This document shows, piece by piece, positions 1-50,957 of a stretch of 50,957 nucleotides of DNA. The DNA lies in IMG/VR virus record IMGVR_UViG_3300042010_000257, positions 1-50,957 of that record; one strand, 5' to 3'. Under the pieces are notes generated by a model. That model searched no databases. It had not been told where the DNA came from and saw nothing but the letters and a program-made list of their open reading frames with translations. The stretch's first letter is position 1. Each line of letters begins with the position of its first letter. The position numbers were made by a program, and so were the translations under genes. This stretch comes from a virus.

Positions 1-211
1 CTCGCGACCTTCACCGGACGGTGCGAGTCTTCGATCGCTAGAGTTGCGGCGTCAGTGGGGGGAGGCGGCACGATGCTGCCGGCCATCACCATCAAGAGTT
101 GTGCCGCGTGCTGCCCGCTAACCGCTTTGAAACAGTAGCCCTGAGCATTCATCGGCAAGCCGGCGCAGATCAGTGAGGTTTGTTGCTCTTGGGTTTCCAC
201 GCCTTCGACGG

Positions 212-457
212 TCATACCAATGCCAACATCGGGGGCGAAACTGATGAGGCGCGCAGGGTTGCAGCACTGGTCGGATCCCGGGAGGCGCTGTCGAAGATAG
301 CCACTGCGGCACTGCCGAACAAAGCTTTTTCAGCGGACGCCAAGCCATCTTTGGCATTCGCGGCAAGACCGAGAGTCTTGCGCAAATTCTCACGGACTGA
401 TGGTGTATCGCCAATGACCAAAATGCGTCGATTGACACGCGTTACCAGACTGCTCAT
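212..457 (-). pseudogene. Decayed response-regulator receiver fragment
   Basis: The minus strand encodes a short receiver-like start: a basic lead, RRILVIGDTPSVRENLRKTL, then a segment ending in EKALFGSA. This resembles the N-terminus of receiver domains (ILVVDDTPSIHEDFRKIL type) in Pseudomonas sensor-regulator proteins. The usual acidic pair is altered (VIGDTP). The frame closes at 212, and a neighbouring frame stays open to the window edge without a recognisable receiver fold. I read it as a relic of a chromosomal or island gene outside the prophage. It could also be a short functional ORF of unknown role. Confidence 0.35.
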
Positions 458-641
458 TCGGCCATTCCAATAATAGAACCGGGCATGAAGAACTAAACAC
501 ATACAGACTCCTTTCCTTGGCGGCCGACAATTGAAACCAATGCATTGCTTGTTGTAGCGATGAGCATAGTCTCAACGCACCCGCTTCGTTGGAAAGGTGA
601 CGTCAATCCGAAATCAATGATCTTTTTGCTGAGCCGAGTCG

Positions 642-990
642 TCAGCTGATCAACTTTCGGCGATAAAGGCACCAGATGAACATCGCCCGCCATTTTCGTC
701 CCCCGCGTTGAATGGCGTACGTCCTCCAGCTCCGACCGAGTATCCGGGATCTCCCATACGCCATGCTTGAGGTCGAACGCTTCTGGTGCGCCTCGGCAAG
801 GCCAATCACAGGATAACTGCCGAGGGAGGTCAACCCCTCCCGGCCGTCAGGCTTTACGTACCTGAGACGCCAGCCGTTACGGCCATTGGGTTGGATTAGG
901 AGATAGAGACCATCACCGTCGAAAAGCTTGTAGGGCCGGTCTATTGACTGGATTTTAGAAGAATGGGCAAGATTCCGACGGAATGCTAAA
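642..990 (-). pseudogene. Relic of a P4-type integrase (DUF4102 N-terminal arm-binding part)
   Basis: Reading leftward from about 956, the frame gives DRPYKLFDGDGLYLLIQPNG, then GWRLRY and a segment ending LTSLGSYPVIGLAEAHQKR. This is the hallmark DUF4102 N-terminal domain of P4/CP4-57-like tyrosine recombinases (pattern DKPYKLFDGDGLYLLV...GWRLRYR...SLGxYPxxxLAxAR). No start codon matches the family start, the similarity stops after the AEAHQKR segment, and no catalytic domain follows. It sits where an island integrase would sit: just downstream of the tRNA 3' end in the pre-phage chromosome, reading away from it. I infer a decayed earlier integrative element at the same tRNA-Leu site. Confidence 0.7.
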
Positions 991-992
991 AC

Positions 993-1021
993 GAAAAAAC
1001 CCGCCAGAAGGCAGGTTTTTC
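993..1021 (-). terminator. Intrinsic terminator, ancestral terminator of tRNA-Leu
   Basis: A hairpin with arms AAAACC-GCC and GGC-GGTTTT and loop AGAA has U-runs on both sides; the minus-strand U-run is the longer. It lies about 45 nt beyond the attL copy of the tRNA 3' end, so before phage insertion it would have ended the tRNA-Leu transcript. Confidence 0.6.
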
Positions 1022-1062
1022 AAGGCTTCCAAAGAACTCAAAAGCGCTCAGTGGAATGCAAG

Positions 1063-1122
1063 ATGGTGCCCGAAGCCGGAATCGAACCGGCACGCCCTTA
1101 CGAGCGGGGGATTTTAAGTCCC
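1063..1122. repeat. attL core, 60-bp direct repeat of the tRNA-Leu 3' end
   Basis: This stretch is identical to 50176..50235 and diverges immediately on both sides. It covers the CCA end, acceptor, T arm, variable arm and anticodon stem-loop of tRNA-Leu(UAA) in reverse orientation. The lone copy here lacks the 5' part of the tRNA, so it is not a functional tRNA gene. Confidence 0.95.
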
Positions 1123-1484
1123 GAGGGGAAATCAATCAGGCCGCGCCTTCTGATAGCTTTTCTGGTCCGCAATCAGACTCAAAAGCCTGCCATTCAGCCC
1201 AATGTTTCCGCATACCTCCAAACGATTGCGGACCAGAAAAACACTACAATTCGAAGGTAAAGCTCGCCTGTCTGTCCGCGGCGCATGGGCACCGTATGCC
1301 GATACTGCATAATACTCAACACCTAGGCCCCGGATTGGAACGCCATCATTCAAGGTGAGATCGTAACCAAGTGACGAAATCTGGTGTCGGATGGGGAAAT
1401 TCACCACTGAAGTTAAGTAGCGAATCATGCGGCGCCTACGCGGAACGCGCCGAAACTAGTTGAGCCGCCACTAAGACGTCCCAA
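1123..1484. other. Non-coding left prophage arm
   Basis: No convincing gene is seen between attL and the HNH gene. The stretch holds the inverted repeat at 1158..1240 and otherwise nothing I can name. Confidence 0.5.
1158..1240. repeat. 17-bp inverted repeat, likely integrase arm-type sites (left)
   Basis: TTTTCTGGTCCGCAATC at 1158..1174 is repeated as its exact reverse complement at 1224..1240. The core GCGGACC also occurs twice beside attR (50097..50124). Placement just inside both att cores suits arm-type binding sites of the 49-kb integrase or an excision factor. Function is inferred. Confidence 0.6.
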
Positions 1485-1952
1485 TCAGGAACGTAACGCA
1501 CGAAGTTTTTTTACCGCGTCATCAAAGGTTGCCAATGCTTGGCTGATGATATTTTCAGCTTGGGCTCTCACCGAGTGATCAAGAGGTTCGCGGCAAGCGC
1601 GTCCGATCCAGGCTGAAACATGAGCGTGTCGCTCAGCTGCCAACTCGACATCCGTCACCTTCTTCGCCATAAAGCTCTGCCAATCCTCTTCCCTTTTTTC
1701 ATCACCATTGCATTGGCTGCATGCGAGAAGATGATTGTGAATTTCGTTTGAACCACCAAGAGCAGACGACTCAATATGATCCAGGTGTCCGGTTCGCGAA
1801 GCCCGGGCCAGAGAAATACCGCAATATGCGCACGAGGACTGAAAATATTTCCAAAGCTCTTCAACTTCAGCGCCAGATGGATGTGGATCGATGATTGCCC
1901 CAAGACAACGACGCATTTTGTTTTTTGCCATTGAAGGTGTGTCTTTGGCCAT
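1485..1952 (-). CDS. HNH endonuclease, stand-alone
   Basis: The 155-aa product has a clear HNH nuclease signature: Cys41-x2-Cys44, His56-Leu-Asp-His59, then HNHLLACSQCN with Cys78-x2-Cys81. The cysteines should bind structural zinc and the His/Asn residues a catalytic metal for DNA cleavage. I chose ATG at 1952 because GGAAG lies 8 nt upstream; an in-frame GTG exists at 1997. It is the first gene inside attL, separate from the late operon terminator, and reads toward attL. Its location at the prophage edge, away from packaging genes, suggests a cargo gene, possibly for exclusion, rather than a terminase partner. Role unknown. Confidence 0.75.
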   Translation of the reverse strand: MAKDTPSMAKNKMRRCLGAIIDPHPSGAEVEELWKYFQSSCAYCGISLARASRTGHLDHIESSALGGSNEIHNHLLACSQCNGDEKREEDWQSFMAKKVTDVELAAERHAHVSAWIGRACREPLDHSVRAQAENIISQALATFDDAVKKLRALRS

Positions 1953-1997
1953 TTTCAAGACTTCCGGATTAATTATGGTGAGAAAGCTAATTATCAC

Positions 1998-3001
1998 TCA
2001 TCCACCTGCCGTAGCGCACTAGCACCCCATGCTGGGGAATGTATCGACATAACCTATTGATTTAAAACGGATACAGCCCCTTTCGAAGGTGGCAAAACAT
2101 CCGCTTTTTCGTGTTTATGCAAACGGAAACACGCGGCCTCCAGACCAGGTTTTGTGCAGAAAAGGCGGGCTTCGACCATCCAATCACGACATCAAAGCCT
2201 GGGGTGCCGCACAAAATGGATAAAATCCTTTTAGATCAATACCTTGAATCAGATATTAGCACCGAAAACCACCCACTTTCGCGACGGTTAAGAATCCAAT
2301 AGACATTGGTCAAAACTGTTGCGTTTTGGGGAAGAATCCCCCTCAAAAAGCCCACCTACCGCGTCCTGCCGAACGACAGTCAAAACTGCCTTTGGCCGGT
2401 GTTTGGAGTATCTGAGCAGGTGCTATCCGATGATGGGCGCTATTCGGGATGAGTTTTTGACGCCAAAAATCGATGGTTGGCCACTAATTAGCTACCAGTT
2501 ACGATCAGGCCTGGATAACATTGGCATAGGGAATGATATGAGCGGCGCACCTAAGCACGGCTGGAAATGGGCTTATCAAAAACTGCGCGGGCTGAATTGC
2601 TCTCGCCGAAGGGCCTTTTACAGAGCGACCCTTTATTCCATTCGGGGCGATACGGGATCGTTTTACGTTGACCGCAGTTGGGAGAAGGTCCGACTTCGTC
2701 GTTAATTACGACGTCATTAGGAAGTACGGATAATTTTTTCCCAGGGCTTCTATGGCGCCCAATACAAGGCCGCACCACAGTCATGCAGCAGTACTACCGG
2801 GATTGGCTTATAGGTCTTGTATTCCAGGGTATGCACTGGCGGCTGTCTAAAACCCTTCCCCGACCTTAGCGAGTTTCGGACCAATGAAACCGAGCAAGGT
2901 CCAGGTAGTTTTAGACGGCGTTTAATCTTCCCCGGCGTCCTGCCGACGAACAAAATTCCTTTCTGACTGCTACCATTTCTCTCATCAATAGAGGAATCGC
3001 C
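1998..3001. other. About 1 kb without recognisable genes
   Basis: Open frames here (for example 2319..2705 plus) lack recognisable motifs, good ribosome sites or relatives I can name, and codon usage looks unlike the neighbours. A short imperfect inverted repeat, GCTGTCTAAAAC at 2842..2853 against GTTTTAGACGGC at 2908..2919, is present. This may be decayed cargo DNA or a region of regulatory RNA. Confidence 0.4.
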
Positions 3002-3211
3002 TTGCCGAATTCAGACCTGCTCCCTTCCCTGCTATTCAAAATCAACGAGAACCAGCTCGCTCTTGAAGCTGCCATCCTGGAGCTTTCCAACTGGGTTGAA
3101 GCCCGGGGCTCTGCCGACGTCGCCGACAACGTGCGTGGCGCATTAGATACGATCGACCGAAATGAGGAATTCATCAAATTAACGCTAGCGGTCCTAATGA
3201 CGCCCGAATGA
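3002..3211 (+). CDS. Small acidic helical protein, unknown function
   Basis: A TTG start at 3002 is preceded by GAGG (about 9 nt upstream). The 69-aa product begins LPNSDLLPSLLFKINENQ, is rich in Glu and Asp, and appears fully alpha-helical with no membrane segment or cysteines. It is the only rightward gene in the left 28 kb of the prophage and faces the lysis genes tail to tail, so it must have its own promoter. Such isolated opposing genes are often expressed in the lysogen. I do not recognise a family. Confidence 0.6.
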   Translation: MPNSDLLPSLLFKINENQLALEAAILELSNWVEARGSADVADNVRGALDTIDRNEEFIKLTLAVLMTPE

Positions 3212-3248
3212 TCTGAGCTGAACTCTTCAGTGATCGCTTAGGCACCAA

Positions 3249-3270
3249 CAAAAGCCCCGGCGAAGGGCAG
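3249..3270 (-). terminator. Probable terminator of the late (lysis) transcript
   Basis: On the minus strand GCCC-TTCGCC-GGGGC is followed by TTTT. It lies 110 nt past the end of the Rz gene and would end the long late operon. The stem is short, so confidence is moderate. Confidence 0.45.
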
Positions 3271-3381
3271 CTATCGGCTATGGATCCAGCCAATCAGCTC
3301 ACAGATTCTCCAGCTCGTCGTTCTGCCCTCCCCCGACTTTCACGTCTATGCGGAACCAAAGTCCAAATCGGATCAAGCAAA

Positions 3382-3915
3382 TCACCGACTCACTTCCCTC
3401 ACGTATGCTTGGCAAGCACCAAGAGCAATCAATCCGGCGTCGCCGTCGTCGGTGATGCCGATAATTCGTTGCGCATGCGCTGGCTCAAGTTCGGCTCTTG
3501 TGGCTCCATGAACCACGCCGCCGGCGCTGGCAGGGGCTGACAGCCCGTCACCGCCGGCGGGGCCGGTGGCAAGAAGGACTGACAGCCGGACAGTAGCAAT
3601 GGCAAGACCATCAGACAGGCGTTGCTGAGTTTTCTTTGCATCCTTGAGCACCTTGTAGTGGGTTTCATCGTTGGCTTGCAGGCGGCGCTCCAAGGCGCCG
3701 CGCTTGTCCTGCTCAATCGTCAGCGCGGCCAGGGCATCCTCGGCGCGCTTGAGCGCCGCCTGATCGACCTTGCCAGCCTGCTCGGCCAGTTTCTTGCCAT
3801 AACGCCAGTCTTGCGCCAGCCAGGCGCCATTAGCGGCTGCGCCAGCGATCGTCAGCAGCACCAGGGCCACCGCCCAGGGGCGCAGCGCCGGTGGAATCAG
3901 GTCGATCAGCTGCAT
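3382..3915 (-). CDS. Rz-like inner-membrane spanin (i-spanin)
   Basis: The 177-aa product starts MQLIDLIPPALRPW, followed by one hydrophobic segment (about residues 12-30) and a long charged helical region (about 40-110), the pattern of lambda Rz: a type II membrane protein whose periplasmic coiled coil joins Rz1 to disrupt the outer membrane. The start ATG (3915) lies 10 nt inside the end of the endolysin gene, so translation is likely coupled. The second half overlaps Rz1 in another frame, which explains its Gly/Ala/Pro-rich C-terminal sequence. A longer open frame upstream is a shadow of the endolysin gene. Confidence 0.85.
   Translation of the reverse strand: MQLIDLIPPALRPWAVALVLLTIAGAAANGAWLAQDWRYGKKLAEQAGKVDQAALKRAEDALAALTIEQDKRGALERRLQANDETHYKVLKDAKKTQQRLSDGLAIATVRLSVLLATGPAGGDGLSAPASAGGVVHGATRAELEPAHAQRIIGITDDGDAGLIALGACQAYVREVSR
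3429..3641 (-). CDS. Rz1-like outer-membrane spanin lipoprotein, nested in Rz
   Basis: In a different frame inside the Rz gene an ATG at 3641 opens a 70-aa lipoprotein: MQRKLSNACLMVLPLLLSGC. A basic n-region, a hydrophobic stretch and the lipobox LLSGC (Cys20) mark signal peptidase II processing. A proline-rich segment follows (FLPPAPP), as in lambda Rz1. The nested arrangement is the classic Rz/Rz1 layout. The mature lipoprotein should pair with Rz across the periplasm in the last step of lysis. Easily missed because it is short and embedded. Confidence 0.85.
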   Translation of the reverse strand: MQRKLSNACLMVLPLLLSGCQSFLPPAPPAVTGCQPLPAPAAWFMEPQEPNLSQRMRNELSASPTTATPD

Positions 3916-4565
3916 AGCACCGCCCTGGCCTTGGCCCACAGCTCGCGGCGCTCGGCCCGGCCATTGCCGCCGCCGTTGATCACGCTGCTGATGCCGTCGA
4001 ACAACCCGAGGTCGGCCTTGTCGCTCAAGTTGCGATCCCACCAGAACCAGGCCGCCGACAGCGCTGCGTATTCCGCCTGCTCCAGCAGCTCAGGTTGCTC
4101 GACCAAGGGCACGCCCAGGGCTTTGCCGCACAGCCTGTAGTTGTCGCGAAAGGTGATACCGATCAGGCCGCGTGCGCGGTACTTGTAGCCGTCGCCGGAC
4201 GCCTCGGGACCGTTGCCGTAACGCCCGCCATACACCCGGTTAGCCAGCTTTTCCGAATTGCGCAGATAGCCCTTAGCAAACTCGACCTCGGCCAGCTCGA
4301 CGCGGCCATTGTGATTCAGGTCAAAGCCATACTTGAACAACTGCGCGACCCGCTTGGCGTCCTTGTAATACAGGCTTTCCGACAACTTGGTCAGCTGCGC
4401 CGACTCGTGACCGATCTGCGCCAGAAACGCCGCCTGGCGTGCCCGGGTGTTGATATCAAAGCGAGCCATGGCGCGGTTGAGCGCCGGCAGAAAAACACCG
4501 ACCACCGGCCGGCAGTTGGGCAGGATGGCCAGCAGGTGTTGTTGGGTCAGCGGGAGGTAAGCCAT
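3906..4565 (-). CDS. Endolysin, glycoside hydrolase family 19 (chitinase-like lysozyme)
   Basis: The 219-aa product matches phage GH19 lysozymes: GHESAQLTKLSESLYY carries the two catalytic glutamates (Glu54 and Glu63), followed by YRARGLIGIT and INGGGNG near the end. It should cleave the peptidoglycan glycan strand. No signal peptide or membrane anchor is visible, so release by the holin is expected. ATG at 4565 is chosen over an upstream in-frame start inside the terminator-proximal region. It lies just after a terminator hairpin and overlaps the Rz start. The holin is not here; it is about 24 kb upstream next to the terminase. Confidence 0.92.
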   Translation of the reverse strand: MAYLPLTQQHLLAILPNCRPVVGVFLPALNRAMARFDINTRARQAAFLAQIGHESAQLTKLSESLYYKDAKRVAQLFKYGFDLNHNGRVELAEVEFAKGYLRNSEKLANRVYGGRYGNGPEASGDGYKYRARGLIGITFRDNYRLCGKALGVPLVEQPELLEQAEYAALSAAWFWWDRNLSDKADLGLFDGISSVINGGGNGRAERRELWAKARAVLCS

Positions 4566-4583
4566 AACATGAACTCCAGGCAC

Positions 4584-4605
4584 AAAAAAACCGCCCGTAG
4601 GCGGC
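4584..4605 (-). terminator. Intrinsic terminator inside the late operon
   Basis: The minus strand reads CCGCC-TACG-GGCGG followed by seven T. It separates the tail gene D from the endolysin gene and should need antitermination to be passed. Confidence 0.85.
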
Positions 4606-4621
4606 CAGAGGGATTAAGGGA

Positions 4622-5662
4622 TCACAGCGGGGAAACGACTCTCAGCGGCGTGGTGGGCTTCTTGCCTTTAGCCTTGGCCTTGCCCTGCTTGCCGCCGTTG
4701 CATTCAACGGTGGTCGACCAGCCGGACTGGGTGAATACCTGCTCCAGGGAATCGACCAGGTACTCACCATCGAGCCCGACCTTAAAGCCCGAGGCGTTAA
4801 TCACCCGCTCGGCAAACAGGTCGGTACGCCCGGGCATTTCCAGGCGCACAGCGGCGGTCGAGCGGTTGAACGCGGCCAGGCGCGCTTTAACCGCCTGCTC
4901 GGCGGCGGTCTTGTTCGGGTGAATATGCCGATCGGTATGCACCGGCGGCAGGCCGTCCGGTGCGTCGGCATTGCCCAGGCTGACCACCGTCAGTTTGCCG
5001 GTGGCCTTGTCCTGGTACTGCGCGTTAACCGCCTTGTGGGTCGAGCGATCGCCGAGACGGAATGAAAAGCGGCTGACGTCGGCCCGGGTGATGGTCACGA
5101 CGCCAAAGGCCTTGCCGCTGGCCGTGACGCCACCCTGACGCGGCATCACCAACAGCTTGCCGTCCGCCACCTTGGCGGTGCAGTCGTGTTGCCTGGCCAG
5201 CCGGGTGATGAAATTAAAATCCGATTCGCCGAGCTGGTCAGCCCGGGGCACGAGCGTGCCCACGGTACAGGCCGGCTCCCAGCCGTTGCGCCGGGCGACG
5301 GTGGCCACGATCGCCGCCAGGCTGACGCCTTCCCAACTGCCGCTGCGCGTGGTCTTGCCACTGCCGCGCATGTCGCTGGCCTTGCCCCGGATCACCAGGG
5401 TATCCGGCGGGCCGGACAGCTCGATCTCATCGACCGTGTAACGCCCCAGGCGCACCAGGCTGGTCTCGGCATAACCTAAATAGATTTCGATGCTGGCCCC
5501 GCGCTCAGGCAGCGACACGGCGCTGTCCCGGTCATCAATGCGCAACTCGAATTCGTCCGATTCCATACCGGGCTTGTCCAGGGTGCGCAGCAACAGCAGG
5601 CGGTCGTTGATCAGACGGGTAATGTCGCTGCCGTTGGCAACGATCCGAAACAAGGGGGTCAT
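4622..5662 (-). CDS. D: Phage late control gene D protein (tail hub)
   Basis: The 346-aa product belongs to the P2 gpD / late-control-D family: an N-terminal FRIVANGSDIT, a central RGKASDM motif, and a LGESDFNFITRLARQHDC block with the usual aromatic pair. In contractile tails this protein forms the baseplate hub that carries the spike gpV, comparable to T4 gp27. The C-terminus is lysine-rich. It is flanked on both sides by intrinsic terminators and follows X and U in P2 order. Length is normal for the family. The name late control is historical and does not imply regulation here. Confidence 0.92.
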   Translation of the reverse strand: MTPLFRIVANGSDITRLINDRLLLLRTLDKPGMESDEFELRIDDRDSAVSLPERGASIEIYLGYAETSLVRLGRYTVDEIELSGPPDTLVIRGKASDMRGSGKTTRSGSWEGVSLAAIVATVARRNGWEPACTVGTLVPRADQLGESDFNFITRLARQHDCTAKVADGKLLVMPRQGGVTASGKAFGVVTITRADVSRFSFRLGDRSTHKAVNAQYQDKATGKLTVVSLGNADAPDGLPPVHTDRHIHPNKTAAEQAVKARLAAFNRSTAAVRLEMPGRTDLFAERVINASGFKVGLDGEYLVDSLEQVFTQSGWSTTVECNGGKQGKAKAKGKKPTTPLRVVSPL

Positions 5663-5673
5663 GGCGACTCCAA

Positions 5674-5700
5674 GAAAAAGCCCCGCACTAAGGCGGGGCT
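5674..5700 (-). terminator. Intrinsic terminator inside the late operon
   Basis: AGCCCCGC and GCGGGGCT form an 8-bp stem, with a U-run on the minus strand. It lies between tail genes X and D. Confidence 0.85.
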
Positions 5701-5720
5701 CGGGGGAATTTCAACAGGTC

Positions 5721-5732
5721 GTTACGCGTAAC
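5721..5732. repeat. 12-bp palindrome GTTACGCGTAAC, copy 1 of 3
   Basis: Perfect palindrome just after the stop codon of the gpX gene. The same 12 bases occur at 9290..9301 and 18633..18644, all within the tail module. No known role. Confidence 0.5.
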
Positions 5733-5734
5733 GC

Positions 5735-5944
5735 TCAGGACCACAATTGGATCACCTGGTCATCGCTGCCCCGGGCCAGCTCGGGCAACACGATCAGCAG
5801 CCCGCCGCGATACGGCTGGACCTCGACCGACAGCCCGGGGTTGGCCTCCAGGACCGCCTCGACGGTGCCGTCCAGATGGCCGTAATAGTTGTGACAGAGG
5901 GTGTACAGCACGTCTCCGTCAGAGGTTCTGCAGGTCCTCGCCAT
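5735..5944 (-). CDS. X: Tail protein X, LysM-like
   Basis: The 69-aa product starts MARTCRTSDGDVLYTLC and continues HYYG-type residues, LEANPGL and a hydrophobic LIVLPEL, which is the tail protein X (P2 gpX) pattern, a small LysM-like domain. It is thought to act in baseplate or tail assembly. ATG at 5944 lies inside the last codons of the U-like gene, giving a 26-nt overlap and likely coupled translation. Order U-X-D matches P2. Confidence 0.88.
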   Translation of the reverse strand: MARTCRTSDGDVLYTLCHNYYGHLDGTVEAVLEANPGLSVEVQPYRGGLLIVLPELARGSDDQVIQLWS

Positions 5945-6764
5945 AGCGGACAAACTCCAGGGTAAAGGCTTGTTTGCGCGGAATACCGCCCTGCAGCAGG
6001 GCGCTTTGTTCTTCCTCGATATTGGTCAGGCACCAATCGCCCAGGACCAACCCGTAACCGGTGGTCAACCCCAGCGGCAGCAACTGGTTGCCGATGCTGC
6101 GCAGGGTGTCCAGCTGCTTGAGCCCGCCCTTATGCCCGGGAAAGATCGCGCCCTTGAGGGTCATTTTTTCATCGCCGATGCCGACCGCCTGTTGCGCCTG
6201 GCGCCGCGTCAACCGCTCCTGACTGGCCCAACGGAACGCGCTTTGCCGGCGTAGCTCGTCAAAGGCGGCCGTGTCCAGGTTGAAGTAATACGGCTGCGCG
6301 CTGGTCTTGTGCGGTTGAAGAATCAGCAGGTGCGGAAAGGCCTTGATTGCCTCCACCGCCGGCGTTTCGTTCGGGGCAAACACGCTGGTGGGCAGGATGT
6401 CGGCCAGCGCCGGATTGAGCTTGCCGGCGATCTGGTTGACCGCGCTTTTGGCCCGAGCTGCCTGCACGCCCAACACGCCTAAGCGTTCATCGATCTGCGA
6501 CGCGGCGCGCGTTGCCTGGTTGTAGACCGACACCACCCGGCCGACATTAGCCTGGGCGGTGCTGATGCCGCGCATCACCCGCTGCAGCTTCTCGCCGACG
6601 ATCGGCCCCACGATCGGCAAGCTTTCCAGCTCCGACGCGGCGCCGGTGATTTCGCTGATCGCACCGTTGACCGGGCCCAGCATGCCGTCCAGGCTGCGCC
6701 GCCCCGCCTCACCGGCCGACGCCAGATAACCGAGGGTGCTTTGCATCTGCTCCATGTAGGCCAT
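5919..6764 (-). CDS. U: Tail protein gpU-like
   Basis: The 281-aa product has an N-terminal half of helical and Ala/Gly-rich character and a C-terminal P2 GpU-like domain (about residues 195-281) with MTLKGAIFPGHKGGLKQL, then LGDWCLTNIEE and FTLEFVRYGED. P2 gpU is about 160 aa, so this is a longer version with an added N-terminal region. It sits directly behind the tape measure gene. Family role is tail completion or assembly near the baseplate end. Confidence 0.85.
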   Translation of the reverse strand: MAYMEQMQSTLGYLASAGEAGRRSLDGMLGPVNGAISEITGAASELESLPIVGPIVGEKLQRVMRGISTAQANVGRVVSVYNQATRAASQIDERLGVLGVQAARAKSAVNQIAGKLNPALADILPTSVFAPNETPAVEAIKAFPHLLILQPHKTSAQPYYFNLDTAAFDELRRQSAFRWASQERLTRRQAQQAVGIGDEKMTLKGAIFPGHKGGLKQLDTLRSIGNQLLPLGLTTGYGLVLGDWCLTNIEEEQSALLQGGIPRKQAFTLEFVRYGEDLQNL

Positions 6765-6773
6765 GGCACCTCC

Positions 6774-9278
6774 TTACCCGACGTGCGGGCTGTCGTACAG
6801 TTGGCGATCATTGGCCCGGCGGGCCGAGTCTTCCAGCTCCCGCGAAAAGTCGCGGAAGCGGCTTTGCAGCAGCGTGTCCAGCTGACGGGTCAACTCCGCC
6901 GGGTCCTTCACGTCGCCCTCGATCGTGATCGGCATGTGCGGGGCAAAGGTAATTTTCTGCTCGATCGCCGCCGGCTTGATCTCCGGCTTGAGCAACAGCG
7001 GCGACGGCGGTAGCGGCGGGCCCGCCGGCGCCGTCATCGAGCGCACCACATCCCCCGGCGCCGACTCACTGCCAAACAGCGACTTGGCGAACGCCGACTT
7101 GCCCAGCATCGACCCCAGCGATTCGCCCCCCATCGCGCCCAGCATGGCGCCGACCATGCCCCCCACCGCCGTGCCGAGGATGGGCACCACCGACCCGATC
7201 GCCGCACCGGCGGCCGCACCGGCCATGGTCCCCGCCAGGCCGCCGGCGGCGGCGCCGTACCCTTCGCCCTTTTCGTCGTCAGTCTTGGCCGTGTTTAACG
7301 TCTCAAAGGCCTTGAGACCCGCCTCAATCACCGCCTCGCCCGGGAGCGCCTTGCCCAGCTTGGCCAGCTTGCCCACCGTCCCGCCGACATCCCGCAAGCC
7401 CAACCCGGCGGACGACGGCGGCGCCGCCGGCGGTGGTGGCGAGGGCGCCCCGGGGCGCCGCGACCGACCCGGCGCGCGACGACTGCCGCCGCCCGCGCCC
7501 GGGCCGCCGAGGTCCCCGGCGTTGACCACAAAGACCTTTTGAATGTGCGCGGCAGGAACGCCCGGCTTGCTCCCGCCCGGGGCATCGGGCACTGGCCGGC
7601 CGGTGTCCACCGGACTACGGCGCCGGCCGCCTGGCGGCGCCGGCGAATCGTCGTCCGGGGCCCCGCCGTCACCCGCGCCCAAGCGACCCCGGCCGACATT
7701 GAACACGCCCCGGCCGATCTTGATGGTTTTCAGCACCGTCATGGCCGCCAGCGCACTGGCGCCCAGGCCGGTCAGCCCCATGACCAGCATCGGCGACGCA
7801 TCGCTGATGCTGGTCACGCCCTTGGCCGCCGAGGTCAACTCGCTGGCCAGCGCGTCGGTGGCGGGCCGAATCGCGTCCCCCACACTGCGCAACACGTCGT
7901 TGCCAGCCTGCAGCGCCTCGCTCCACTTCTGCGACGACGTATCGCGGCGCTCGGCCAGGTTCTTGTCGAGGATGCCCGAGGCGTTGCCCGCATCCTTTTT
8001 CAACTGGTCATACAGGGGCTTGTTCTGCACGTAAGCGGCCAGCGCCGATTTGACCTGCATGTCCGCGAAAATGTCGCCGGTGCGCAGCATCTGCTGCAGG
8101 CTGGTGAGCATTTCCTTGGCCTTGGCCGGATCGGTTTCCTTGTTGATCTTGGCCGTCGCCTCGGCCATTTCCTTGGCCTTTTTCGGGTCGGTGGCTTCGA
8201 TGTACTTCTTGGCCAGGCCGAAACTCGCCTCGAGCGTCGACATGCCGTTCTGAATGCCGTCCGCCAGCGACTTGTCGTAATTAATGCCGGCGTCCTGGTA
8301 AGCCTTGACCACGTCCCCGGAACCGATTTTCTCGACCCAGTTCTTGAGGTTGTTGGCCGCCTCATCGGCGCTGCCGGCGGTTTTCATTTGCACCTGCAGC
8401 ATGGCCCCCAACTGGGTTACCGCGTCCATGCCGGTAATGCCTTGGCCGGCCATGCCGGACAGCAACTGCGGAAACCAGCGGGCCATGTCGCTGGCCTCAA
8501 AGCTGCCCGCCTGGCCTTGGAAGGCCACCGCCTCCAGCGCCTTTTCCAACACCTTGGGATCGGTGATCCGGGCGTTAGTCTGCAGCGCGTTAATCATCTT
8601 GGCGGTGTCGACGCCGTTCGAGCCCTGACCCACCACAAACTTGGCGGCCACCGGGGCAAACTCCAGCGCCTGGCGCAGCTGCATGCCGGCACCGACCAAC
8701 TGGTTAACCACGTCGGCCATGTCGTTACGGCCCATGCCGAGGTCTTGTGAGGACTGAATCACCCGGCGCGACATCGCCGCTTCCTGGTCGGTCCTGGCCA
8801 CCCCGGCCTTGATCGCAATGTCCCGAATGATCGCCTGATAGTCCGCGCTGACCTTGGCCGGGATCGCCACCGCGCCGGCACCGACAGCGGCCTGCGTTAT
8901 ACCGTCGCGCAGCCCCTGCTTGCCCTGGTCAATCTGGTGGTGCCCTTTGGCTTGCAACTCCGCGCTGCGCCCGGCGCGGCCCAGGCGCTCATACTCCCGC
9001 GCCAGGCGGCCGACCTCGATGCCCTCCTTGCGCAACACCGTCAGGTTGTTTTCGAGACGGCGCAGCAGCCCGGCCGCGCCTTTTTCGCCTGCGGCGTGGG
9101 CCTTTTTCCATTCATCTTGCAGGCGCATGGTCTCGCCGATACTGCTCTGCAGCACCCGCGCTTTTTTGCCCTTGTCACTCAGCGACTTGACGCGGTTTTC
9201 CACGTCCCGGAATGCGGCGCCCACGGTCGAGCTGACCGCGCCGCCGATCACCAGGCCGAGCGCCATCTTGTTTGCCAT
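6774..9278 (-). CDS. T: Tail tape measure protein
   Basis: The 834-aa product is the longest of the tail module. Features: N-terminal AALGLVIGG-like start and long helices with DVENRVKSLSDKGKK; a conserved tape-measure core around residues 120-330 (SADYQAIIRDIAIKAGV, FVVGQGSNGVDTAKMINAL); a hydrophobic segment near 500-525; a proline/glycine-rich linker (about 540-640); and a second Gly/Ala-rich hydrophobic block (about 680-735). It sets tail length and is injected or threads the tube. The start ATG at 9278 follows the palindrome GTTACGCGTAAC by about 12 nt. The proline-rich linker is GC-rich and shows many open shadow frames. Confidence 0.93.
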   Translation of the reverse strand: MANKMALGLVIGGAVSSTVGAAFRDVENRVKSLSDKGKKARVLQSSIGETMRLQDEWKKAHAAGEKGAAGLLRRLENNLTVLRKEGIEVGRLAREYERLGRAGRSAELQAKGHHQIDQGKQGLRDGITQAAVGAGAVAIPAKVSADYQAIIRDIAIKAGVARTDQEAAMSRRVIQSSQDLGMGRNDMADVVNQLVGAGMQLRQALEFAPVAAKFVVGQGSNGVDTAKMINALQTNARITDPKVLEKALEAVAFQGQAGSFEASDMARWFPQLLSGMAGQGITGMDAVTQLGAMLQVQMKTAGSADEAANNLKNWVEKIGSGDVVKAYQDAGINYDKSLADGIQNGMSTLEASFGLAKKYIEATDPKKAKEMAEATAKINKETDPAKAKEMLTSLQQMLRTGDIFADMQVKSALAAYVQNKPLYDQLKKDAGNASGILDKNLAERRDTSSQKWSEALQAGNDVLRSVGDAIRPATDALASELTSAAKGVTSISDASPMLVMGLTGLGASALAAMTVLKTIKIGRGVFNVGRGRLGAGDGGAPDDDSPAPPGGRRRSPVDTGRPVPDAPGGSKPGVPAAHIQKVFVVNAGDLGGPGAGGGSRRAPGRSRRPGAPSPPPPAAPPSSAGLGLRDVGGTVGKLAKLGKALPGEAVIEAGLKAFETLNTAKTDDEKGEGYGAAAGGLAGTMAGAAAGAAIGSVVPILGTAVGGMVGAMLGAMGGESLGSMLGKSAFAKSLFGSESAPGDVVRSMTAPAGPPLPPSPLLLKPEIKPAAIEQKITFAPHMPITIEGDVKDPAELTRQLDTLLQSRFRDFSRELEDSARRANDRQLYDSPHVG

Positions 9279-9289
9279 AGGAATGCCCT

Positions 9290-9301
9290 GTTACGCGTAA
9301 C
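9290..9301. repeat. 12-bp palindrome GTTACGCGTAAC, copy 2 of 3
   Basis: Perfect palindrome between the E'-like ORF and the tape measure start codon, close to the ribosome site. Identical to the copies at 5721 and 18633. Confidence 0.5.
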
Positions 9302-9313
9302 GAAGGGAAAGGC

Positions 9314-9436
9314 TCAATCCGTGAGCCACCAAAGCATGCGGGCGAACCGCATGGCTTCGATTTCGCTGGCCGAGAAATGGGTCTCCCGGGCCAGCCGTTT
9401 GGCTACCGCCTTAATCGTCGTAGGGGAAAGGTTCAT
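9314..9436 (-). CDS. Small E'-like tail assembly ORF overlapping gpE
   Basis: A 40-aa frame, MNLSPTTIKAVAKRLARETH and then an acidic helix ending MLWWLTD, overlaps the last 26 nt of the E-like gene in another frame and fills the gap before the tape measure. In P2-like and lambda-like phages the equivalent position encodes the second half of a frameshifted tail assembly chaperone (E+E', G+GT). It has its own ATG, preceded only by a weak AAAG, so it may be made alone or as an E-E' fusion. The run CCTTTCCCCTAC lies in the overlap and could promote slippage. Which mode is used cannot be decided from sequence. Confidence 0.6.
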   Translation of the reverse strand: MNLSPTTIKAVAKRLARETHFSASEIEAMRFARMLWWLTD

Positions 9437-9728
9437 CATCTTTGACCAGGCGAAAATAGCCGGCCTGGATGCGGTTGTAGTCCACGATCGTCAGCGCCTC
9501 CATGTCCTTGGTACCGGCGTCCGTCAGGGAGGCGAACAGGATCACCTCGCGCTTTTCCGCGTCACCAGCGGATTGCAGGGTGGCGGCGCGCAAATCGGCC
9601 ACCGTGGGCGAGCGCAGGCTCACGCGCTGGACCTTCACCTGGTTGATCTCCGAAGGGGTGCGCAAGGTGATGTTCGCGCCCTCGTCGGTCAGTTCCAACC
9701 AGCTTGGCAGTGTCTTGGCAGTCGTCAT
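9411..9728 (-). CDS. E: Tail assembly protein gpE
   Basis: The 105-aa product (MTTAKTLPSWLELTDEGANI) is a typical phage tail assembly protein of the gpE family, with a central region PTVADLRAATL and an acidic C-terminus ending PFPYDD. It lies between the tube protein and the tape measure, the fixed place of tail assembly chaperones, which bind the tape measure and hand it to tube subunits. The end overlaps a small second frame that may be expressed by recoding. Confidence 0.87.
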   Translation of the reverse strand: MTTAKTLPSWLELTDEGANITLRTPSEINQVKVQRVSLRSPTVADLRAATLQSAGDAEKREVILFASLTDAGTKDMEALTIVDYNRIQAGYFRLVKDDEPFPYDD

Positions 9729-9739
9729 TGTCTTAATCC

Positions 9740-10243
9740 TTAAATGCCTAGGGCGGCGCGTTCAGCGGCCAGTTGATCCACGCCGTCAATGACGCGCACG
9801 CAGTTGAGCGGGTCGATTTCAAACATCACCCGGCCGTCAATTTCCAGCTTGTAATAGGTCACGGACACCGCGTATTTGAACTCGGCTTTTTCGCCCGGCT
9901 TCCACTCCCCCGGATCGACTTCACGCAGGCCGCCACGCAGGGTGGCCACCACCGCCTTGGTCGCGCCCTTCTGGCCCTTGAACGCGCCCCGGAACGAAGC
10001 GCTAAAGCCGGTCTGATCGAAGGCGCCGAAGTGCTTCAGCACCTCGCGACGCACGCCGTTGGTGGTAAAGCTGGCCTCCATTTTTTCCAGGCCCATGTCC
10101 ATGTCGATCGGCGCATCCATACCGCCGGCGCGGTATTCCTCGACCTTGACCGACAGCTTGGGCAAATTCAGGCTCGGGACATCGCCCTGCAGGCTGTTAC
10201 CGCCGACGAACATATTGGTGTTGTGCAGTACTTCAGGAATCAT
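9740..10243 (-). CDS. FII: Major tail tube protein (FII)
   Basis: The 167-aa product matches the P2 FII tube family: MIPEVLHNTNMFVGGNSLQG, then LPKLSVKVEEYRAGGMDAPI and later DPGEWKPGEKAEFKYAVSVT. It forms the inner tube through which DNA passes. It directly follows the sheath gene (12-nt gap) and precedes the assembly gene, the normal order. Confidence 0.95.
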   Translation of the reverse strand: MIPEVLHNTNMFVGGNSLQGDVPSLNLPKLSVKVEEYRAGGMDAPIDMDMGLEKMEASFTTNGVRREVLKHFGAFDQTGFSASFRGAFKGQKGATKAVVATLRGGLREVDPGEWKPGEKAEFKYAVSVTYYKLEIDGRVMFEIDPLNCVRVIDGVDQLAAERAALGI

Positions 10244-10255
10244 GTGCGCGCCTCC

Positions 10256-11416
10256 TTAGGCTACGTCGAGAACTTCGGTCATCCACTGGTTGGTTACCTC
10301 GACTTCGAAAATCGGGTTTTCCGCCGGCGGCACATCAGAGAAACGAATCGACCAGACCACCTTGCCTTGCTCGATCTGGGTCGCGGTGTTGCGCTCGGGG
10401 TCGGCAAAGACCTCGAAGTTGATCACCGCGCCCTGGGCCTTGAGGTCGCGCATAAAGGCGTTAAGGCCTTCGGTCACTTCCTTGATGTAAGTCTTGGTGA
10501 TGCCCAGGTCGACCGCCCAGCGGTGGCCCGCCTGAATCGCCGCCATCACCATGTCCACGGTGCGCACCCGGGTGACAAACGACCATTTTTCATCGCTGGA
10601 CAGGGTGCGGTTGCCCCACAGGCGATACCCGCCATCGCGAATGATGGTGGTGATATTGGCGTTGTTGAGGATGTTGGCCCGGCACGACGGATCGTTGTCC
10701 AGGTACTCCACGGCGCGGCCGGTGCCAGTGATGCCGGCAATTTCCTTGTTCGACGGCGACGACCAGAAGCCATAACGCGCATCGGTCTGGGCGAACAACC
10801 CGGCCACCATGGCCGAGCCCGCCTGGACTTCCTCCGCGTCGGTGGTGGTGTTCCAGCGCTTAATGCCTGGGTCGACCATGAACAGGCGCTTGTTGCTCAG
10901 CTCCAGGGCATAGGCAATCGCGGCCTCGTCGGTCGTGCCCGGACCGTCGACGATGCCGATCGCGCCCAGTTTGCCCACCAGCACGCCCATGGCCACGGCC
11001 ACCGCTTCGGTCGCGCTGTGCTTGGGCGCCACAACCAGCCGCGGTTGAAGGTTGAACAGGCTCTTACCATCCAGCAGGGCTTGCAGGCCGGTACGTTTAC
11101 CGCTCGCCTGGACACCGCCGATCACTGCACTGGTCACCGCCGCCGCCTCGCCCGAGGACGTCACCCCAACCGCCACAATGGCCGCCGCTGCCTGGTCAAA
11201 AATCGTCAGCGCGGCCTTGGTGATCGGCGAGTCAGCGCCAAACGCGGCCACCGCCTCGCGCGGGCTGGTCAGCAGGGTCGGCACGTTGTCCTGGACCAAC
11301 CCCAGCCCGGGGGTAAAGGTGTCGACCAGGCCAATGATCGAGGACGACGGCAAGCTGATAATGCGGGCGCCGGACTCGACCAGGCTGGTCGTGATACCGT
11401 GAAAGAAGCCACTCAT
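10256..11416 (-). CDS. FI: Contractile tail sheath protein (FI)
   Basis: The 386-aa product is a P2 FI-like sheath: FFHGITTSLVESGARIISLP at the start, a central GIKRWNTTTDAEEVQAGSAM, and RTLSSDEKWSFVTRVRTVDM with a conserved RT-V-D region near the C-terminus. The sheath contracts to drive the tube into the cell, so virions should have a myovirus tail. It is preceded by an intrinsic terminator separating it from the tail fibre gene. No fibre chaperone lies between the fibre and sheath genes. Confidence 0.95.
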   Translation of the reverse strand: MSGFFHGITTSLVESGARIISLPSSSIIGLVDTFTPGLGLVQDNVPTLLTSPREAVAAFGADSPITKAALTIFDQAAAAIVAVGVTSSGEAAAVTSAVIGGVQASGKRTGLQALLDGKSLFNLQPRLVVAPKHSATEAVAVAMGVLVGKLGAIGIVDGPGTTDEAAIAYALELSNKRLFMVDPGIKRWNTTTDAEEVQAGSAMVAGLFAQTDARYGFWSSPSNKEIAGITGTGRAVEYLDNDPSCRANILNNANITTIIRDGGYRLWGNRTLSSDEKWSFVTRVRTVDMVMAAIQAGHRWAVDLGITKTYIKEVTEGLNAFMRDLKAQGAVINFEVFADPERNTATQIEQGKVVWSIRFSDVPPAENPIFEVEVTNQWMTEVLDVA

Positions 11417-11436
11417 AAAACGCTCTCCTAAGAAAC

Positions 11437-11460
11437 GAAAAAACCGCCAGTCGGCGGTTG
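11437..11460 (-). terminator. Intrinsic terminator inside the late operon
   Basis: AACCGCC-AGTC-GGCGGTT stem with a U-rich tail on the minus strand, between the tail fibre and sheath genes. Confidence 0.85.
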
Positions 11461-11482
11461 CGTGAAACGGGTATTGCCTGAA

Positions 11483-13060
11483 TTACATCGGGCTTAAGCG
11501 GTAGCCCACGGCGAGCCAGCGCACACCGAAGTTCTGCACGTTGTTGGCATGTTCAGTGAAACTCAGGGTGAAGCCGCCGTTGGTCAATGTGCCTTCGTTC
11601 ATGGCACACGTCACCGTCGCGGCCGCCACATTGCCGCCCGACAGTTGGGTAATCACGGGGATCAAAATAAACGGCGGCGTATCAAAGGCCCAGTTGAAGC
11701 CGAACGGCACGTTCCACATCCCCCCGGGCATATCCCCGAGTTCGCGGACACCCCATTGCACAAACAGCCCGGTGTTTTTATCCCACCAGAAACCGTTGCC
11801 GCTGTGCCACAGCAAGGCCGGCGACGCGGCCCCGAGGCTGGCCCGCGCGGACGGTGCGTCCCAGCCGCCAGTGCCACCGCGCTGCATGGCCACCGCCCCC
11901 GAAACGATCTTGCTGGCATCAAAGCCGGCCAAGGTCAAACCAATGTCCAGGTTACCGGTGCCATCGAGCCAACCCCCGCCCGACGCCGCGCCGCTGAAGG
12001 TCAGCGCTCGGGCGTTCTGCCACTTGGTCGCGGACCCGGCGTTGCCGGTGGTGGGCCGGCTCAGGGTGCCGGTGGTGATCTTGGCGGCATCGAGCGGCGG
12101 AATGTCCGCCGCTGCCAGTGCCAGGCCTTCCAGCACTAGGCCCTTGGCATTGACCCGGACCTTGCCGTAACTGCCGGCCAGCACGCCGCTGTTGCCCAGC
12201 GTCAGATTGATGTCCACGTTGCCCGAGCCGTCGAACTGGCCATTGCCCGCAAGGTCGCCGCTGTAGCTGATCTTGCGCGCGGTCTGCAACTTGGTCGCCG
12301 TGCCGGCGTTGCCGGTGGTGTTGCGATCCAACGTGCCGCTGGTGATCTTGCTGGCATCGAGCGGCGGAATGTCCGCCGCCGCCAGATTGCCCGCCGATTT
12401 CACCCGGCCTTTGTCGTCGACCGTCACCTTGGTATAGGTGCCGCCGGCCACGCCGGTCTTGGACAGCGCCAAGGCGATACTCAAGGCCGCCGAGCCGTCG
12501 AACTGCCCTTCCCCCGTGGCGTCGCCCGTGAGTGCGATGGCACGCGGTGTCTTGAGCTTGCGCGCGGTGGCCGCGTCGCCCTGGTCGATCGCTTCCTGCA
12601 CCACCCCGAGGGTCGCCGTGACCGTGTTCGGGTCGTTGATGATCTGCACGGTGGCCGTGCTGCTGATCTGGATCACCAGGCGGATCACCTGGGTGCGCCC
12701 GCTGCCCTGCTCGCGCACAGGCTTGTAGGTGGCCGGGTAGCTGGCCACCGCGATCAACAGCCCGGCGTCGTCGTACAGGCCGACCTCGCGCACCCACCAG
12801 CCGCCCATTTCCGGCAACAGAATGCCCTCGGCGACGATCGCCGACTTTTCGCTCTGCACCGTCAGCCGGTTGAGGTTGAAACGCAGCTTTTCGTTGATCA
12901 GCTTCTTTTGCAATTTCGACGGGAGCGGCGTTACCCCGTTGCCATCCCCGACCGCCATCTTGGGGATTTTCCACGGCGTGCCGTTGGCAATGGACTTGGC
13001 CAACTGCGCCGCGCCCACCTCCGTCAGCATCGCGATATAAATAATATCCTGCTCTGCCAT
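11483..13060 (-). CDS. H: Tail fibre protein (gpH-like)
   Basis: The 525-aa product starts with a baseplate-attachment domain (MAEQDIIYIAMLTEVGAAQL, WKIPKMAVGDGNGV, PEMGGWWVREVGLYDD; about residues 1-160). Three fibre repeats of roughly 80 residues follow, each with GDxxGxGQFDGS...LTL...V..GSYxKVxVxxKG, then ADIPPLDAxKITxGTL and TTGNAGxATK (about 165-395). The last 130 residues form a collar-like tip (PALLWHSGNGFWWDKNTGLF, QWGVRELGDMPGG). It should set host range. The internal repeats are visible in DNA and are potential recombination sites for tip exchange. No assembly chaperone gene follows. Confidence 0.9.
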   Translation of the reverse strand: MAEQDIIYIAMLTEVGAAQLAKSIANGTPWKIPKMAVGDGNGVTPLPSKLQKKLINEKLRFNLNRLTVQSEKSAIVAEGILLPEMGGWWVREVGLYDDAGLLIAVASYPATYKPVREQGSGRTQVIRLVIQISSTATVQIINDPNTVTATLGVVQEAIDQGDAATARKLKTPRAIALTGDATGEGQFDGSAALSIALALSKTGVAGGTYTKVTVDDKGRVKSAGNLAAADIPPLDASKITSGTLDRNTTGNAGTATKLQTARKISYSGDLAGNGQFDGSGNVDINLTLGNSGVLAGSYGKVRVNAKGLVLEGLALAAADIPPLDAAKITTGTLSRPTTGNAGSATKWQNARALTFSGAASGGGWLDGTGNLDIGLTLAGFDASKIVSGAVAMQRGGTGGWDAPSARASLGAASPALLWHSGNGFWWDKNTGLFVQWGVRELGDMPGGMWNVPFGFNWAFDTPPFILIPVITQLSGGNVAAATVTCAMNEGTLTNGGFTLSFTEHANNVQNFGVRWLAVGYRLSPM

Positions 13061-13114
13061 ACCTGCGCCTTGTCTTGAAGTCTGCGCCCGCCTTGCCGGC
13101 CGGGCCTTGAATGG

Positions 13115-15949
13115 CTACGCCGGGAGCGGCGCGCCGTAGATGTTCGCCCCCGCCCCGAGGGTGCGGTACTGGATGTACAGGCTCAGGCCGCGCAGGATCT
13201 CCCCGGCCCAAAAGCCGAAGAACATGCCGTTATCGCTGCCCAGGCGCACCGCCGGTGACCAACTGCCGTTCATGGGTTGGCCCGGCACGGGCGTGACCAC
13301 GTAGTACTGCTGCAGCTCGCTGACGCAGGCCTCAATCAACACGTCCAGCTCTGCCACCTGACAGCCCGCCAAACCCGCCAGGCAGGCCCCAGCGAGCCAC
13401 AAGCCGGTCATATGCCCGGTGAAGTCGTCCGGCACCGGCTGCGGCACGCTGGCCATGGGAAAGTCCGTGGGCAATATGCCGTCGTGCGTCTTCACAAACT
13501 GAATCAACCAGGTGATCCAGTTTTCCGCGTAGGCGATCAGCTTGGGCGGTACCGGCTTGCCCTGGTGCACCAGCTCATACCAGGCGCGACAGGCGCCCAT
13601 CATGGCCCGGGGTTGGTAGCCGCTCCAGGCGGTACCGGTGCCCCAGTGGTGCATGGTCCAGGTGTCCGGGTCGCCGTACTTGTAGTTGTCCCAGCGGTTC
13701 CACACGTAGGCCGAGGCGCCCGGGCCGAGCTGGCCGAAGCGCTGCTGATACCACTGCTGCGAGTCGTACAGAAAATCGACCATGTTCTGCAGTTCGCCGA
13801 CGTACTGGTCCAGCGGATCGATGCAGTAAATAAACGGGTACTGATAACCCGGGTACGGCATGCCGTGCCATGCGCCGATCTGGTCGGTGCCCTCCGAATA
13901 GATGTTCGAAAACGGGATCACCCCGGGGCAATAGGCCAGTGAATCGTTGCGGTAATTGCGAATCGTGCAATCACCCACCAGCCCCCGAAACTGCGCCTGG
14001 CCGCTGACCGTCAAGCGATACTGCAGCGTGTAACCGTCTTGCTCGGCGAAGGCCGGCGGCAGCTCGTTGATGCAGTAATATTCAAAGGTCAGGTTGGTGT
14101 CCGACGAATCCATCAGAATGCTGAATTCTTCGATCTGCGAATACACCGGCGCCGCCGGATTAGGCCGCCCCGCCGCGCCCGGCTGATAGCCCGACAGCGT
14201 GGCGTCCTCCGGGCGAATCTGCAGGGTGACAAAGGCGCCGTCAGTCGGCGGCAGCATCCACCACCAGCGCCAACCGTTGTCATCGGCAAAGCGCAAGTTG
14301 AAATAGCCGTCCGCGCGATAGGTGATGCTGTGCATCGGCGCCTTTTCGCTGGCCAGCAGGTAATGCCCGATCGAGTACCAGCCCTCGTCATCAGGGAAAA
14401 ACGATTTCACCACAGTGCCGGCGCGTCCTTCAAAAATCGCCGGTTCGTAACTCTCCACCGAGACGATATCGTCCGAACTCGCCACGGCGCGCAGGTCGGC
14501 CATGATGTACTCGCTGCCGTCGTCCTTGGTCAGACGGGTGAACTGCGACAGCGGTATGTCGTGCGTCACCAGCTCGACGCTAGACACCGACTTGGGCAGC
14601 GCACAGCCGTACTTGATGCCACTGCCCTCGGCCTTGTCCTGGGAAATGGTCACTTCCACCTTGGCCGTCAGCGGGCCGTTGTTGATGTCGACGCCGCCGT
14701 AAACGGTGCGCACCAGCGAATCCGCGCTGATGCGAAACCACACCGATTGTTGCTCGATCGACACCTGGGCGGCCGCGTCGGTCTGCAGCGTGATGTAGCC
14801 CAGTGAGTCGCGGCCCAGCACCGGCGTCACCGTGTCCGGGTAGGTGAACTCGTAGGAAATGCCATCGGTAAACGGCGTGCCCGCCGTCGTGCTCTGCCGA
14901 AAAAAACGGTCGGTCGAGTCGATTTGCGTGTACTCGTGCGCGGTAAAGCGGCACGCGTCCATGGCCTTTTTGTAACGGCTCTCGCCGGTGATCCGCCACA
15001 GCAGATAACAGGCGTCCATGTACCACTCTTCGCCGTCCGCCGCGTTGCCCATCTGGTTGACGCCGCCCAGCAGTGGCACATGCAGCGGTCGGTTGTGCTG
15101 CACCGCGTTACGCGGGATCAGGTAGCCGCCATGCTCGACCGGTTGCCGCGTCGCATAGTTGAACTTGTGCACGCCGTTGACGCCGGTGTTTTTCAACTGC
15201 ACCTGGCCGCGCTCGGCCAGCGGATGGCCCTCCGACAACACGTCGCCATCCCAATTAATCTTTTGCCCGGTCCAGGCAATGATCCAGTCGACGTCATACT
15301 GCACGCCGCCCTGGTCCCAGTCGGTCGCGCCGTCCGGCTTCACGCCTTGCACGGTTGCGTTGATCGCATCCCAGGCCAGCGCCCCGTCAAAGGCAAAGGT
15401 GGCCTTGTCCAGGTACTCGCCCCAGTGCGGCGCGCCGTGCGGAATGGCCAGCGCACCGTTGCTGAAAGTGAACTCCACGCCCTTAAACCCGCTGTGTGTG
15501 GGCTCGGCGGCGTTGATCGGCCAGTTGGCCAGCACCGGCTCCTTGGCGTTGACAATCCAGTTGGCAATCCGCCGCTGCGGCGTCTCCGGGATCGGCTGGC
15601 CCGCATAGAAAAACGCCTCGTAGGCTTCCCAGTACCACACGGCCGCCTCCAGGTAACGCGGGTCCCGCGTGGCCAGGTAGGCATGGGCATACCCGAGGAC
15701 GTGCAAAGACTGGCCTTCGGTGGTGCCGTCGCCGTTGGGCTGGTACTCCATCTGCGAATGCGCGATAAAATGCCGGTTGTTCGCCAGCACGCCTTGGGTG
15801 TTCTGCACGTAGTGCTGCAGCGTGGCGTCGGTGGTGTCGCCGGTGTTGTGCTGCAGAAAGCGGTGGTGCCCTTCGATCATGCTTAGGGCACTGGCCAGCA
15901 TGGATTTCTGGCTGGTCGGGCGTCGACTGTTAAGCGGGACTTGAAACAT
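13115..15949 (-). CDS. Large tail-associated protein with six-hairpin-glycosidase-like halves
   Basis: The 944-aa product starts MFQVPLNSRRPTSQKSML (ATG 15949; longer open frame upstream is shadow of the next gene). An N-terminal part (about 1-330) has helical-hairpin motifs such as EGQSLHVLGYAHAYLATRDP and AADGEEWYMDACYLLWRITG; a beta-rich middle (about 340-640) holds many aromatic residues (NGWRWWWMLPP); the C-terminal part (about 680-944) again shows hairpins (ENWITWLIQFVKTHDG, HMTGLWLAGACLAGLAGC). This resembles alpha/alpha-toroid glycosidases. It lies between the fibre gene and gpI cluster, so a tail-bound receptor-binding or polysaccharide-degrading role is plausible. I do not know a named family. 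Confidence 0.75.
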   Translation of the reverse strand: MFQVPLNSRRPTSQKSMLASALSMIEGHHRFLQHNTGDTTDATLQHYVQNTQGVLANNRHFIAHSQMEYQPNGDGTTEGQSLHVLGYAHAYLATRDPRYLEAAVWYWEAYEAFFYAGQPIPETPQRRIANWIVNAKEPVLANWPINAAEPTHSGFKGVEFTFSNGALAIPHGAPHWGEYLDKATFAFDGALAWDAINATVQGVKPDGATDWDQGGVQYDVDWIIAWTGQKINWDGDVLSEGHPLAERGQVQLKNTGVNGVHKFNYATRQPVEHGGYLIPRNAVQHNRPLHVPLLGGVNQMGNAADGEEWYMDACYLLWRITGESRYKKAMDACRFTAHEYTQIDSTDRFFRQSTTAGTPFTDGISYEFTYPDTVTPVLGRDSLGYITLQTDAAAQVSIEQQSVWFRISADSLVRTVYGGVDINNGPLTAKVEVTISQDKAEGSGIKYGCALPKSVSSVELVTHDIPLSQFTRLTKDDGSEYIMADLRAVASSDDIVSVESYEPAIFEGRAGTVVKSFFPDDEGWYSIGHYLLASEKAPMHSITYRADGYFNLRFADDNGWRWWWMLPPTDGAFVTLQIRPEDATLSGYQPGAAGRPNPAAPVYSQIEEFSILMDSSDTNLTFEYYCINELPPAFAEQDGYTLQYRLTVSGQAQFRGLVGDCTIRNYRNDSLAYCPGVIPFSNIYSEGTDQIGAWHGMPYPGYQYPFIYCIDPLDQYVGELQNMVDFLYDSQQWYQQRFGQLGPGASAYVWNRWDNYKYGDPDTWTMHHWGTGTAWSGYQPRAMMGACRAWYELVHQGKPVPPKLIAYAENWITWLIQFVKTHDGILPTDFPMASVPQPVPDDFTGHMTGLWLAGACLAGLAGCQVAELDVLIEACVSELQQYYVVTPVPGQPMNGSWSPAVRLGSDNGMFFGFWAGEILRGLSLYIQYRTLGAGANIYGAPLPA

Positions 15950-16457
15950 TGAACCAGCTCCCTTCATGTAAACCGACCCAGTGCGCGCCGTCCCAGGTGA
16001 ACGACACCCAGTCGGCCGCGCCGGCGTCATACGCCAGCAGCGGCGGCCGATTGCCCGACCATTGAATGCCGGCCGGAAACGTCACCTGGTTGGCCCCGGT
16101 GCCTTGCACCAGGCGCACGGTAAACGACCAGGTATAACCGGCCGGCACCGCCGTATTGAGAAACGTCAGCGCGCACTGCGGCTGATCCAGGGTCACGTCG
16201 AAGAACGACACGCCGGCGGTATAGGCCACGTCCAAGGCCAGCGCCGCGCCCGCCGACGCGATCGCCACGCGGCGCGGCAGCAACAGCCCGCCCACCAGGT
16301 CGAGAATCATCCCGGACAGCGCTTGAAAGGTCGGTGTCGGTCCCGACTCGGTGTCGACGACCTCCCCGGCCGGCTTGTGCACGATGTCGTGCGCCACTTG
16401 CGCCGCCGCCTCCAGCAGTTCGATGGCGGCACGCTGGCGGTCTGAAAGTTCGCTCAT
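15930..16457 (-). CDS. Tail-linked protein of unknown function
   Basis: The 175-aa product has a helical N-terminus (SELSDRQRAAIELLEAAAQ), a LSGMILDLVGGLLLPRRVAI segment, then beta-strand-rich sequence with VPAGYTWSFTVRLVQGTGAN and a tryptophan-rich end (WVSFTWDGAHWVGLHEGSWF). The C-terminal half resembles fibre or spike tip modules found at the end of tail proteins. It overlaps gpI by 4 nt and the 944-aa gene by 20 nt, so the three are probably translated together. Likely a small virion protein that works with the large downstream protein; this is inference. Confidence 0.7.
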   Translation of the reverse strand: MSELSDRQRAAIELLEAAAQVAHDIVHKPAGEVVDTESGPTPTFQALSGMILDLVGGLLLPRRVAIASAGAALALDVAYTAGVSFFDVTLDQPQCALTFLNTAVPAGYTWSFTVRLVQGTGANQVTFPAGIQWSGNRPPLLAYDAGAADWVSFTWDGAHWVGLHEGSWFNVSSPA

Positions 16458-17092
16458 GTAAGCCTCATCAGTCCGGGTAATAGTTGGTGGCTGAAATAAC
16501 TCAGGTCGTTGGCCAGCATGATCAATTCAAGGTCGACGAAGTCGCCCGCCATCAGCTCCGGCGACAGGATTTCGGTTTCATCGCCCGAGAACACGGCCGC
16601 GCCCAGGTGAAACTCCCCGTTCGGGCTGTAGGTAATGCTCAGGCCCACCAGGTGCCGGCTGACCGGCTTGGTGTCGGTGATCATCCGTTCCAGCTCGGCA
16701 ATGCCGCGATCGCTCAGGCCGGTATCGAGCAACGCCAGACCGAGGCTAAAGGTGCCCGGCGGCCCCATCGGTTCCAGCTGCCACCACTCGGCAATTTCGA
16801 TGATGTCGGCGAACGGCTCGACCACCTGGCGCAGCGCCGCGATCGTGCCCTTGCGCTTGTGAATCTCGAACGAGGCGCGCACCGCCTTGCGCTTGATGTC
16901 CTCCGACCATTCCGGGTCCCAGCGGTCCACGCTGCGTTCAATGGCCAGCCAGGGCAGCATGTTCGCCGAGCAATTTTCCGGCGACTTGGTGTCGCGCAGC
17001 ACGTCCGCCAGCCCCGGATTTTCCAGGCCCACTTGCGCCAGGGCCTGCTCCAGCGGCGTGCGGTTGGACGGCAACAGGCTGGCATCATTCAT
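16454..17092 (-). CDS. I: Baseplate/tail protein I
   Basis: The 212-aa product matches P2 gpI: TPLEQALAQVGLENPGLADV at the N-terminus, then LPWLAIERSVDRWDPEWSED and HKRKGTIAALRQVVEPF. It forms part of the baseplate wedge that links gpJ to the fibres. It overlaps gpJ by 8 nt and the next gene by 4 nt. Order W-J-I-H matches P2 except for two extra genes before H. Confidence 0.93.
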   Translation of the reverse strand: MNDASLLPSNRTPLEQALAQVGLENPGLADVLRDTKSPENCSANMLPWLAIERSVDRWDPEWSEDIKRKAVRASFEIHKRKGTIAALRQVVEPFADIIEIAEWWQLEPMGPPGTFSLGLALLDTGLSDRGIAELERMITDTKPVSRHLVGLSITYSPNGEFHLGAAVFSGDETEILSPELMAGDFVDLELIMLANDLSYFSHQLLPGLMRLT

Positions 17093-17975
17093 CGGTGCCC
17101 CCGATCGTCACCAGCGAGCTGATGCAGTTGGCCGCCTGGTGATCGGCGATCACCATATCCGCCGCCGGCTTGATCAGCTCGACCCGCTGCACCCGCGACA
17201 CATGCAGCGCGGCATGGATCGCCGAACGCCGAATGTCCCGACCCAAACGGCGCTGGGTGTTGATGTAGCGATTTTTTGAGGCATTGGCCTCGATCAGACT
17301 CAGTTCGTTTTCCGGCCCCGGGTACAGGTACAGCACCGCCTCAATTTCGTAATCGATCAGCTCGGCCGACTGCACAATCACCCGATCGCCGACCGGGCGA
17401 ATGGTCTCGTCGCTCAGCGCTAGGCGGATCTTGTTCAACAGGTCTTCGGTAGCCACGCCGCCATTGAGCCGGTTAAGGACGCTCACCAGCACGGTGGCCG
17501 GGCTCGGGCTGCTGGCCTTGGCATCGGCCACCCGGCCATCGGCCGACAGCGCGTGAAACTCATAGGCGCCGCTCGGCCCCGCCACGGCCATGCCCTCGAA
17601 CGCCAACAGCACCCGCTCCATCAGCGAATCGTCTTCCTCGTACTGCGCCTCGATCGGCGGCACGGCCATGGGGTCGGCCTCGATCACGGTCAGGCGCTTG
17701 ACGTTGTAGTTGGCCGCCAGGTGATCCAGGTCAGCCCCGCGTGCAAAGGCCACCAATTGCGCCTTGGCCGCGTCGTTGATCCGGGCCCGGGTCATCAGCT
17801 TTTCATAGGCCGCCCGTTCCAGCAGCTTGACCACCGGGTCCGACTCCAGGGCGGCGGTCCAGCTGCTGCCCATCAGTCCGCGAAACTCGGTTAACGCCTG
17901 CTGGTAATACTCTTCAAAGCTCAGCGCCTCGATCACGGTCGGCGCCGGCAGGCTGGCCAGGTCCAGAGTGCTCAT
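17085..17975 (-). CDS. J: Baseplate assembly protein J
   Basis: The 296-aa product is a gpJ/T4 gp6-like wedge protein: IEALSFEEYYQQALTEFRGL, EKLMTRARINDAAKAQLVAF, ADLDHLAANYNVKRL, and a long middle region with SPSPATVLVSVLNRLNGG. Family members form the wedge ring of contractile baseplates. It overlaps gpW by 4 nt (ATGA type), showing translational coupling. Confidence 0.94.
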   Translation of the reverse strand: MSTLDLASLPAPTVIEALSFEEYYQQALTEFRGLMGSSWTAALESDPVVKLLERAAYEKLMTRARINDAAKAQLVAFARGADLDHLAANYNVKRLTVIEADPMAVPPIEAQYEEDDSLMERVLLAFEGMAVAGPSGAYEFHALSADGRVADAKASSPSPATVLVSVLNRLNGGVATEDLLNKIRLALSDETIRPVGDRVIVQSAELIDYEIEAVLYLYPGPENELSLIEANASKNRYINTQRRLGRDIRRSAIHAALHVSRVQRVELIKPAADMVIADHQAANCISSLVTIGGTDE

Positions 17976-18298
17976 GCGTCCACCTCTGTTTCAATCTGCA
18001 CATCGTTGAAGGTGCCGCGCAGGCGAAAGCGCACTTGCCCATCCAGCACCGCAATCACCTGGATACTTTCCAGCGTCAGGCGTTTCTCCCAGCGCCCCAG
18101 GGCGCGGGCCGCCTCGGCCTGCACCGCGCTTTTCCAACCGGCGTTAACCGGCAGGTCGACGAAGCGGCGCACCTTGCTGCCGTACTCGGGTTTCATCACC
18201 CGCGAGCCCAGCGGCGTGCCGAGGATGTCGGCAATGGACTGGCGCAAATGCTCGATGCCCGAAATCGGCAACCCTGTATGGCGGTCCATTCCGATCAT
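17972..18298 (-). CDS. W: Baseplate protein W (gp25-like)
   Basis: The 108-aa product starts MIGMDRHTGLPISGIEHLRQ (ATG 18298) and has the GPW/gp25 signature: SIADILGTPLGSRVMKPEYG, then a C-terminal beta-rich part. This lysozyme-like non-enzymatic protein nucleates sheath assembly at the baseplate. An upstream in-frame extension to 18367 overlaps the previous gene and is rejected. Confidence 0.93.
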   Translation of the reverse strand: MIGMDRHTGLPISGIEHLRQSIADILGTPLGSRVMKPEYGSKVRRFVDLPVNAGWKSAVQAEAARALGRWEKRLTLESIQVIAVLDGQVRFRLRGTFNDVQIETEVDA

Positions 18299-18302
18299 GG
18301 GT

Positions 18303-18509
18303 TTACTCCGGCAAGCGCTGGAAAGCCGGGTCGTTGTCGAGGAACGCCAGCGCCTCGGCGTCGGCACTGCTGACCGTGACCTTGCCGGCGACTACCGCAT
18401 GCTGCCGGGCGCTGTTCATGATCAGGGTTCGTGACGTGAACGCGCTGTCCTGGTAAGTGATCGGCCGCGGGCTTTCCGCCTCGGCCTTGGGGGTAGTGGG
18501 ATTGGCCAC
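18303..18509 (-). CDS. Small baseplate-region protein, unknown
   Basis: A GTG at 18509 follows TGGAG (7 nt) and opens a 68-aa product, ANPTTPKAEAESPRPITYQD and so on, ending FLDNDPAFQRLPE. It lies between gpV and gpW, 4 nt before gpW. A longer frame would start in the terminator hairpin and is rejected. No motif is recognised. Position suggests a structural or assembly partner of the spike and wedge. Confidence 0.6.
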   Translation of the reverse strand: MANPTTPKAEAESPRPITYQDSAFTSRTLIMNSARQHAVVAGKVTVSSADAEALAFLDNDPAFQRLPE

Positions 18510-18525
18510 AGTGTTCTCCAGGTAA

Positions 18526-18550
18526 CAAAAAGCCCGCACGCGGCGGGCTG
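18526..18550 (-). terminator. Intrinsic terminator inside the late operon
   Basis: AGCCCGC and GCGGGCT stem with a U-run on the minus strand, directly after the spike gene V. Confidence 0.85.
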
Positions 18551-18565
18551 GTTAAAGGGTTGCGT

Positions 18566-19147
18566 TTAGTGCTGATGGTTCGACGTATTGCCGGCGGTGT
18601 CGAGAATCCGGGCGCCGCCCAAAATGTCGCCCGTTACGCGTAACAGCCCATTGATCTGCACGTCACCATTAAGCAACGAAGGACCGTCCAGGGTGATATG
18701 CCCGGACTTCACCACCACGGCGTTATCCGTAACGGTCAGGTCCGATTCGGCAACCTGAATCGCGACAGTGCCAGACGGCAAGACAATGCTGTACCGCTTG
18801 GCCTCCCAGTCGTAGGTCAGCGAGCCGCCATCGTCGAACAGCCAGCGCTCGACATGGTCGCGGGTGTCCGGGGCCGGACCCGCGTTGCCGTACAGCCCCG
18901 GCACGAAGGTGCCTTGTGACACGTCACCGCTGGTACTGATCAGCAAGCCCTGTTCGTTCATGCTGGGCACCCGCCAGTGCCGCGCCTTGCCGGCGGCCAG
19001 GCTGTGCCAGCGCACCCAGGCGCTTGTCCATTCGCCATCCGATACCCGACACACCGGCGGCACCGCCGCCAGGTCCAGGGCGACGACGAAGCACGGCTTG
19101 ACCAGCCCGGCCAGCATGCGGTCATGCTCGGCGCCGGCGTAACTCAT
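18566..19147 (-). CDS. V: Baseplate spike protein V
   Basis: The 193-aa product matches P2 gpV: an N-terminal OB-like domain (PPVCRVSDGEWTSAWVRWHS, RHWRVPSMNEQGLL, PGLYGNAGPAPDT) and a beta-helix C-terminus with repeated short strands (ITLDGPSLLNGDVQINGLLR). It ends with NHQH, the HxH tip motif that binds iron at the apex of the P2-type spike. It should pierce the outer membrane. The palindrome GTTACGCGTAAC (18633) lies within the coding sequence for LLRVTG. Confidence 0.94.
   Translation of the reverse strand: MSYAGAEHDRMLAGLVKPCFVVALDLAAVPPVCRVSDGEWTSAWVRWHSLAAGKARHWRVPSMNEQGLLISTSGDVSQGTFVPGLYGNAGPAPDTRDHVERWLFDDGGSLTYDWEAKRYSIVLPSGTVAIQVAESDLTVTDNAVVVKSGHITLDGPSLLNGDVQINGLLRVTGDILGGARILDTAGNTSNHQH
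18633..18644. repeat. 12-bp palindrome GTTACGCGTAAC, copy 3 of 3
   Basis: Identical to the copies at 5721 and 9290, but here inside the gpV coding region. Confidence 0.5.
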
Positions 19148-19668
19148 GCATCCTCCGGCGCCATGAGCGGCGCGTCAGGATCCACCGCGCCCGGGTGGAT
19201 GGCGAACAGCAGCGTGCCGGGCGGCTCATCCGGCCAAGCCCATTCGATCTCACCGAGGTAGATCTGCTGCGTCCATTCCACGACCCAGACGGTGTAACCA
19301 TCCAGTTCGGGTTTGGTCCAGTCCTGCGAAGCCTGAATGAACTCGGCAGGCTCTACCGCCAAGCCCCAATTTTGCATGCGCAGCAGCACGGCAATTTGCG
19401 CGGCCAAGTGCGCGGCCTTCTGTTGATGATGGGCCTGCTCCGGCGCCACGATCACCCGCGCCTCAAACTTGGCCACCAGCGTCGTCTCGCCGGTACCGAT
19501 GTCTCGACCCGGTTCCAACTCGGCCAGCTCAAGAAACACGGCCGGCAGAGCCACCCGATCCCGAATATCCGGACAAGTCGCGACGTACTGCACCGCAGGC
19601 AATGCCTCGCGCAAATGTTGCTCGATCGCGCTGTAGAGTTGATCCAGGCTGAATGGCTGATCAGACAC
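19144..19668 (-). CDS. Probable tail terminator/completion protein (Mu gp37-like)
   Basis: The 174-aa product (SDQPFSLDQLYSAIEQHLRE) reads as an alpha/beta protein with VALPAVFLELAELEPGRDIG and WVVEWTQQIYLGE. Size, position between the gpZ-like gene and gpV, and pattern suit phage tail terminator or gp37-type minor tail proteins, which cap the tail at the head end. The match is by pattern and context only. It overlaps both neighbours by a few bases (ATGA with gpV). Confidence 0.6.
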   Translation of the reverse strand: MSDQPFSLDQLYSAIEQHLREALPAVQYVATCPDIRDRVALPAVFLELAELEPGRDIGTGETTLVAKFEARVIVAPEQAHHQQKAAHLAAQIAVLLRMQNWGLAVEPAEFIQASQDWTKPELDGYTVWVVEWTQQIYLGEIEWAWPDEPPGTLLFAIHPGAVDPDAPLMAPEDA

Positions 19669-20326
19669 GCGAGCTCCCCTTCAAAGATTTCTGCAGTTCA
19701 AAATTCAGCTCTTGCTTGAGTAACACCAGCAGTCGCTCATTCGCCCGCCGGGCCCAGGACTCGAAATGCGGACGAACGTCTTCGAGCGACACCTTGGCTT
19801 TCGCCAAAGGGAATCGGTTGTCGTTTTCCGAGATCCATCCAGAGCGGTGGCCACCACCGGCGGACGCGTGAGTGTCTGGGTAATCATCGGCAGAAAATTG
19901 CTTGCTGCCGGTGCGTATCCAGATATCGGCGCGACTGCCGTAAACCCGTTTGAAGAACGCACCACGGTACCGACGACCGGCCACCGACACGCCCGCCTTG
20001 CCCTGCCGAGGTCGTCCGATCCGGCTGGCTTCGATGGGGTTGATACCGAACCAGAGCTTGCCCTGCCCGGTATCCCCCTTGACCGGGTAGCTGCGCAGCC
20101 GTTGCCGTACGGCAGCCACCGCGATGCGCTCCTGTTTACCGACCGTACGCGCGATCTGGGTGCGCAACCACCCGAGGGTCTTGTTGATCGCGCGCCGCTG
20201 GGCAACGGCTGAAGCCTTCGGCACCCGTGCGGCAAACTCCTGGAAGGCCTGAAGATCGGAGGCTGAAGGCTGCAGCGTGATCATCGCGCTGTTGGCGGAT
20301 GTCTTGTAGTAACTCCCCACACTCAT
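19661..20326 (-). CDS. Z: Minor tail protein Z-like (tail completion)
   Basis: The 221-aa product starts MSVGSYYKTSANSAMITLQP (ATG 20326). Region 40-150 has AQRRAINKTLGWLRTQIART and IAVAAVRQRLRSYPVKG, then IGRPRQGKAGVSV and FKRVYGSRADIWIRTG, the pattern of prophage minor tail protein Z, a connector that joins tail to head. C-terminal half is rich in aromatic and basic residues. It overlaps the FII-like gene by 4 nt. A long N-terminal extension in the same frame lies over the FII-like gene and is rejected. Confidence 0.8.
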   Translation of the reverse strand: MSVGSYYKTSANSAMITLQPSASDLQAFQEFAARVPKASAVAQRRAINKTLGWLRTQIARTVGKQERIAVAAVRQRLRSYPVKGDTGQGKLWFGINPIEASRIGRPRQGKAGVSVAGRRYRGAFFKRVYGSRADIWIRTGSKQFSADDYPDTHASAGGGHRSGWISENDNRFPLAKAKVSLEDVRPHFESWARRANERLLVLLKQELNFELQKSLKGSSRV

Positions 20327-20637
20327 GCTTGCATCCTCAATATTAATGCCACCAGACCATCCCCGCCGGGCTCGACATTGACCAGGGTGTAAACGCCGCC
20401 GCCATCCAGCGCCGGCAAATCGATACGCACCGTCTGCGCCTTGTCCACCCCATCGGCGTCGGCCACACGAATGACGAAGCGCGGCTCCCGCAGGCCGGTG
20501 TTCAGCCGTCCCATTTGCGGCTGAAGCCAAGGGGCAGAGAACATGCCCAGGACCTGGCGACCTTCGATGTAGCCAGTGTCAGCCAGGGTGTCGAACACGG
20601 TGCTGTCGATGTCATCGACCAGGTCCCGAAAGCCCAT
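20323..20637 (-). CDS. Head-tail connector, lambda FII-like
   Basis: The 104-aa product starts MGFRDLVDDIDSTVFDTLAD (ATG 20637) and contains YIEGRQVLGMFSAPWL and a C-terminal GGVYTLVNVEPGGDGLVALI. Length and pattern fit lambda gpFII, which attaches the tail to the filled head. It directly follows the major capsid gene (2 nt gap). No separate FI-type gene is seen between them. Confidence 0.8.
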   Translation of the reverse strand: MGFRDLVDDIDSTVFDTLADTGYIEGRQVLGMFSAPWLQPQMGRLNTGLREPRFVIRVADADGVDKAQTVRIDLPALDGGGVYTLVNVEPGGDGLVALILRMQA

Positions 20638-20639
20638 GG

Positions 20640-21635
20640 TCAGAGTTCCAAGAGGATTTGCGCACGAGGCCGAGTGCACAGGTGCAACGGGTTGGACTGG
20701 GCTTCGCCAGCCATACCTTTGTTGAACGGCAGTGGTTCGATTTTGCTGTAGTACGGAATGCCCTGGGTGTTGACCGTCTCCATATAGTCGGCCGGAGCGA
20801 ACGCAGAGATGTACAGATCCGGCACACCCTCGGGTACCAGCAGCGCATTATCGTCATGAACGAACGAAACGCCCGCCACCTTCCCACGATAGCGTTCCCA
20901 GACGATCCCGCCGAACTCGAAACTTTCACGCGCATCGCCGCGCAAAGCAGCTGCCTGCAAAGTGTTGAGATAGGTCTCTTTGACCGACTTGTGGACGACC
21001 AGCTTGTTCCAGAAGTGCTTACCGCAGAACGCGCGGGAACCGGAACTGGTCACGCTGCCGAGAGCGTCCTCTTGCTTGTCCAGTGCTTCGCCGCATTTAA
21101 TCCGCAGCTCGGTGGCCGGATCACCCAGGCCCATCGACAGGGTCTGGCGCTCCACACCAAAGCGCGCATAGATGTCCAATAATGGAGTCTGCCCATCGGC
21201 ATCGAGGATCAACCCGTTCAACGCCCCCATGCGCTGAAATTCGTGGGTAATGTCCAATTGGCGGCGAGCCTTGAGCAGGCGCGCATTGACCACATCCTGC
21301 ACCGCCTGCAACTCATTGCGGGTACCGAAGGCACGAATGCCCTGGATCTCGTCGGCCTTGATGGTGAAGCGCTGCGGCAGGTGCACGGTGTTGAACGGGA
21401 TCAGAGTGCGTTTGCTGGCACCAACCACCAGGCCGGAACTACCGCGTTCACCTGCGGGTACCAAGGCCAAGGTGTCGCCGTCCTTTTCAATCTGCACGGT
21501 CAGGGTGGTGATGCCCTCTTCCTGAAACAAGCCCAGGCTGCTGATGCGGCCGGGCAAGTATTCTTGTTCGTTGATGGCAGCAGTCAGCGAGGAAACAGAA
21601 AACGCTTCGTCGTCAAAAATGGCGATATCGGCCAT
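20640..21635 (-). CDS. E: Major capsid protein E (lambda gpE-like)
   Basis: The 331-aa product starts MADIAIFDDEAFSVSSLTAA and is typical of the lambda gpE family (about 340 aa): LPQRFTIKADEIQGIRAFGT, LDITHEFQRMGALNGLILDA, a conserved FCGKHFWNKLVVHKSVKETY, and C-terminal FAPADYMETVNTQGIPYYSK. It builds the head shell with the decoration protein. An upstream M in the same frame is inside the terminator region; ATG 21635 is chosen. Confidence 0.95.
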   Translation of the reverse strand: MADIAIFDDEAFSVSSLTAAINEQEYLPGRISSLGLFQEEGITTLTVQIEKDGDTLALVPAGERGSSGLVVGASKRTLIPFNTVHLPQRFTIKADEIQGIRAFGTRNELQAVQDVVNARLLKARRQLDITHEFQRMGALNGLILDADGQTPLLDIYARFGVERQTLSMGLGDPATELRIKCGEALDKQEDALGSVTSSGSRAFCGKHFWNKLVVHKSVKETYLNTLQAAALRGDARESFEFGGIVWERYRGKVAGVSFVHDDNALLVPEGVPDLYISAFAPADYMETVNTQGIPYYSKIEPLPFNKGMAGEAQSNPLHLCTRPRAQILLEL

Positions 21636-21653
21636 GGGTACTCTCCAAAAATG

Positions 21654-21677
21654 CAAAACCCCGCTCAAGGCGGGGTG
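21654..21677 (-). terminator. Intrinsic terminator inside the late operon
   Basis: ACCCCGC and GCGGGGT stem with a U-run on the minus strand, between decoration protein and capsid genes. Partial stop here could raise decoration protein or lower capsid levels before antitermination. Confidence 0.8.
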
Positions 21678-21697
21678 GATAAACGTGAGTGAACGTC

Positions 21698-22042
21698 TTA
21701 GCGAACGATCACAAAATGCTCGGCCAGGTCTTTCTCAGCCTCCGGATCGAGCCCGGTCAGATGCACTTCGCTGACCTCGGCCAGCCGCACCACGGCGCGG
21801 CCGCGACGCACGATGTCTGACTGACCCAGCGGCCCAAACAGAATGGCCACAGCCGTTTGCGTACCGTCTTCAGCGGTAGGTACATAGGGGGCAAACTCAG
21901 CACTGGCAGTCACCTGACCCAGCACTTGGCCGGAGTTGAGAGCAGGCCCTGCCGCCACGTTGATCGTTTCCCGAGAAATGTTGCCAGTCCCTTCAGACAG
22001 GAGAAACTCGCCAGCGTGAATCGGTTCTTTCTTGATGCTCAT
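21698..22042 (-). CDS. D: Head decoration protein D
   Basis: The 114-aa product matches lambda gpD: EPIHAGEFLLSEGTGNISRE, then VAAGPALNSGQVLGQVT, GQSDIVRRGRAVVRLAEV and C-terminal AEHFVIVR. It binds outside the expanded capsid to stabilise it. It overlaps the protease gene by 4 nt (ATGA). Confidence 0.94.
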   Translation of the reverse strand: MSIKKEPIHAGEFLLSEGTGNISRETINVAAGPALNSGQVLGQVTASAEFAPYVPTAEDGTQTAVAILFGPLGQSDIVRRGRAVVRLAEVSEVHLTGLDPEAEKDLAEHFVIVR

Positions 22043-23193
22043 GGTCTAGCTCCTTTCGCAGAGTGGGCTTGTCCGGTCTGAGCAGCTTTACGGGCTGCGT
22101 AAATGCCAGGCGGGTCGGGTTGTCTGGCCAGTACTTTGGCCGGTGGGTCATCGGCCAGGGGCAAGCTGTTGTCGATTTCGAAGCCTTTGCCGCCGCTCAC
22201 GATCTTGTCAAACAGCCGCGCCCGAACAGCCGGTGCATCCAAACCGGCGGCGACGTATTCCGCGCTGAACTCTGGCAACCGTGCAGCGACGCAAAGGTCA
22301 TTCACCGCTTTGGCGCGTGTCAGGCCTGCCTGAACAATCTCTTCGCTTTCAAGCTTGGTCGAGCTGAGCAGCGGCGCGACCAGGTTGCTGATCCCCGCTT
22401 CTGCGCAACGCTGGGTGATCATCAGCGCCAGCTTGGTCGAGTCGACCACGGGCGGCGCCGGTGGTGGATCGACAGGCTCCAATTCCGGATCCGGTTCTGG
22501 TGGTTCATCTAGCTGGGCCAGCAAATCGGCCGGTGCGTGCTGGTAACGCTGCAGCACACCACCCTGGCCGAGGCAGGCCTTGACCTTCACGCCCTCGCCC
22601 ACTTCATCGGCCAATCCCAGCGCCACTGCTTCATTGGCGGTGAGCCAGGTTTCTGTGTCGACCATCCGCCTCAGCTCGGTTTCATCGATGTCCGGCGCCT
22701 TCGATTTATAGGCCGCGATGATGGCTTCCATCGTTTGGTCCAGCACCTGAGCCACCTTACGGAAATCCTCGGCATCACCAGATGCATAGGTCCAGGGGTT
22801 GTGGATCATCAACATCGCGTTGGCCGCAATCACCACTCGGTGCGCGCCGCAGACCGCCACGCTGGCCGCGCTGGCGGCTAAGGCATCAACCCGCCCCGTG
22901 CAGCGCTCACCGAGGCGCGACAGCGCGTTGTGAATCGCCAGACCGTCGAACAGGTCACCGCCGATGCTGTTGAAGGCAACGATCACCGGCGACACACCGT
23001 CATCCATTGCCTGCAGATCGAGCACGAACTGATTGGCCGTGACGCCCCAGTAACCGATCTCGCCATAAACGAAGACTTCGATGGTACGTTGTTCAGCCTC
23101 GCCGCTGGCTTGCACGGCGTACCAGCTCTTGTCCTGCACCGGCACGCGTTTGCCGGCCTTGTCGTAAATGCGCGGGAGCGCTTTTTTGCTCAT
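22039..23193 (-). CDS. Head maturation protease, ClpP-like
   Basis: The 384-aa product has a ClpP/crotonase fold: FVYGEIGYWGVTANQFVLDL, VIVAFNSIGGDLFDGLAIHN, then ALAASAASVAVCG with catalytic Ser108, and MLMIHNPW with catalytic His131; an acid residue should follow near 180. The C-terminal 170 residues form a scaffold-like tail rich in Pro and charged residues. In lambda the equivalent gene C also carries a scaffold (Nu3) in its 3' half; here an internal start is possible but I cannot prove it. It overlaps portal and decoration genes by 4 nt each. Confidence 0.93.
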   Translation of the reverse strand: MSKKALPRIYDKAGKRVPVQDKSWYAVQASGEAEQRTIEVFVYGEIGYWGVTANQFVLDLQAMDDGVSPVIVAFNSIGGDLFDGLAIHNALSRLGERCTGRVDALAASAASVAVCGAHRVVIAANAMLMIHNPWTYASGDAEDFRKVAQVLDQTMEAIIAAYKSKAPDIDETELRRMVDTETWLTANEAVALGLADEVGEGVKVKACLGQGGVLQRYQHAPADLLAQLDEPPEPDPELEPVDPPPAPPVVDSTKLALMITQRCAEAGISNLVAPLLSSTKLESEEIVQAGLTRAKAVNDLCVAARLPEFSAEYVAAGLDAPAVRARLFDKIVSGGKGFEIDNSLPLADDPPAKVLARQPDPPGIYAARKAAQTGQAHSAKGARP

Positions 23194-24674
23194 GGTTGCT
23201 CCTTGTCGTCGAGTGGGTCGACGACGGCTTCAAGAGTGTTGTAATTGAGGCCAAGGGCCGTGGCTCTAGCTAGGTCTGCGGCGTTCTCTGCATCGACCGT
23301 TTCGGCGTCGTAGCCGGTGCGCAGAACCATCTCGCTGCGCGAGGAGAAGCCCGCCTGCACTTCCATACGGCGGGCCTGCACGTCTTGCACAGGCTGGATG
23401 TAGGCCCAGCCTTGCGGTACCCAGCGCGTGCGCAGGTATTCGCGGCGACGTTGCGCGTAATCTTCCAGCACCAAGACACCCGATAACACTGCCATGTCCA
23501 TCCAGGCAGCCCGTACCGGGCGGCAAAGCTGATGCACATAAATGCTGAATTGCAGTTGTTCCAGGTGCCGCCGAAACTCGTTGAGCACCACCCGCAGCGC
23601 CCGGTCGTTGACCTCGCGCATGTCGCCGGTGAGGATCTCGTAAGGTGTGCCCGTGCCAGCTGCAGCGGCCATCAGTTGCTGCCGCATGAAGTCCGGGTAG
23701 TTATTGCCAGCGTCCGGCGGCTTGGAAAACTCGACCTCTTCTCCGGGCCCCAGCTCCTGCATGGTGCCGGGCTCCAGCGCGACCATTGGGGTGAAGCCGT
23801 CCCGATCCTCGGTCAGCAGTTGACCGGTAATTGGATCGCGGGGTTGTTGTGTCGCCTCCGGTGGCGGCTTGGTGATAAAGCCAGCAAACAGGTTGGCCAC
23901 TTCCTGGCGGAACAACACCGCGTCGTCATAGTTGTCGAGGCTACGCAGGCGTTTCAGCACCGGTGACAATCGCGGCACACCACGCAACTGACCCGGTTCG
24001 ACCGGTTCAAATATGTGCAGCACCTGAGCTGCCGGTACCCGCACCAACTGGTTGTAGCCGCTGTTAAGCGACGAGGCATCGCGGGGGTGCGAGCGGTACA
24101 TCCAGTACGCCGCCCGTTTGCCGCCCGGGGTGAACTCAATCCCGGCGCGAATAATGTTGCCGTTTTTGGTGCTTTCGAATTTTTCGTGTGGAACGAACTC
24201 AGGCGCCAGTACCTGGAGCTGCAACGGCACTGCCAATCCTTCGTCGAGGCTACGTGGTCGCAGGCGAACAAAACACTCACCCGCCGTTTCGACCGTGCGA
24301 GCAATCAAAGCCTGCTGGCCGTAGAAGTCGGTCAAACCATCGGCGTCCGATTCATCGACCCAGTCATCCCAGAGTTCCTGGAGCAATTTACGCAGCTCGA
24401 CGTTCTCGGTTTTCGGCCGAGGATTGATGCCGGTTCCGATCAGGTTGCTGACGCGCTTGTCGATGACGTTGAAGGCATATGGATCGTTGCGTACTGCGGC
24501 CCGTGACCGCGACCTCAGGTTTCGCAGCGCCGGCATGACAACACTGTTGATGCCACTGTCGGGTGCATCCCAGCTGGCCGATCTACGGCCTTCGCCAGCG
24601 CCCTCGTAACCGGCCCTGATGTTCGACGGCAGCAAGAATCCGGTACGAGTCAGCGTCGGATAATGACGGGCCAT
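23190..24674 (-). CDS. B: Portal protein (lambda gpB-like)
   Basis: The 494-aa product matches the lambda portal family: YEGAGEGRRSASWDAPDSGI, RSRSRAAVRNDPYAFNVIDK, RVSNLIGTGINPRP, then SKPPDAGNNYPDFMRQQLMA and YEILTGDMREVNDRALRVVL, a strongly conserved block. It forms the dodecameric DNA entry channel. Start overlaps the gpW stop by one base. Confidence 0.95.
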   Translation of the reverse strand: MARHYPTLTRTGFLLPSNIRAGYEGAGEGRRSASWDAPDSGINSVVMPALRNLRSRSRAAVRNDPYAFNVIDKRVSNLIGTGINPRPKTENVELRKLLQELWDDWVDESDADGLTDFYGQQALIARTVETAGECFVRLRPRSLDEGLAVPLQLQVLAPEFVPHEKFESTKNGNIIRAGIEFTPGGKRAAYWMYRSHPRDASSLNSGYNQLVRVPAAQVLHIFEPVEPGQLRGVPRLSPVLKRLRSLDNYDDAVLFRQEVANLFAGFITKPPPEATQQPRDPITGQLLTEDRDGFTPMVALEPGTMQELGPGEEVEFSKPPDAGNNYPDFMRQQLMAAAAGTGTPYEILTGDMREVNDRALRVVLNEFRRHLEQLQFSIYVHQLCRPVRAAWMDMAVLSGVLVLEDYAQRRREYLRTRWVPQGWAYIQPVQDVQARRMEVQAGFSSRSEMVLRTGYDAETVDAENAADLARATALGLNYNTLEAVVDPLDDKEQP

Positions 24675-24880
24675 TAAAGTCCTTTGCCTCCGTGGTAAAG
24701 CCGGATCACGCGAGTGCGCGGACCGGCGGCATTGATCAACGAGGTGCGGATCTGATCTCGAGCCTTGAGCAGCTCGTCGACCGTACGGTACTCGACGGTT
24801 CGGTCGGCATAGCGCACGGTTTTCTCACCGCGAGCGATGGCCGCCTCAACCGCGTCGAGGTGCTTCTGGGTAAAGGACAT
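24674..24880 (-). CDS. W: Head-tail joining protein gpW-like
   Basis: The 68-aa product (MSFTQKHLDAVEAAIARGEK, VEYRTVDELLKARDQI) matches the small lambda gpW family of about 68 residues, which seals the portal after packaging. It sits between large terminase and portal as in lambda. No other protein of this size is needed there. Confidence 0.9.
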   Translation of the reverse strand: MSFTQKHLDAVEAAIARGEKTVRYADRTVEYRTVDELLKARDQIRTSLINAAGPRTRVIRLYHGGKGL

Positions 24881-24881
24881 A

Positions 24882-26897
24882 TCAGCGTCTCTTCAGGTAG
24901 CTGCTGCTGGAGCTGCGACGTTTGGGTTGCGCAAAAACTGGGCTGAATTGCGCGCCCAGCGGGGTGGGAATTTGTGTCGGCTGAGAGGCCTGCTCTACTC
25001 TTGGTTTTGGTGCCACAGACGCGGCTAGGCGCTTATCCTGAAAGGTTCTTTCATTAAGCGGAACGACCTCTTCCAAGGCTTGACGAACCCTGTCCCAGTC
25101 TCGCTCCTTGTAACGGTTAAGACCGAGGTAATGCGCCATCGCCAGGCTGTACACCATTAGATCGAGTGCTTCGTTGCGTTCGGCTTTGCCTTTGACCCAC
25201 TCTATTTTTTTGTAGCCCTTCACATAGCGCGTCACCTTGCGTTCAGCGACACACTGGGCAAAAAAGTCGTCCGGTAAGTCATTGGCGAAATGCAGTGCGC
25301 CGGGGCCGTCCTCCAGTGGATAGCGGTTATAAATCCAGTCCTTGGCGGTGTCTGTACCAATGAACCATAGCTCGGCACCGTTGCGTTCCGTCAGACCTTT
25401 CCACGTCACGTCGACCATCGATGGGCGTTGGGCAATCACCGGCCTTCCAGGCTTGCTCGCCCCCTTGACCGCAAACACGTTGCGCCAACGCCGCAACCGG
25501 CAGAACTGATAAACCTCATCGGTGTGGTGACCGCCGGAGTCGACTGCTGTAGCCAGGATTGCCAGATCCGCTCCGCATGGATGGCGATAGCGTGCCTTCA
25601 GCAACTCATCAAGAGCGGCCCATGTACGCTCGTCCGACGGATCGCCAGGGATCACTTGGTGATCCACCACCCAACGCTCCATGCCAATACCCCAGCCCAC
25701 CACCATTAACTCCAGGCGGTTGTCTTGGGTGTCAACAGAGGCCGTTAACATCAGTACACCTGATGCCATGGACCCAAGACCGTAGAGTTCCCTACGTGCC
25801 CGCGCCATCAATACATCGGCTTTGGTTTGCTCTTGAGAACTATCCCAGACCTTGGCCAGACGGGTGTTGTAGAACACCTGCATCGGTTCAGGATCGCCTC
25901 GCGACAAGGCAACTTTGGCTTTTCCGAACTGTTTGGCAAGCGAACGCCAGTCCATCCAACCCGGTGGCGAGTACAGGGCGTTGAGATTGAAACCAACGGT
26001 TTCACCATCACCCTCGGCGTGGGCTCGCCACTCCCCCTTGGCCAACATCTCGCCCTTGTGGTGCTCCTCGATCAGCACATCACAGTCAAGCCCGGCGCAC
26101 TGATAGTGCGCCAATCTATAGTCCGTCGAAAAATGTAGGCGCTCCCATTCCAGAGTTTGCATATGCCCACAAGACGGGCATGGCACGTAGTAATGGCGCT
26201 GGTCACTAGTCTCAAACAGATCGGCAATGCGCGAGGCACCCTTGATTGTTGGCGAGCTGGAGAAGTAGAACTTGGCATTACGGCCAAATGTACTTCCCCG
26301 AGTTTCCGCCAGCTCAATAGGGTCGCCCTCCTCGCCAACATCCACCTCCCACCGATCAACCTCGTCTCCGTAGATGTAACGAGCGGACAGCTCCGACAGG
26401 TTGGCCGCAGAGCCGGCAGTCGTCACGTACAACGAGCCGCCTTCGAACTCCTTGGTGTCCATGGTATTGCGCGCGTCCCGCGAGCGGATGGCTGCGACAC
26501 GCTCGCGCAGGACGGGGGTGGCCTTGATGGTCTTACCGATCCGCGACGAAACCCGCTTGGCCAGGCCGAGGCTCGGCAAAAGGGTCAGGATGTTGGACGG
26601 CGCCATATGGATCAGGCCACCAATCCAGTTCAAGGCAATCTGGGTTTTCATCAACTGCGAAGCCACCATGGTGACAACGCGCTTGCAAGGATGCGCGGGT
26701 GATAGGCAGCGCATCGGTTCACGAGCATAGGGTGTCCGCGATGTACGATATTGACCCGGTTCAGCTGCACCGGTATCGCGCGGAATACGCATGAACTCGT
26801 CGGCCCACTGGTCAATCCAGACATCTGGTTCTGGTCGCAAGCCACGGAAATAGGCCTGGCGGTACACCTCAGCACCGTCAGACATTTCCGATTGCAT
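24882..26897 (-). CDS. A: Terminase large subunit (gpA family)
   Basis: The 671-aa product matches lambda gpA: PDVWIDQWADEFMRIPRDTG, EPMRCLSPAHPCKRVVTMVA and SQLMKTQIALNWIGGLIHMA (ATPase entry region), EVDRWEVDVGEEGDPIELAE with a Walker B-like acidic patch, YYVPCPSCGHMQTLEWERLH (zinc-like Cys pair), and a C-terminal nuclease domain with ASVDTQDNRLELMVVGWGIG. It cuts concatemers at cos and drives packaging. The gpA family usually acts with cos sites, which supports the repeat array at 27.5-27.8 kb as packaging DNA. Confidence 0.95.
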   Translation of the reverse strand: MQSEMSDGAEVYRQAYFRGLRPEPDVWIDQWADEFMRIPRDTGAAEPGQYRTSRTPYAREPMRCLSPAHPCKRVVTMVASQLMKTQIALNWIGGLIHMAPSNILTLLPSLGLAKRVSSRIGKTIKATPVLRERVAAIRSRDARNTMDTKEFEGGSLYVTTAGSAANLSELSARYIYGDEVDRWEVDVGEEGDPIELAETRGSTFGRNAKFYFSSSPTIKGASRIADLFETSDQRHYYVPCPSCGHMQTLEWERLHFSTDYRLAHYQCAGLDCDVLIEEHHKGEMLAKGEWRAHAEGDGETVGFNLNALYSPPGWMDWRSLAKQFGKAKVALSRGDPEPMQVFYNTRLAKVWDSSQEQTKADVLMARARRELYGLGSMASGVLMLTASVDTQDNRLELMVVGWGIGMERWVVDHQVIPGDPSDERTWAALDELLKARYRHPCGADLAILATAVDSGGHHTDEVYQFCRLRRWRNVFAVKGASKPGRPVIAQRPSMVDVTWKGLTERNGAELWFIGTDTAKDWIYNRYPLEDGPGALHFANDLPDDFFAQCVAERKVTRYVKGYKKIEWVKGKAERNEALDLMVYSLAMAHYLGLNRYKERDWDRVRQALEEVVPLNERTFQDKRLAASVAPKPRVEQASQPTQIPTPLGAQFSPVFAQPKRRSSSSSYLKRR

Positions 26898-26901
26898 GGG
26901 T

Positions 26902-27495
26902 TTAGCTCGCTACTGTTAACGTATGGGTCAGGTCCGCTGAGGACATGCGTTCTGCATCCTCCAGAACTCGGCGCAACGCTGCAGTGAGGCGCTTTTCGAT
27001 TTCCCAGTGATCGGTCATCGCGGCCAGCTCTGGGGCAAGCTGCGGTGGCATACCGAGCAAAAGATCTCGCACCATGCGGCCCGTTGCATAAGCCGCCGAC
27101 TTAACAGCCTCGATTTCGACGTGTGCATTCCGGTCCTTGAGGTACTCGCTTTCAGATAGTCGCGACTCAAAGTACTCGCGATGCGCACGAGACGCCTGAA
27201 AGTCGGGAATATCCTCAGCAGACACCATCATGTGGTGCGACACAAAGGGTGAAGGCTCAATCGGCAATACCGGGATTCGACCTTCCGGGCTACGCTGAAC
27301 ACGTTCGCGTTGATGTCGAGCAGCGACACTGGCCTTGCTCGGATCGGAGGTTCCTTGCACAAGTCGATCCGTAGCCTCGACATCTACCCGTCCCGTCGGA
27401 GTCAGCACCAGTCGGCCAGTCTTGGCCAATTTCGACACATAAGGTTTCGACCAGCCTCGAAGAGCGGCGAACTCGGCTTTGGTTAGAGCGGTCAT
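26902..27495 (-). CDS. Terminase small subunit (Nu1-like)
   Basis: The 197-aa product begins with a winged-helix DNA-binding domain (MTALTKAEFAALRGWSKPYV, SKLAKTGRLVLTPTGRVDVE), like lambda Nu1 and its relatives, followed by a helical oligomerisation and gpA-contact region. It should recognise cos DNA. The first TTAACC-type repeat lies 15 nt upstream of its start, so this protein may bind sites within its own leader. Confidence 0.9.
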   Translation of the reverse strand: MTALTKAEFAALRGWSKPYVSKLAKTGRLVLTPTGRVDVEATDRLVQGTSDPSKASVAARHQRERVQRSPEGRIPVLPIEPSPFVSHHMMVSAEDIPDFQASRAHREYFESRLSESEYLKDRNAHVEIEAVKSAAYATGRMVRDLLLGMPPQLAPELAAMTDHWEIEKRLTAALRRVLEDAERMSSADLTHTLTVAS

Positions 27496-27509
27496 GTCCT
27501 TGCCTTCCA

Positions 27510-27810
27510 GTTAACCAGGCAGGGCTAAGAGTTAACCTGGTTAACCGTCTTAGTTAACTGTTTGAGTAAGCGAATGAAAGCCACAGCCGGCGCGGCCTTC
27601 AGCTCTGATTCCGACATTTTTTTGAGAGGCTTAGTTAACTCACTGGTTAACTGCCTTGGTTAACCGACCGAAAGCCGCGGTGCCCAAGGCTTTCATCCAC
27701 ATTGACGGTTGACCAAGTTAATCTGGTTAACTGCCTCGGTTAACCGGCTACAAGCCACGGCCTACTTGGCTTTCAGCCAAAATCAGAGATGGAGTTAACC
27801 AGTTAACTAA
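27510..27810. repeat. Three-fold imperfect repeat with 11 GTTAAC sites, likely cosB-like packaging site
   Basis: GTTAAC occurs at 27510, 27531, 27540, 27553, 27634, 27646, 27659, 27726, 27739, 27794 and 27802. The segment from 27644 (GGTTAACTGCCTTGGTTAAC, then AAGCC-CGG and GGCTTTCA) repeats at 27724 with an exact 80-bp shift; a weaker copy begins near 27540. Location directly upstream of the small terminase gene matches lambda cosB/cosQ geometry. Binding by the Nu1-like protein is inferred. Confidence 0.7.
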
Positions 27811-27991
27811 GCTGGAGGGTGTCCCGCTAACGCTTTCGCGCGGGTTTCCGACCCCGTACCCCTCGAATAACCCCAGGGTCCCCGGCGACTTTTCACGCCC
27901 CAAAACTGTGCAAGACCACAGAAAGACACCTTTCACATGATCTCCATCCATTCGTCCTGCTCCTCGCCCGATGATTATAAATTTGTGATAT
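27811..27991. other. Non-coding stretch, possible cosN
   Basis: No gene fits. The GC-rich run ending CCCCGGCGAC near 27880..27891 carries GGCGAC, as in the lambda nick site GGGCGGCGACCT, and lies 70-80 bp beyond the repeat array, a fitting place for cosN. This is only a resemblance. Confidence 0.3.
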
Positions 27992-28330
27992 TTACTGCCC
28001 ATCTACCTGGCGGTCAGGGCTGCTGATGCCGACCCTCTTCGCCAAGAACTTCGTGTAAAGACCACCGGCAACGTCAGCGCCGATAACAGCAATGACGATG
28101 CCCAAGCCAGCAGCTAGGTAAAGATTGGCCCACACCGCCATCGCTAGGAGCAGCGTGGCCATACCCAGCAGGCCTGACGCTAGAAAACGCAGGGCCACCC
28201 GCTGAAGGACCTGGCGCAGCCCCAAGTCAGCGCCCGAAGCCCTCAGCATCTCCCCGGACAATCCGGCCATGCTCAGCAGTATCAGCAACCAAAGTGGCAC
28301 ATCGGCAAGCGCCTGGTGTTCTGTGTTCAT
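27992..28330 (-). CDS. Phage holin, three transmembrane segments
   Basis: The 112-aa product has hydrophobic segments at about 12-28 (PLWLLILLSMAGLSG), 46-66 (LRFLASGLLGMATLLLAMAV) and 68-90 (LAAGLGIVIAVIGADVAGGL), then a short basic C-terminus. Size and topology fit a class I holin or phage holin family protein that permeabilises the inner membrane to release the endolysin. It lies between late promoter and terminase genes, far from the endolysin, an arrangement also known from other Pseudomonas prophages. It is preceded by two tandem terminators. Confidence 0.85.
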   Translation of the reverse strand: MNTEHQALADVPLWLLILLSMAGLSGEMLRASGADLGLRQVLQRVALRFLASGLLGMATLLLAMAVWANLYLAAGLGIVIAVIGADVAGGLYTKFLAKRVGISSPDRQVDGQ

Positions 28331-28445
28331 CAGTGGTCCTTAGCTGGGCGGTGCCCTGATTCCCTAGTGGGACTGAGTAATAAGACGGCGTCCAATGCAC
28401 TGCAATCCGCCTGAGAGCAAAGAGGCAGGCATGGAAGCCGAAAAC

Positions 28446-28473
28446 GAAAAAGCCCCGGCAAATGCCGAGGCTC
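28446..28473 (-). terminator. Intrinsic terminator, second of tandem pair
   Basis: AGCC-CGGC-AAAT-GCCG-GGCT stem (one bulge pair) with a U-run on the minus strand, upstream of the holin gene. Confidence 0.75.
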
Positions 28474-28489
28474 ATTGAAGTACAGAAAT

Positions 28490-28516
28490 CAAAAAGCCCA
28501 GCACTTGGCCGGGCTT
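28490..28516 (-). terminator. Intrinsic terminator, first of tandem pair
   Basis: AGCCC-AGC and GCC-GGGCT arms with one mismatch, followed by U-run on the minus strand, after the membrane-anchored unknown gene. Confidence 0.7.
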
Positions 28517-28557
28517 ACTTATTAAGTCGAAAGGGGTGGAGTCAGACTCACCTGCTG

Positions 28558-29103
28558 CTAAATGAGCAACGCTTGCTCTTCATCTTCAAGAGCCCTAAGA
28601 GACTCCCCAACCTTTGCGTTGAACTCGTTGAAAAGAATGCCAGCAGTAAGAACAGCATCCTCCGACTCGTCAGGCGACACAGAAAATGAGACTTTTAAAC
28701 ATAGTTTTGAGACTTGATCCACCATATTCCTAACATGCTCGTCGCGTACCCGAACTTTCGCGAGTGTAACTTGACGAAAGGCAGTTCTGGACAGGTCGCT
28801 CACATCGCCGGGAAGGTCTCCACCTCTCCAACGACCAATCTCTGCATTCAACTTGCATTCAGCAAAGTGCAAGACCGTAGTGCAGCGCATCAAGTCAGAA
28901 ATAGCGATCTGTATGTCTCCGAGCGCTTTTCGTTGAAGATCAATCCGCTGAAGGAGAATGATTTCTTTGCGCTTTTCGACTCTTGATTCCCTGTCGAAAC
29001 CAGCCCGTCTTTTCTCCGTCCATGAGTCAAAAATAGCCTTAAGAAAGGCACCGATGATCAAAGTTATTACAGGAAACCAAACTGATGGGCTGATCCCTTC
29101 CAC
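28558..29103 (-). CDS. Membrane-anchored coiled-coil protein, first gene of late operon
   Basis: A GTG at 29103 with GGAAAGGA 7 nt upstream opens a 181-aa product. The longer frame (ATG 29151) would begin inside the terminator hairpin, so I reject it. Residues 8-24 (WFPVITLIIGAFLKAIF) form one membrane segment; a basic stretch SWTEKRRAGF and a helical cytoplasmic domain with RVEKRKEIILLQRIDLQRKA follow. Base composition is less GC-rich than the tail genes. It is flanked by tR'-like and tandem terminators, so it forms its own cassette between Q and holin. Candidates: superinfection exclusion or lysis timing. No family recognised. Confidence 0.7.
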   Translation of the reverse strand: MEGISPSVWFPVITLIIGAFLKAIFDSWTEKRRAGFDRESRVEKRKEIILLQRIDLQRKALGDIQIAISDLMRCTTVLHFAECKLNAEIGRWRGGDLPGDVSDLSRTAFRQVTLAKVRVRDEHVRNMVDQVSKLCLKVSFSVSPDESEDAVLTAGILFNEFNAKVGESLRALEDEEQALLI

Positions 29104-29132
29104 GAAGCCGTCCTTTCCAAAAGTCGAAACCC

Positions 29133-29168
29133 AAAAAAACAAAAAGCCCATCTTGGTGATGGGCTTTG
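29133..29168 (-). terminator. tR'-like terminator just downstream of the late promoter
   Basis: AGCCCATC and GATGGGCT form an 8-bp stem with loop of 5, followed on the minus strand by TTTTTGTTTTTTT. It lies about 20-55 nt past the start of the predicted late transcript, as lambda tR' does. Confidence 0.85.
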
Positions 29169-29197
29169 CACGCGGAAAAACCGCAAAGTAACTGGAA

Positions 29198-29224
29198 TCT
29201 ATAGTTCGTCCCCGGCCTTGTCAA
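29198..29224 (-). promoter_or_regulatory. Predicted late promoter (pR'-like)
   Basis: On the minus strand TTGACA (29224..29219) is followed after 15 nt by TATAGA (29203..29198), or after 17 nt by TAGATT. The -35 box overlaps the stop codon of the Q-like gene. A short RNA from here would stop at the hairpin 29133..29168 unless Q acts. Confidence 0.65.
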
Positions 29225-29574
29225 GCGGCCTCTCTGCGAACATCAAGAGCGCCATCGATCCATGCAATTCCCGCCTTCCAAAGCTGCCGGGTCTTCTCTT
29301 CACCGAAGCCCATCTTCTTGCCGACGTCGATCAGCGCCTTGTCGCGGGCGGTGTAGTACTTCATCAGTACTTTGCCGCATTCCGGATACCGCTTGAGCAG
29401 CCGTCCCATCAGTCCATCAATCATTAGCGCGTCGTCGTCGGTGATCATCGGGGTGTGCAGCGTGTTCTCCCGGGACGCGCAGCAGGACACGCCCGAGCCC
29501 AGCACAACCCAACGCCCCCAATGCTCCAGCAGGTCTTCAGCCGTGCGCTCGGTGAAGCTCTTTGTTCTCGCCAT
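29221..29574 (-). CDS. Q: Late antiterminator Q-like protein
   Basis: The 117-aa product (MARTKSFTERTAEDLLEHWG, RWVVLGSGVSC, MITDDDALMIDGLMGRLLKR, then VGKKMGFGEEKTRQLWKAGI, ILDGAL-type end) fits phage antitermination protein Q / DUF1133-type regulators of Pseudomonas phages: a LLxxWGRW start, a central ITDDxALxID block and an HTH-like GxxxGxxxxxVxxxxxAG end. It should load on RNA polymerase at the promoter directly behind it and allow passage of terminators in the 26-kb late operon. It is last in the leftward early operon, as expected. Confidence 0.8.
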   Translation of the reverse strand: MARTKSFTERTAEDLLEHWGRWVVLGSGVSCCASRENTLHTPMITDDDALMIDGLMGRLLKRYPECGKVLMKYYTARDKALIDVGKKMGFGEEKTRQLWKAGIAWIDGALDVRREAA

Positions 29575-29577
29575 GAA

Positions 29578-29892
29578 TCAATCCCCTTTGAAAGACGAGC
29601 GGCCGGCGCCACGACTGTTGTTCTGCTGGTACTGCTCGGCGGTGTCGTTAGCAGCCGGCACCAGGCTTGCGAGTTGACGCTCTCGACGCAGCAACATGCC
29701 CAACTGCACCACCAGGTCTTCCATTGCTAGCGCTTCCAGGGTGATCGCATGGACCTGGCCAGAGGCATGACAACCGACGCAGTCGAGCTGGTGAAACACG
29801 CCTTGGATGATCCCCTTCCCAGCACACGACGAGCAGTCAGTGAGCGGGATCAGGCAGCGCACAAAGGCGGGTCCGTGATTCCTTTTATCCAT
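29578..29892 (-). CDS. Small zinc-binding protein, unknown
   Basis: The 104-aa product has two Cys pairs, CSSCAGKG and CVGCHASGQV, spaced like a DnaJ-type zinc ribbon (about residues 20-46), then a helical tail with LVVQLGMLLRRERQ. It lies 3 nt before Q and 3 nt after the recombinase gene, so it is translated in the same operon. In lambda this place belongs to the nin region. Function unknown; an RNA or DNA chaperone or a Q partner are both possible. Confidence 0.65.
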   Translation of the reverse strand: MDKRNHGPAFVRCLIPLTDCSSCAGKGIIQGVFHQLDCVGCHASGQVHAITLEALAMEDLVVQLGMLLRRERQLASLVPAANDTAEQYQQNNSRGAGRSSFKGD

Positions 29893-29894
29893 TT

Positions 29895-31184
29895 TTAAAC
29901 CTCGCCATTAACAAATTGTGGAATCACCTTGCAGCCCTTGTCTTCCGTGGCTTGCAGGGCATTTTGCGAATCTTCATATCTAACGCCCGTCTGCCCGTGA
30001 ATCGCCTTGAAGCCACGCCCATCTAACCAGTCGTGCCACTTCACCAACGCCAATCGACGCTGCTCTGTGGCCTGGGTATTGATGTATGTGGAAGCAATCT
30101 TGCCCAGCGAGTGGTTGAGCAGCATCTCGCCGATGTGCCCGTCGATACCGAGGTCAGTCCAGGCGGTACGGGCTACCTTGCGTAAGTCGTGGCTGGTCCA
30201 CTCACCCATACCCAGCCGGGTGAATACGGCACTCGCCTGGTTGTCGCTCAGTGCCAGCCCACGGCGTGATGGGAACAGGTAGGCGCCTTGATAGCCGGCT
30301 GCCAATTGGACGGCGCGGTACCGACGCAGCAGAGCGCATACCTGGTCGGTCAGCGGCAGGCGATGCTCGGTCCGGGTCTTGGTGTGCTCGGCCGGGATGA
30401 ACCACTCACGCTCTGGCATCGCGATGTCGGCCCAGCGTGTCATGCGGGTTTCGCCGATTCGAGTGCCGTGGCAGAGCATCATCAGCGCCAGCATGGCGTC
30501 ACCCGGCGCCGTCTCGAAACGCTCGATCAGCAAGCCGAGCACGTCCGGGATCTGCACGCCGCGCAGTCGGGCGGCCTTGGGCACGATGCGCGCGGTGGTA
30601 AAGTCGGCGAACTTCATGCCGGCCATGGGGTTCGTCGGAATCAGGTCCAACTTATGCGCCTGGCGGAATGCGGCGGACAGCAGGCGATAGAGCTGCTGGA
30701 CGTAGGACAGTGAAAGGATGGCTTGCAGTGGCCACATCAGCATCTGGTCGAGGCTCTGGGCGCTGACGTCGCGAATTAGCAGATCGGCCAAGCGTGGTTT
30801 CAAGTGGCACGCGATCGCGGTCTTGCCCCCAGCCTTGCGCTTGTCCGATAGCGAACGGTCACGGGACATGCGGTCACCGTACCAGTCGAGCAGATCGCCG
30901 ACAGTGCTCCAGGCCTCGATGGCTGCGCTGGCATTCGACTTGAGCACCAGGCGCTGACGCAGCTCCGGCAGCACAGCCAACACGGCATTGGCCTTGAGGT
31001 CAGGATACCCAGCGATACGCCGCCACGAACGACTCACCACCAGATACCAGGAACCGCGCCCCCTCCCCTCGCTGAATCGAAAATAGAGACCGGGGTGACG
31101 TGGGTCGCGCAGCGTATGCACTGATGAGTCAGCGGCCTGCCTGCGAATCTCGGCGTCGGAGAGGTTAACGACGGCGGTGCTCAT
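29895..31184 (-). CDS. Second tyrosine recombinase, inside the nin-like region
   Basis: The 429-aa product (ATG 31184, overlapping the previous stop as ATGA) has an arm-binding-like N-terminus (LSDAEIRRQAADSS, SRSWRRIAGYPDLKANAV), a core-binding helical domain (about 110-220) and a complete catalytic domain: CHGTRIGETRMTRW (Arg), HTKTRTEHRLPL (Lys), SHDLRKVART (HxxR), LLNHSLGKI (His) and ASTYINTQ (Tyr). All catalytic residues are present. It is not next to an att site and is expressed with replication genes. It may resolve genome multimers, act at another site, or be an ancestral integrase kept in the nin region. Confidence 0.9.
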   Translation of the reverse strand: MSTAVVNLSDAEIRRQAADSSVHTLRDPRHPGLYFRFSEGRGRGSWYLVVSRSWRRIAGYPDLKANAVLAVLPELRQRLVLKSNASAAIEAWSTVGDLLDWYGDRMSRDRSLSDKRKAGGKTAIACHLKPRLADLLIRDVSAQSLDQMLMWPLQAILSLSYVQQLYRLLSAAFRQAHKLDLIPTNPMAGMKFADFTTARIVPKAARLRGVQIPDVLGLLIERFETAPGDAMLALMMLCHGTRIGETRMTRWADIAMPEREWFIPAEHTKTRTEHRLPLTDQVCALLRRYRAVQLAAGYQGAYLFPSRRGLALSDNQASAVFTRLGMGEWTSHDLRKVARTAWTDLGIDGHIGEMLLNHSLGKIASTYINTQATEQRRLALVKWHDWLDGRGFKAIHGQTGVRYEDSQNALQATEDKGCKVIPQFVNGEV

Positions 31185-31609
31185 GCGGCCACCACGGTCG
31201 GTGCGAGTCGAAGGTAAGCGCGGATCTGCTCCATGGCGTCGAAGTGTCCACGGCACACCACCGCCAGATAGCCCTGGTCATTCAGCCGACGAATGCAGGC
31301 GGCCTGGCTGGGCGATACCGGCGCCGGCTCAACCGTGGCTTTGAATTCGATGTACAGGCCAAAGAACCCGCCGCGAGCCATTGGCAGCACCAGGTCAGGA
31401 ATACCGGCCTTCACCCCCTGCTGCTTCAACTTCATCGCCACCTGCTTGTGCCGGTGACCACCATTCGGGACGTGGTAGATCAGCTCGAACACTTGCGGAT
31501 ACCGCAGTTCGATCTCGGACAGCAACGCGGCCTGCTCTTGACCTTCACGGTCGACTGACTTGGCACGCACCGGCTTCTGCTTGAACAGCTTCATGGCGGC
31601 TGGCTTCAT
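31181..31609 (-). CDS. VRR-NUC domain nuclease
   Basis: The 142-aa product has a VRR-NUC fold: DREGQEQAALLSEIELRYPQ, HVPNGGHRHKQVAMKLKQQG, VKAGIPDLVLPMARGGFFGL and YIEFKATVEPAPVSPSQAAC. The GxPDLxLP...EFK motif holds the catalytic Asp, Glu and Lys of PD-(D/E)xK enzymes. Phage VRR-NUC proteins can act as structure-specific (Holliday junction) nucleases. It is linked by ATGA overlaps to the 39-aa peptide upstream and the recombinase downstream, which suggests joint work on recombination intermediates. Confidence 0.9.
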   Translation of the reverse strand: MKPAAMKLFKQKPVRAKSVDREGQEQAALLSEIELRYPQVFELIYHVPNGGHRHKQVAMKLKQQGVKAGIPDLVLPMARGGFFGLYIEFKATVEPAPVSPSQAACIRRLNDQGYLAVVCRGHFDAMEQIRAYLRLAPTVVAA

Positions 31610-31725
31610 TTACGCTCACCTCGCGCAATCCGGCGCCTGCGATCAAGACGGCGAATACCCACAAAGCACCCGCAGAAGGTGACCAGGAAAAAGGCTAGCC
31701 AGAGATGGATTAAGATTTCGTTCAT
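31606..31725 (-). CDS. 39-aa single-pass membrane peptide
   Basis: ATG at 31725 overlaps the stop of the DUF1364 gene (ATGA), and its own stop overlaps the start of the VRR-NUC gene (ATGA). The product is MNEILIHLWLAFFLVTFCGC, then FVGIRRLDRR and a strongly basic tail. One membrane segment with positive cytoplasmic end is clear. Double translational coupling makes it a likely real gene, though short. Role unknown. Confidence 0.65.
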   Translation of the reverse strand: MNEILIHLWLAFFLVTFCGCFVGIRRLDRRRRIARGERK

Positions 31726-32024
31726 GCAGCCCCCTTAACGTTCAGTATCCCGGCCCGAATCAGGGCCTCATGTGTTTCCGCCACAGCCCTGAGCATGTCC
31801 TGCCAATCCACTTCGCCAGCGCCACGGCCGTCGATGACGTCATGGCAGGCGCCGCATGCGTAAACCGCGACAGTGTCGAAGCCCTTCATGCCCATGCCCT
31901 TCTGGCCGCACGGCAAGTGCGCGAGAACAGTCGTGGCCGGGTTGTGGTTGCAGATGCCCGGCAAGCGGACGGTGCAGTCCTGGCCATTGGCCGAGGCGCG
32001 AAGCTTCTTCGAGGTCACCTTCAT
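31722..32024 (-). CDS. DUF1364 domain protein
   Basis: The 100-aa product (MKVTSKKLRASANGQDCTVR, LPGICNHNPATTVLAHLPCG, VYACGACHDVIDGRGAGEVD) is a typical DUF1364 phage protein. Cys/His spacing C-x-VRLPGIC-N-H ... H-L-P-C ... CGACHD resembles an HNH-like zinc fold, and family members occur in nin-like regions beside recombination genes, where a nuclease role such as NinG/Rap-like has been suggested. Here it overlaps both neighbours by 4 nt. Confidence 0.85.
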   Translation of the reverse strand: MKVTSKKLRASANGQDCTVRLPGICNHNPATTVLAHLPCGQKGMGMKGFDTVAVYACGACHDVIDGRGAGEVDWQDMLRAVAETHEALIRAGILNVKGAA

Positions 32025-32239
32025 TCGGGCGCTCTCGCCTGCTCCAGTTCGATCAGCAGTTCGAGGAAGTGCTTTGCCTTTTCCAGATCGGCAATGCCGC
32101 CCTTGTCACGCCAGCGCGTCACATACTTGATGACGCTGCCCTCGGCGAAAGGAATGTTGTTCGCGTGAATAAATTCTATGGGCTGGATTTTCAGCGACTT
32201 GTAGTGGCTACCGGACACCTGTTTTTCGAGGGCGGTCAT
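32021..32239 (-). CDS. DUF3310 domain protein
   Basis: The 72-aa product starts MTALEKQVSGSHYKSLKIQP and contains EFIHANNIPFAEGSVIKYVT, RWRDKGGIADLEKAKHFLEL, the full DUF3310 (SaV-like) pattern HYKxxxxxPIEFIxxNxLxFxxGNxIKYxxRxxxKxGxxDLxKAxxYL. These small phage proteins are of unknown role, often near replication and nucleotide genes. Start ATG overlaps the helicase stop. An upstream extension into the helicase gene is rejected. Confidence 0.88.
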   Translation of the reverse strand: MTALEKQVSGSHYKSLKIQPIEFIHANNIPFAEGSVIKYVTRWRDKGGIADLEKAKHFLELLIELEQARAPE

Positions 32240-33618
32240 CAGAATCTTTCCTTTTTGGCATATCGGCTGGAGAGGCTCGTTACTTTTTCCGGCTGCTCGA
32301 CAGGCTCTGGCTTCCACCCGGCAGCAAGGTTCTCAAAACGGTTGTACTGGCCGAGGAAGGCAGCGCGGACGGTGCCCATCTCGATGTCACGACCCTTGCC
32401 GATGATGATTTCGGCAATGCCCTTGGCTTCGGTGTTTTCGTGATAGACCTCGTCGCGGTAGACGAACAGGATCACGTCGGCGTCTTGCTCGATGGCGCCT
32501 GACTCCCTCAAATCCGAGGGGATTGGCCGCTTGTTCGGACGCTCTTCACATTTGCGGGAGAGCTGGCTCAACAGCACGACGGGGATGCCCAGCTCTTTGG
32601 CGAGCAACTTGCAACCGCGACTGATGCTGCTGACCTCTTCAGTCCGATTGCCGCCATCGCCTTCCAGCAGCTGCAGGTAGTCGATCATCAGAAGGTCCAG
32701 CCCATAACGCATCTTGTGGCGGCGAGCCAATGAGCGAATGCGGCCAATCGACGATCCGGCGCGGTCAGCGATGTACAGTGGGGCCCGCGTCAGCACACCG
32801 GCCGCCGCCGCGAGCTCCGCGCCGTGGCTCTGGCACGCCGTACCGTTCTTCACCATGGTGAGCGGAATGCGTCCTTCTGACGCCACGGCGCGATCCAGCA
32901 GCTGTCCCTTGTTCATCTCCAGGCTGATGACGAGAGCAGACTTGCTCTGACGCACTGCCGCCTCGAGAACAAAGCCCATCGCCAGGGTGGTCTTGCCCAT
33001 CGCTGGACGCCCTGCAACGATATACAGGTGGTCGGGCTGCAGACCGCCCAGCTTCTCGTCCAGGTCTTTCAGGCCGGTCGATATACCGATGAGAGTTTCG
33101 CCGCGAGCATGGCGGTCGTGGCGGTCCTGCCAAACTTCCAGCTGATCGATCAGCACGTCACCGACTTTGACGATGTCGTCATCACCCGAGCCGCAGTCAA
33201 TCGCCATGGCCGCAGCCTGGACGGCGGCGATCTTCGCCTGCACATCCTGATCGCTGTGTGCGATATCCATGGCCTGGCCGCCCAGGTCGAACAGGGCTCG
33301 CTCGATCGCCCGCTCCCGCACAATTTCCGCGTAGGTCTTGGCGTTGGCAACGCTGGGAGTGCCGTTGACGATTTCGGCGCAGTAGGCGAAGGCAGGGGTT
33401 CCGCCCAGCAGAGTGCCAACGTGATTGCCAACCGTGAGGAAGTCGACAGCTTTGCCAGCCGAGCGAAGCGCCACGATCCCCCGATAAACCTCGGCGTTCT
33501 CGGGAAAGAAAAACGATTCGGGGGACAGGTCGTCACTCAGGGTGTCGATCAGCTCAGGGCGCTGCATCATCGCGCCAAGCAGGCCGTGTTCGGCCTCGAT
33601 GCTGTGCGGATCACGCAT
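32239..33618 (-). CDS. dnaB: Replicative DNA helicase DnaB
   Basis: The 459-aa product is a DnaB-family helicase: N-terminal SIEAEHGLLGAMMQRPELID, Walker A AGRPAMGKTTLAMG (about residues 202-215), LVISLEMNKGQLLDRAVASE (H1a), DLLMIDYLQLLEGDG (Walker B), and VVLLSQLSRKCEERPNKRPI, SDLRESGAIEQDADVILFVY (H3/H4). It should unwind the phage origin instead of, or with, host DnaB. ATG 33618 lies inside the last codons of the O-like gene; an in-frame TTG at 33636 is less likely. Confidence 0.95.
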   Translation of the reverse strand: MRDPHSIEAEHGLLGAMMQRPELIDTLSDDLSPESFFFPENAEVYRGIVALRSAGKAVDFLTVGNHVGTLLGGTPAFAYCAEIVNGTPSVANAKTYAEIVRERAIERALFDLGGQAMDIAHSDQDVQAKIAAVQAAAMAIDCGSGDDDIVKVGDVLIDQLEVWQDRHDRHARGETLIGISTGLKDLDEKLGGLQPDHLYIVAGRPAMGKTTLAMGFVLEAAVRQSKSALVISLEMNKGQLLDRAVASEGRIPLTMVKNGTACQSHGAELAAAAGVLTRAPLYIADRAGSSIGRIRSLARRHKMRYGLDLLMIDYLQLLEGDGGNRTEEVSSISRGCKLLAKELGIPVVLLSQLSRKCEERPNKRPIPSDLRESGAIEQDADVILFVYRDEVYHENTEAKGIAEIIIGKGRDIEMGTVRAAFLGQYNRFENLAAGWKPEPVEQPEKVTSLSSRYAKKERF

Positions 33619-34318
33619 GGTAATTGCCCTCGACAACCTTCACGAAGTTGCTCGGGGCGATCAGCCAGTCGAAGTTGCAACGGAACGCATTGCCACCAGA
33701 AGCAGACACCTCCCCCATCAGGAACTTGCTCGAGCGAACCAGGGCGAAGTACTCAGCCCAGAAGCTGAGATCCTGGTGCACGTCGCTTTCGTTCCAGCGA
33801 GCGTTGATCTTGGTGATCCGATCCTTGGTCAGCATCACAACTCGAGGAAACTCAGGAATGGTCTTGTTGAACAAATCCACGATTGCCTGGGTTGGGCATT
33901 TCGCCTTCGAGACTTTCAGCGTTTGCTCATCGCCGACAAGAGGTGATGGTTCACTTGGTGGTTCTATTACGGTTCTGGGTGCGCCTGCTGCGGGGGTTTG
34001 TGTCGTGAGCTGCGGGGGTGGTGGTGCATCTGCTGCGGGGTGAAGCTCCTGCGGGGGTGCATATGCTGCCGGGGTCAGGGTGTACATAGTCGAACGACCC
34101 ATGCGCTCACGAACCGACATAAGTCCAACCTGACACAGCCATTTGATGGCCGCCTGAACGGTGCGTTCTGCAAGGCAGGTTCTCTGTGCGATACGAGCAA
34201 CGGAAGGCCAGCAAACGCCCTCATCGTTAGCGTTGTCTGCCAGGGAGATCAGCACAGCCTTTTGAGGGCCACTCATGCCCTGTAATGGCCAGCAGGCGCT
34301 CATGATGATGGTGCTCAC
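33611..34318 (-). CDS. Replication initiator (lambda O-like) with winged helix
   Basis: A GTG at 34318 overlaps the stop of the antirepressor gene (GTGA). The 235-aa product has a winged-helix N-terminus (SACWPLQGMSGPQKAVLISL, ADNANDEGVCWPSVARIAQR, ERTVQAAIKWLCQVGLMSVR), a Pro/Ala-rich linker (residues about 90-125) and a C-terminal helicase-loader-like domain (NAFRCNFDWLIAPSNFVKVV). The linker DNA holds five CTGCGGGGGT-like iterons, the same trick lambda uses by placing its origin inside gene O. It directly precedes dnaB, so it should load that helicase at the origin. Confidence 0.87.
   Translation of the reverse strand: MSTIIMSACWPLQGMSGPQKAVLISLADNANDEGVCWPSVARIAQRTCLAERTVQAAIKWLCQVGLMSVRERMGRSTMYTLTPAAYAPPQELHPAADAPPPPQLTTQTPAAGAPRTVIEPPSEPSPLVGDEQTLKVSKAKCPTQAIVDLFNKTIPEFPRVVMLTKDRITKINARWNESDVHQDLSFWAEYFALVRSSKFLMGEVSASGGNAFRCNFDWLIAPSNFVKVVEGNYHA
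33988..34075. repeat. Iterons inside the O-like gene, probable replication origin
   Basis: CTGCGGGGGT occurs at 33988, 34010 and 34049, with variants at 34033 (CTGCGGGGTG) and 34066 (CTGCCGGGGT). Spacings are 22, 23, 16 and 17 bp. They encode the Pro/Ala linker of the initiator. Location and spacing resemble the lambda ori iterons in gene O. Confidence 0.65.
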
Positions 34319-35052
34319 TGTGAATTCTCCATCTGATATACCGACCACAGCCCGGCCACCCACTGCACACCCTTTGGCGTGAAGCGAGCCTGACTGAATG
34401 CGTGGCCACTGTTTTCACTGGTGCCAGTCTTGACTTCAAAGCGCTCGGCTTCTTGGTGTTGTCTGTATGGAGTCAGCACACCGCCGAGGTAATACATGAC
34501 GCCCTTGTCCAGCAGCATCTGGCGGAACTGGCGCTCGTTGGCGTTCAGTAGTTTGGCAACCTGACGAAAGCCCATCGAGCCAGCGGCTTCGACGTACTGA
34601 TCAACGAATGCGACCTTCGGCGCCGCTAAGGCGAGTGCCTCCTGAGCAGCCTGCTGCAGTTCAAACTGTTCAGCCCATGCTCGAGCGGAAGCAGCCGGAT
34701 TGGAGAAGTCGGGCAGCGTGACCACCTGCCGTGACTCAAGCTCCATCCAGCGATCAACAATGCGCGCCGTGAATTCTGGCGATAGGCGCGCGACAAGTAC
34801 CAAGCTGTCGCGCTTGCTCAACTGCCAGCAGGCATAACTGTTGCCGCGGTGCTCAAACGATGACTCCTGAGATTCAGGGGTTAAAATTTGATCAGCAACG
34901 AGCGAGCGAATGACCTGCATGACATTGTCATGGCGCTTGCCGGTCAGGTAGGCGATTTCGCGAGAGGACATAGTCCGCGACACATTTTTAGTTTCGGCAA
35001 ATCGTGTCGCGACATTGGTCGGGGTATTGATTGAAGCGGTTTGACTATGCAT
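34315..35052 (-). CDS. Rha-type N-terminus fused to antirepressor KilAC domain
   Basis: The 245-aa product has a phage regulatory Rha-like N-terminus (about residues 25-115: TMSSREIAYLTGKRHDNVMQ, HRGNSYACWQLSKRDSLVLV) and a KilAC/antirepressor C-terminus (about 130-245: AAPKVAFVDQYVEAAGSMGF, RQVAKLLNANERQFRQMLLD, TPKGVQWVAGLW). Such proteins bind DNA or repressors and can lift repression. It lies between CII and the initiator in the leftward operon. A predicted short plus-strand RNA covers part of its leader. AGAGAGG lies about 8 nt before the ATG. Confidence 0.88.
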   Translation of the reverse strand: MHSQTASINTPTNVATRFAETKNVSRTMSSREIAYLTGKRHDNVMQVIRSLVADQILTPESQESSFEHRGNSYACWQLSKRDSLVLVARLSPEFTARIVDRWMELESRQVVTLPDFSNPAASARAWAEQFELQQAAQEALALAAPKVAFVDQYVEAAGSMGFRQVAKLLNANERQFRQMLLDKGVMYYLGGVLTPYRQHQEAERFEVKTGTSENSGHAFSQARFTPKGVQWVAGLWSVYQMENSQ

Positions 35053-35107
35053 AATCGGGCCTCTCTAGTTTCGCGAATCAGCCGACCTTCTCCGTCGGCT
35101 TTTTTGT
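35027..35107 (+). ncRNA. Possible OOP-like short antisense RNA (promoter to terminator)
   Basis: On the plus strand TTGATT (35027..35032), 17 nt, CATAAT (35050..35055) forms a good promoter, with start near 35062. A second weaker pair TTGACT/TCTAGT also reads rightward. AGCCGAC-CTTCTCC-GTCGGCT plus TTTTTT ends it at 35107. The RNA would be about 45 nt, antisense to the CII-Rha junction and the Rha ribosome site. Lambda OOP has the same place and direction. Existence is inferred. Confidence 0.45.
35079..35107 (+). terminator. Rightward intrinsic terminator between cII and Rha genes
   Basis: A 7-bp stem AGCCGAC/GTCGGCT is followed by six T on the plus strand; no U-run follows on the minus strand. 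It therefore serves a rightward transcript although all genes nearby read leftward. Confidence 0.7.
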
Positions 35108-35116
35108 GCCTGGATT

Positions 35117-35539
35117 TCAGGCCGCCTTAAGCGACTCGCGCAGAACATGCAGCGCGTCGATGGCTTCTTGGATGGCTTTATCGCCTTGGGCTTTTTCGTG
35201 CTGACTAATGTGATTGTCCGCAGTCGCGTCGAAGATCAATCGACCCACGTCGCCGCACTCTGCTGACAGGTGACCCAGCGCAGTCAGCAGCGGTTTCGGA
35301 GCAGGACGCTCGCGCGCCGCCAAGTCAAAACCGAATTCGTTAGCCAAGGCCACCAGCGGACCTTTGTCGCCGGTGTGCAGCAAGATTCCGTACAGATGCT
35401 CAATAGTCAGGTGGTGAGCGTCGTTGTCCGGGTTTGCGCGCTGGAGCAGGCTCACATGCGGAACACCCATCTTGGCGCTCAGCGACTTCGCTTCGTTGTC
35501 CTTGACCGCGTCGTGGCAGGCCCGCAAGAACTTGTCCAT
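35117..35539 (-). CDS. Phage regulatory protein CII-like
   Basis: The 140-aa product (MDKFLRACHDAVKDNEAKSL, SAKMGVPHVSLLQRANPDND, HLTIEHLYGILLHTGDKGPL) matches the phage CII regulator family found in Pseudomonas and other gamma-proteobacterial phages: an HTH for choice between lysis and lysogeny, then a helical C-terminus (HEKAQGDKAIQEAIDALHVL). It should activate repressor-establishment and integrase promoters. It follows cro and two small genes, as in lambda (cro-cII-O-P). Confidence 0.85.
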   Translation of the reverse strand: MDKFLRACHDAVKDNEAKSLSAKMGVPHVSLLQRANPDNDAHHLTIEHLYGILLHTGDKGPLVALANEFGFDLAARERPAPKPLLTALGHLSAECGDVGRLIFDATADNHISQHEKAQGDKAIQEAIDALHVLRESLKAA

Positions 35540-35641
35540 TCGTAAAACCTCGTTTCTGTTTCCGTGGTGGCGTTATGCCAACAAGGCGATCATTGGTTCA
35601 TCAAATGATCAGGGATGAACCCATGACCTTCTTTTCTTTTT

Positions 35642-35706
35642 GGCCCCTTATTAGGTGCCAGGCCCGCTTGGATCAATTCCTGGTCCGGCCCCTTATTAGG
35701 GGCCGG
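35642..35706. repeat. Pair of GGCCCC-loop-GGGGCC hairpins in the leftward early leader
   Basis: In the leftward RNA GGCCCCTAATAAGGGGCC (35704..35687) and GGCACCTAATAAGGGGCC (35659..35642) form tight stems with the same loop. No U-run follows either, so they are not terminators. A third relative, with loop CAATCA, lies in the rightward leader at 38890. Role may be as antitermination or protein-binding RNA signals. Confidence 0.5.
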
Positions 35707-35710
35707 TCCG

Positions 35711-35965
35711 TTACCTGCCAGGGAAAATCGAAACCACGTTTTCTGCCTGAGCCCCTTGTGCGCAGTGAGCGGCGAGATGGCTTCGCAAAGCTGCTTTATC
35801 TGCTGCGAGGCGAGCAGCACTTCGCCGCTCGACTACGCGCTGCTCTGTTATCTGCAAGATCCGGTCGGCCAGCTGTCCCATGCCGATACCGACGTCGTCA
35901 GCCCATCGCTCAAGCTCATCTTTCTCGTCCTGCGTGTACTGCCCTACTTCTGGTAATGCAGGCAT
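35711..35965 (-). CDS. Small charged helical protein, unknown
   Basis: The 84-aa product (MPALPEVGQYTQDEKDELER, WADDVGIGMGQLADRILQIT, EQRVVERRSAARLAADKAAL) is strongly helical with alternating charge, and ends VVSIFPGR. It lies between the RHH gene and CII in the leftward operon. It might be a small regulator. An overlapping frame 35590..35820 lacks support. Confidence 0.6.
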   Translation of the reverse strand: MPALPEVGQYTQDEKDELERWADDVGIGMGQLADRILQITEQRVVERRSAARLAADKAALRSHLAAHCAQGAQAENVVSIFPGR

Positions 35966-35987
35966 TGGCGCCTCCTCCCTGGTCTTG

Positions 35988-36332
35988 TCAGGCTCTGAGT
36001 TTCTTTTCGTTGATCTGGGGAATGGCGTCCTGCTCGCGTTTGGCTTGCAGGGCTGATCGAATGAGCTCGCGCGCCAGCGCTCCAGGTTGAATTTTCAGCT
36101 CGCGAGCCAATTCGCCCAGCGCCGGAAATCCATCAAGCTCGTTGTCGTCAAGCAGCGGGAAATACCCGTAATCCCGCTTGAACTGCAAAGCCGCCAGAGT
36201 GAGATCGCGAACCAATGCGCCAGGCTGAATCTTGCGTTCGACTGCCTCAGTCACGAGGTCGGCGTAGGCGTCGTCATTCAGACGCGACTTCAGCTGGTGG
36301 GTGTTGCGATGCGACTTGTTGTCGTAGGCCAT
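35988..36332 (-). CDS. Ribbon-helix-helix-like regulator with duplicated helix unit
   Basis: The 114-aa product starts MAYDNKSHRNTHQLKSRLND (ATG 36332). It has an Arc/MetJ-like pattern HQLKSRLNDDAYADLVTEAV followed by RKIQPGALVRDLTLAALQFK; the second unit ELKIQPGALARELIRSALQA repeats the KIQPGALxRxL core about 50 residues later. This suggests an internal duplication of the RHH helix pair. It lies right after the cro-like gene. A regulatory DNA-binding role is inferred. An upstream extension into cro is rejected. Confidence 0.65.
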   Translation of the reverse strand: MAYDNKSHRNTHQLKSRLNDDAYADLVTEAVERKIQPGALVRDLTLAALQFKRDYGYFPLLDDNELDGFPALGELARELKIQPGALARELIRSALQAKREQDAIPQINEKKLRA

Positions 36333-36357
36333 TGGTTCACTTCCGCAGATGTGGTTA

Positions 36358-36573
36358 TTAGGCGGCTGATTTGCGGGCTGTTTGGTGGCGGGAGCAAAGC
36401 TCACGTGCGGTGATTTGTCCGCCTGTAAGCTCTTCTGCTTTAAAAGCTTTCGCTGCACTCATCAGGTGAATACCAGACGCCCAGTACGAAACCGCAGCCT
36501 GAGAAACGCCGAGAGCCAGAGCTGTTTTGGTCTGCCCGCCGAAGAAGTCGACGAGCCTTTCGATGGGAGTCAT
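36358..36573 (-). CDS. Cro-like repressor (YdaS/Cro family)
   Basis: The 71-aa product (MTPIERLVDFFGGQTKTALA, LGVSQAAVSYWASGIHLMSA) is a Cro/YdaS-type HTH: FGGQTKTALALGVSQAAVSYW is the DNA-reading helix pair. It is divergent from the CI gene with an 88-bp operator region between. It is the first gene of the leftward early operon, and GGAGGG stands about 6 nt before the start. Confidence 0.9.
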   Translation of the reverse strand: MTPIERLVDFFGGQTKTALALGVSQAAVSYWASGIHLMSAAKAFKAEELTGGQITARELCSRHQTARKSAA

Positions 36574-36588
36574 TTTCGATCCCTCCTA

Positions 36589-36652
36589 ATAAGCATGCTT
36601 ATATCCTAAGTAGAAGGACACTTATTTGCAAGCCGATAAGGAAACTTATAAA
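36589..36652. promoter_or_regulatory. Switch region: operators and divergent promoters
   Basis: ATAAGCATGCTTAT (36589..36602) and ATAAGGAAACTTAT (36636..36649) share arms ATAAG/CTTAT; an imperfect middle site lies around 36606..36624 (TAAGT...ACTTA). Leftward pR-like: TTGCAA (36631..36626), 17 nt, TAGGAT (36608..36603). Rightward pRM-like: TATAAA at 36647..36652 would start RNA about at the CI start codon, so the CI message may be leaderless. Confidence 0.8.
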
Positions 36653-36661
36653 TTCCGACGG

Positions 36662-37318
36662 ATGAGCACACTCGCCGAACGAATCAAATCCGCACGAATT
36701 CACGCAAAGTTGACGCAAAAGGCACTCGCCCTAAAAGCTGGAGTCGAGCAGCCAGTGATTTCGCAGCTGGAAACCGGGAAGAATCTTCAAAGCGCACATC
36801 TGCCAAAGATCGCGCATGCGTGCGGCGTGAGCGCAATATGGTTGTCTGAGGATATTGGCCCAATGACCAATGCCGCGAAGTCAGGCTCAAATGTCGGCGA
36901 AGCACGCCAGCAAGCTGAGTCCTTCCGCTACCCAGTTATCAGCTGGGTTGCCGCTGGCGCCTGGGCCGAAGCGGTAGAACCCTACCCGGCCGGCTTCTCG
37001 GATCGCTACGAATTTTCAGAATACGATTCCAAAGGCCCTGCCTTTTGGCTCGAGGTCAAAGGAGATTCAATGACCTCGCCTATCGGGCAGAGCGTCACCG
37101 AAGGCACGCTGATCTTGGTGGACACCGAAGCGGAGGCCGTGCCAGGCAAGCTAGTGATCGCCAAACTACCGGAAAGCAATGAGGCGACTTTCAAGAAACT
37201 GGTGAATGACGGCGGCAAGCTGTTCCTAAAGCCTCTGAACCCTGGCTACCCAATTGAACCGTTTGACGAGCATTGCCGGATCGTGGGCGTCGTCGTGCGG
37301 GCGTTGCAAAAATTCTGA
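36662..37318 (+). CDS. cI: CI-type repressor, LexA-like (S24)
   Basis: The 218-aa product starts MSTLAERIKSARIHAKLTQK (ATG 36662; longer frame runs into operators and is rejected). HTH: KALALKAGVEQPVISQLETG. The C-terminal S24 domain has cleavage site Ala98-Gly99 (SWVAAGAW), Ser136 in KGDSMTSP and Lys168 in LVIAKLP, so RecA-stimulated self-cleavage is expected and gives SOS induction. It holds both early promoters through ATAAG-N4-CTTAT sites. Confidence 0.95.
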   Translation: MSTLAERIKSARIHAKLTQKALALKAGVEQPVISQLETGKNLQSAHLPKIAHACGVSAIWLSEDIGPMTNAAKSGSNVGEARQQAESFRYPVISWVAAGAWAEAVEPYPAGFSDRYEFSEYDSKGPAFWLEVKGDSMTSPIGQSVTEGTLILVDTEAEAVPGKLVIAKLPESNEATFKKLVNDGGKLFLKPLNPGYPIEPFDEHCRIVGVVVRALQKF

Positions 37319-37423
37319 CATGCCAAGAATCGTCCGGCAGAAACCAGTACAGCAACCGCTGCAGACATTGAAAGATCTATCCAAGCCCTGAATAAAATGG
37401 CTGGAACGCAATAAAGCTTGACC

Positions 37424-37446
37424 GTCCAGCATGCAGCTGGTTTTTG
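37424..37446 (+). terminator. Possible terminator after cI
   Basis: CCAGC-ATGCA-GCTGG stem followed by TTTTT on the plus strand, about 110 nt after the CI stop. Short stem, so moderate support. Confidence 0.45.
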
Positions 37447-37477
37447 CCCGATTGGGCTCTTTGGGGAGGTACTTGGA

Positions 37478-38242
37478 ATGACTCAGTTAGACCTCATACC
37501 GAGGCGAGTAGAGGGCGCGCTTATCCACCAGCGGGCTTCCGATGGATACGTGAACGCAACGTCGATGTGCAATGCCTCAGGCAAGGCTTTCGCGGACTAT
37601 GCCCGACTCCGGGCAACCGGCGAGTTCATGACTGAGCTTTCGAGGTCCATGGGAATTCCCATGGACCAGCTTGTTTTCACCATTATGAACGGCACAAACG
37701 AAAATCGCGGCACATGGGTCCATCCCGATGTTGCGATAAATCTCGGTCAGTGGTGCTCTCCCAGATTTGCAGTGGCTGTCTCGCAATGGGTACGCGAATG
37801 GCTTGGAGGAAAGGGGAAGTCTGAAAATCTCCTTCCCTACCATCTTCGGCGATATTTGGCGAATCGCGAGCAGGTGCCATACACCCATTTTTCAATGCTG
37901 AACGAAATGGCCCTGGTGCTGATTGCGCCCATGGAGGATTCGGGTTACACCCTGCCAGACCGCATGTTGCCTGATATATCGGAAGGCCGAATGTTCTGCA
38001 AATGGTTGCGCGACGAGAAAGGGATCGATACCGATGCCCTGCCAACATACAAGCACGTTTTCGAAGATGGCCGAATAGTCTATCCAAAGCTGTACCCGAA
38101 CGAGGTATTGGCAGATTTCAGAAACCACTTCCATACGGTATGGCTTCCAAGAAAAGCAGTCTCGTACTTCAAGGAAAAAGATGCGAAGGCCGTCCCGCAC
38201 CTTGAGCGCCTCCTCGCCCTACCATCTCCACTCAAGAACTGA
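37478..38242 (+). CDS. KilA-N domain protein
   Basis: ATG at 37478 follows GGGGAGG (about 10 nt). The 254-aa product has a KilA-N N-terminus: VEGALIHQRASDGYVNATSM, CNASGKAFADYARLRATGEF, then GTWVHPDVAINLGQWCSPRF and AVSQWVREW. The C-terminal half has no known motif (LLPYHLRRYLANREQVPYTH). KilA-N proteins are phage DNA-binding regulators. It follows cI in the same direction and may be made in the lysogen, acting in immunity or conversion; a promoter of its own is possible. Confidence 0.85.
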   Translation: MTQLDLIPRRVEGALIHQRASDGYVNATSMCNASGKAFADYARLRATGEFMTELSRSMGIPMDQLVFTIMNGTNENRGTWVHPDVAINLGQWCSPRFAVAVSQWVREWLGGKGKSENLLPYHLRRYLANREQVPYTHFSMLNEMALVLIAPMEDSGYTLPDRMLPDISEGRMFCKWLRDEKGIDTDALPTYKHVFEDGRIVYPKLYPNEVLADFRNHFHTVWLPRKAVSYFKEKDAKAVPHLERLLALPSPLKN

Positions 38243-38409
38243 TCTCGGTGTTAGCCCGCTACCAATCAAGTAGGTGAAGGTTGGAGCGGGGATTGGAGGG
38301 CGAGCATTTCAGACAAGTAGCCGTAGGCTTAAATAGACAGAATCGCGCACGGACCCTATTCATTCAAACGGATAGCGTGGAGGTGTTCATTTCATGGACC
38401 CCATTTGAA

Positions 38410-38433
38410 GCCCGCCCACAAGCGGTTTTTTTT
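38410..38433 (+). terminator. Probable terminator after the KilA-N gene
   Basis: CCGC-CCACAA-GCGG stem with eight T on the plus strand. Confidence 0.55.
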
Positions 38434-38448
38434 CGTCCATTCTTTAGA

Positions 38449-38466
38449 GGAGTACAAAAGTACTCT
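38449..38466. promoter_or_regulatory. Palindrome GGAGTAC-AAAA-GTACTCT, copy 1 of 2
   Basis: Arms GAGTAC and GTACTC separated by 4 bp. The same palindrome with spacer ATCT lies at 47359..47376. It lies 33 bp before an SOS box. The GTAC-N4-GTAC core recalls LexA2-type boxes (GTAC-N4-GTGC) of pseudomonads; assignment is uncertain. Confidence 0.5.
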
Positions 38467-38498
38467 GCTCGCCTTGCCTTTTATCTATGAATAAAATA

Positions 38499-38514
38499 CT
38501 GTTTATTCATACAG
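38499..38514 (+). promoter_or_regulatory. SOS box (LexA site) overlapping the DUF1654 promoter
   Basis: CTGTTTATTCATACAG fits the CTGT-N8-ACAG LexA consensus perfectly. It overlaps a candidate -10 (TACTGT, 38497..38502) that lies 17 nt from TTGCCT (38474..38479). The DUF1654 ATG is 20 bp downstream. Confidence 0.85.
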
Positions 38515-38534
38515 TTAACGGTAAGGAAAACCGC

Positions 38535-38786
38535 ATGGCTCCCCCCTCGACTCCTACAGTTCAGACAACCACGTCCTACGAACTCGCCGGCCGGCGCCTG
38601 CAGGCGCTCATTGCAGCGCCAGGCGTACAGAAGATCCAGGCCGTCACAGTCTCAAGGCTCGATCATGAAACCACCGAGGACTGGCAGAGACTCATTGACG
38701 AGATTAGCGAAACGGTCGGTGTGATGGTTGAGTCCTTGGAGGATGGCGCCGTCAGGATCGGTTGGCGGCAGTACTGCGAAGCGTGA
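38535..38786 (+). CDS. DUF1654 domain protein, SOS-controlled
   Basis: The 83-aa product starts MAPPSTPTVQTTTSYELAGR and has SYELAGRRLQALIAAPGVQK, DHETTEDWQRLIDEISETVG and DGAVRIGWRQY, the DUF1654 pattern common in pseudomonads and their prophages. ATG 38535 follows TAAGGA at good spacing; the upstream in-frame ATG would start within the LexA box. A LexA site and own terminator make it a one-gene SOS unit beside the phage switch. A role in induction or in dealing with DNA damage is plausible; function not established here. Confidence 0.85.
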   Translation: MAPPSTPTVQTTTSYELAGRRLQALIAAPGVQKIQAVTVSRLDHETTEDWQRLIDEISETVGVMVESLEDGAVRIGWRQYCEA

Positions 38787-38789
38787 AAT

Positions 38790-38815
38790 AAGCCCGCCAC
38801 TGAGCGGGCTTTTTA
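38790..38815 (+). terminator. Intrinsic terminator after the DUF1654 gene
   Basis: AGCCCGC-CACTGA-GCGGGCT stem plus TTTTT on the plus strand; isolates the SOS unit from the pL-like operon. Confidence 0.85.
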
Positions 38816-38833
38816 TCGTCTCCGATAAAATAT

Positions 38834-38875
38834 ATAAGCATGCTTATTGACGTAACAAATAAGTAGGCTTATATT
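38834..38875 (+). promoter_or_regulatory. pL-like early promoter with two CI/Cro operators
   Basis: TTGACG (38847..38852), 17 nt, TATATT (38870..38875) is a near-consensus promoter. Operator ATAAGCATGCTTAT (38834..38847), identical to the one at 36589, touches the -35; ATAAGTAGGCTTAT (38859..38872) covers the -10. CI or Cro binding should block it. Confidence 0.88.
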
Positions 38876-38887
38876 CACTCAATCATA

Positions 38888-38945
38888 ACCGGCCCCCAAT
38901 CAGGGGCCAGCTGCGAAGGGTCGAGAGGCCTGCTGCTCTTTAATA
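38888..38945 (+). promoter_or_regulatory. Leader signals: GGCCCC hairpin followed by boxA
   Basis: The leader RNA begins with a hairpin GGCCCCCAATCAGGGGCC (38890..38907), then TGCTCTTTAATA (38934..38945), which matches the rRNA-type boxA (TGCTCTTTAACA). This indicates NusB/NusE-dependent antitermination of the rightward operon. The hairpin relates to those at 35642..35706. Confidence 0.65.
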
Positions 38946-39277
38946 ATCTGATCGATTAAAAGCTATTAGCCAGCGAAAAGACTGACGCACCCGGCGTGGG
39001 CGACTCCCACCTAAGTGCGCCGTATCTGAGTAGCCCTAACAGCCCAAACCGTAAACGTATGGAAAGAAATTAGCGCCCAGTCCGCAGGTGGCGAGTAACA
39101 GCGGCCAGGAACAGAAAGCTGAACTGAGGCGCACGGCGTGCCGGCGCACCGGTGAGGCACGACATTCGATTCAAGCCAGTGACTGACGCCAGGTATTGCG
39201 CGGGTGATTGGTAGGAAAGCATCACTGAAGCGCCTGGGTAGCCGGGTGCTTTGGGATGACAACCAAGGAGCAGGACC
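38946..39277 (+). other. Long non-coding leader of the rightward operon
   Basis: No gene fits these 330 nt. Several GC-rich inverted segments (for example GGCGCAC...GTGCCGGCGC around 39128..39160) suggest a folded RNA. The end, GGATGACAACCAAGGAGCAG, supplies the csrA ribosome site, and a very similar segment (GGGATGACAACCGAGGGAAT) precedes the next gene at 39515. Confidence 0.5.
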
Positions 39278-39451
39278 ATGTTGATACTTACCCGCAAGCC
39301 AGGCGAAACCATCCGCATCAATGACGACATCAGCATCACAGTGCTGAGTGTTAGCGGGAAACAAGTGAAGTTGGGGGTTGAGGCGCCGGCAGATGTCGCG
39401 GTACATCGCCAAGAGATCTACCAGCGGATTCAGGACGAGGCTAAGGCGTAG
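39278..39451 (+). CDS. csrA: CsrA/RsmA-family RNA-binding regulator, prophage-encoded
   Basis: The 57-aa product ([52 protein letters not shown]) is a full CsrA: beta strands 1-5 with Leu4/Arg6, GxQVxLGVxAPxxVxVHRxE including the RNA-contacting VHR/E block. It should bind GGA motifs in mRNA leaders and alter translation. Being the first gene of the pL-like operon it would be made early after infection or induction, and could reshape host Rsm control or time phage genes. AAGGAG lies 8 nt upstream. Confidence 0.95.
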
Positions 39452-39514
39452 CGGACAACATCACTTCTGCATCTTGGCGACAGGGTGCAGCGGGATGACA
39501 ACCGAGGGAATGAC

Positions 39515-39700
39515 ATGGCAAAGCGACCAACCAACCGAATTAAATTCAAGTTATGGCACCCCACCGGCTCCATGGAATTCGATGGCGCCATTTCCGAGGG
39601 CCTCTATTACGGCGCACACACCTTGTCAGGTGAAGCGCGCCTGGAGCTGATCGAGAAGCTCAAGGCCAAGCACGCCGAGCTGGAAGCTGTAGGACGATAG
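39515..39700 (+). CDS. Small unknown protein
   Basis: The 61-aa product (MAKRPTNRIKFKLWHPTGSM, EFDGAISEGLYYGAHTLSGE, then helix ARLELIEKLKAKHAEL) has a short beta N-terminus and a charged C-terminal helix. Ribosome site GAGGG lies 8 nt before the ATG. It follows csrA in the same operon and has a near-copy of its leader. No family recognised. Confidence 0.65.
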   Translation: MAKRPTNRIKFKLWHPTGSMEFDGAISEGLYYGAHTLSGEARLELIEKLKAKHAELEAVGR

Positions 39701-40212
39701 AACAAGCAGCGCCACGGCAGCCTGCCGTTAACTGCCCGATCCTCTCAATGAGAGCGCATCGGTGTGTGATCCGCTTGCGACGAGGGCCCTGCATTAGCGG
39801 GTCGGTGGCTCGAGGCAGATCACACCCCGATGCGGATGATTCTGCACCGCGCAATGCGGCCCCCCGCACATCAACCAACCCAGTACGGAGGATTTGCACC
39901 CATGCACCAGTAAGCGATCCGCCTGCGTGGCGCAGCAAGCCTGAAGGCGGCGCCCAACACTCATACAGGCAGCGGACAGCAGGGCCGAGGATGTCACCGC
40001 GCATCAGCCGAAAGGTAGGCCCAACCAAAACGAAGACGAACACCGCAGGCGAGTCCGAGAGCATAGCTGGCCAGACTCGACACATCCGGGCTGTTCCGGC
40101 GCCTGCACCCTTCCCCGCCTTTATCCGTCAGCACTCTCCCCCTGCGCCCAACGCCAACCAGCAGGAGGGCCGAGTGCTGACGAATAGACGCAACCCACCA
40201 TAAGGAATCGTC
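39701..40212 (+). other. Non-coding stretch with long inverted repeat, possible structured RNA
   Basis: CGCATCGGTGTGTGATC (39755..39771) pairs with GATCACACCCCGATGCG (39818..39834), 16 of 17 positions, around a 46-nt loop. An open frame covers 39748..40203 but its product is basic and low in complexity and overlaps the hairpin, so I do not call it a gene. Confidence 0.5.
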
Positions 40213-40575
40213 ATGAACCAGACCATTCGCCAAAAACAAGCGGTCCTGCAGGTGTTGCGGGCTCGCGTTGCAATGTCCACCTCGGAGATCTTCCAGATGA
40301 TCGGACGAGAAGAGCCGGTGCGAGCGCCACGCTTTAACGTTGTGCCGCTGGGCAAGAACAAGTTCGGCGTGATCGATCGCTCCACCGGCCTCTCCCGCGG
40401 CGAACGTGAAGGCCACGGCATGGCCTGCGATTACGCGAAGCAGTTGGAGAAGAATGCTGACTTCTTCGAAGGGGTTCGGGTGACCACCAATCGCTTCGGT
40501 CGATCCCTCTTCCGCTGGACGGCTGTCTGCGCTGTGGCGCTCGTCGTGCTCGCCTACTACGGAGCGCAGCCATGA
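40213..40575 (+). CDS. Unknown protein with C-terminal membrane anchor
   Basis: The 120-aa product (MNQTIRQKQAVLQVLRARVA, MSTSEIFQMIGREEPVRAPR) has a possible HTH-like start, a middle with GKNKFGVIDRSTGLSRGERE, and one hydrophobic segment at the end (WTAVCAVALVVLAYYGAQ, about 102-119) of the tail-anchor kind. Stop overlaps the next start (ATGA). No family recognised. Confidence 0.65.
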   Translation: MNQTIRQKQAVLQVLRARVAMSTSEIFQMIGREEPVRAPRFNVVPLGKNKFGVIDRSTGLSRGEREGHGMACDYAKQLEKNADFFEGVRVTTNRFGRSLFRWTAVCAVALVVLAYYGAQP

Positions 40576-40805
40576 TCGGCGTACCAATGCCTCATCCGAA
40601 AGACGCGGTCACTGCGCACCTCAACCAGAAACTGGAGCAGTTCTTCGGCGCCGGCGGCAAACCTCAGGCCGAACCCAGCGCCGAAATGAAGCCGCGGCCG
40701 GGACGCTCCGATAAGGTCGACCCGGACACGGTCCTCAAGCGCCGCCGGCCTTCGCCTACCCGGGCAGAACGCATCGCGCTGCGGCGGATCACGGAGGATC
40801 TATGA
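40572..40805 (+). CDS. Small basic protein, unknown
   Basis: The 77-aa product (MIGVPMPHPKDAVTAHLNQK, LEQFFGAGGKPQAEPSAEMK, then RRRPSPTRAERIALRRITED) is Pro/Arg-rich and probably disordered in the middle. ATGA overlaps at both ends show tight coupling with its neighbours. Nothing more can be said. Confidence 0.6.
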   Translation: MIGVPMPHPKDAVTAHLNQKLEQFFGAGGKPQAEPSAEMKPRPGRSDKVDPDTVLKRRRPSPTRAERIALRRITEDL

Positions 40806-41263
40806 GCAAGCGCAAAGCAAACAACGGTTTCGCCCGCGCCGAACGAAGCTGCCGGTCATTGCTTCGGACCAATCATGTCGCGGTCGTGAACATCGACCCA
40901 AGCGGCGCCCAGGTCATGGCGAACTGGAAGAGCTGCCGGCAGATCCGAAGCTTGGCGATTGCCAACGCTCTGTTCGACTTCTCCTACCGCTGGACGATCT
41001 ACCTGAGCGCCATGTGTCGAGACGAGCGCGGCGTTGAGTACGTCAAGTCGGTGGAGATATCGCCGGAGGGCATCTCCAAGGTCGGGCGCCTGACGGATGC
41101 CATTGAGCATTACTACCTGGAGCTGCGGAACAGCTGCAACCCGAACCACCTGGTTGCGTCTGGATGGATCGCCGTTCCTGCGGAGGTGTCGCTTGAAGAG
41201 GTGCAGGCCGCGAGGTTGTTCTACGCCGCCGGGGCCTGGCATCAGGTGAAGGTCGCTGCATGA
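40802..41263 (+). CDS. Unknown phage protein
   Basis: The 153-aa product (MSKRKANNGFARAERSCRSL, LRTNHVAVVNIDPSGAQVMA, then YRWTIYLSAMCRDERGVEYV, LTDAIEHYYLELRNSCNPNH) looks like a mixed alpha/beta soluble protein. It is part of a tightly overlapped gene run and its stop overlaps the next start (ATGA). I do not recognise a family. Confidence 0.7.
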   Translation: MSKRKANNGFARAERSCRSLLRTNHVAVVNIDPSGAQVMANWKSCRQIRSLAIANALFDFSYRWTIYLSAMCRDERGVEYVKSVEISPEGISKVGRLTDAIEHYYLELRNSCNPNHLVASGWIAVPAEVSLEEVQAARLFYAAGAWHQVKVAA

Positions 41264-41689
41264 GACGTATCAATAACCAGGTGCGCCAGCGCCGACGACA
41301 GACATGGCTGGATCTACCGGCCCACGGAATTGAAGAAGCAGGCCGTGGCCAAGAGCATTGCGGATATTCACCGGGACAAGCGCACCAAGGAGCGGGCTCT
41401 ACTACATCAGATCGGCCCAGAGAAACGCATGCTGTTTATGCCGAAGGCGCTGGCTAACACCCATCAGGTGCTGGGCAAGTGTCACGAGTTAGAGGAAAGG
41501 CAGCGACGGTGTCGCCCCTTCACGGTCAATCTCGCCTCCGCACCTGGTAGATATTCAGCCCGCTTCGCCGTATGTCGCGACCTTAATCGTAATTACCGAA
41601 AAGTGGTCGCGACAGCTGAAGAGGTTCAGAACGGTGGTTCGAATTACGTTGGGGTTAGGCCAACAAGTAGTCAAGCACCTCAGACATAG
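41260..41689 (+). pseudogene. Probably frameshifted small gene
   Basis: ATG at 41260 overlaps the previous stop (ATGA) and gives MRRINNQVRQRRRQ, but this frame then becomes odd and stops at 41457. The next frame, open from 41264, carries protein-like sequence from about 41300: HGWIYRPTELKKQAVAKSIA, DIHRDKRTKERALLHQIGPE, KRMLFMPKALANTHQVLGKC. The simplest reading is one gene with a single-base frameshift near 41300. The alternative is a separate TTG start at 41330 without coupling. The tail after about 41510 is unlike the rest and may be fused to sequence brought with the minus-strand cassette. Confidence 0.45.
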
Positions 41690-42170
41690 ATTCTCTATGC
41701 ACTGGCTGACCCCTCTGGTTCTTGACGAGTTGTGCACAGTCGAACTTGTAAGACTCTAATTCGAAATCTATGAGTCCTTTTTCAAGCTGAGCAAGTTGAG
41801 ATTCCAGAACTTGGACTTTATCGGCATTTAACGCTGGCCTTGCGACGTCTTCCCCTTTGAATTTCGCATTAACCTTTACGAATTTCTCTTTCCCGTCAAC
41901 AAAAATGGTGAACGAATGATACATCCCAATGTAAGCCTCTTTCGGCCCAGGCAGTACTAGCTCAACGGTAAGCGCCTTGTATGTCGCCTTCGAGCCGGCA
42001 CTGGTCCTAGTCACCTCAAATCCATTGCTCTGTAGGTAGTCTGTAAAGCCCGCTACCACATCCTCATCTATTCGCTTTCTGAATGATTGATGTTTAGCAG
42101 TCATTTTTTTTGATTCAATTTCAACTTGTTCGGTGAGGTCTGCAATTCGCTTTGCGTTCAAAAGTGACAT
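41655..42170 (-). CDS. Minus-strand cassette gene 1: 171-aa unknown (coiled-coil ends)
   Basis: The 171-aa product (MSLLNAKRIADLTEQVEIES, KKMTAKHQSFRKRIDEDVVA, GFTDYLQSNGFEVTRTSAGS) has helices at both ends and a beta-rich centre (ELVLPGPKEAYIGMYHSFTI). DNA is clearly more AT-rich than neighbours and it reads against the operon, the signs of a cargo gene (moron) with its own promoter. Its 3' end overlaps the damaged plus-strand gene. No family recognised. Exclusion or another lysogen trait is a guess. Confidence 0.7.
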   Translation of the reverse strand: MSLLNAKRIADLTEQVEIESKKMTAKHQSFRKRIDEDVVAGFTDYLQSNGFEVTRTSAGSKATYKALTVELVLPGPKEAYIGMYHSFTIFVDGKEKFVKVNAKFKGEDVARPALNADKVQVLESQLAQLEKGLIDFELESYKFDCAQLVKNQRGQPVHRESMSEVLDYLLA

Positions 42171-42291
42171 TTACCTGCTCCATGATCCGGCACATCGCCA
42201 GTATCTACTCAATACCCCATCCGAAATCAAAATGCCACCACTCACTGTCACATTCGGTCACGGAAGGTGGCGCCTACCCGAGGTAACAGCA

Positions 42292-42639
42292 ATGCCAATC
42301 GCAACAGATACCGCCGAGTTCCTTGAAGAGCTGAACGGCGGTGCATTCGCCAGCCAAATCGGCCACGCCCTTTCCGAAGTCGCCGCCGGCGTCGTGGATC
42401 ACGGCAAGGTCGGCAAGTTGGTGATCACCCTGGACTTCAGCCAGATCGGCGAATCCAGCCAAGTGAAGATCAAGCACAAGCTCGACTACAAGGTGCCAAC
42501 CAAACGCGGCACCCGCAGCGAGAACACCAGCCTCGACACGCCGATGTACGTCGGCATCGGCGGCAAGATCTCGCTGTTTGCTGAGAAGCACGACCAAATG
42601 TTCACCCGGGACGAGGCGCCTATTCCGCGCCGCACCTGA
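42292..42639 (+). CDS. Unknown protein preceding DUF2303
   Basis: ATG at 42292 follows GAGG (8 nt). The 115-aa product (MPIATDTAEFLEELNGGAFA, SQIGHALSEVAAGVVDHGKV, GKLVITLDFSQIGESSQVKI) is alpha/beta and ends DEAPIPRRT. Its place directly before the DUF2303 (YfdQ) gene is a frequent pairing in phage recombination and early regions, so a joint role is likely. An extension upstream to 42133 is unlikely. Confidence 0.7.
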   Translation: MPIATDTAEFLEELNGGAFASQIGHALSEVAAGVVDHGKVGKLVITLDFSQIGESSQVKIKHKLDYKVPTKRGTRSENTSLDTPMYVGIGGKISLFAEKHDQMFTRDEAPIPRRT

Positions 42640-42686
42640 CCCTCGATCTACTCCGCTCGACCCCCTCCCTCATAGAGACCTGACGA

Positions 42687-43499
42687 ATGTCCCTGACGAA
42701 AGAAGCAATTCAACTGATCACCGATAACGCGCTGATTGCCACGGCGAAAGCGCTCGATACCGACATGCCTACGGTGGTGATTCCTGACGGCGCAAAGGTG
42801 GTCAATCTGGAAGCCTATGGCGCATTCCGCAGCCGCTTCCGTGGCACCTTCTCAACCAACTCCCTGTTGGACTTCGGCAAGTACGTCACCGACCGGGCGG
42901 TCGTGGATGCCAAGGGCTTCATCAATCAAGATGAGATGACCTGCTCGGTGCTGTTCAACCTCGGCACCGAAGCGGCGCCTGGTCACGCTGATGATCGGGC
43001 GGTGCTCAAGCTGAAAGCAACTGCCGGTTACCAGGCGGTGCAGGCAATCAGCGGGCGCGCTATGTCGCAAAAAGACATGAGCGACTGGATCGAGGACTGG
43101 CACAGCACGCTGACGGCCGTAGGCGAAGACAATCAGGACATCAGCCTGGTAAAAGCCATCGCCGCGGTGCGCACCATCACGGTAAAAGCATCGTCGGAAA
43201 GCGATCACACCGTCAGCGAGACCCGCGCCAGCCGCAGCGCAATGGATGCCATCGAGGCGACCAGCAAAGAAACGCTGCCGACTTCGCTGATCTTCTCGGT
43301 CGTACCGTTCGAAGGGCTGCAGCTGCGCGAGATCATTCTGCGAATCTCGGTCATCACCAGCGGTGCACAGCCGGCACTGAAGCTGCGCTGGGTCGGTGAA
43401 GAGGTTCAGTGTGAAAACATTGCGCAGGAGTTCAAGGCGGTTCTAGAAAAAGAAATCGGTAGTGCCGCGAAGCTGTCACTTGGAAGCTTTTCCGCATAA
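42687..43499 (+). CDS. DUF2303 (YfdQ-like) protein
   Basis: The 270-aa product (MSLTKEAIQLITDNALIATA, AYGAFRSRFRGTFSTNSLLD, FGKYVTDRAVVDAKGFINQD, SDWIEDWHSTLTAVGEDNQD) has the DUF2303/YfdQ hallmarks RxRxxGxFxTxxxxDFxxYV and WxEDW. Family function is not known; members are common in early operons of lambdoid phages and prophages such as CPS-53. Length is typical. Confidence 0.88.
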   Translation: MSLTKEAIQLITDNALIATAKALDTDMPTVVIPDGAKVVNLEAYGAFRSRFRGTFSTNSLLDFGKYVTDRAVVDAKGFINQDEMTCSVLFNLGTEAAPGHADDRAVLKLKATAGYQAVQAISGRAMSQKDMSDWIEDWHSTLTAVGEDNQDISLVKAIAAVRTITVKASSESDHTVSETRASRSAMDAIEATSKETLPTSLIFSVVPFEGLQLREIILRISVITSGAQPALKLRWVGEEVQCENIAQEFKAVLEKEIGSAAKLSLGSFSA

Positions 43500-43510
43500 T
43501 TCGCTTCGAC

Positions 43511-43540
43511 TGCGTGACATCTGCCAGTGGATGTCACGCA
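43511..43540. repeat. Perfect 11-bp stem-loop between convergent genes
   Basis: TGCGTGACATC (43511..43521) and GATGTCACGCA (43530..43540), loop of 8. It stands between the DUF2303 stop and the end of the opposing zinc-protein gene. No U-run follows on either strand, so it is more an RNA-end stabiliser or protein site than a standard terminator. Confidence 0.55.
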
Positions 43541-43562
43541 AAAAGAACCTAGCTTCGAGCGT

Positions 43563-44453
43563 CTAGTGCTCATTAGTTTTAGAAAATGCACTGTCGCCAA
43601 ACATAGCCAAGTCGTGCTGAAACGCCTTAAATGTTTGAGACGATTTGAAACGCTCAGGATTATCCAAAACTGCTTTGGTGATTTTGTCCTTCTGGGTTTG
43701 ATCCATACTAGAATAAATAGCTTCTATATATCTCACTTTATCAAACATGTACTCTGCAAAGCCTGTTGGCCACCTATAGGTGCGTGGCGATATCTGGCCT
43801 TCACCCATAGCCACTCGACTTGACCTCATACTATTTGCCTCTTTATGTCCGGTCAGACCAAGCAGCATAAAACCAGGCATCTTTGTATAAATAATTGACG
43901 CTGAGTCAGATTCCAGTAAATCCATTTGCATAGTTCTGAGAAAATATCTGTTCAGGTTGGATGGAGCCCCCTTGACACTGGTCTCTGTCATCCCCTCCAA
44001 GGGGTATAGATGCTGCTCATATTTACCCAGCGTATTGCTATCCCCAAGTAGGTAAGAAGCTAAAGCACTCTCAGCTGTGTCAAGCGCTTGAGTTACTTTT
44101 TCAGATCTGACGCTGTTTTGGCTACGTACGTAGGTAAGGGTTCTCCACGAAAGAGACGCGCAAAATTTCGGAAGCCATGCCCCGTAACGAGCCTCAGACT
44201 TTCCTTCATTCATGAAAGGATAAAAAACCCTATTAGCAAACTCACGTTCCCAGCCGGAAAAAAGCTGTTCGCAAGACTCACACAACCAATATTCTTTAAT
44301 AATGTCTTGCGCTCGTTTATTTATACTTTGATTGAATCTTATATAGCCTGTCGCAGATGTTTCCTTTACCCACTTACCAACAAATTTTGGTATGAAGTGA
44401 CTTAATTTAATATCGCTTTCTTTTTTACAAAGCCTGCAAATTCCTTGGGGCAT
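43563..44453 (-). CDS. Minus-strand cassette gene 2: CxxC-SH-CxxC zinc protein (HNH-like)
   Basis: ATG at 44453 follows AGGAG (6 nt). The 296-aa product has an N-terminal zinc fold: Cys6-x2-Cys9 (GICRLCKKES), KLSHFIPKF with His19, and WLCESCEQLFSGWE with Cys58-x2-Cys61. This C-x2-C, SH-x-IPK, C-x2-CE layout resembles HNH-type nuclease fingers seen in host-defence genes. The remaining 230 residues are helical and unknown (RTMQMDLLESDSASIIYTKM, FMLLGLTGHKEANS). AT-rich, opposite to the operon, next to a methyltransferase gene. A nuclease-like exclusion role is inference. Confidence 0.72.
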   Translation of the reverse strand: MPQGICRLCKKESDIKLSHFIPKFVGKWVKETSATGYIRFNQSINKRAQDIIKEYWLCESCEQLFSGWEREFANRVFYPFMNEGKSEARYGAWLPKFCASLSWRTLTYVRSQNSVRSEKVTQALDTAESALASYLLGDSNTLGKYEQHLYPLEGMTETSVKGAPSNLNRYFLRTMQMDLLESDSASIIYTKMPGFMLLGLTGHKEANSMRSSRVAMGEGQISPRTYRWPTGFAEYMFDKVRYIEAIYSSMDQTQKDKITKAVLDNPERFKSSQTFKAFQHDLAMFGDSAFSKTNEH

Positions 44454-44534
44454 ACCCGCTCCTAAAAATCTCATCAAAAACCAATTTCAAACAGCATATC
44501 AGCCCGACGAGCTTGTGGCTGCGTGGAGAACCCT

Positions 44535-45458
44535 ATGGCCACAGCAATCGATTTGTTCGCCGGACTCGGCGGATGGTCAACCGGTGCCCGCAGCGCCGGT
44601 ATAGAAATTCTCTGGGCCGCCAACCACTGGCCCATTGCGGTTGAGTGGCACAGCGCCAATCATCCGGACGCGATTCACATCTGCCAAGACTTGCACCAGG
44701 CGGATTGGTCGAAGGTTCCCGCGCACGACATCATGCTGGCCTCGCCTTGTTGCCAAGGCCATTCGAAGGCGCGCGGCAAGCAATCCGGTAATGCACAGCA
44801 CGATGCATCGAGGTCAACGGCCTGGGCAGTTGTGTCGGCTGCCGAATTCCACCGGCCGGAAGTAGTGCTGGTCGAGAATGTTGAAGAGTTCACGGCCTGG
44901 GCTTTGTACCCGGCATGGTCGCAGGCAATGGCGGCGCTCGGTTACATGATCGCGCCCCACGTCGTTGATTGCGCTGATCTCGGTGTGCCTCAGCACCGAG
45001 TGCGCCTGTTCCTGGTCTGCACACGAAGCAAGGCACCACTCAACCTGCAGTTGCATCAGCGTAAGCATGTTCCAGCCTCATCGTTCATCGACTTCGAAAC
45101 CGGCAAATGGAGCAAGATCGTGAAGCCTGGCCGAGCCGAGTCGACGCTACTTCGCGTGAAGAATGGCCGAGAACGCTTCGGTGATCGCTTCATCATGCCC
45201 TACTACGGTTCCGGCTCTGGCTTGACCGGCCGCAGCCTGGATAGGCCGATCGGCACCATCACCACGCTGGATCGGTGGGCCTTGGTGCGCGGCGATGAGA
45301 TGCGAATGCTCTCCGCCAACGAAGCGCTTGCCGCGATGTCGTTTCCCGCGGACACGAAGCGACCGGATAACCACCGGCTGACTATGCATATGGCTGGCAA
45401 TGCGGTACCACCGCTGGCAGGACAGCGCATCATCGAAGCGCTGAAAGCAGCTGCATAA
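44535..45458 (+). CDS. Orphan DNA (cytosine-5)-methyltransferase
   Basis: The 307-aa product has C5-MTase motifs: I DLFAGLGGWSTGARSAG, IV ASPCCQGHSKARG (PCCQ, nucleophile Cys72 or Cys73, in place of usual PCQ), VI VVLVENVEEF, VIII PQHRVRLFLV and X GNAVPP. It methylates DNA using S-adenosylmethionine; target unknown. No cognate restriction enzyme is evident, unless the adjacent zinc protein serves. It could protect phage DNA from host restriction. ATG 44535 follows GGAGAA. GC content fits the phage backbone. Confidence 0.92.
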   Translation: MATAIDLFAGLGGWSTGARSAGIEILWAANHWPIAVEWHSANHPDAIHICQDLHQADWSKVPAHDIMLASPCCQGHSKARGKQSGNAQHDASRSTAWAVVSAAEFHRPEVVLVENVEEFTAWALYPAWSQAMAALGYMIAPHVVDCADLGVPQHRVRLFLVCTRSKAPLNLQLHQRKHVPASSFIDFETGKWSKIVKPGRAESTLLRVKNGRERFGDRFIMPYYGSGSGLTGRSLDRPIGTITTLDRWALVRGDEMRMLSANEALAAMSFPADTKRPDNHRLTMHMAGNAVPPLAGQRIIEALKAAA

Positions 45459-45469
45459 CCCTACCTCGT

Positions 45470-46153
45470 TTATAGCGGTGAATCTTCTCCCCCTTTATCT
45501 GACTCGGCTGAAAATATTTTATGCATCTCTGAACGATAGAATTCTCTTAACTCATCAATCGTTGCAAAACTTATTTGAGAGAGGTCGATCGCTAAACCAG
45601 TCAAGCCTGTGATCGTGCGCTTGTGTCGCTCATTCTTGGCAGCCAGTTCAACTAATTGCTCTTTTTTAACTGGTCTACCTTCAAACGCCCAATCGGCCAA
45701 AGTCTCCAAGCTACCAGAGAGCCTGTCAACCATATTGCCGTACAGTACGGAGTGCCTATCGATCATGCTTAATAGGTGTTCTAGCGTTCGGTGATATTGA
45801 TCTTGTCGCGCGGACTCTGCTGCTTGCTTAAATTGCTCAATTTGAGAATCAAGGGTTTCTCTTTGCAAATTTTGCATCGACTTGAACTCATTCCGCTGTA
45901 CATCTAATAGCTCACGCTGAAGGTAAACAGTTTTCAGAACAGCTATCAACGTTACAAATGAGACCAGAGGTCCGAATACACCCCCTATATAACTTCCAAA
46001 ATTTGACCAGTCACTTGAGTTGCCTGAAAGCTCGCCACCAAATTTCAGCCTATAGAAATAAATAGCAAAAACAAAAGCTATCAATATCGATACGGTAGAA
46101 ACAAACAAAAAACTTGTTAAAGCTCTAGTTACTTTACCCATTTGATTGTCCAT
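45470..46153 (-). CDS. Minus-strand cassette gene 3: two-TM coiled-coil protein, AbiC-like candidate
   Basis: The 227-aa product follows AAGGGAGG (5 nt before ATG). TM1 about 13-35 (TSFLFVSTVSILIAFVFAIY), a short outside loop with SDWSNFGSYIGGVFGPLVSF, TM2 about 57-76, then a coiled coil (LLDVQRNEFKSMQNLQRETL) and a helical cytosolic part (HRTLEHLLSMIDRHSVLYGN). The WxxFGxYxGGxxGPLxSFxT pattern followed by LQRELLDxQ is what I associate with putative AbiC-type phage abortive-infection proteins. AT-rich and antisense to the operon. Exclusion of other phages is a reasoned guess. Confidence 0.7.
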   Translation of the reverse strand: MDNQMGKVTRALTSFLFVSTVSILIAFVFAIYFYRLKFGGELSGNSSDWSNFGSYIGGVFGPLVSFVTLIAVLKTVYLQRELLDVQRNEFKSMQNLQRETLDSQIEQFKQAAESARQDQYHRTLEHLLSMIDRHSVLYGNMVDRLSGSLETLADWAFEGRPVKKEQLVELAAKNERHKRTITGLTGLAIDLSQISFATIDELREFYRSEMHKIFSAESDKGGEDSPL

Positions 46154-46252
46154 TTAGCCTCCCTTCGTTTCTGAATGATCGCATGAAGCCACCAGACTAG
46201 AAATCCCTCACCACCCTACACCGCCCGGGCATGACCCGGCATAGGACGCCCC

Positions 46253-46750
46253 ATGCCCACACAAAATATCCGAACCATCGTTACCGATTCTCTGATGGGG
46301 ATGATTGCAGCCGTCACGCAGGCAACGCCGCCAGCGAACGAGCCTCCACCGCCATTTATTCAAGGCCCGATTGACCGTGCAGTGGACCGCATTCGGGCAT
46401 TCGTTGCCCCAGGCGTCACCCTCGCAGCCACCCGCGCCAACCGTGTCTATGTTGCCGGGCCCATGACCGGGATCGAGGACTTCAACTACCCGGCCTTCAA
46501 CGCGGTCGCCGAGCAGCTCCGCGCCCAGGGCTACGAAGTCGAGAACCCAGCAGACCACGGCATCGTCGAGGGGGCGGTCTGGGCCGACTACATGGCCTAC
46601 GACCTGACTCGCTTGGGACTGTGCGGAATGATCGCGCTGTTGCCAGATTGGGAAAGGTCGCAAGGCGCCCGCCTCGAAGTGCTGATCGCTGAACGCCTCG
46701 GCATGACAGTTGTGAATGCCCATGATCTGGTATCGATGGAGATTGCATGA
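46253..46750 (+). CDS. DUF4406 protein (nucleoside deoxyribosyltransferase-like)
   Basis: The 165-aa product has a Pro-rich N-terminus and a DUF4406 domain from about residue 65: RVYVAGPMTGIEDFNYPAFN, AVAEQLRAQGYEVENPADHG, DLTRLGLCGMIALLPDWERS, QGARLEVLIAERLGM. The VAGPMTG and SxGAxxE motifs are those of 2'-deoxyribosyltransferase-like folds. Phage members may handle nucleotides; activity untested. Stop overlaps the next start. Confidence 0.9.
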   Translation: MPTQNIRTIVTDSLMGMIAAVTQATPPANEPPPPFIQGPIDRAVDRIRAFVAPGVTLAATRANRVYVAGPMTGIEDFNYPAFNAVAEQLRAQGYEVENPADHGIVEGAVWADYMAYDLTRLGLCGMIALLPDWERSQGARLEVLIAERLGMTVVNAHDLVSMEIA

Positions 46751-47112
46751 TGCGTGACATCAAAACGCGTGAAGGATTTGATTTCTGGGACAAGCTGAAT
46801 GCTCTGCCACGCTATGCCTTTTTGCTTTCCCCGTCAGGCACCTCGGTTCAGAAGTTCGAGGACACAGCCATGGGTAACTGGATCGATGTGCACGAGGCAC
46901 AGCAGATCGTGGACCAGGCGCAGGAGCGAATCAACGAGTTGCGTGATGAACTGGGTGCAGCAAAGGGTGAGTATGATCGCGCGGCGAACATGGTTGACTC
47001 GCTGCAGCAGCGTTTGAACGCAGCAGATCAGCGGATTGATGATCTGTTGGCAGAAATTGCAACAGTGCGGCTCGGCCCAAGCAAGATGATCGTCGGGGAC
47101 GAACTGCCATGA
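46747..47112 (+). CDS. Coiled-coil protein, unknown
   Basis: The 121-aa product has a short N-terminal part (MMRDIKTREGFDFWDKLNAL) and a long coiled coil about residues 48-105 (EAQQIVDQAQERINELRDEL, DSLQQRLNAADQRIDDLLAE). Soluble, likely oligomeric. An internal ATG (46870, MGNWIDVHEA) is also possible. Coupled to both neighbours through overlapping stop/start codons. Confidence 0.65.
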   Translation: MMRDIKTREGFDFWDKLNALPRYAFLLSPSGTSVQKFEDTAMGNWIDVHEAQQIVDQAQERINELRDELGAAKGEYDRAANMVDSLQQRLNAADQRIDDLLAEIATVRLGPSKMIVGDELP

Positions 47113-47345
47113 CCAAGCGACCCACAGTCCGAACCACCACCGGTGCGACGGTGACCCTTACGATCGAGATCTCAAACATTGGAAGCTGGGGGCCGGATTG
47201 CAAGATCGATCAGGTTTATCGGCAGGCCAGGGAAGAGGCAATCGGCCGAATCAATCGCGCATTCAAGGACGACCAACGAGGCGTCCGGATCCTTGGACCT
47301 GTAGTCGTCAAAGCGATAACAACTGATGTCGAACTGCGCGGGTAA
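47109..47345 (+). CDS. Small unknown protein
   Basis: The 78-aa product (MTKRPTVRTTTGATVTLTIE, ISNIGSWGPDCKIDQVYRQA, REEAIGRINRAFKDDQRGVR) looks like a compact alpha/beta fold: strand, helix, strand (IRILGPVVVKAITTDVEL type end). Overlaps the previous stop by 4 nt. No family recognised. Confidence 0.65.
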   Translation: MTKRPTVRTTTGATVTLTIEISNIGSWGPDCKIDQVYRQAREEAIGRINRAFKDDQRGVRILGPVVVKAITTDVELRG

Positions 47346-47358
47346 GCCCGACGCGACA

Positions 47359-47376
47359 GGAGTACATCTGTACTCC
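47359..47376. promoter_or_regulatory. Palindrome GGAGTAC-ATCT-GTACTCC, copy 2 of 2
   Basis: Perfect 7-bp arms around 4 bp in the 94-bp gap before the cupin-like gene. Related to the palindrome at 38449. Could be an operator that starts a second transcription unit in the rightward operon. Confidence 0.5.
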
Positions 47377-47439
47377 ACACCTCTGTAACTCCCTCCCCCT
47401 TCAAAGTCAGCCGCTATAGCGGCATGGCGGAGCTTTGCC

Positions 47440-48021
47440 ATGATCATTGATGACGTAATGACCGACAAGATCACCCTGCACGGCCTCGGCTTTGTGCAGG
47501 TCCAGCTCCAGGGCAACCAGCGGCTGCACGTCTGGCATCCAGAGTTACCGCGCCGCAGCTGCTTCGCACACTCGGCGATCCACAACCACCGCTTTGACTT
47601 CGACTCTCTGATCCTGGTCGGTGAGCAGATCAACATTCAATATGCTGATCTGCCGTCAGCCTCCGCTTGCTTCAAGCAGGAAACCCACGAGCTCTACCTC
47701 CATGAAGGTGCTCGAAGCGCGCGCGGCGGTCGACCGTGGGTACCGAATGGACGCGTGGAAATGTTGCAGACGCAAAAACAGGTGATTGCTGCAGGATCGA
47801 CGTACCACATGAGGGCTTACGATTTTCATCGAACCGAGCCAGGCGGTGATGGCAAGGTGGCGACGATCATGAAAAAGGGCTGGGAAGGAACAGTCGGTGC
47901 GCAATCGAGCTGCGTTATTGGCATCGAGCCAGATGGCGACTTCGACCGGTACCAGTGGTCACCGGCTCAGCTCTGGGAAGTGGTCGCCAACGTAATGCTC
48001 GGGCAGAAGGTGACGCCATGA
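47440..48021 (+). CDS. Cupin-like protein, unknown
   Basis: The 193-aa product (MIIDDVMTDKITLHGLGFVQ, VQLQGNQRLHVWHPELPRRS) contains a HNHRFDF segment near residue 48 and HMRAYDFHRTEP near 127, separated by about 75 residues, which suits the two metal-binding motifs of a cupin barrel. A small-molecule or regulatory function is open. It follows the GGAGTAC palindrome gap. GGAG precedes the ATG. Confidence 0.65.
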   Translation: MIIDDVMTDKITLHGLGFVQVQLQGNQRLHVWHPELPRRSCFAHSAIHNHRFDFDSLILVGEQINIQYADLPSASACFKQETHELYLHEGARSARGGRPWVPNGRVEMLQTQKQVIAAGSTYHMRAYDFHRTEPGGDGKVATIMKKGWEGTVGAQSSCVIGIEPDGDFDRYQWSPAQLWEVVANVMLGQKVTP

Positions 48022-48083
48022 TCGTCCCCGTCTGCGCCCTCGCCTACATGGCCTGGCTCATCTACAAGGGGCCGCGGCGATGA
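48018..48083 (+). CDS. 21-aa hydrophobic peptide
   Basis: ATG at 48018 overlaps the previous stop, and its stop at 48081..48083 overlaps the next ATG (both ATGA). The product is MIVPVCALAYMAWLIYKGPR R: a short membrane segment with a basic end. Very short, but the double overlap supports translation. Role unknown; it might only couple translation. Confidence 0.5.
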   Translation: MIVPVCALAYMAWLIYKGPRR

Positions 48084-48415
48084 CCGAACAAAACACCAAA
48101 GAATTTTACTCTGCCGAGCAAGCTTCTCAGCATGCCGCCGACTGGTGCAAACGCCATCCCGCATGGCGCCGGATCTGTGATATCCCGGACCACTCCGCGT
48201 TCATGAAAACCTACGATGAGATTCCGAAACGCGAGCGCGTCTACTGGGACGAGAACGGCGGCGAAGAATGCTGGCGAGAATTCGGGATCGCAGGAAGCAA
48301 GGTGCCTACGGGATTCATCTCTGGAAAGGGCGAGTTTTTCGACAACGTGCTCAAAGTGCCTCTCCATCACAACCTGATGATGGTTTTTCGCGTTGGCATG
48401 AGTTGGAAACCATGA
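48080..48415 (+). CDS. Unknown protein
   Basis: The 111-aa product (MTEQNTKEFYSAEQASQHAA, DWCKRHPAWRRICDIPDHSA, FMKTYDEIPKRERVYWDENG) is rich in aromatic and charged residues and seems soluble. It belongs to the overlapped run at the end of the rightward operon. No motif recognised. Confidence 0.65.
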   Translation: MTEQNTKEFYSAEQASQHAADWCKRHPAWRRICDIPDHSAFMKTYDEIPKRERVYWDENGGEECWREFGIAGSKVPTGFISGKGEFFDNVLKVPLHHNLMMVFRVGMSWKP

Positions 48416-48479
48416 CCCGTTAGCAGTAACCCCTCCCTACTCTGCAGCCTGCCGGTTAACGGCGGGCGAGTAATCCTGC

Positions 48480-48797
48480 ATGTTCGATTTCCTGAAAAAG
48501 CGCTTTCGCCGCAAGGCCGCCGAGAAACATGCCACGCCAACAGCGGCCGGCCGATCTGCCAGCAGCTTCTCCGCTTCGTCATCCCAGGCCACCAGGACTG
48601 AGCCGTCATCGGATCTGCTCAACCCATTGAATCCGCTGAGCCCGTTCAGCCCTCTCAATCAGGTCGATTCGTACGAGCCACCCCGCTCACACAGCCATTG
48701 CGAACCCAGCAGTCACAGCAGCTATGACAGTGGCAGCAGCTACTCGTCGAGCGACAGCTGCAGTTCGTCCAGCTCGAGCGATAGCAGCTCCAGTTAA
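48480..48797 (+). CDS. Ser-rich low-complexity protein
   Basis: The 105-aa product begins with a basic helix (MFDFLKKRFRRKAAEKHATP), a linker with repeated LNPL/SPF units (LLNPLNPLSPFSPLNQ), and a C-terminal 35 residues of mainly serine with Tyr, Asp and Cys. The serine tract is encoded by mixed AGC/TCG/TCC codons, so it is selected as protein and not a simple DNA repeat. Function unknown; the basic amphipathic start might bind membranes. Confidence 0.65.
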   Translation: MFDFLKKRFRRKAAEKHATPTAAGRSASSFSASSSQATRTEPSSDLLNPLNPLSPFSPLNQVDSYEPPRSHSHCEPSSHSSYDSGSSYSSSDSCSSSSSSDSSSS

Positions 48798-48854
48798 AGC
48801 AGCGACTAAACCCACTCCCCACCTTCTGCCGCCACGCGCGGCATGGAGCAGCTC

Positions 48855-49061
48855 ATGAGCATCCAGTTTCTGTCCCACGAGGAGGTTTGCGAGCTCACTG
48901 GCGCGCGGACCAAGGCAGGTCAAATCCTCAATTTGAAGAAGAATGGCGTCAGGCACACGATCAAAGTGAACGGATGGCCAAGTGTTACTGCCATGGCCGT
49001 GACCGCAGTCGGTATGTTTGAAGCTGAAAAACCCGCATGGACACCACGCAAGGCTAGCTGA
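48855..49061 (+). CDS. DUF4224 protein, likely integrase partner (excisionase-like place)
   Basis: The 68-aa product (MSIQFLSHEEVCELTGARTK, AGQILNLKKNGVRHTIKVNG, WPSVTAMAVTAVGMF) has the DUF4224 pattern: FLSxEExxxLTGxxxxxxQxxxLxxxGIxxxxxxxGxPxV. Such genes usually lie directly before phage integrases in proteobacteria and may assist excision. ATG 48855 has GGAGCAG 5 nt upstream; an earlier ATG (48843) is weaker. Stop is 1 nt before the integrase ATG. Confidence 0.88.
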   Translation: MSIQFLSHEEVCELTGARTKAGQILNLKKNGVRHTIKVNGWPSVTAMAVTAVGMFEAEKPAWTPRKAS

Positions 49062-49062
49062 C

Positions 49063-50094
49063 ATGGGACGACGACCAAGCAAACCCGGTTCGATAGCTCG
49101 GCTGCGCGAGCGGAAAAAAGCCAGCGGCCGGGTTTTCTACTACTACGACACCGGCGGAAAGGACCGCAAGGAAATTCCGCTGGGTAGCGACTATGGCCTG
49201 GCGATCATGGCGTACGCCAAGCTGGAGCGCGATCGCACAGCGACCGACTTGGTCGCTAAGGTGATCACCTTCCGCTACGTCGCCGAGAAATACATGGTCG
49301 ACATCGTCCCCAGCAAAGGCACAGCCACCCAGGCGGACAACAAGCGAGAGATGAAGAATCTCATCGCATTCTTCGATGATCCACCGGCACCACTGGAAAC
49401 GATCGAGCCCCTGCATGTCCGCCAGTACCTGACCTGGCGGAAGGCTGCACCTGTCCGGGCCAATCGCGAGAAAGCGCTGCTGAGTGCTATCTGGAACTAT
49501 GCAAGGGACAAGGGTTACACCTCTCTGGCCAACCCGTGTGCAGGCATTAAGGGCAACAAGGAAACCGGACGCGATACGTACGTCGAGGACGCGCTGTTCA
49601 AGCGCGTGCACGATAAGGCAGACGTCGGCTTGAAAGACGCGATGGACCTTGCCTATTTGACGGGTCAGCGGGTTACCGACACAAGGCTGATGGATGAGCG
49701 CGACGTTCGTGACGGGCAGATTTGGGTCCTGCAGGCAAAAACAAAAGCGAAGCGTCGAATCGAAATCACGGGCGAGCTGAAGGTTTTGATTGATCGAATC
49801 ATGTCCCGGAAGACGGAACACAAGGTCCGCTCGACGCGGCTGATCGTTACGGAAGACGGCACACCGATGACGGTCGCCATGTTGCGGAGAAGGTTTGATT
49901 TGGCCAGGGAGGCGGCCGGTGTTGCGAAGTCTGAATTTCAGATGCGGGATTTGCGCGCAAAGGCAGGTACGGATAAGGCCGAATCAAGTGGCGATATTAT
50001 GCAAGCGAGGGATCAACTTGGGCATACGACGGTAGTTATGACGGAGCAGTACATCCGAAATCGCTTGGGCAAAAAAGTATCCCCGACTAAGTGA
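49063..50094 (+). CDS. int: Phage integrase (tyrosine recombinase) for the tRNA-Leu site
   Basis: The 343-aa product starts MGRRPSKPGSIARLRERKKA (ATG 49063; in-frame 49018 is inside DUF4224). N-terminal arm-binding part (FYYYDTGGKDRKEIPLGSDY), core-binding domain (about 70-165) and catalytic domain: AYLTGQRVTDTRLMDE (Arg), AKTKAKRRIEI (Lys), FQMRDLRAKAG (HxxR box with Arg instead of the first His), QLGHTTVVM (His) and TEQYIRNR (Tyr). It ends 82 bp before attR, with two GCGGACC sites between. It should integrate the phage at the tRNA-Leu anticodon/T-arm segment. Confidence 0.95.
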   Translation: MGRRPSKPGSIARLRERKKASGRVFYYYDTGGKDRKEIPLGSDYGLAIMAYAKLERDRTATDLVAKVITFRYVAEKYMVDIVPSKGTATQADNKREMKNLIAFFDDPPAPLETIEPLHVRQYLTWRKAAPVRANREKALLSAIWNYARDKGYTSLANPCAGIKGNKETGRDTYVEDALFKRVHDKADVGLKDAMDLAYLTGQRVTDTRLMDERDVRDGQIWVLQAKTKAKRRIEITGELKVLIDRIMSRKTEHKVRSTRLIVTEDGTPMTVAMLRRRFDLAREAAGVAKSEFQMRDLRAKAGTDKAESSGDIMQARDQLGHTTVVMTEQYIRNRLGKKVSPTK

Positions 50095-50128
50095 ATTGCG
50101 GACCAACTCCAAAATAGCGGACCGGAAA
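50094..50128 (+). repeat. Likely integrase arm-type sites (right)
   Basis: AATTGCGGACCA (50094..50105) and ATAGCGGACCGGAAA (50114..50128) share GCGGACC with the two sites at 1158..1240. They lie between the int stop and attR core. Confidence 0.6.
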
Positions 50129-50132
50129 CGAA

Positions 50133-50174
50133 CAAGGGTTTGCATCAGCTTTCGCCCGCAAACCCTTGATTTTA
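50133..50174 (+). terminator. Stem-loop terminator between int and attR
   Basis: CAAGGGTTTGC (50133..50143) pairs with GCAAACCCTTG (50158..50168), followed by ATTTT on the plus strand. It ends the int transcript and may also end tRNA-Leu RNA from the other side. Confidence 0.75.
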
Positions 50175-50175
50175 A

Positions 50176-50235
50176 ATGGTGCCCGAAGCCGGAATCGAAC
50201 CGGCACGCCCTTACGAGCGGGGGATTTTAAGTCCC
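50176..50235. repeat. attR core, 60-bp direct repeat
   Basis: Identical to 1063..1122. Here it supplies the 3' 59 bases of an intact tRNA-Leu gene, so the host tRNA stays functional after integration. Confidence 0.95.
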
Positions 50236-50263
50236 ATGCGTCTACCAGTTTCGCCATTCGGGC
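50177..50263 (-). tRNA. tRNA-Leu(UAA)
   Basis: Reverse-strand sequence of 87 nt starts GCCCGAATGGCGAAACTGGT and ends with GGGCACCA; the anticodon loop CTTAAAA gives UAA, and a long variable arm (CCGCTCGTAAGGGCG) marks a class II leucine tRNA. CCA is encoded. The 3' part comes from the phage att site. Confidence 0.97.
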
Positions 50264-50411
50264 GGTAGCGCGGTGAAGCGGTCTGAATACTGCAAATAAA
50301 CAATCGGCAGCTCTGACGCTAGTGCAGCAGAGGTGGAAATATATACATCCCGCCCCGGTGAAGCAAGTTCGCAAAGGCCCATTTCAAGACTAAATCTTAC
50401 CGGACAATGCA
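50264..50411. other. Spacer between tRNA genes
   Basis: No gene or clear signal seen; presumably holds the promoter of tRNA-Leu. Confidence 0.4.
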
Positions 50412-50450
50412 AATAAAAAAGCTCCGTAAATCATAGATCTACGGAGCTTG
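50412..50450 (-). terminator. Terminator of the tRNA-Cys transcript
   Basis: AAGCTCCGTA and TACGGAGCTT form a 10-bp stem with a U-run on the minus strand, 8 nt after the tRNA-Cys 3' end. Confidence 0.88.
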
Positions 50451-50457
50451 TTTAAAG

Positions 50458-50531
50458 TGGAGGCCGAGGTCGGAATCGAACCGGCGTAGGTGGATTTGCA
50501 ATCCACTGCATAACCATTTTGCTACTCGGCC
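50458..50531 (-). tRNA. tRNA-Cys(GCA)
   Basis: The 74-nt reverse-strand sequence starts GGCCGAGTAGCAAAATGGTT, has anticodon loop ATTGCAAA (GCA), TTCGATTCC T loop and encoded CCA. Confidence 0.97.
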
Positions 50532-50735
50532 TCAAACATCCGATGTCATGTAGCACAACATCAAATGTGTACAAACTTGGAGTAAGATCTCGATCTAACT
50601 CCTTGAAAACATTGAGCTTTTTGAGCGGTCAGTGCTTTCGATGGCGTGAATTATGTACTGATTTCCCGAGGCTGGCAACCCCTTGATTTCAAAAAAATTT
50701 CTACCCCATGGATTACGGGTTTTCAGGGCAGCCGT

Positions 50736-50957
50736 TCAATCCTTCGGTGTGGGATCTTCCGCTATTTGTACCACCGCAATCAATGGGTCGATGCCCCAGT
50801 CCCCGTGCAAATACCAATCGTCTCCGATCATCTCGGCCGGATGCATCGTCCGGTCGGAGCCATTGCCACACGCCAGTGAAGTGGCGGGACAATACCTGTC
50901 GCAACCCCAGCAAATGCGTTCGGGGTGCTTGGGGCTGATGGGAAAAGGCTTGGCCAT
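50736..50957 (-). CDS. DUF3079 domain protein
   Basis: The 73-aa product starts at the very edge of the window (MAKPFPISPKHPERICWGCD, RYCPATSLACGNGSDRTMHP). ICWGCDRYCP and CGNGSDRTxHPxE with GDDW following are the DUF3079 signature; the cysteines probably bind metal. Function unknown. It is chromosomal, right of the tRNAs, and helps place the insertion in a normal Pseudomonas tRNA neighbourhood. Its ribosome site lies outside the window. Confidence 0.9.
   Translation of the reverse strand: MAKPFPISPKHPERICWGCDRYCPATSLACGNGSDRTMHPAEMIGDDWYLHGDWGIDPLIAVVQIAEDPTPKD

Follow-up and report, generated by a model that had tools for sequence, protein, structure and literature searches.

The P2 Z-region and the hotspots of P2/P4 type are fixed phage positions that carry varying lysogenic-conversion genes, and the cargo of integrons and prophages includes non-defence genes too. 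In S. aureus prophages, the Tha/Ith system has a defence gene nested in antisense that is on in the lysogen and goes down on induction, partly through opposing transcription (PMC11087260). Cluster K mycobacteriophages carry start-associated sequences, called SAS/ESAS (PMC3203893), and the integron cassette screens of Darracq, Kieffer and Getz found about 10% of V. cholerae cassettes to be anti-phage (PMC12409362). Here we describe a locus of the IMG/VR provirus record IMGVR_UViG_3300042010_000257, the whole analysed stretch of which (50,957 nucleotides) is referred to as the window. The locus forms a cargo platform that is of a known general kind and distinctive in its anatomy. It resembles the P2 Z-region in having fixed positions with varying cargo, and ORF1 of the P2-EC45 Z-region resembles the head of the membrane protein encoded in the window; it differs in the phage type and in having several early-arm slots, filled in antisense, to the left and right of an orphan methyltransferase. 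As with Tha/Ith (PMC11087260), the cargo lies antisense within a prophage operon and we propose the same strand logic, whereas no dedicated inhibitor gene is seen here and the cargo can be exchanged at several slots. A literature search that covered few subscription journals returned no description of a methyltransferase-centred platform. The best reading, to which we assign a probability of roughly 0.6, is that the AT-rich genes beside the methyltransferase are independent of one another, putatively protect the lysogen, and sit on a prophage platform whose cargo is exchangeable.

The host virus is best explained as a lambda-like Pseudomonas-type prophage with the cargo platform in its early arm (Table 1). 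By analogy, the plus-strand arm that runs from the S24 repressor to the integrase would correspond to the lambda pL early arm, and the cargo is inserted on the strand opposite to it, as had been proposed in the preliminary description. The open frames also confirm its two AT-rich minus-strand genes on either side of a plus-strand C5 methyltransferase; its inventory of cargo holds for both of these flanking genes and lacks the third antisense gene listed in Table 1. The GC content of the cargo genes is 0.41-0.45 as against 0.55-0.60 for most surrounding genes. A search of Rfam gave only tRNAs and no other known RNA element. Two other AT-rich genes may be noted in the window. One (28558-29151, GC 0.47) is of membrane type, has no PHROG or Pfam match and is co-oriented within the minus-strand arm, and is possibly further cargo. 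The other, near the left end (1485-1997), encodes an HNH endonuclease (PF14279/PF01844), which is a true HNH unlike the zinc protein described below.

Table 1. Positions of the prophage arms, core genes, cargo genes and leader A in the window.
Feature	Position	Strand	Description
Mainly minus-strand arm	4.6-36.5 kb		CII-like activator, antirepressor, O-like initiator, DnaB, terminase, other genes
CI-like repressor (HTH + S24 peptidase)	36626-37318	+	First gene of the slot-bearing plus-strand arm
Third AT-rich antisense cargo gene	41655-42170	-	171 aa, GC 0.45, weak PHROG 14564 match only
Core gene, left flank of upstream slot	42687-43499	+	DUF2303, PHROG 210
Cargo 1, upstream slot (zinc gene)	43563-44453	-	296 aa, GC 0.42, PHROG 26326
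Orphan C5-cytosine DNA methyltransferase, fixed core	44535-45458	+	307 aa, GC 0.60, PF00145, PHROG 116
Cargo 2, downstream slot (membrane gene)	45470-46153	-	227 aa, GC 0.41, two TM + long helix
Leader A, start-associated sequence	46216-46255	+	Core CCGGGCATGACCCGGCATAGGACGCCCCATG at 46225-46255
Core gene, right flank of downstream slot	46253-46750	+	DUF4406 domain; 2-deoxyribosyltransferase-like PHROG 355
Tyrosine integrase, end of plus-strand arm	49045-50094	+	Adjoins tRNA-Leu (50177-50263)

The methyltransferase matches PF00145 (E 7e-40) and also TIGR00675 above its cut-off, and is 79-98% identical across 80 viral contigs. Beside this constant gene the slots are either empty or filled by dozens of gene families. 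At the joint between the DUF2303 gene and the methyltransferase, the zinc gene insert of the window measures 1042 bp with a GC content of 0.43; differing AT-rich inserts occupy the same joint in four relatives (L037, L079, L087 and L091) and two genes are found there in L060. The joint between the methyltransferase and the DUF4406 gene is 798 bp long in the window, where it holds the membrane gene, versus 68-82 bp in L002 and L073, where it is empty. L002, in which the DUF4406 gene directly follows the methyltransferase, thus combines a zinc gene next to the methyltransferase with an empty second slot. In about 73 related viral contigs we took the genes of at least 100 aa and GC below 0.48 that lie at most 5 kb from the methyltransferase and counted their strands, which gave 80 antisense cases against 3 sense ones (binomial p 2e-20). 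The same count in 30 separately sampled loci from 299 Pseudomonas genomes gave 18 antisense and 0 sense genes. The swapping of other cassettes at the same two gaps that had been anticipated is thus seen in the relatives. As in prophage morons, each cassette is present or absent as a unit between conserved phage genes and deviates in base composition. Nor are these genes fixed in all relatives: of the 299 Pseudomonas genomes, 2 carry the zinc gene, 8 the membrane gene and 31 (about 10%) the methyltransferase. Terminator signals at the cassettes were none above chance when compared with shuffles. One genome (L244, G133:C76:99271-103231) carries the platform methyltransferase twice, about 3 kb apart.

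The right border of the downstream slot is formed by leader A, a start-associated sequence of about 55 bp just right of the membrane gene, the core of which was never reached in shuffles. Its 21-base core is present in at least 119 stretches of viral contigs, nearly always as one copy in each, and stands before genes of at least 8 unrelated families in the relatives (L112-L191). Its distance to the start codon is exactly 7 nt in 58 of 72 cases. Conservation spans CTCCACCGC to the first codons (MPTEN), ending on both sides. Leader A may mark translation starts. Other leaders behave similarly: AATCACGCCA..GGCGAGG stands before the methyltransferase and other genes, and GCCGCTATAGCGGC is found before further genes, which in the window include ORF 47440, directly behind it. 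A phage-collection search of the 11.7-kb stretch had as its sole match a leader-like intergenic piece of 47-70 bp. The intergenic segment 47358-47427 contains the palindromes GGAGTACATCTGTACTCC and GCCGCTATAGCGGC, the latter recurring in 44 loci, and shares 87-98% identity with the Pseudomonas phages phiAH14a and SC_8_H2H8_2017, while nothing else nearby does so. An inverted-repeat leader of the form GTAACC...GGTTAC lies directly after the methyltransferase and before the next core gene in L002 (4640-4710, minus strand) and also in L061 and L073. The leaders are like SAS/ESAS in being short inverted-repeat sequences just before the starts of unrelated genes, with a ribosome-binding-like core that reads GGGATAGGAGCCC in SAS/ESAS and GGCATAGGACGCCCC here; they are unlike them in occurring usually once per phage instead of many times, in bordering cargo slots and in being of several types (PMC3203893). 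The hairpin stability of leader A RNA gave a z value of just -1.9, with leaders B and D weaker, so no hairpin function is claimed for leader A and the idea of an unusually stable RNA hairpin was dropped. The sequence shared between leaders may let cargo be exchanged, which would make them putative recombination joints.

For the zinc gene, the open frame extends over 43563-44477 (304 aa from a TTG), and we corrected the start to the internal ATG at 44453 because the homologues begin there. Relatives of the zinc protein are 43-76% identical and those of the membrane protein 34-69% identical, in both cases over almost the full length, which shows that these are real genes and not chance frames. 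The zinc protein matches PHROG 26326 (E 1e-46, function unknown), whereas Pfam, NCBIfam and PADLOC give nothing for it at E<=1. The CxxC, SH-x-IPK and CxxCE motifs reported for it are present as C6xxC9, S18-H19-F-I-P22-K and C58xxC61-E62. Conserved in 18 relatives are S18, H19, P22, C58, C61, E62, W68, E69 and C98, as well as W103, R104, Y145-E-Q-H148, N168-R-Y170, R210 and R213. C58 and C61 are invariant and C6 is kept in 17 of 18 homologues; one homologue is without both N-terminal cysteines and another without the second, on account of which zinc binding is at most probable. The predicted order of strand, loop and helix fits a CxxC-hairpin-CxxC-helix finger, possibly of treble-clef type, with the linker predicted at low confidence, and the protein is probably composed of a metal-binding N-terminal finger followed by an alpha/beta body. 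The predicted fold gave no significant match in PDB and none in BFVD, and profiles of solved structures gave no match either. Of the HNH-like finger in the preliminary description, a probable CxxC...CxxC finger is retained and the HNH assignment is not. There is no HNH profile match; H19 is invariant but no conserved Asn follows it; and the CxxC helix, where C58, C61, E62, W68 and E69 are invariant, is without the second His. With these residues missing and the N-terminal cysteines lost in two homologues, membership in the HNH endonucleases fails.

More distant relatives of the zinc gene are plasmid-borne, in Bacillales, halophilic archaea and others. In four bacterial genomes (L103, L104, L106 and L108, around 8000-8950) the homologues are integron cassettes: attC-like TAAC...GTTA sites come directly after the stop in Azotobacter, Thalassolituus, a Pseudomonadales MAG and Marinobacter, with the stop codon abutting the TAAC of attC, and a second such site precedes the gene in the latter three. 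The window cassettes themselves were rejected as integron gene cassettes, as no attC site was found at the 3′ ends of the three genes, though homologues elsewhere have them. Relatives of both cargo genes are packaged as compact one-gene units like the anti-phage cassettes of integrons, from which the prophage copies differ in being without attC and in following another expression logic (PMC12409362).

The membrane protein has the two hydrophobic stretches and the GGVFGPL pattern that had been ascribed to it. Conservation among nine relatives is strong over the first 90 residues and gives way to variation beyond them; this pairing of a constant anchor in the membrane with a changing cytoplasmic part would suit a membrane effector whose sensing part varies. 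The N-terminal two-TM module of putAbiC, a family of putative phage abortive infection proteins, is present. The head aligns with the putAbiC proteins of the L053 and L078 slots and matches putAbiC by BLASTP (2e-9 and 7e-8) and by hhalign (93% over 79 columns), and the pattern W..FG.Y.GG.F.P..SF...L aligns with that of putAbiC (PF16872) at 25-33% identity, whereas the whole protein has no match to PF16872 at E<=1, does not reach the gathering cut-off and has an unrelated C-terminal part. The AbiC-like resemblance therefore applies to the two-TM head of about 90 residues and not to the rest. The head also aligns with proteins named by PGAP as abortive-infection proteins on Vibrio plasmids, and is related to the P2-EC45 ORF1 mentioned above, which is annotated as putative lysogenic conversion and with a promoter. 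One of the Vibrio genes, a putAbiC gene on plasmid pVPTW011 (L272), is part of a VCR-like cassette array of nine repeats that is flanked by two identical IS5-like copies. The predicted fold of the membrane protein had no significant PDB match. A comparison with SLATT proteins found no relation.

Some of the swapped cassettes belong to recognised or candidate defence families. Genes for putAbiC that pass the PF16872 cut-off are found in the downstream slot of L053 and the upstream slot of L078, a SLATT_5 gene in a slot of L035, and PDC-S31/DUF2971 in the downstream slot of L038 and the upstream slot of L081; FRG, 8xMP, DUF4238 and others lie in or near slots. PADLOC matches are no commoner in the cargo than in a control of 100 sense core genes, and their counts were accordingly discarded as proof of a defence locus. 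The kinds of match differ, being candidate effectors in the cargo and generic methyltransferases and ATPases among the sense genes. With counts no higher than in sense genes, the named slot genes are suggestive and not statistical evidence of defence. Similarly, the V. cholerae cassette screens raise the prior for families common to integrons and prophage slots and do not amount to proof for these two genes. Defence is a likely, putative function of both cargo genes. The strongest competing explanation, which we regard as possible though rather unlikely, is that they are accessory lysogenic-conversion genes of non-defence benefit, such as stress tolerance, toxin-antitoxin-like maintenance or metabolism: most cargo families are of unknown function, and acetyltransferases and other genes unrelated to defence are found in the genomic surroundings of the zinc gene. 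Against it, those genes in the same slots that have names belong to defence or candidate-defence types. The position of the cargo genes in the prophage early arm could also suggest phage-serving early genes, e.g. anti-host or anti-defence, expressed lytically and placed on the minus strand by chance. This is improbable, as the same families occur outside phages as integron cassettes, plasmid or chromosomal genes, are sporadic within the phage family, and would have their strand swept by the early transcription.

Neither cargo gene travels with the other or with the methyltransferase. Apart from the window, no viral contig that has the zinc gene also has a close relative of the membrane gene. 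The membrane gene lies downstream of the methyltransferase in the window and in L022, and upstream of it in L014, L046 and one Pseudomonas genome. In 73 relatives the neighbours of the methyltransferase vary, with no constant minus-strand partner or restriction gene. A restriction-modification or BREX/DISARM-like system is not supported, since no cognate nuclease or system genes are linked to the methyltransferase across the relatives. Such assortment of the three genes speaks against their forming a single system and against a role of methylation as a dedicated self-mark for the cassettes. The joint exclusion system of the preliminary description, in which the zinc protein would be an HNH-type nuclease or exclusion factor with a membrane partner and the methyltransferase would mark self DNA, can draw on the physical neighbourhood of the genes and on the resemblance of the methyltransferase to DrmMII/type II methyltransferase models, and is nevertheless highly improbable when each cargo gene occurs without the other, the methyltransferase stays constant as its gaps take dozens of different genes, zinc-gene homologues stand alone as integron cassettes and the HNH residues are not conserved.

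Under the favoured reading of independent lysogen-protection genes, the plus-strand core (DUF2303, methyltransferase, DUF4406 and on to the integrase) would be silent in the lysogen, and the gaps between core genes would serve as slots for self-contained AT-rich cassettes, mostly of a single gene, on the opposite strand. The two cassettes would be separate lysogenic-conversion genes that protect the lysogen from other phages. The two-TM coiled-coil protein would probably be an infection-triggered membrane effector of abortive type, and the CxxC/SHxIPK/CxxCE protein may be an intracellular effector. The antisense placement would allow the cargo to be expressed while the operon is off; consensus sigma-70-like promoters at the cassette 5′ ends were at the chance level of shuffles, so that this lysogen-on strand logic is a proposal. 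On prophage induction the cargo may be damped by opposing transcription and antisense RNA. Exchange of cassettes would rely on recombination, both within conserved core genes and at the short start-associated leaders. A wider proposal is tentative and in our view doubtful: that this is a general exchange platform of a family of Pseudomonas prophages, whose leaders would act both as recombination joints and as insulated translation starts, so that an antisense gene of any kind could be placed between early genes and would automatically be on in lysogeny and off on induction. Most of the dozens of families in the slots, the zinc family among them, would then be single-gene anti-phage systems not described before.

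The conserved methyltransferase provides a simple search handle for candidate genes. The genes beside it make up a list of mostly unnamed, compact and AT-rich candidates, many of them probably anti-phage. Also, the antisense placement makes it testable, as a general claim, whether strand alone is enough for prophages to tie their defence cargo to the lysis-lysogeny switch, and with the reused leaders there is a concrete sequence by which cargo may be exchanged.
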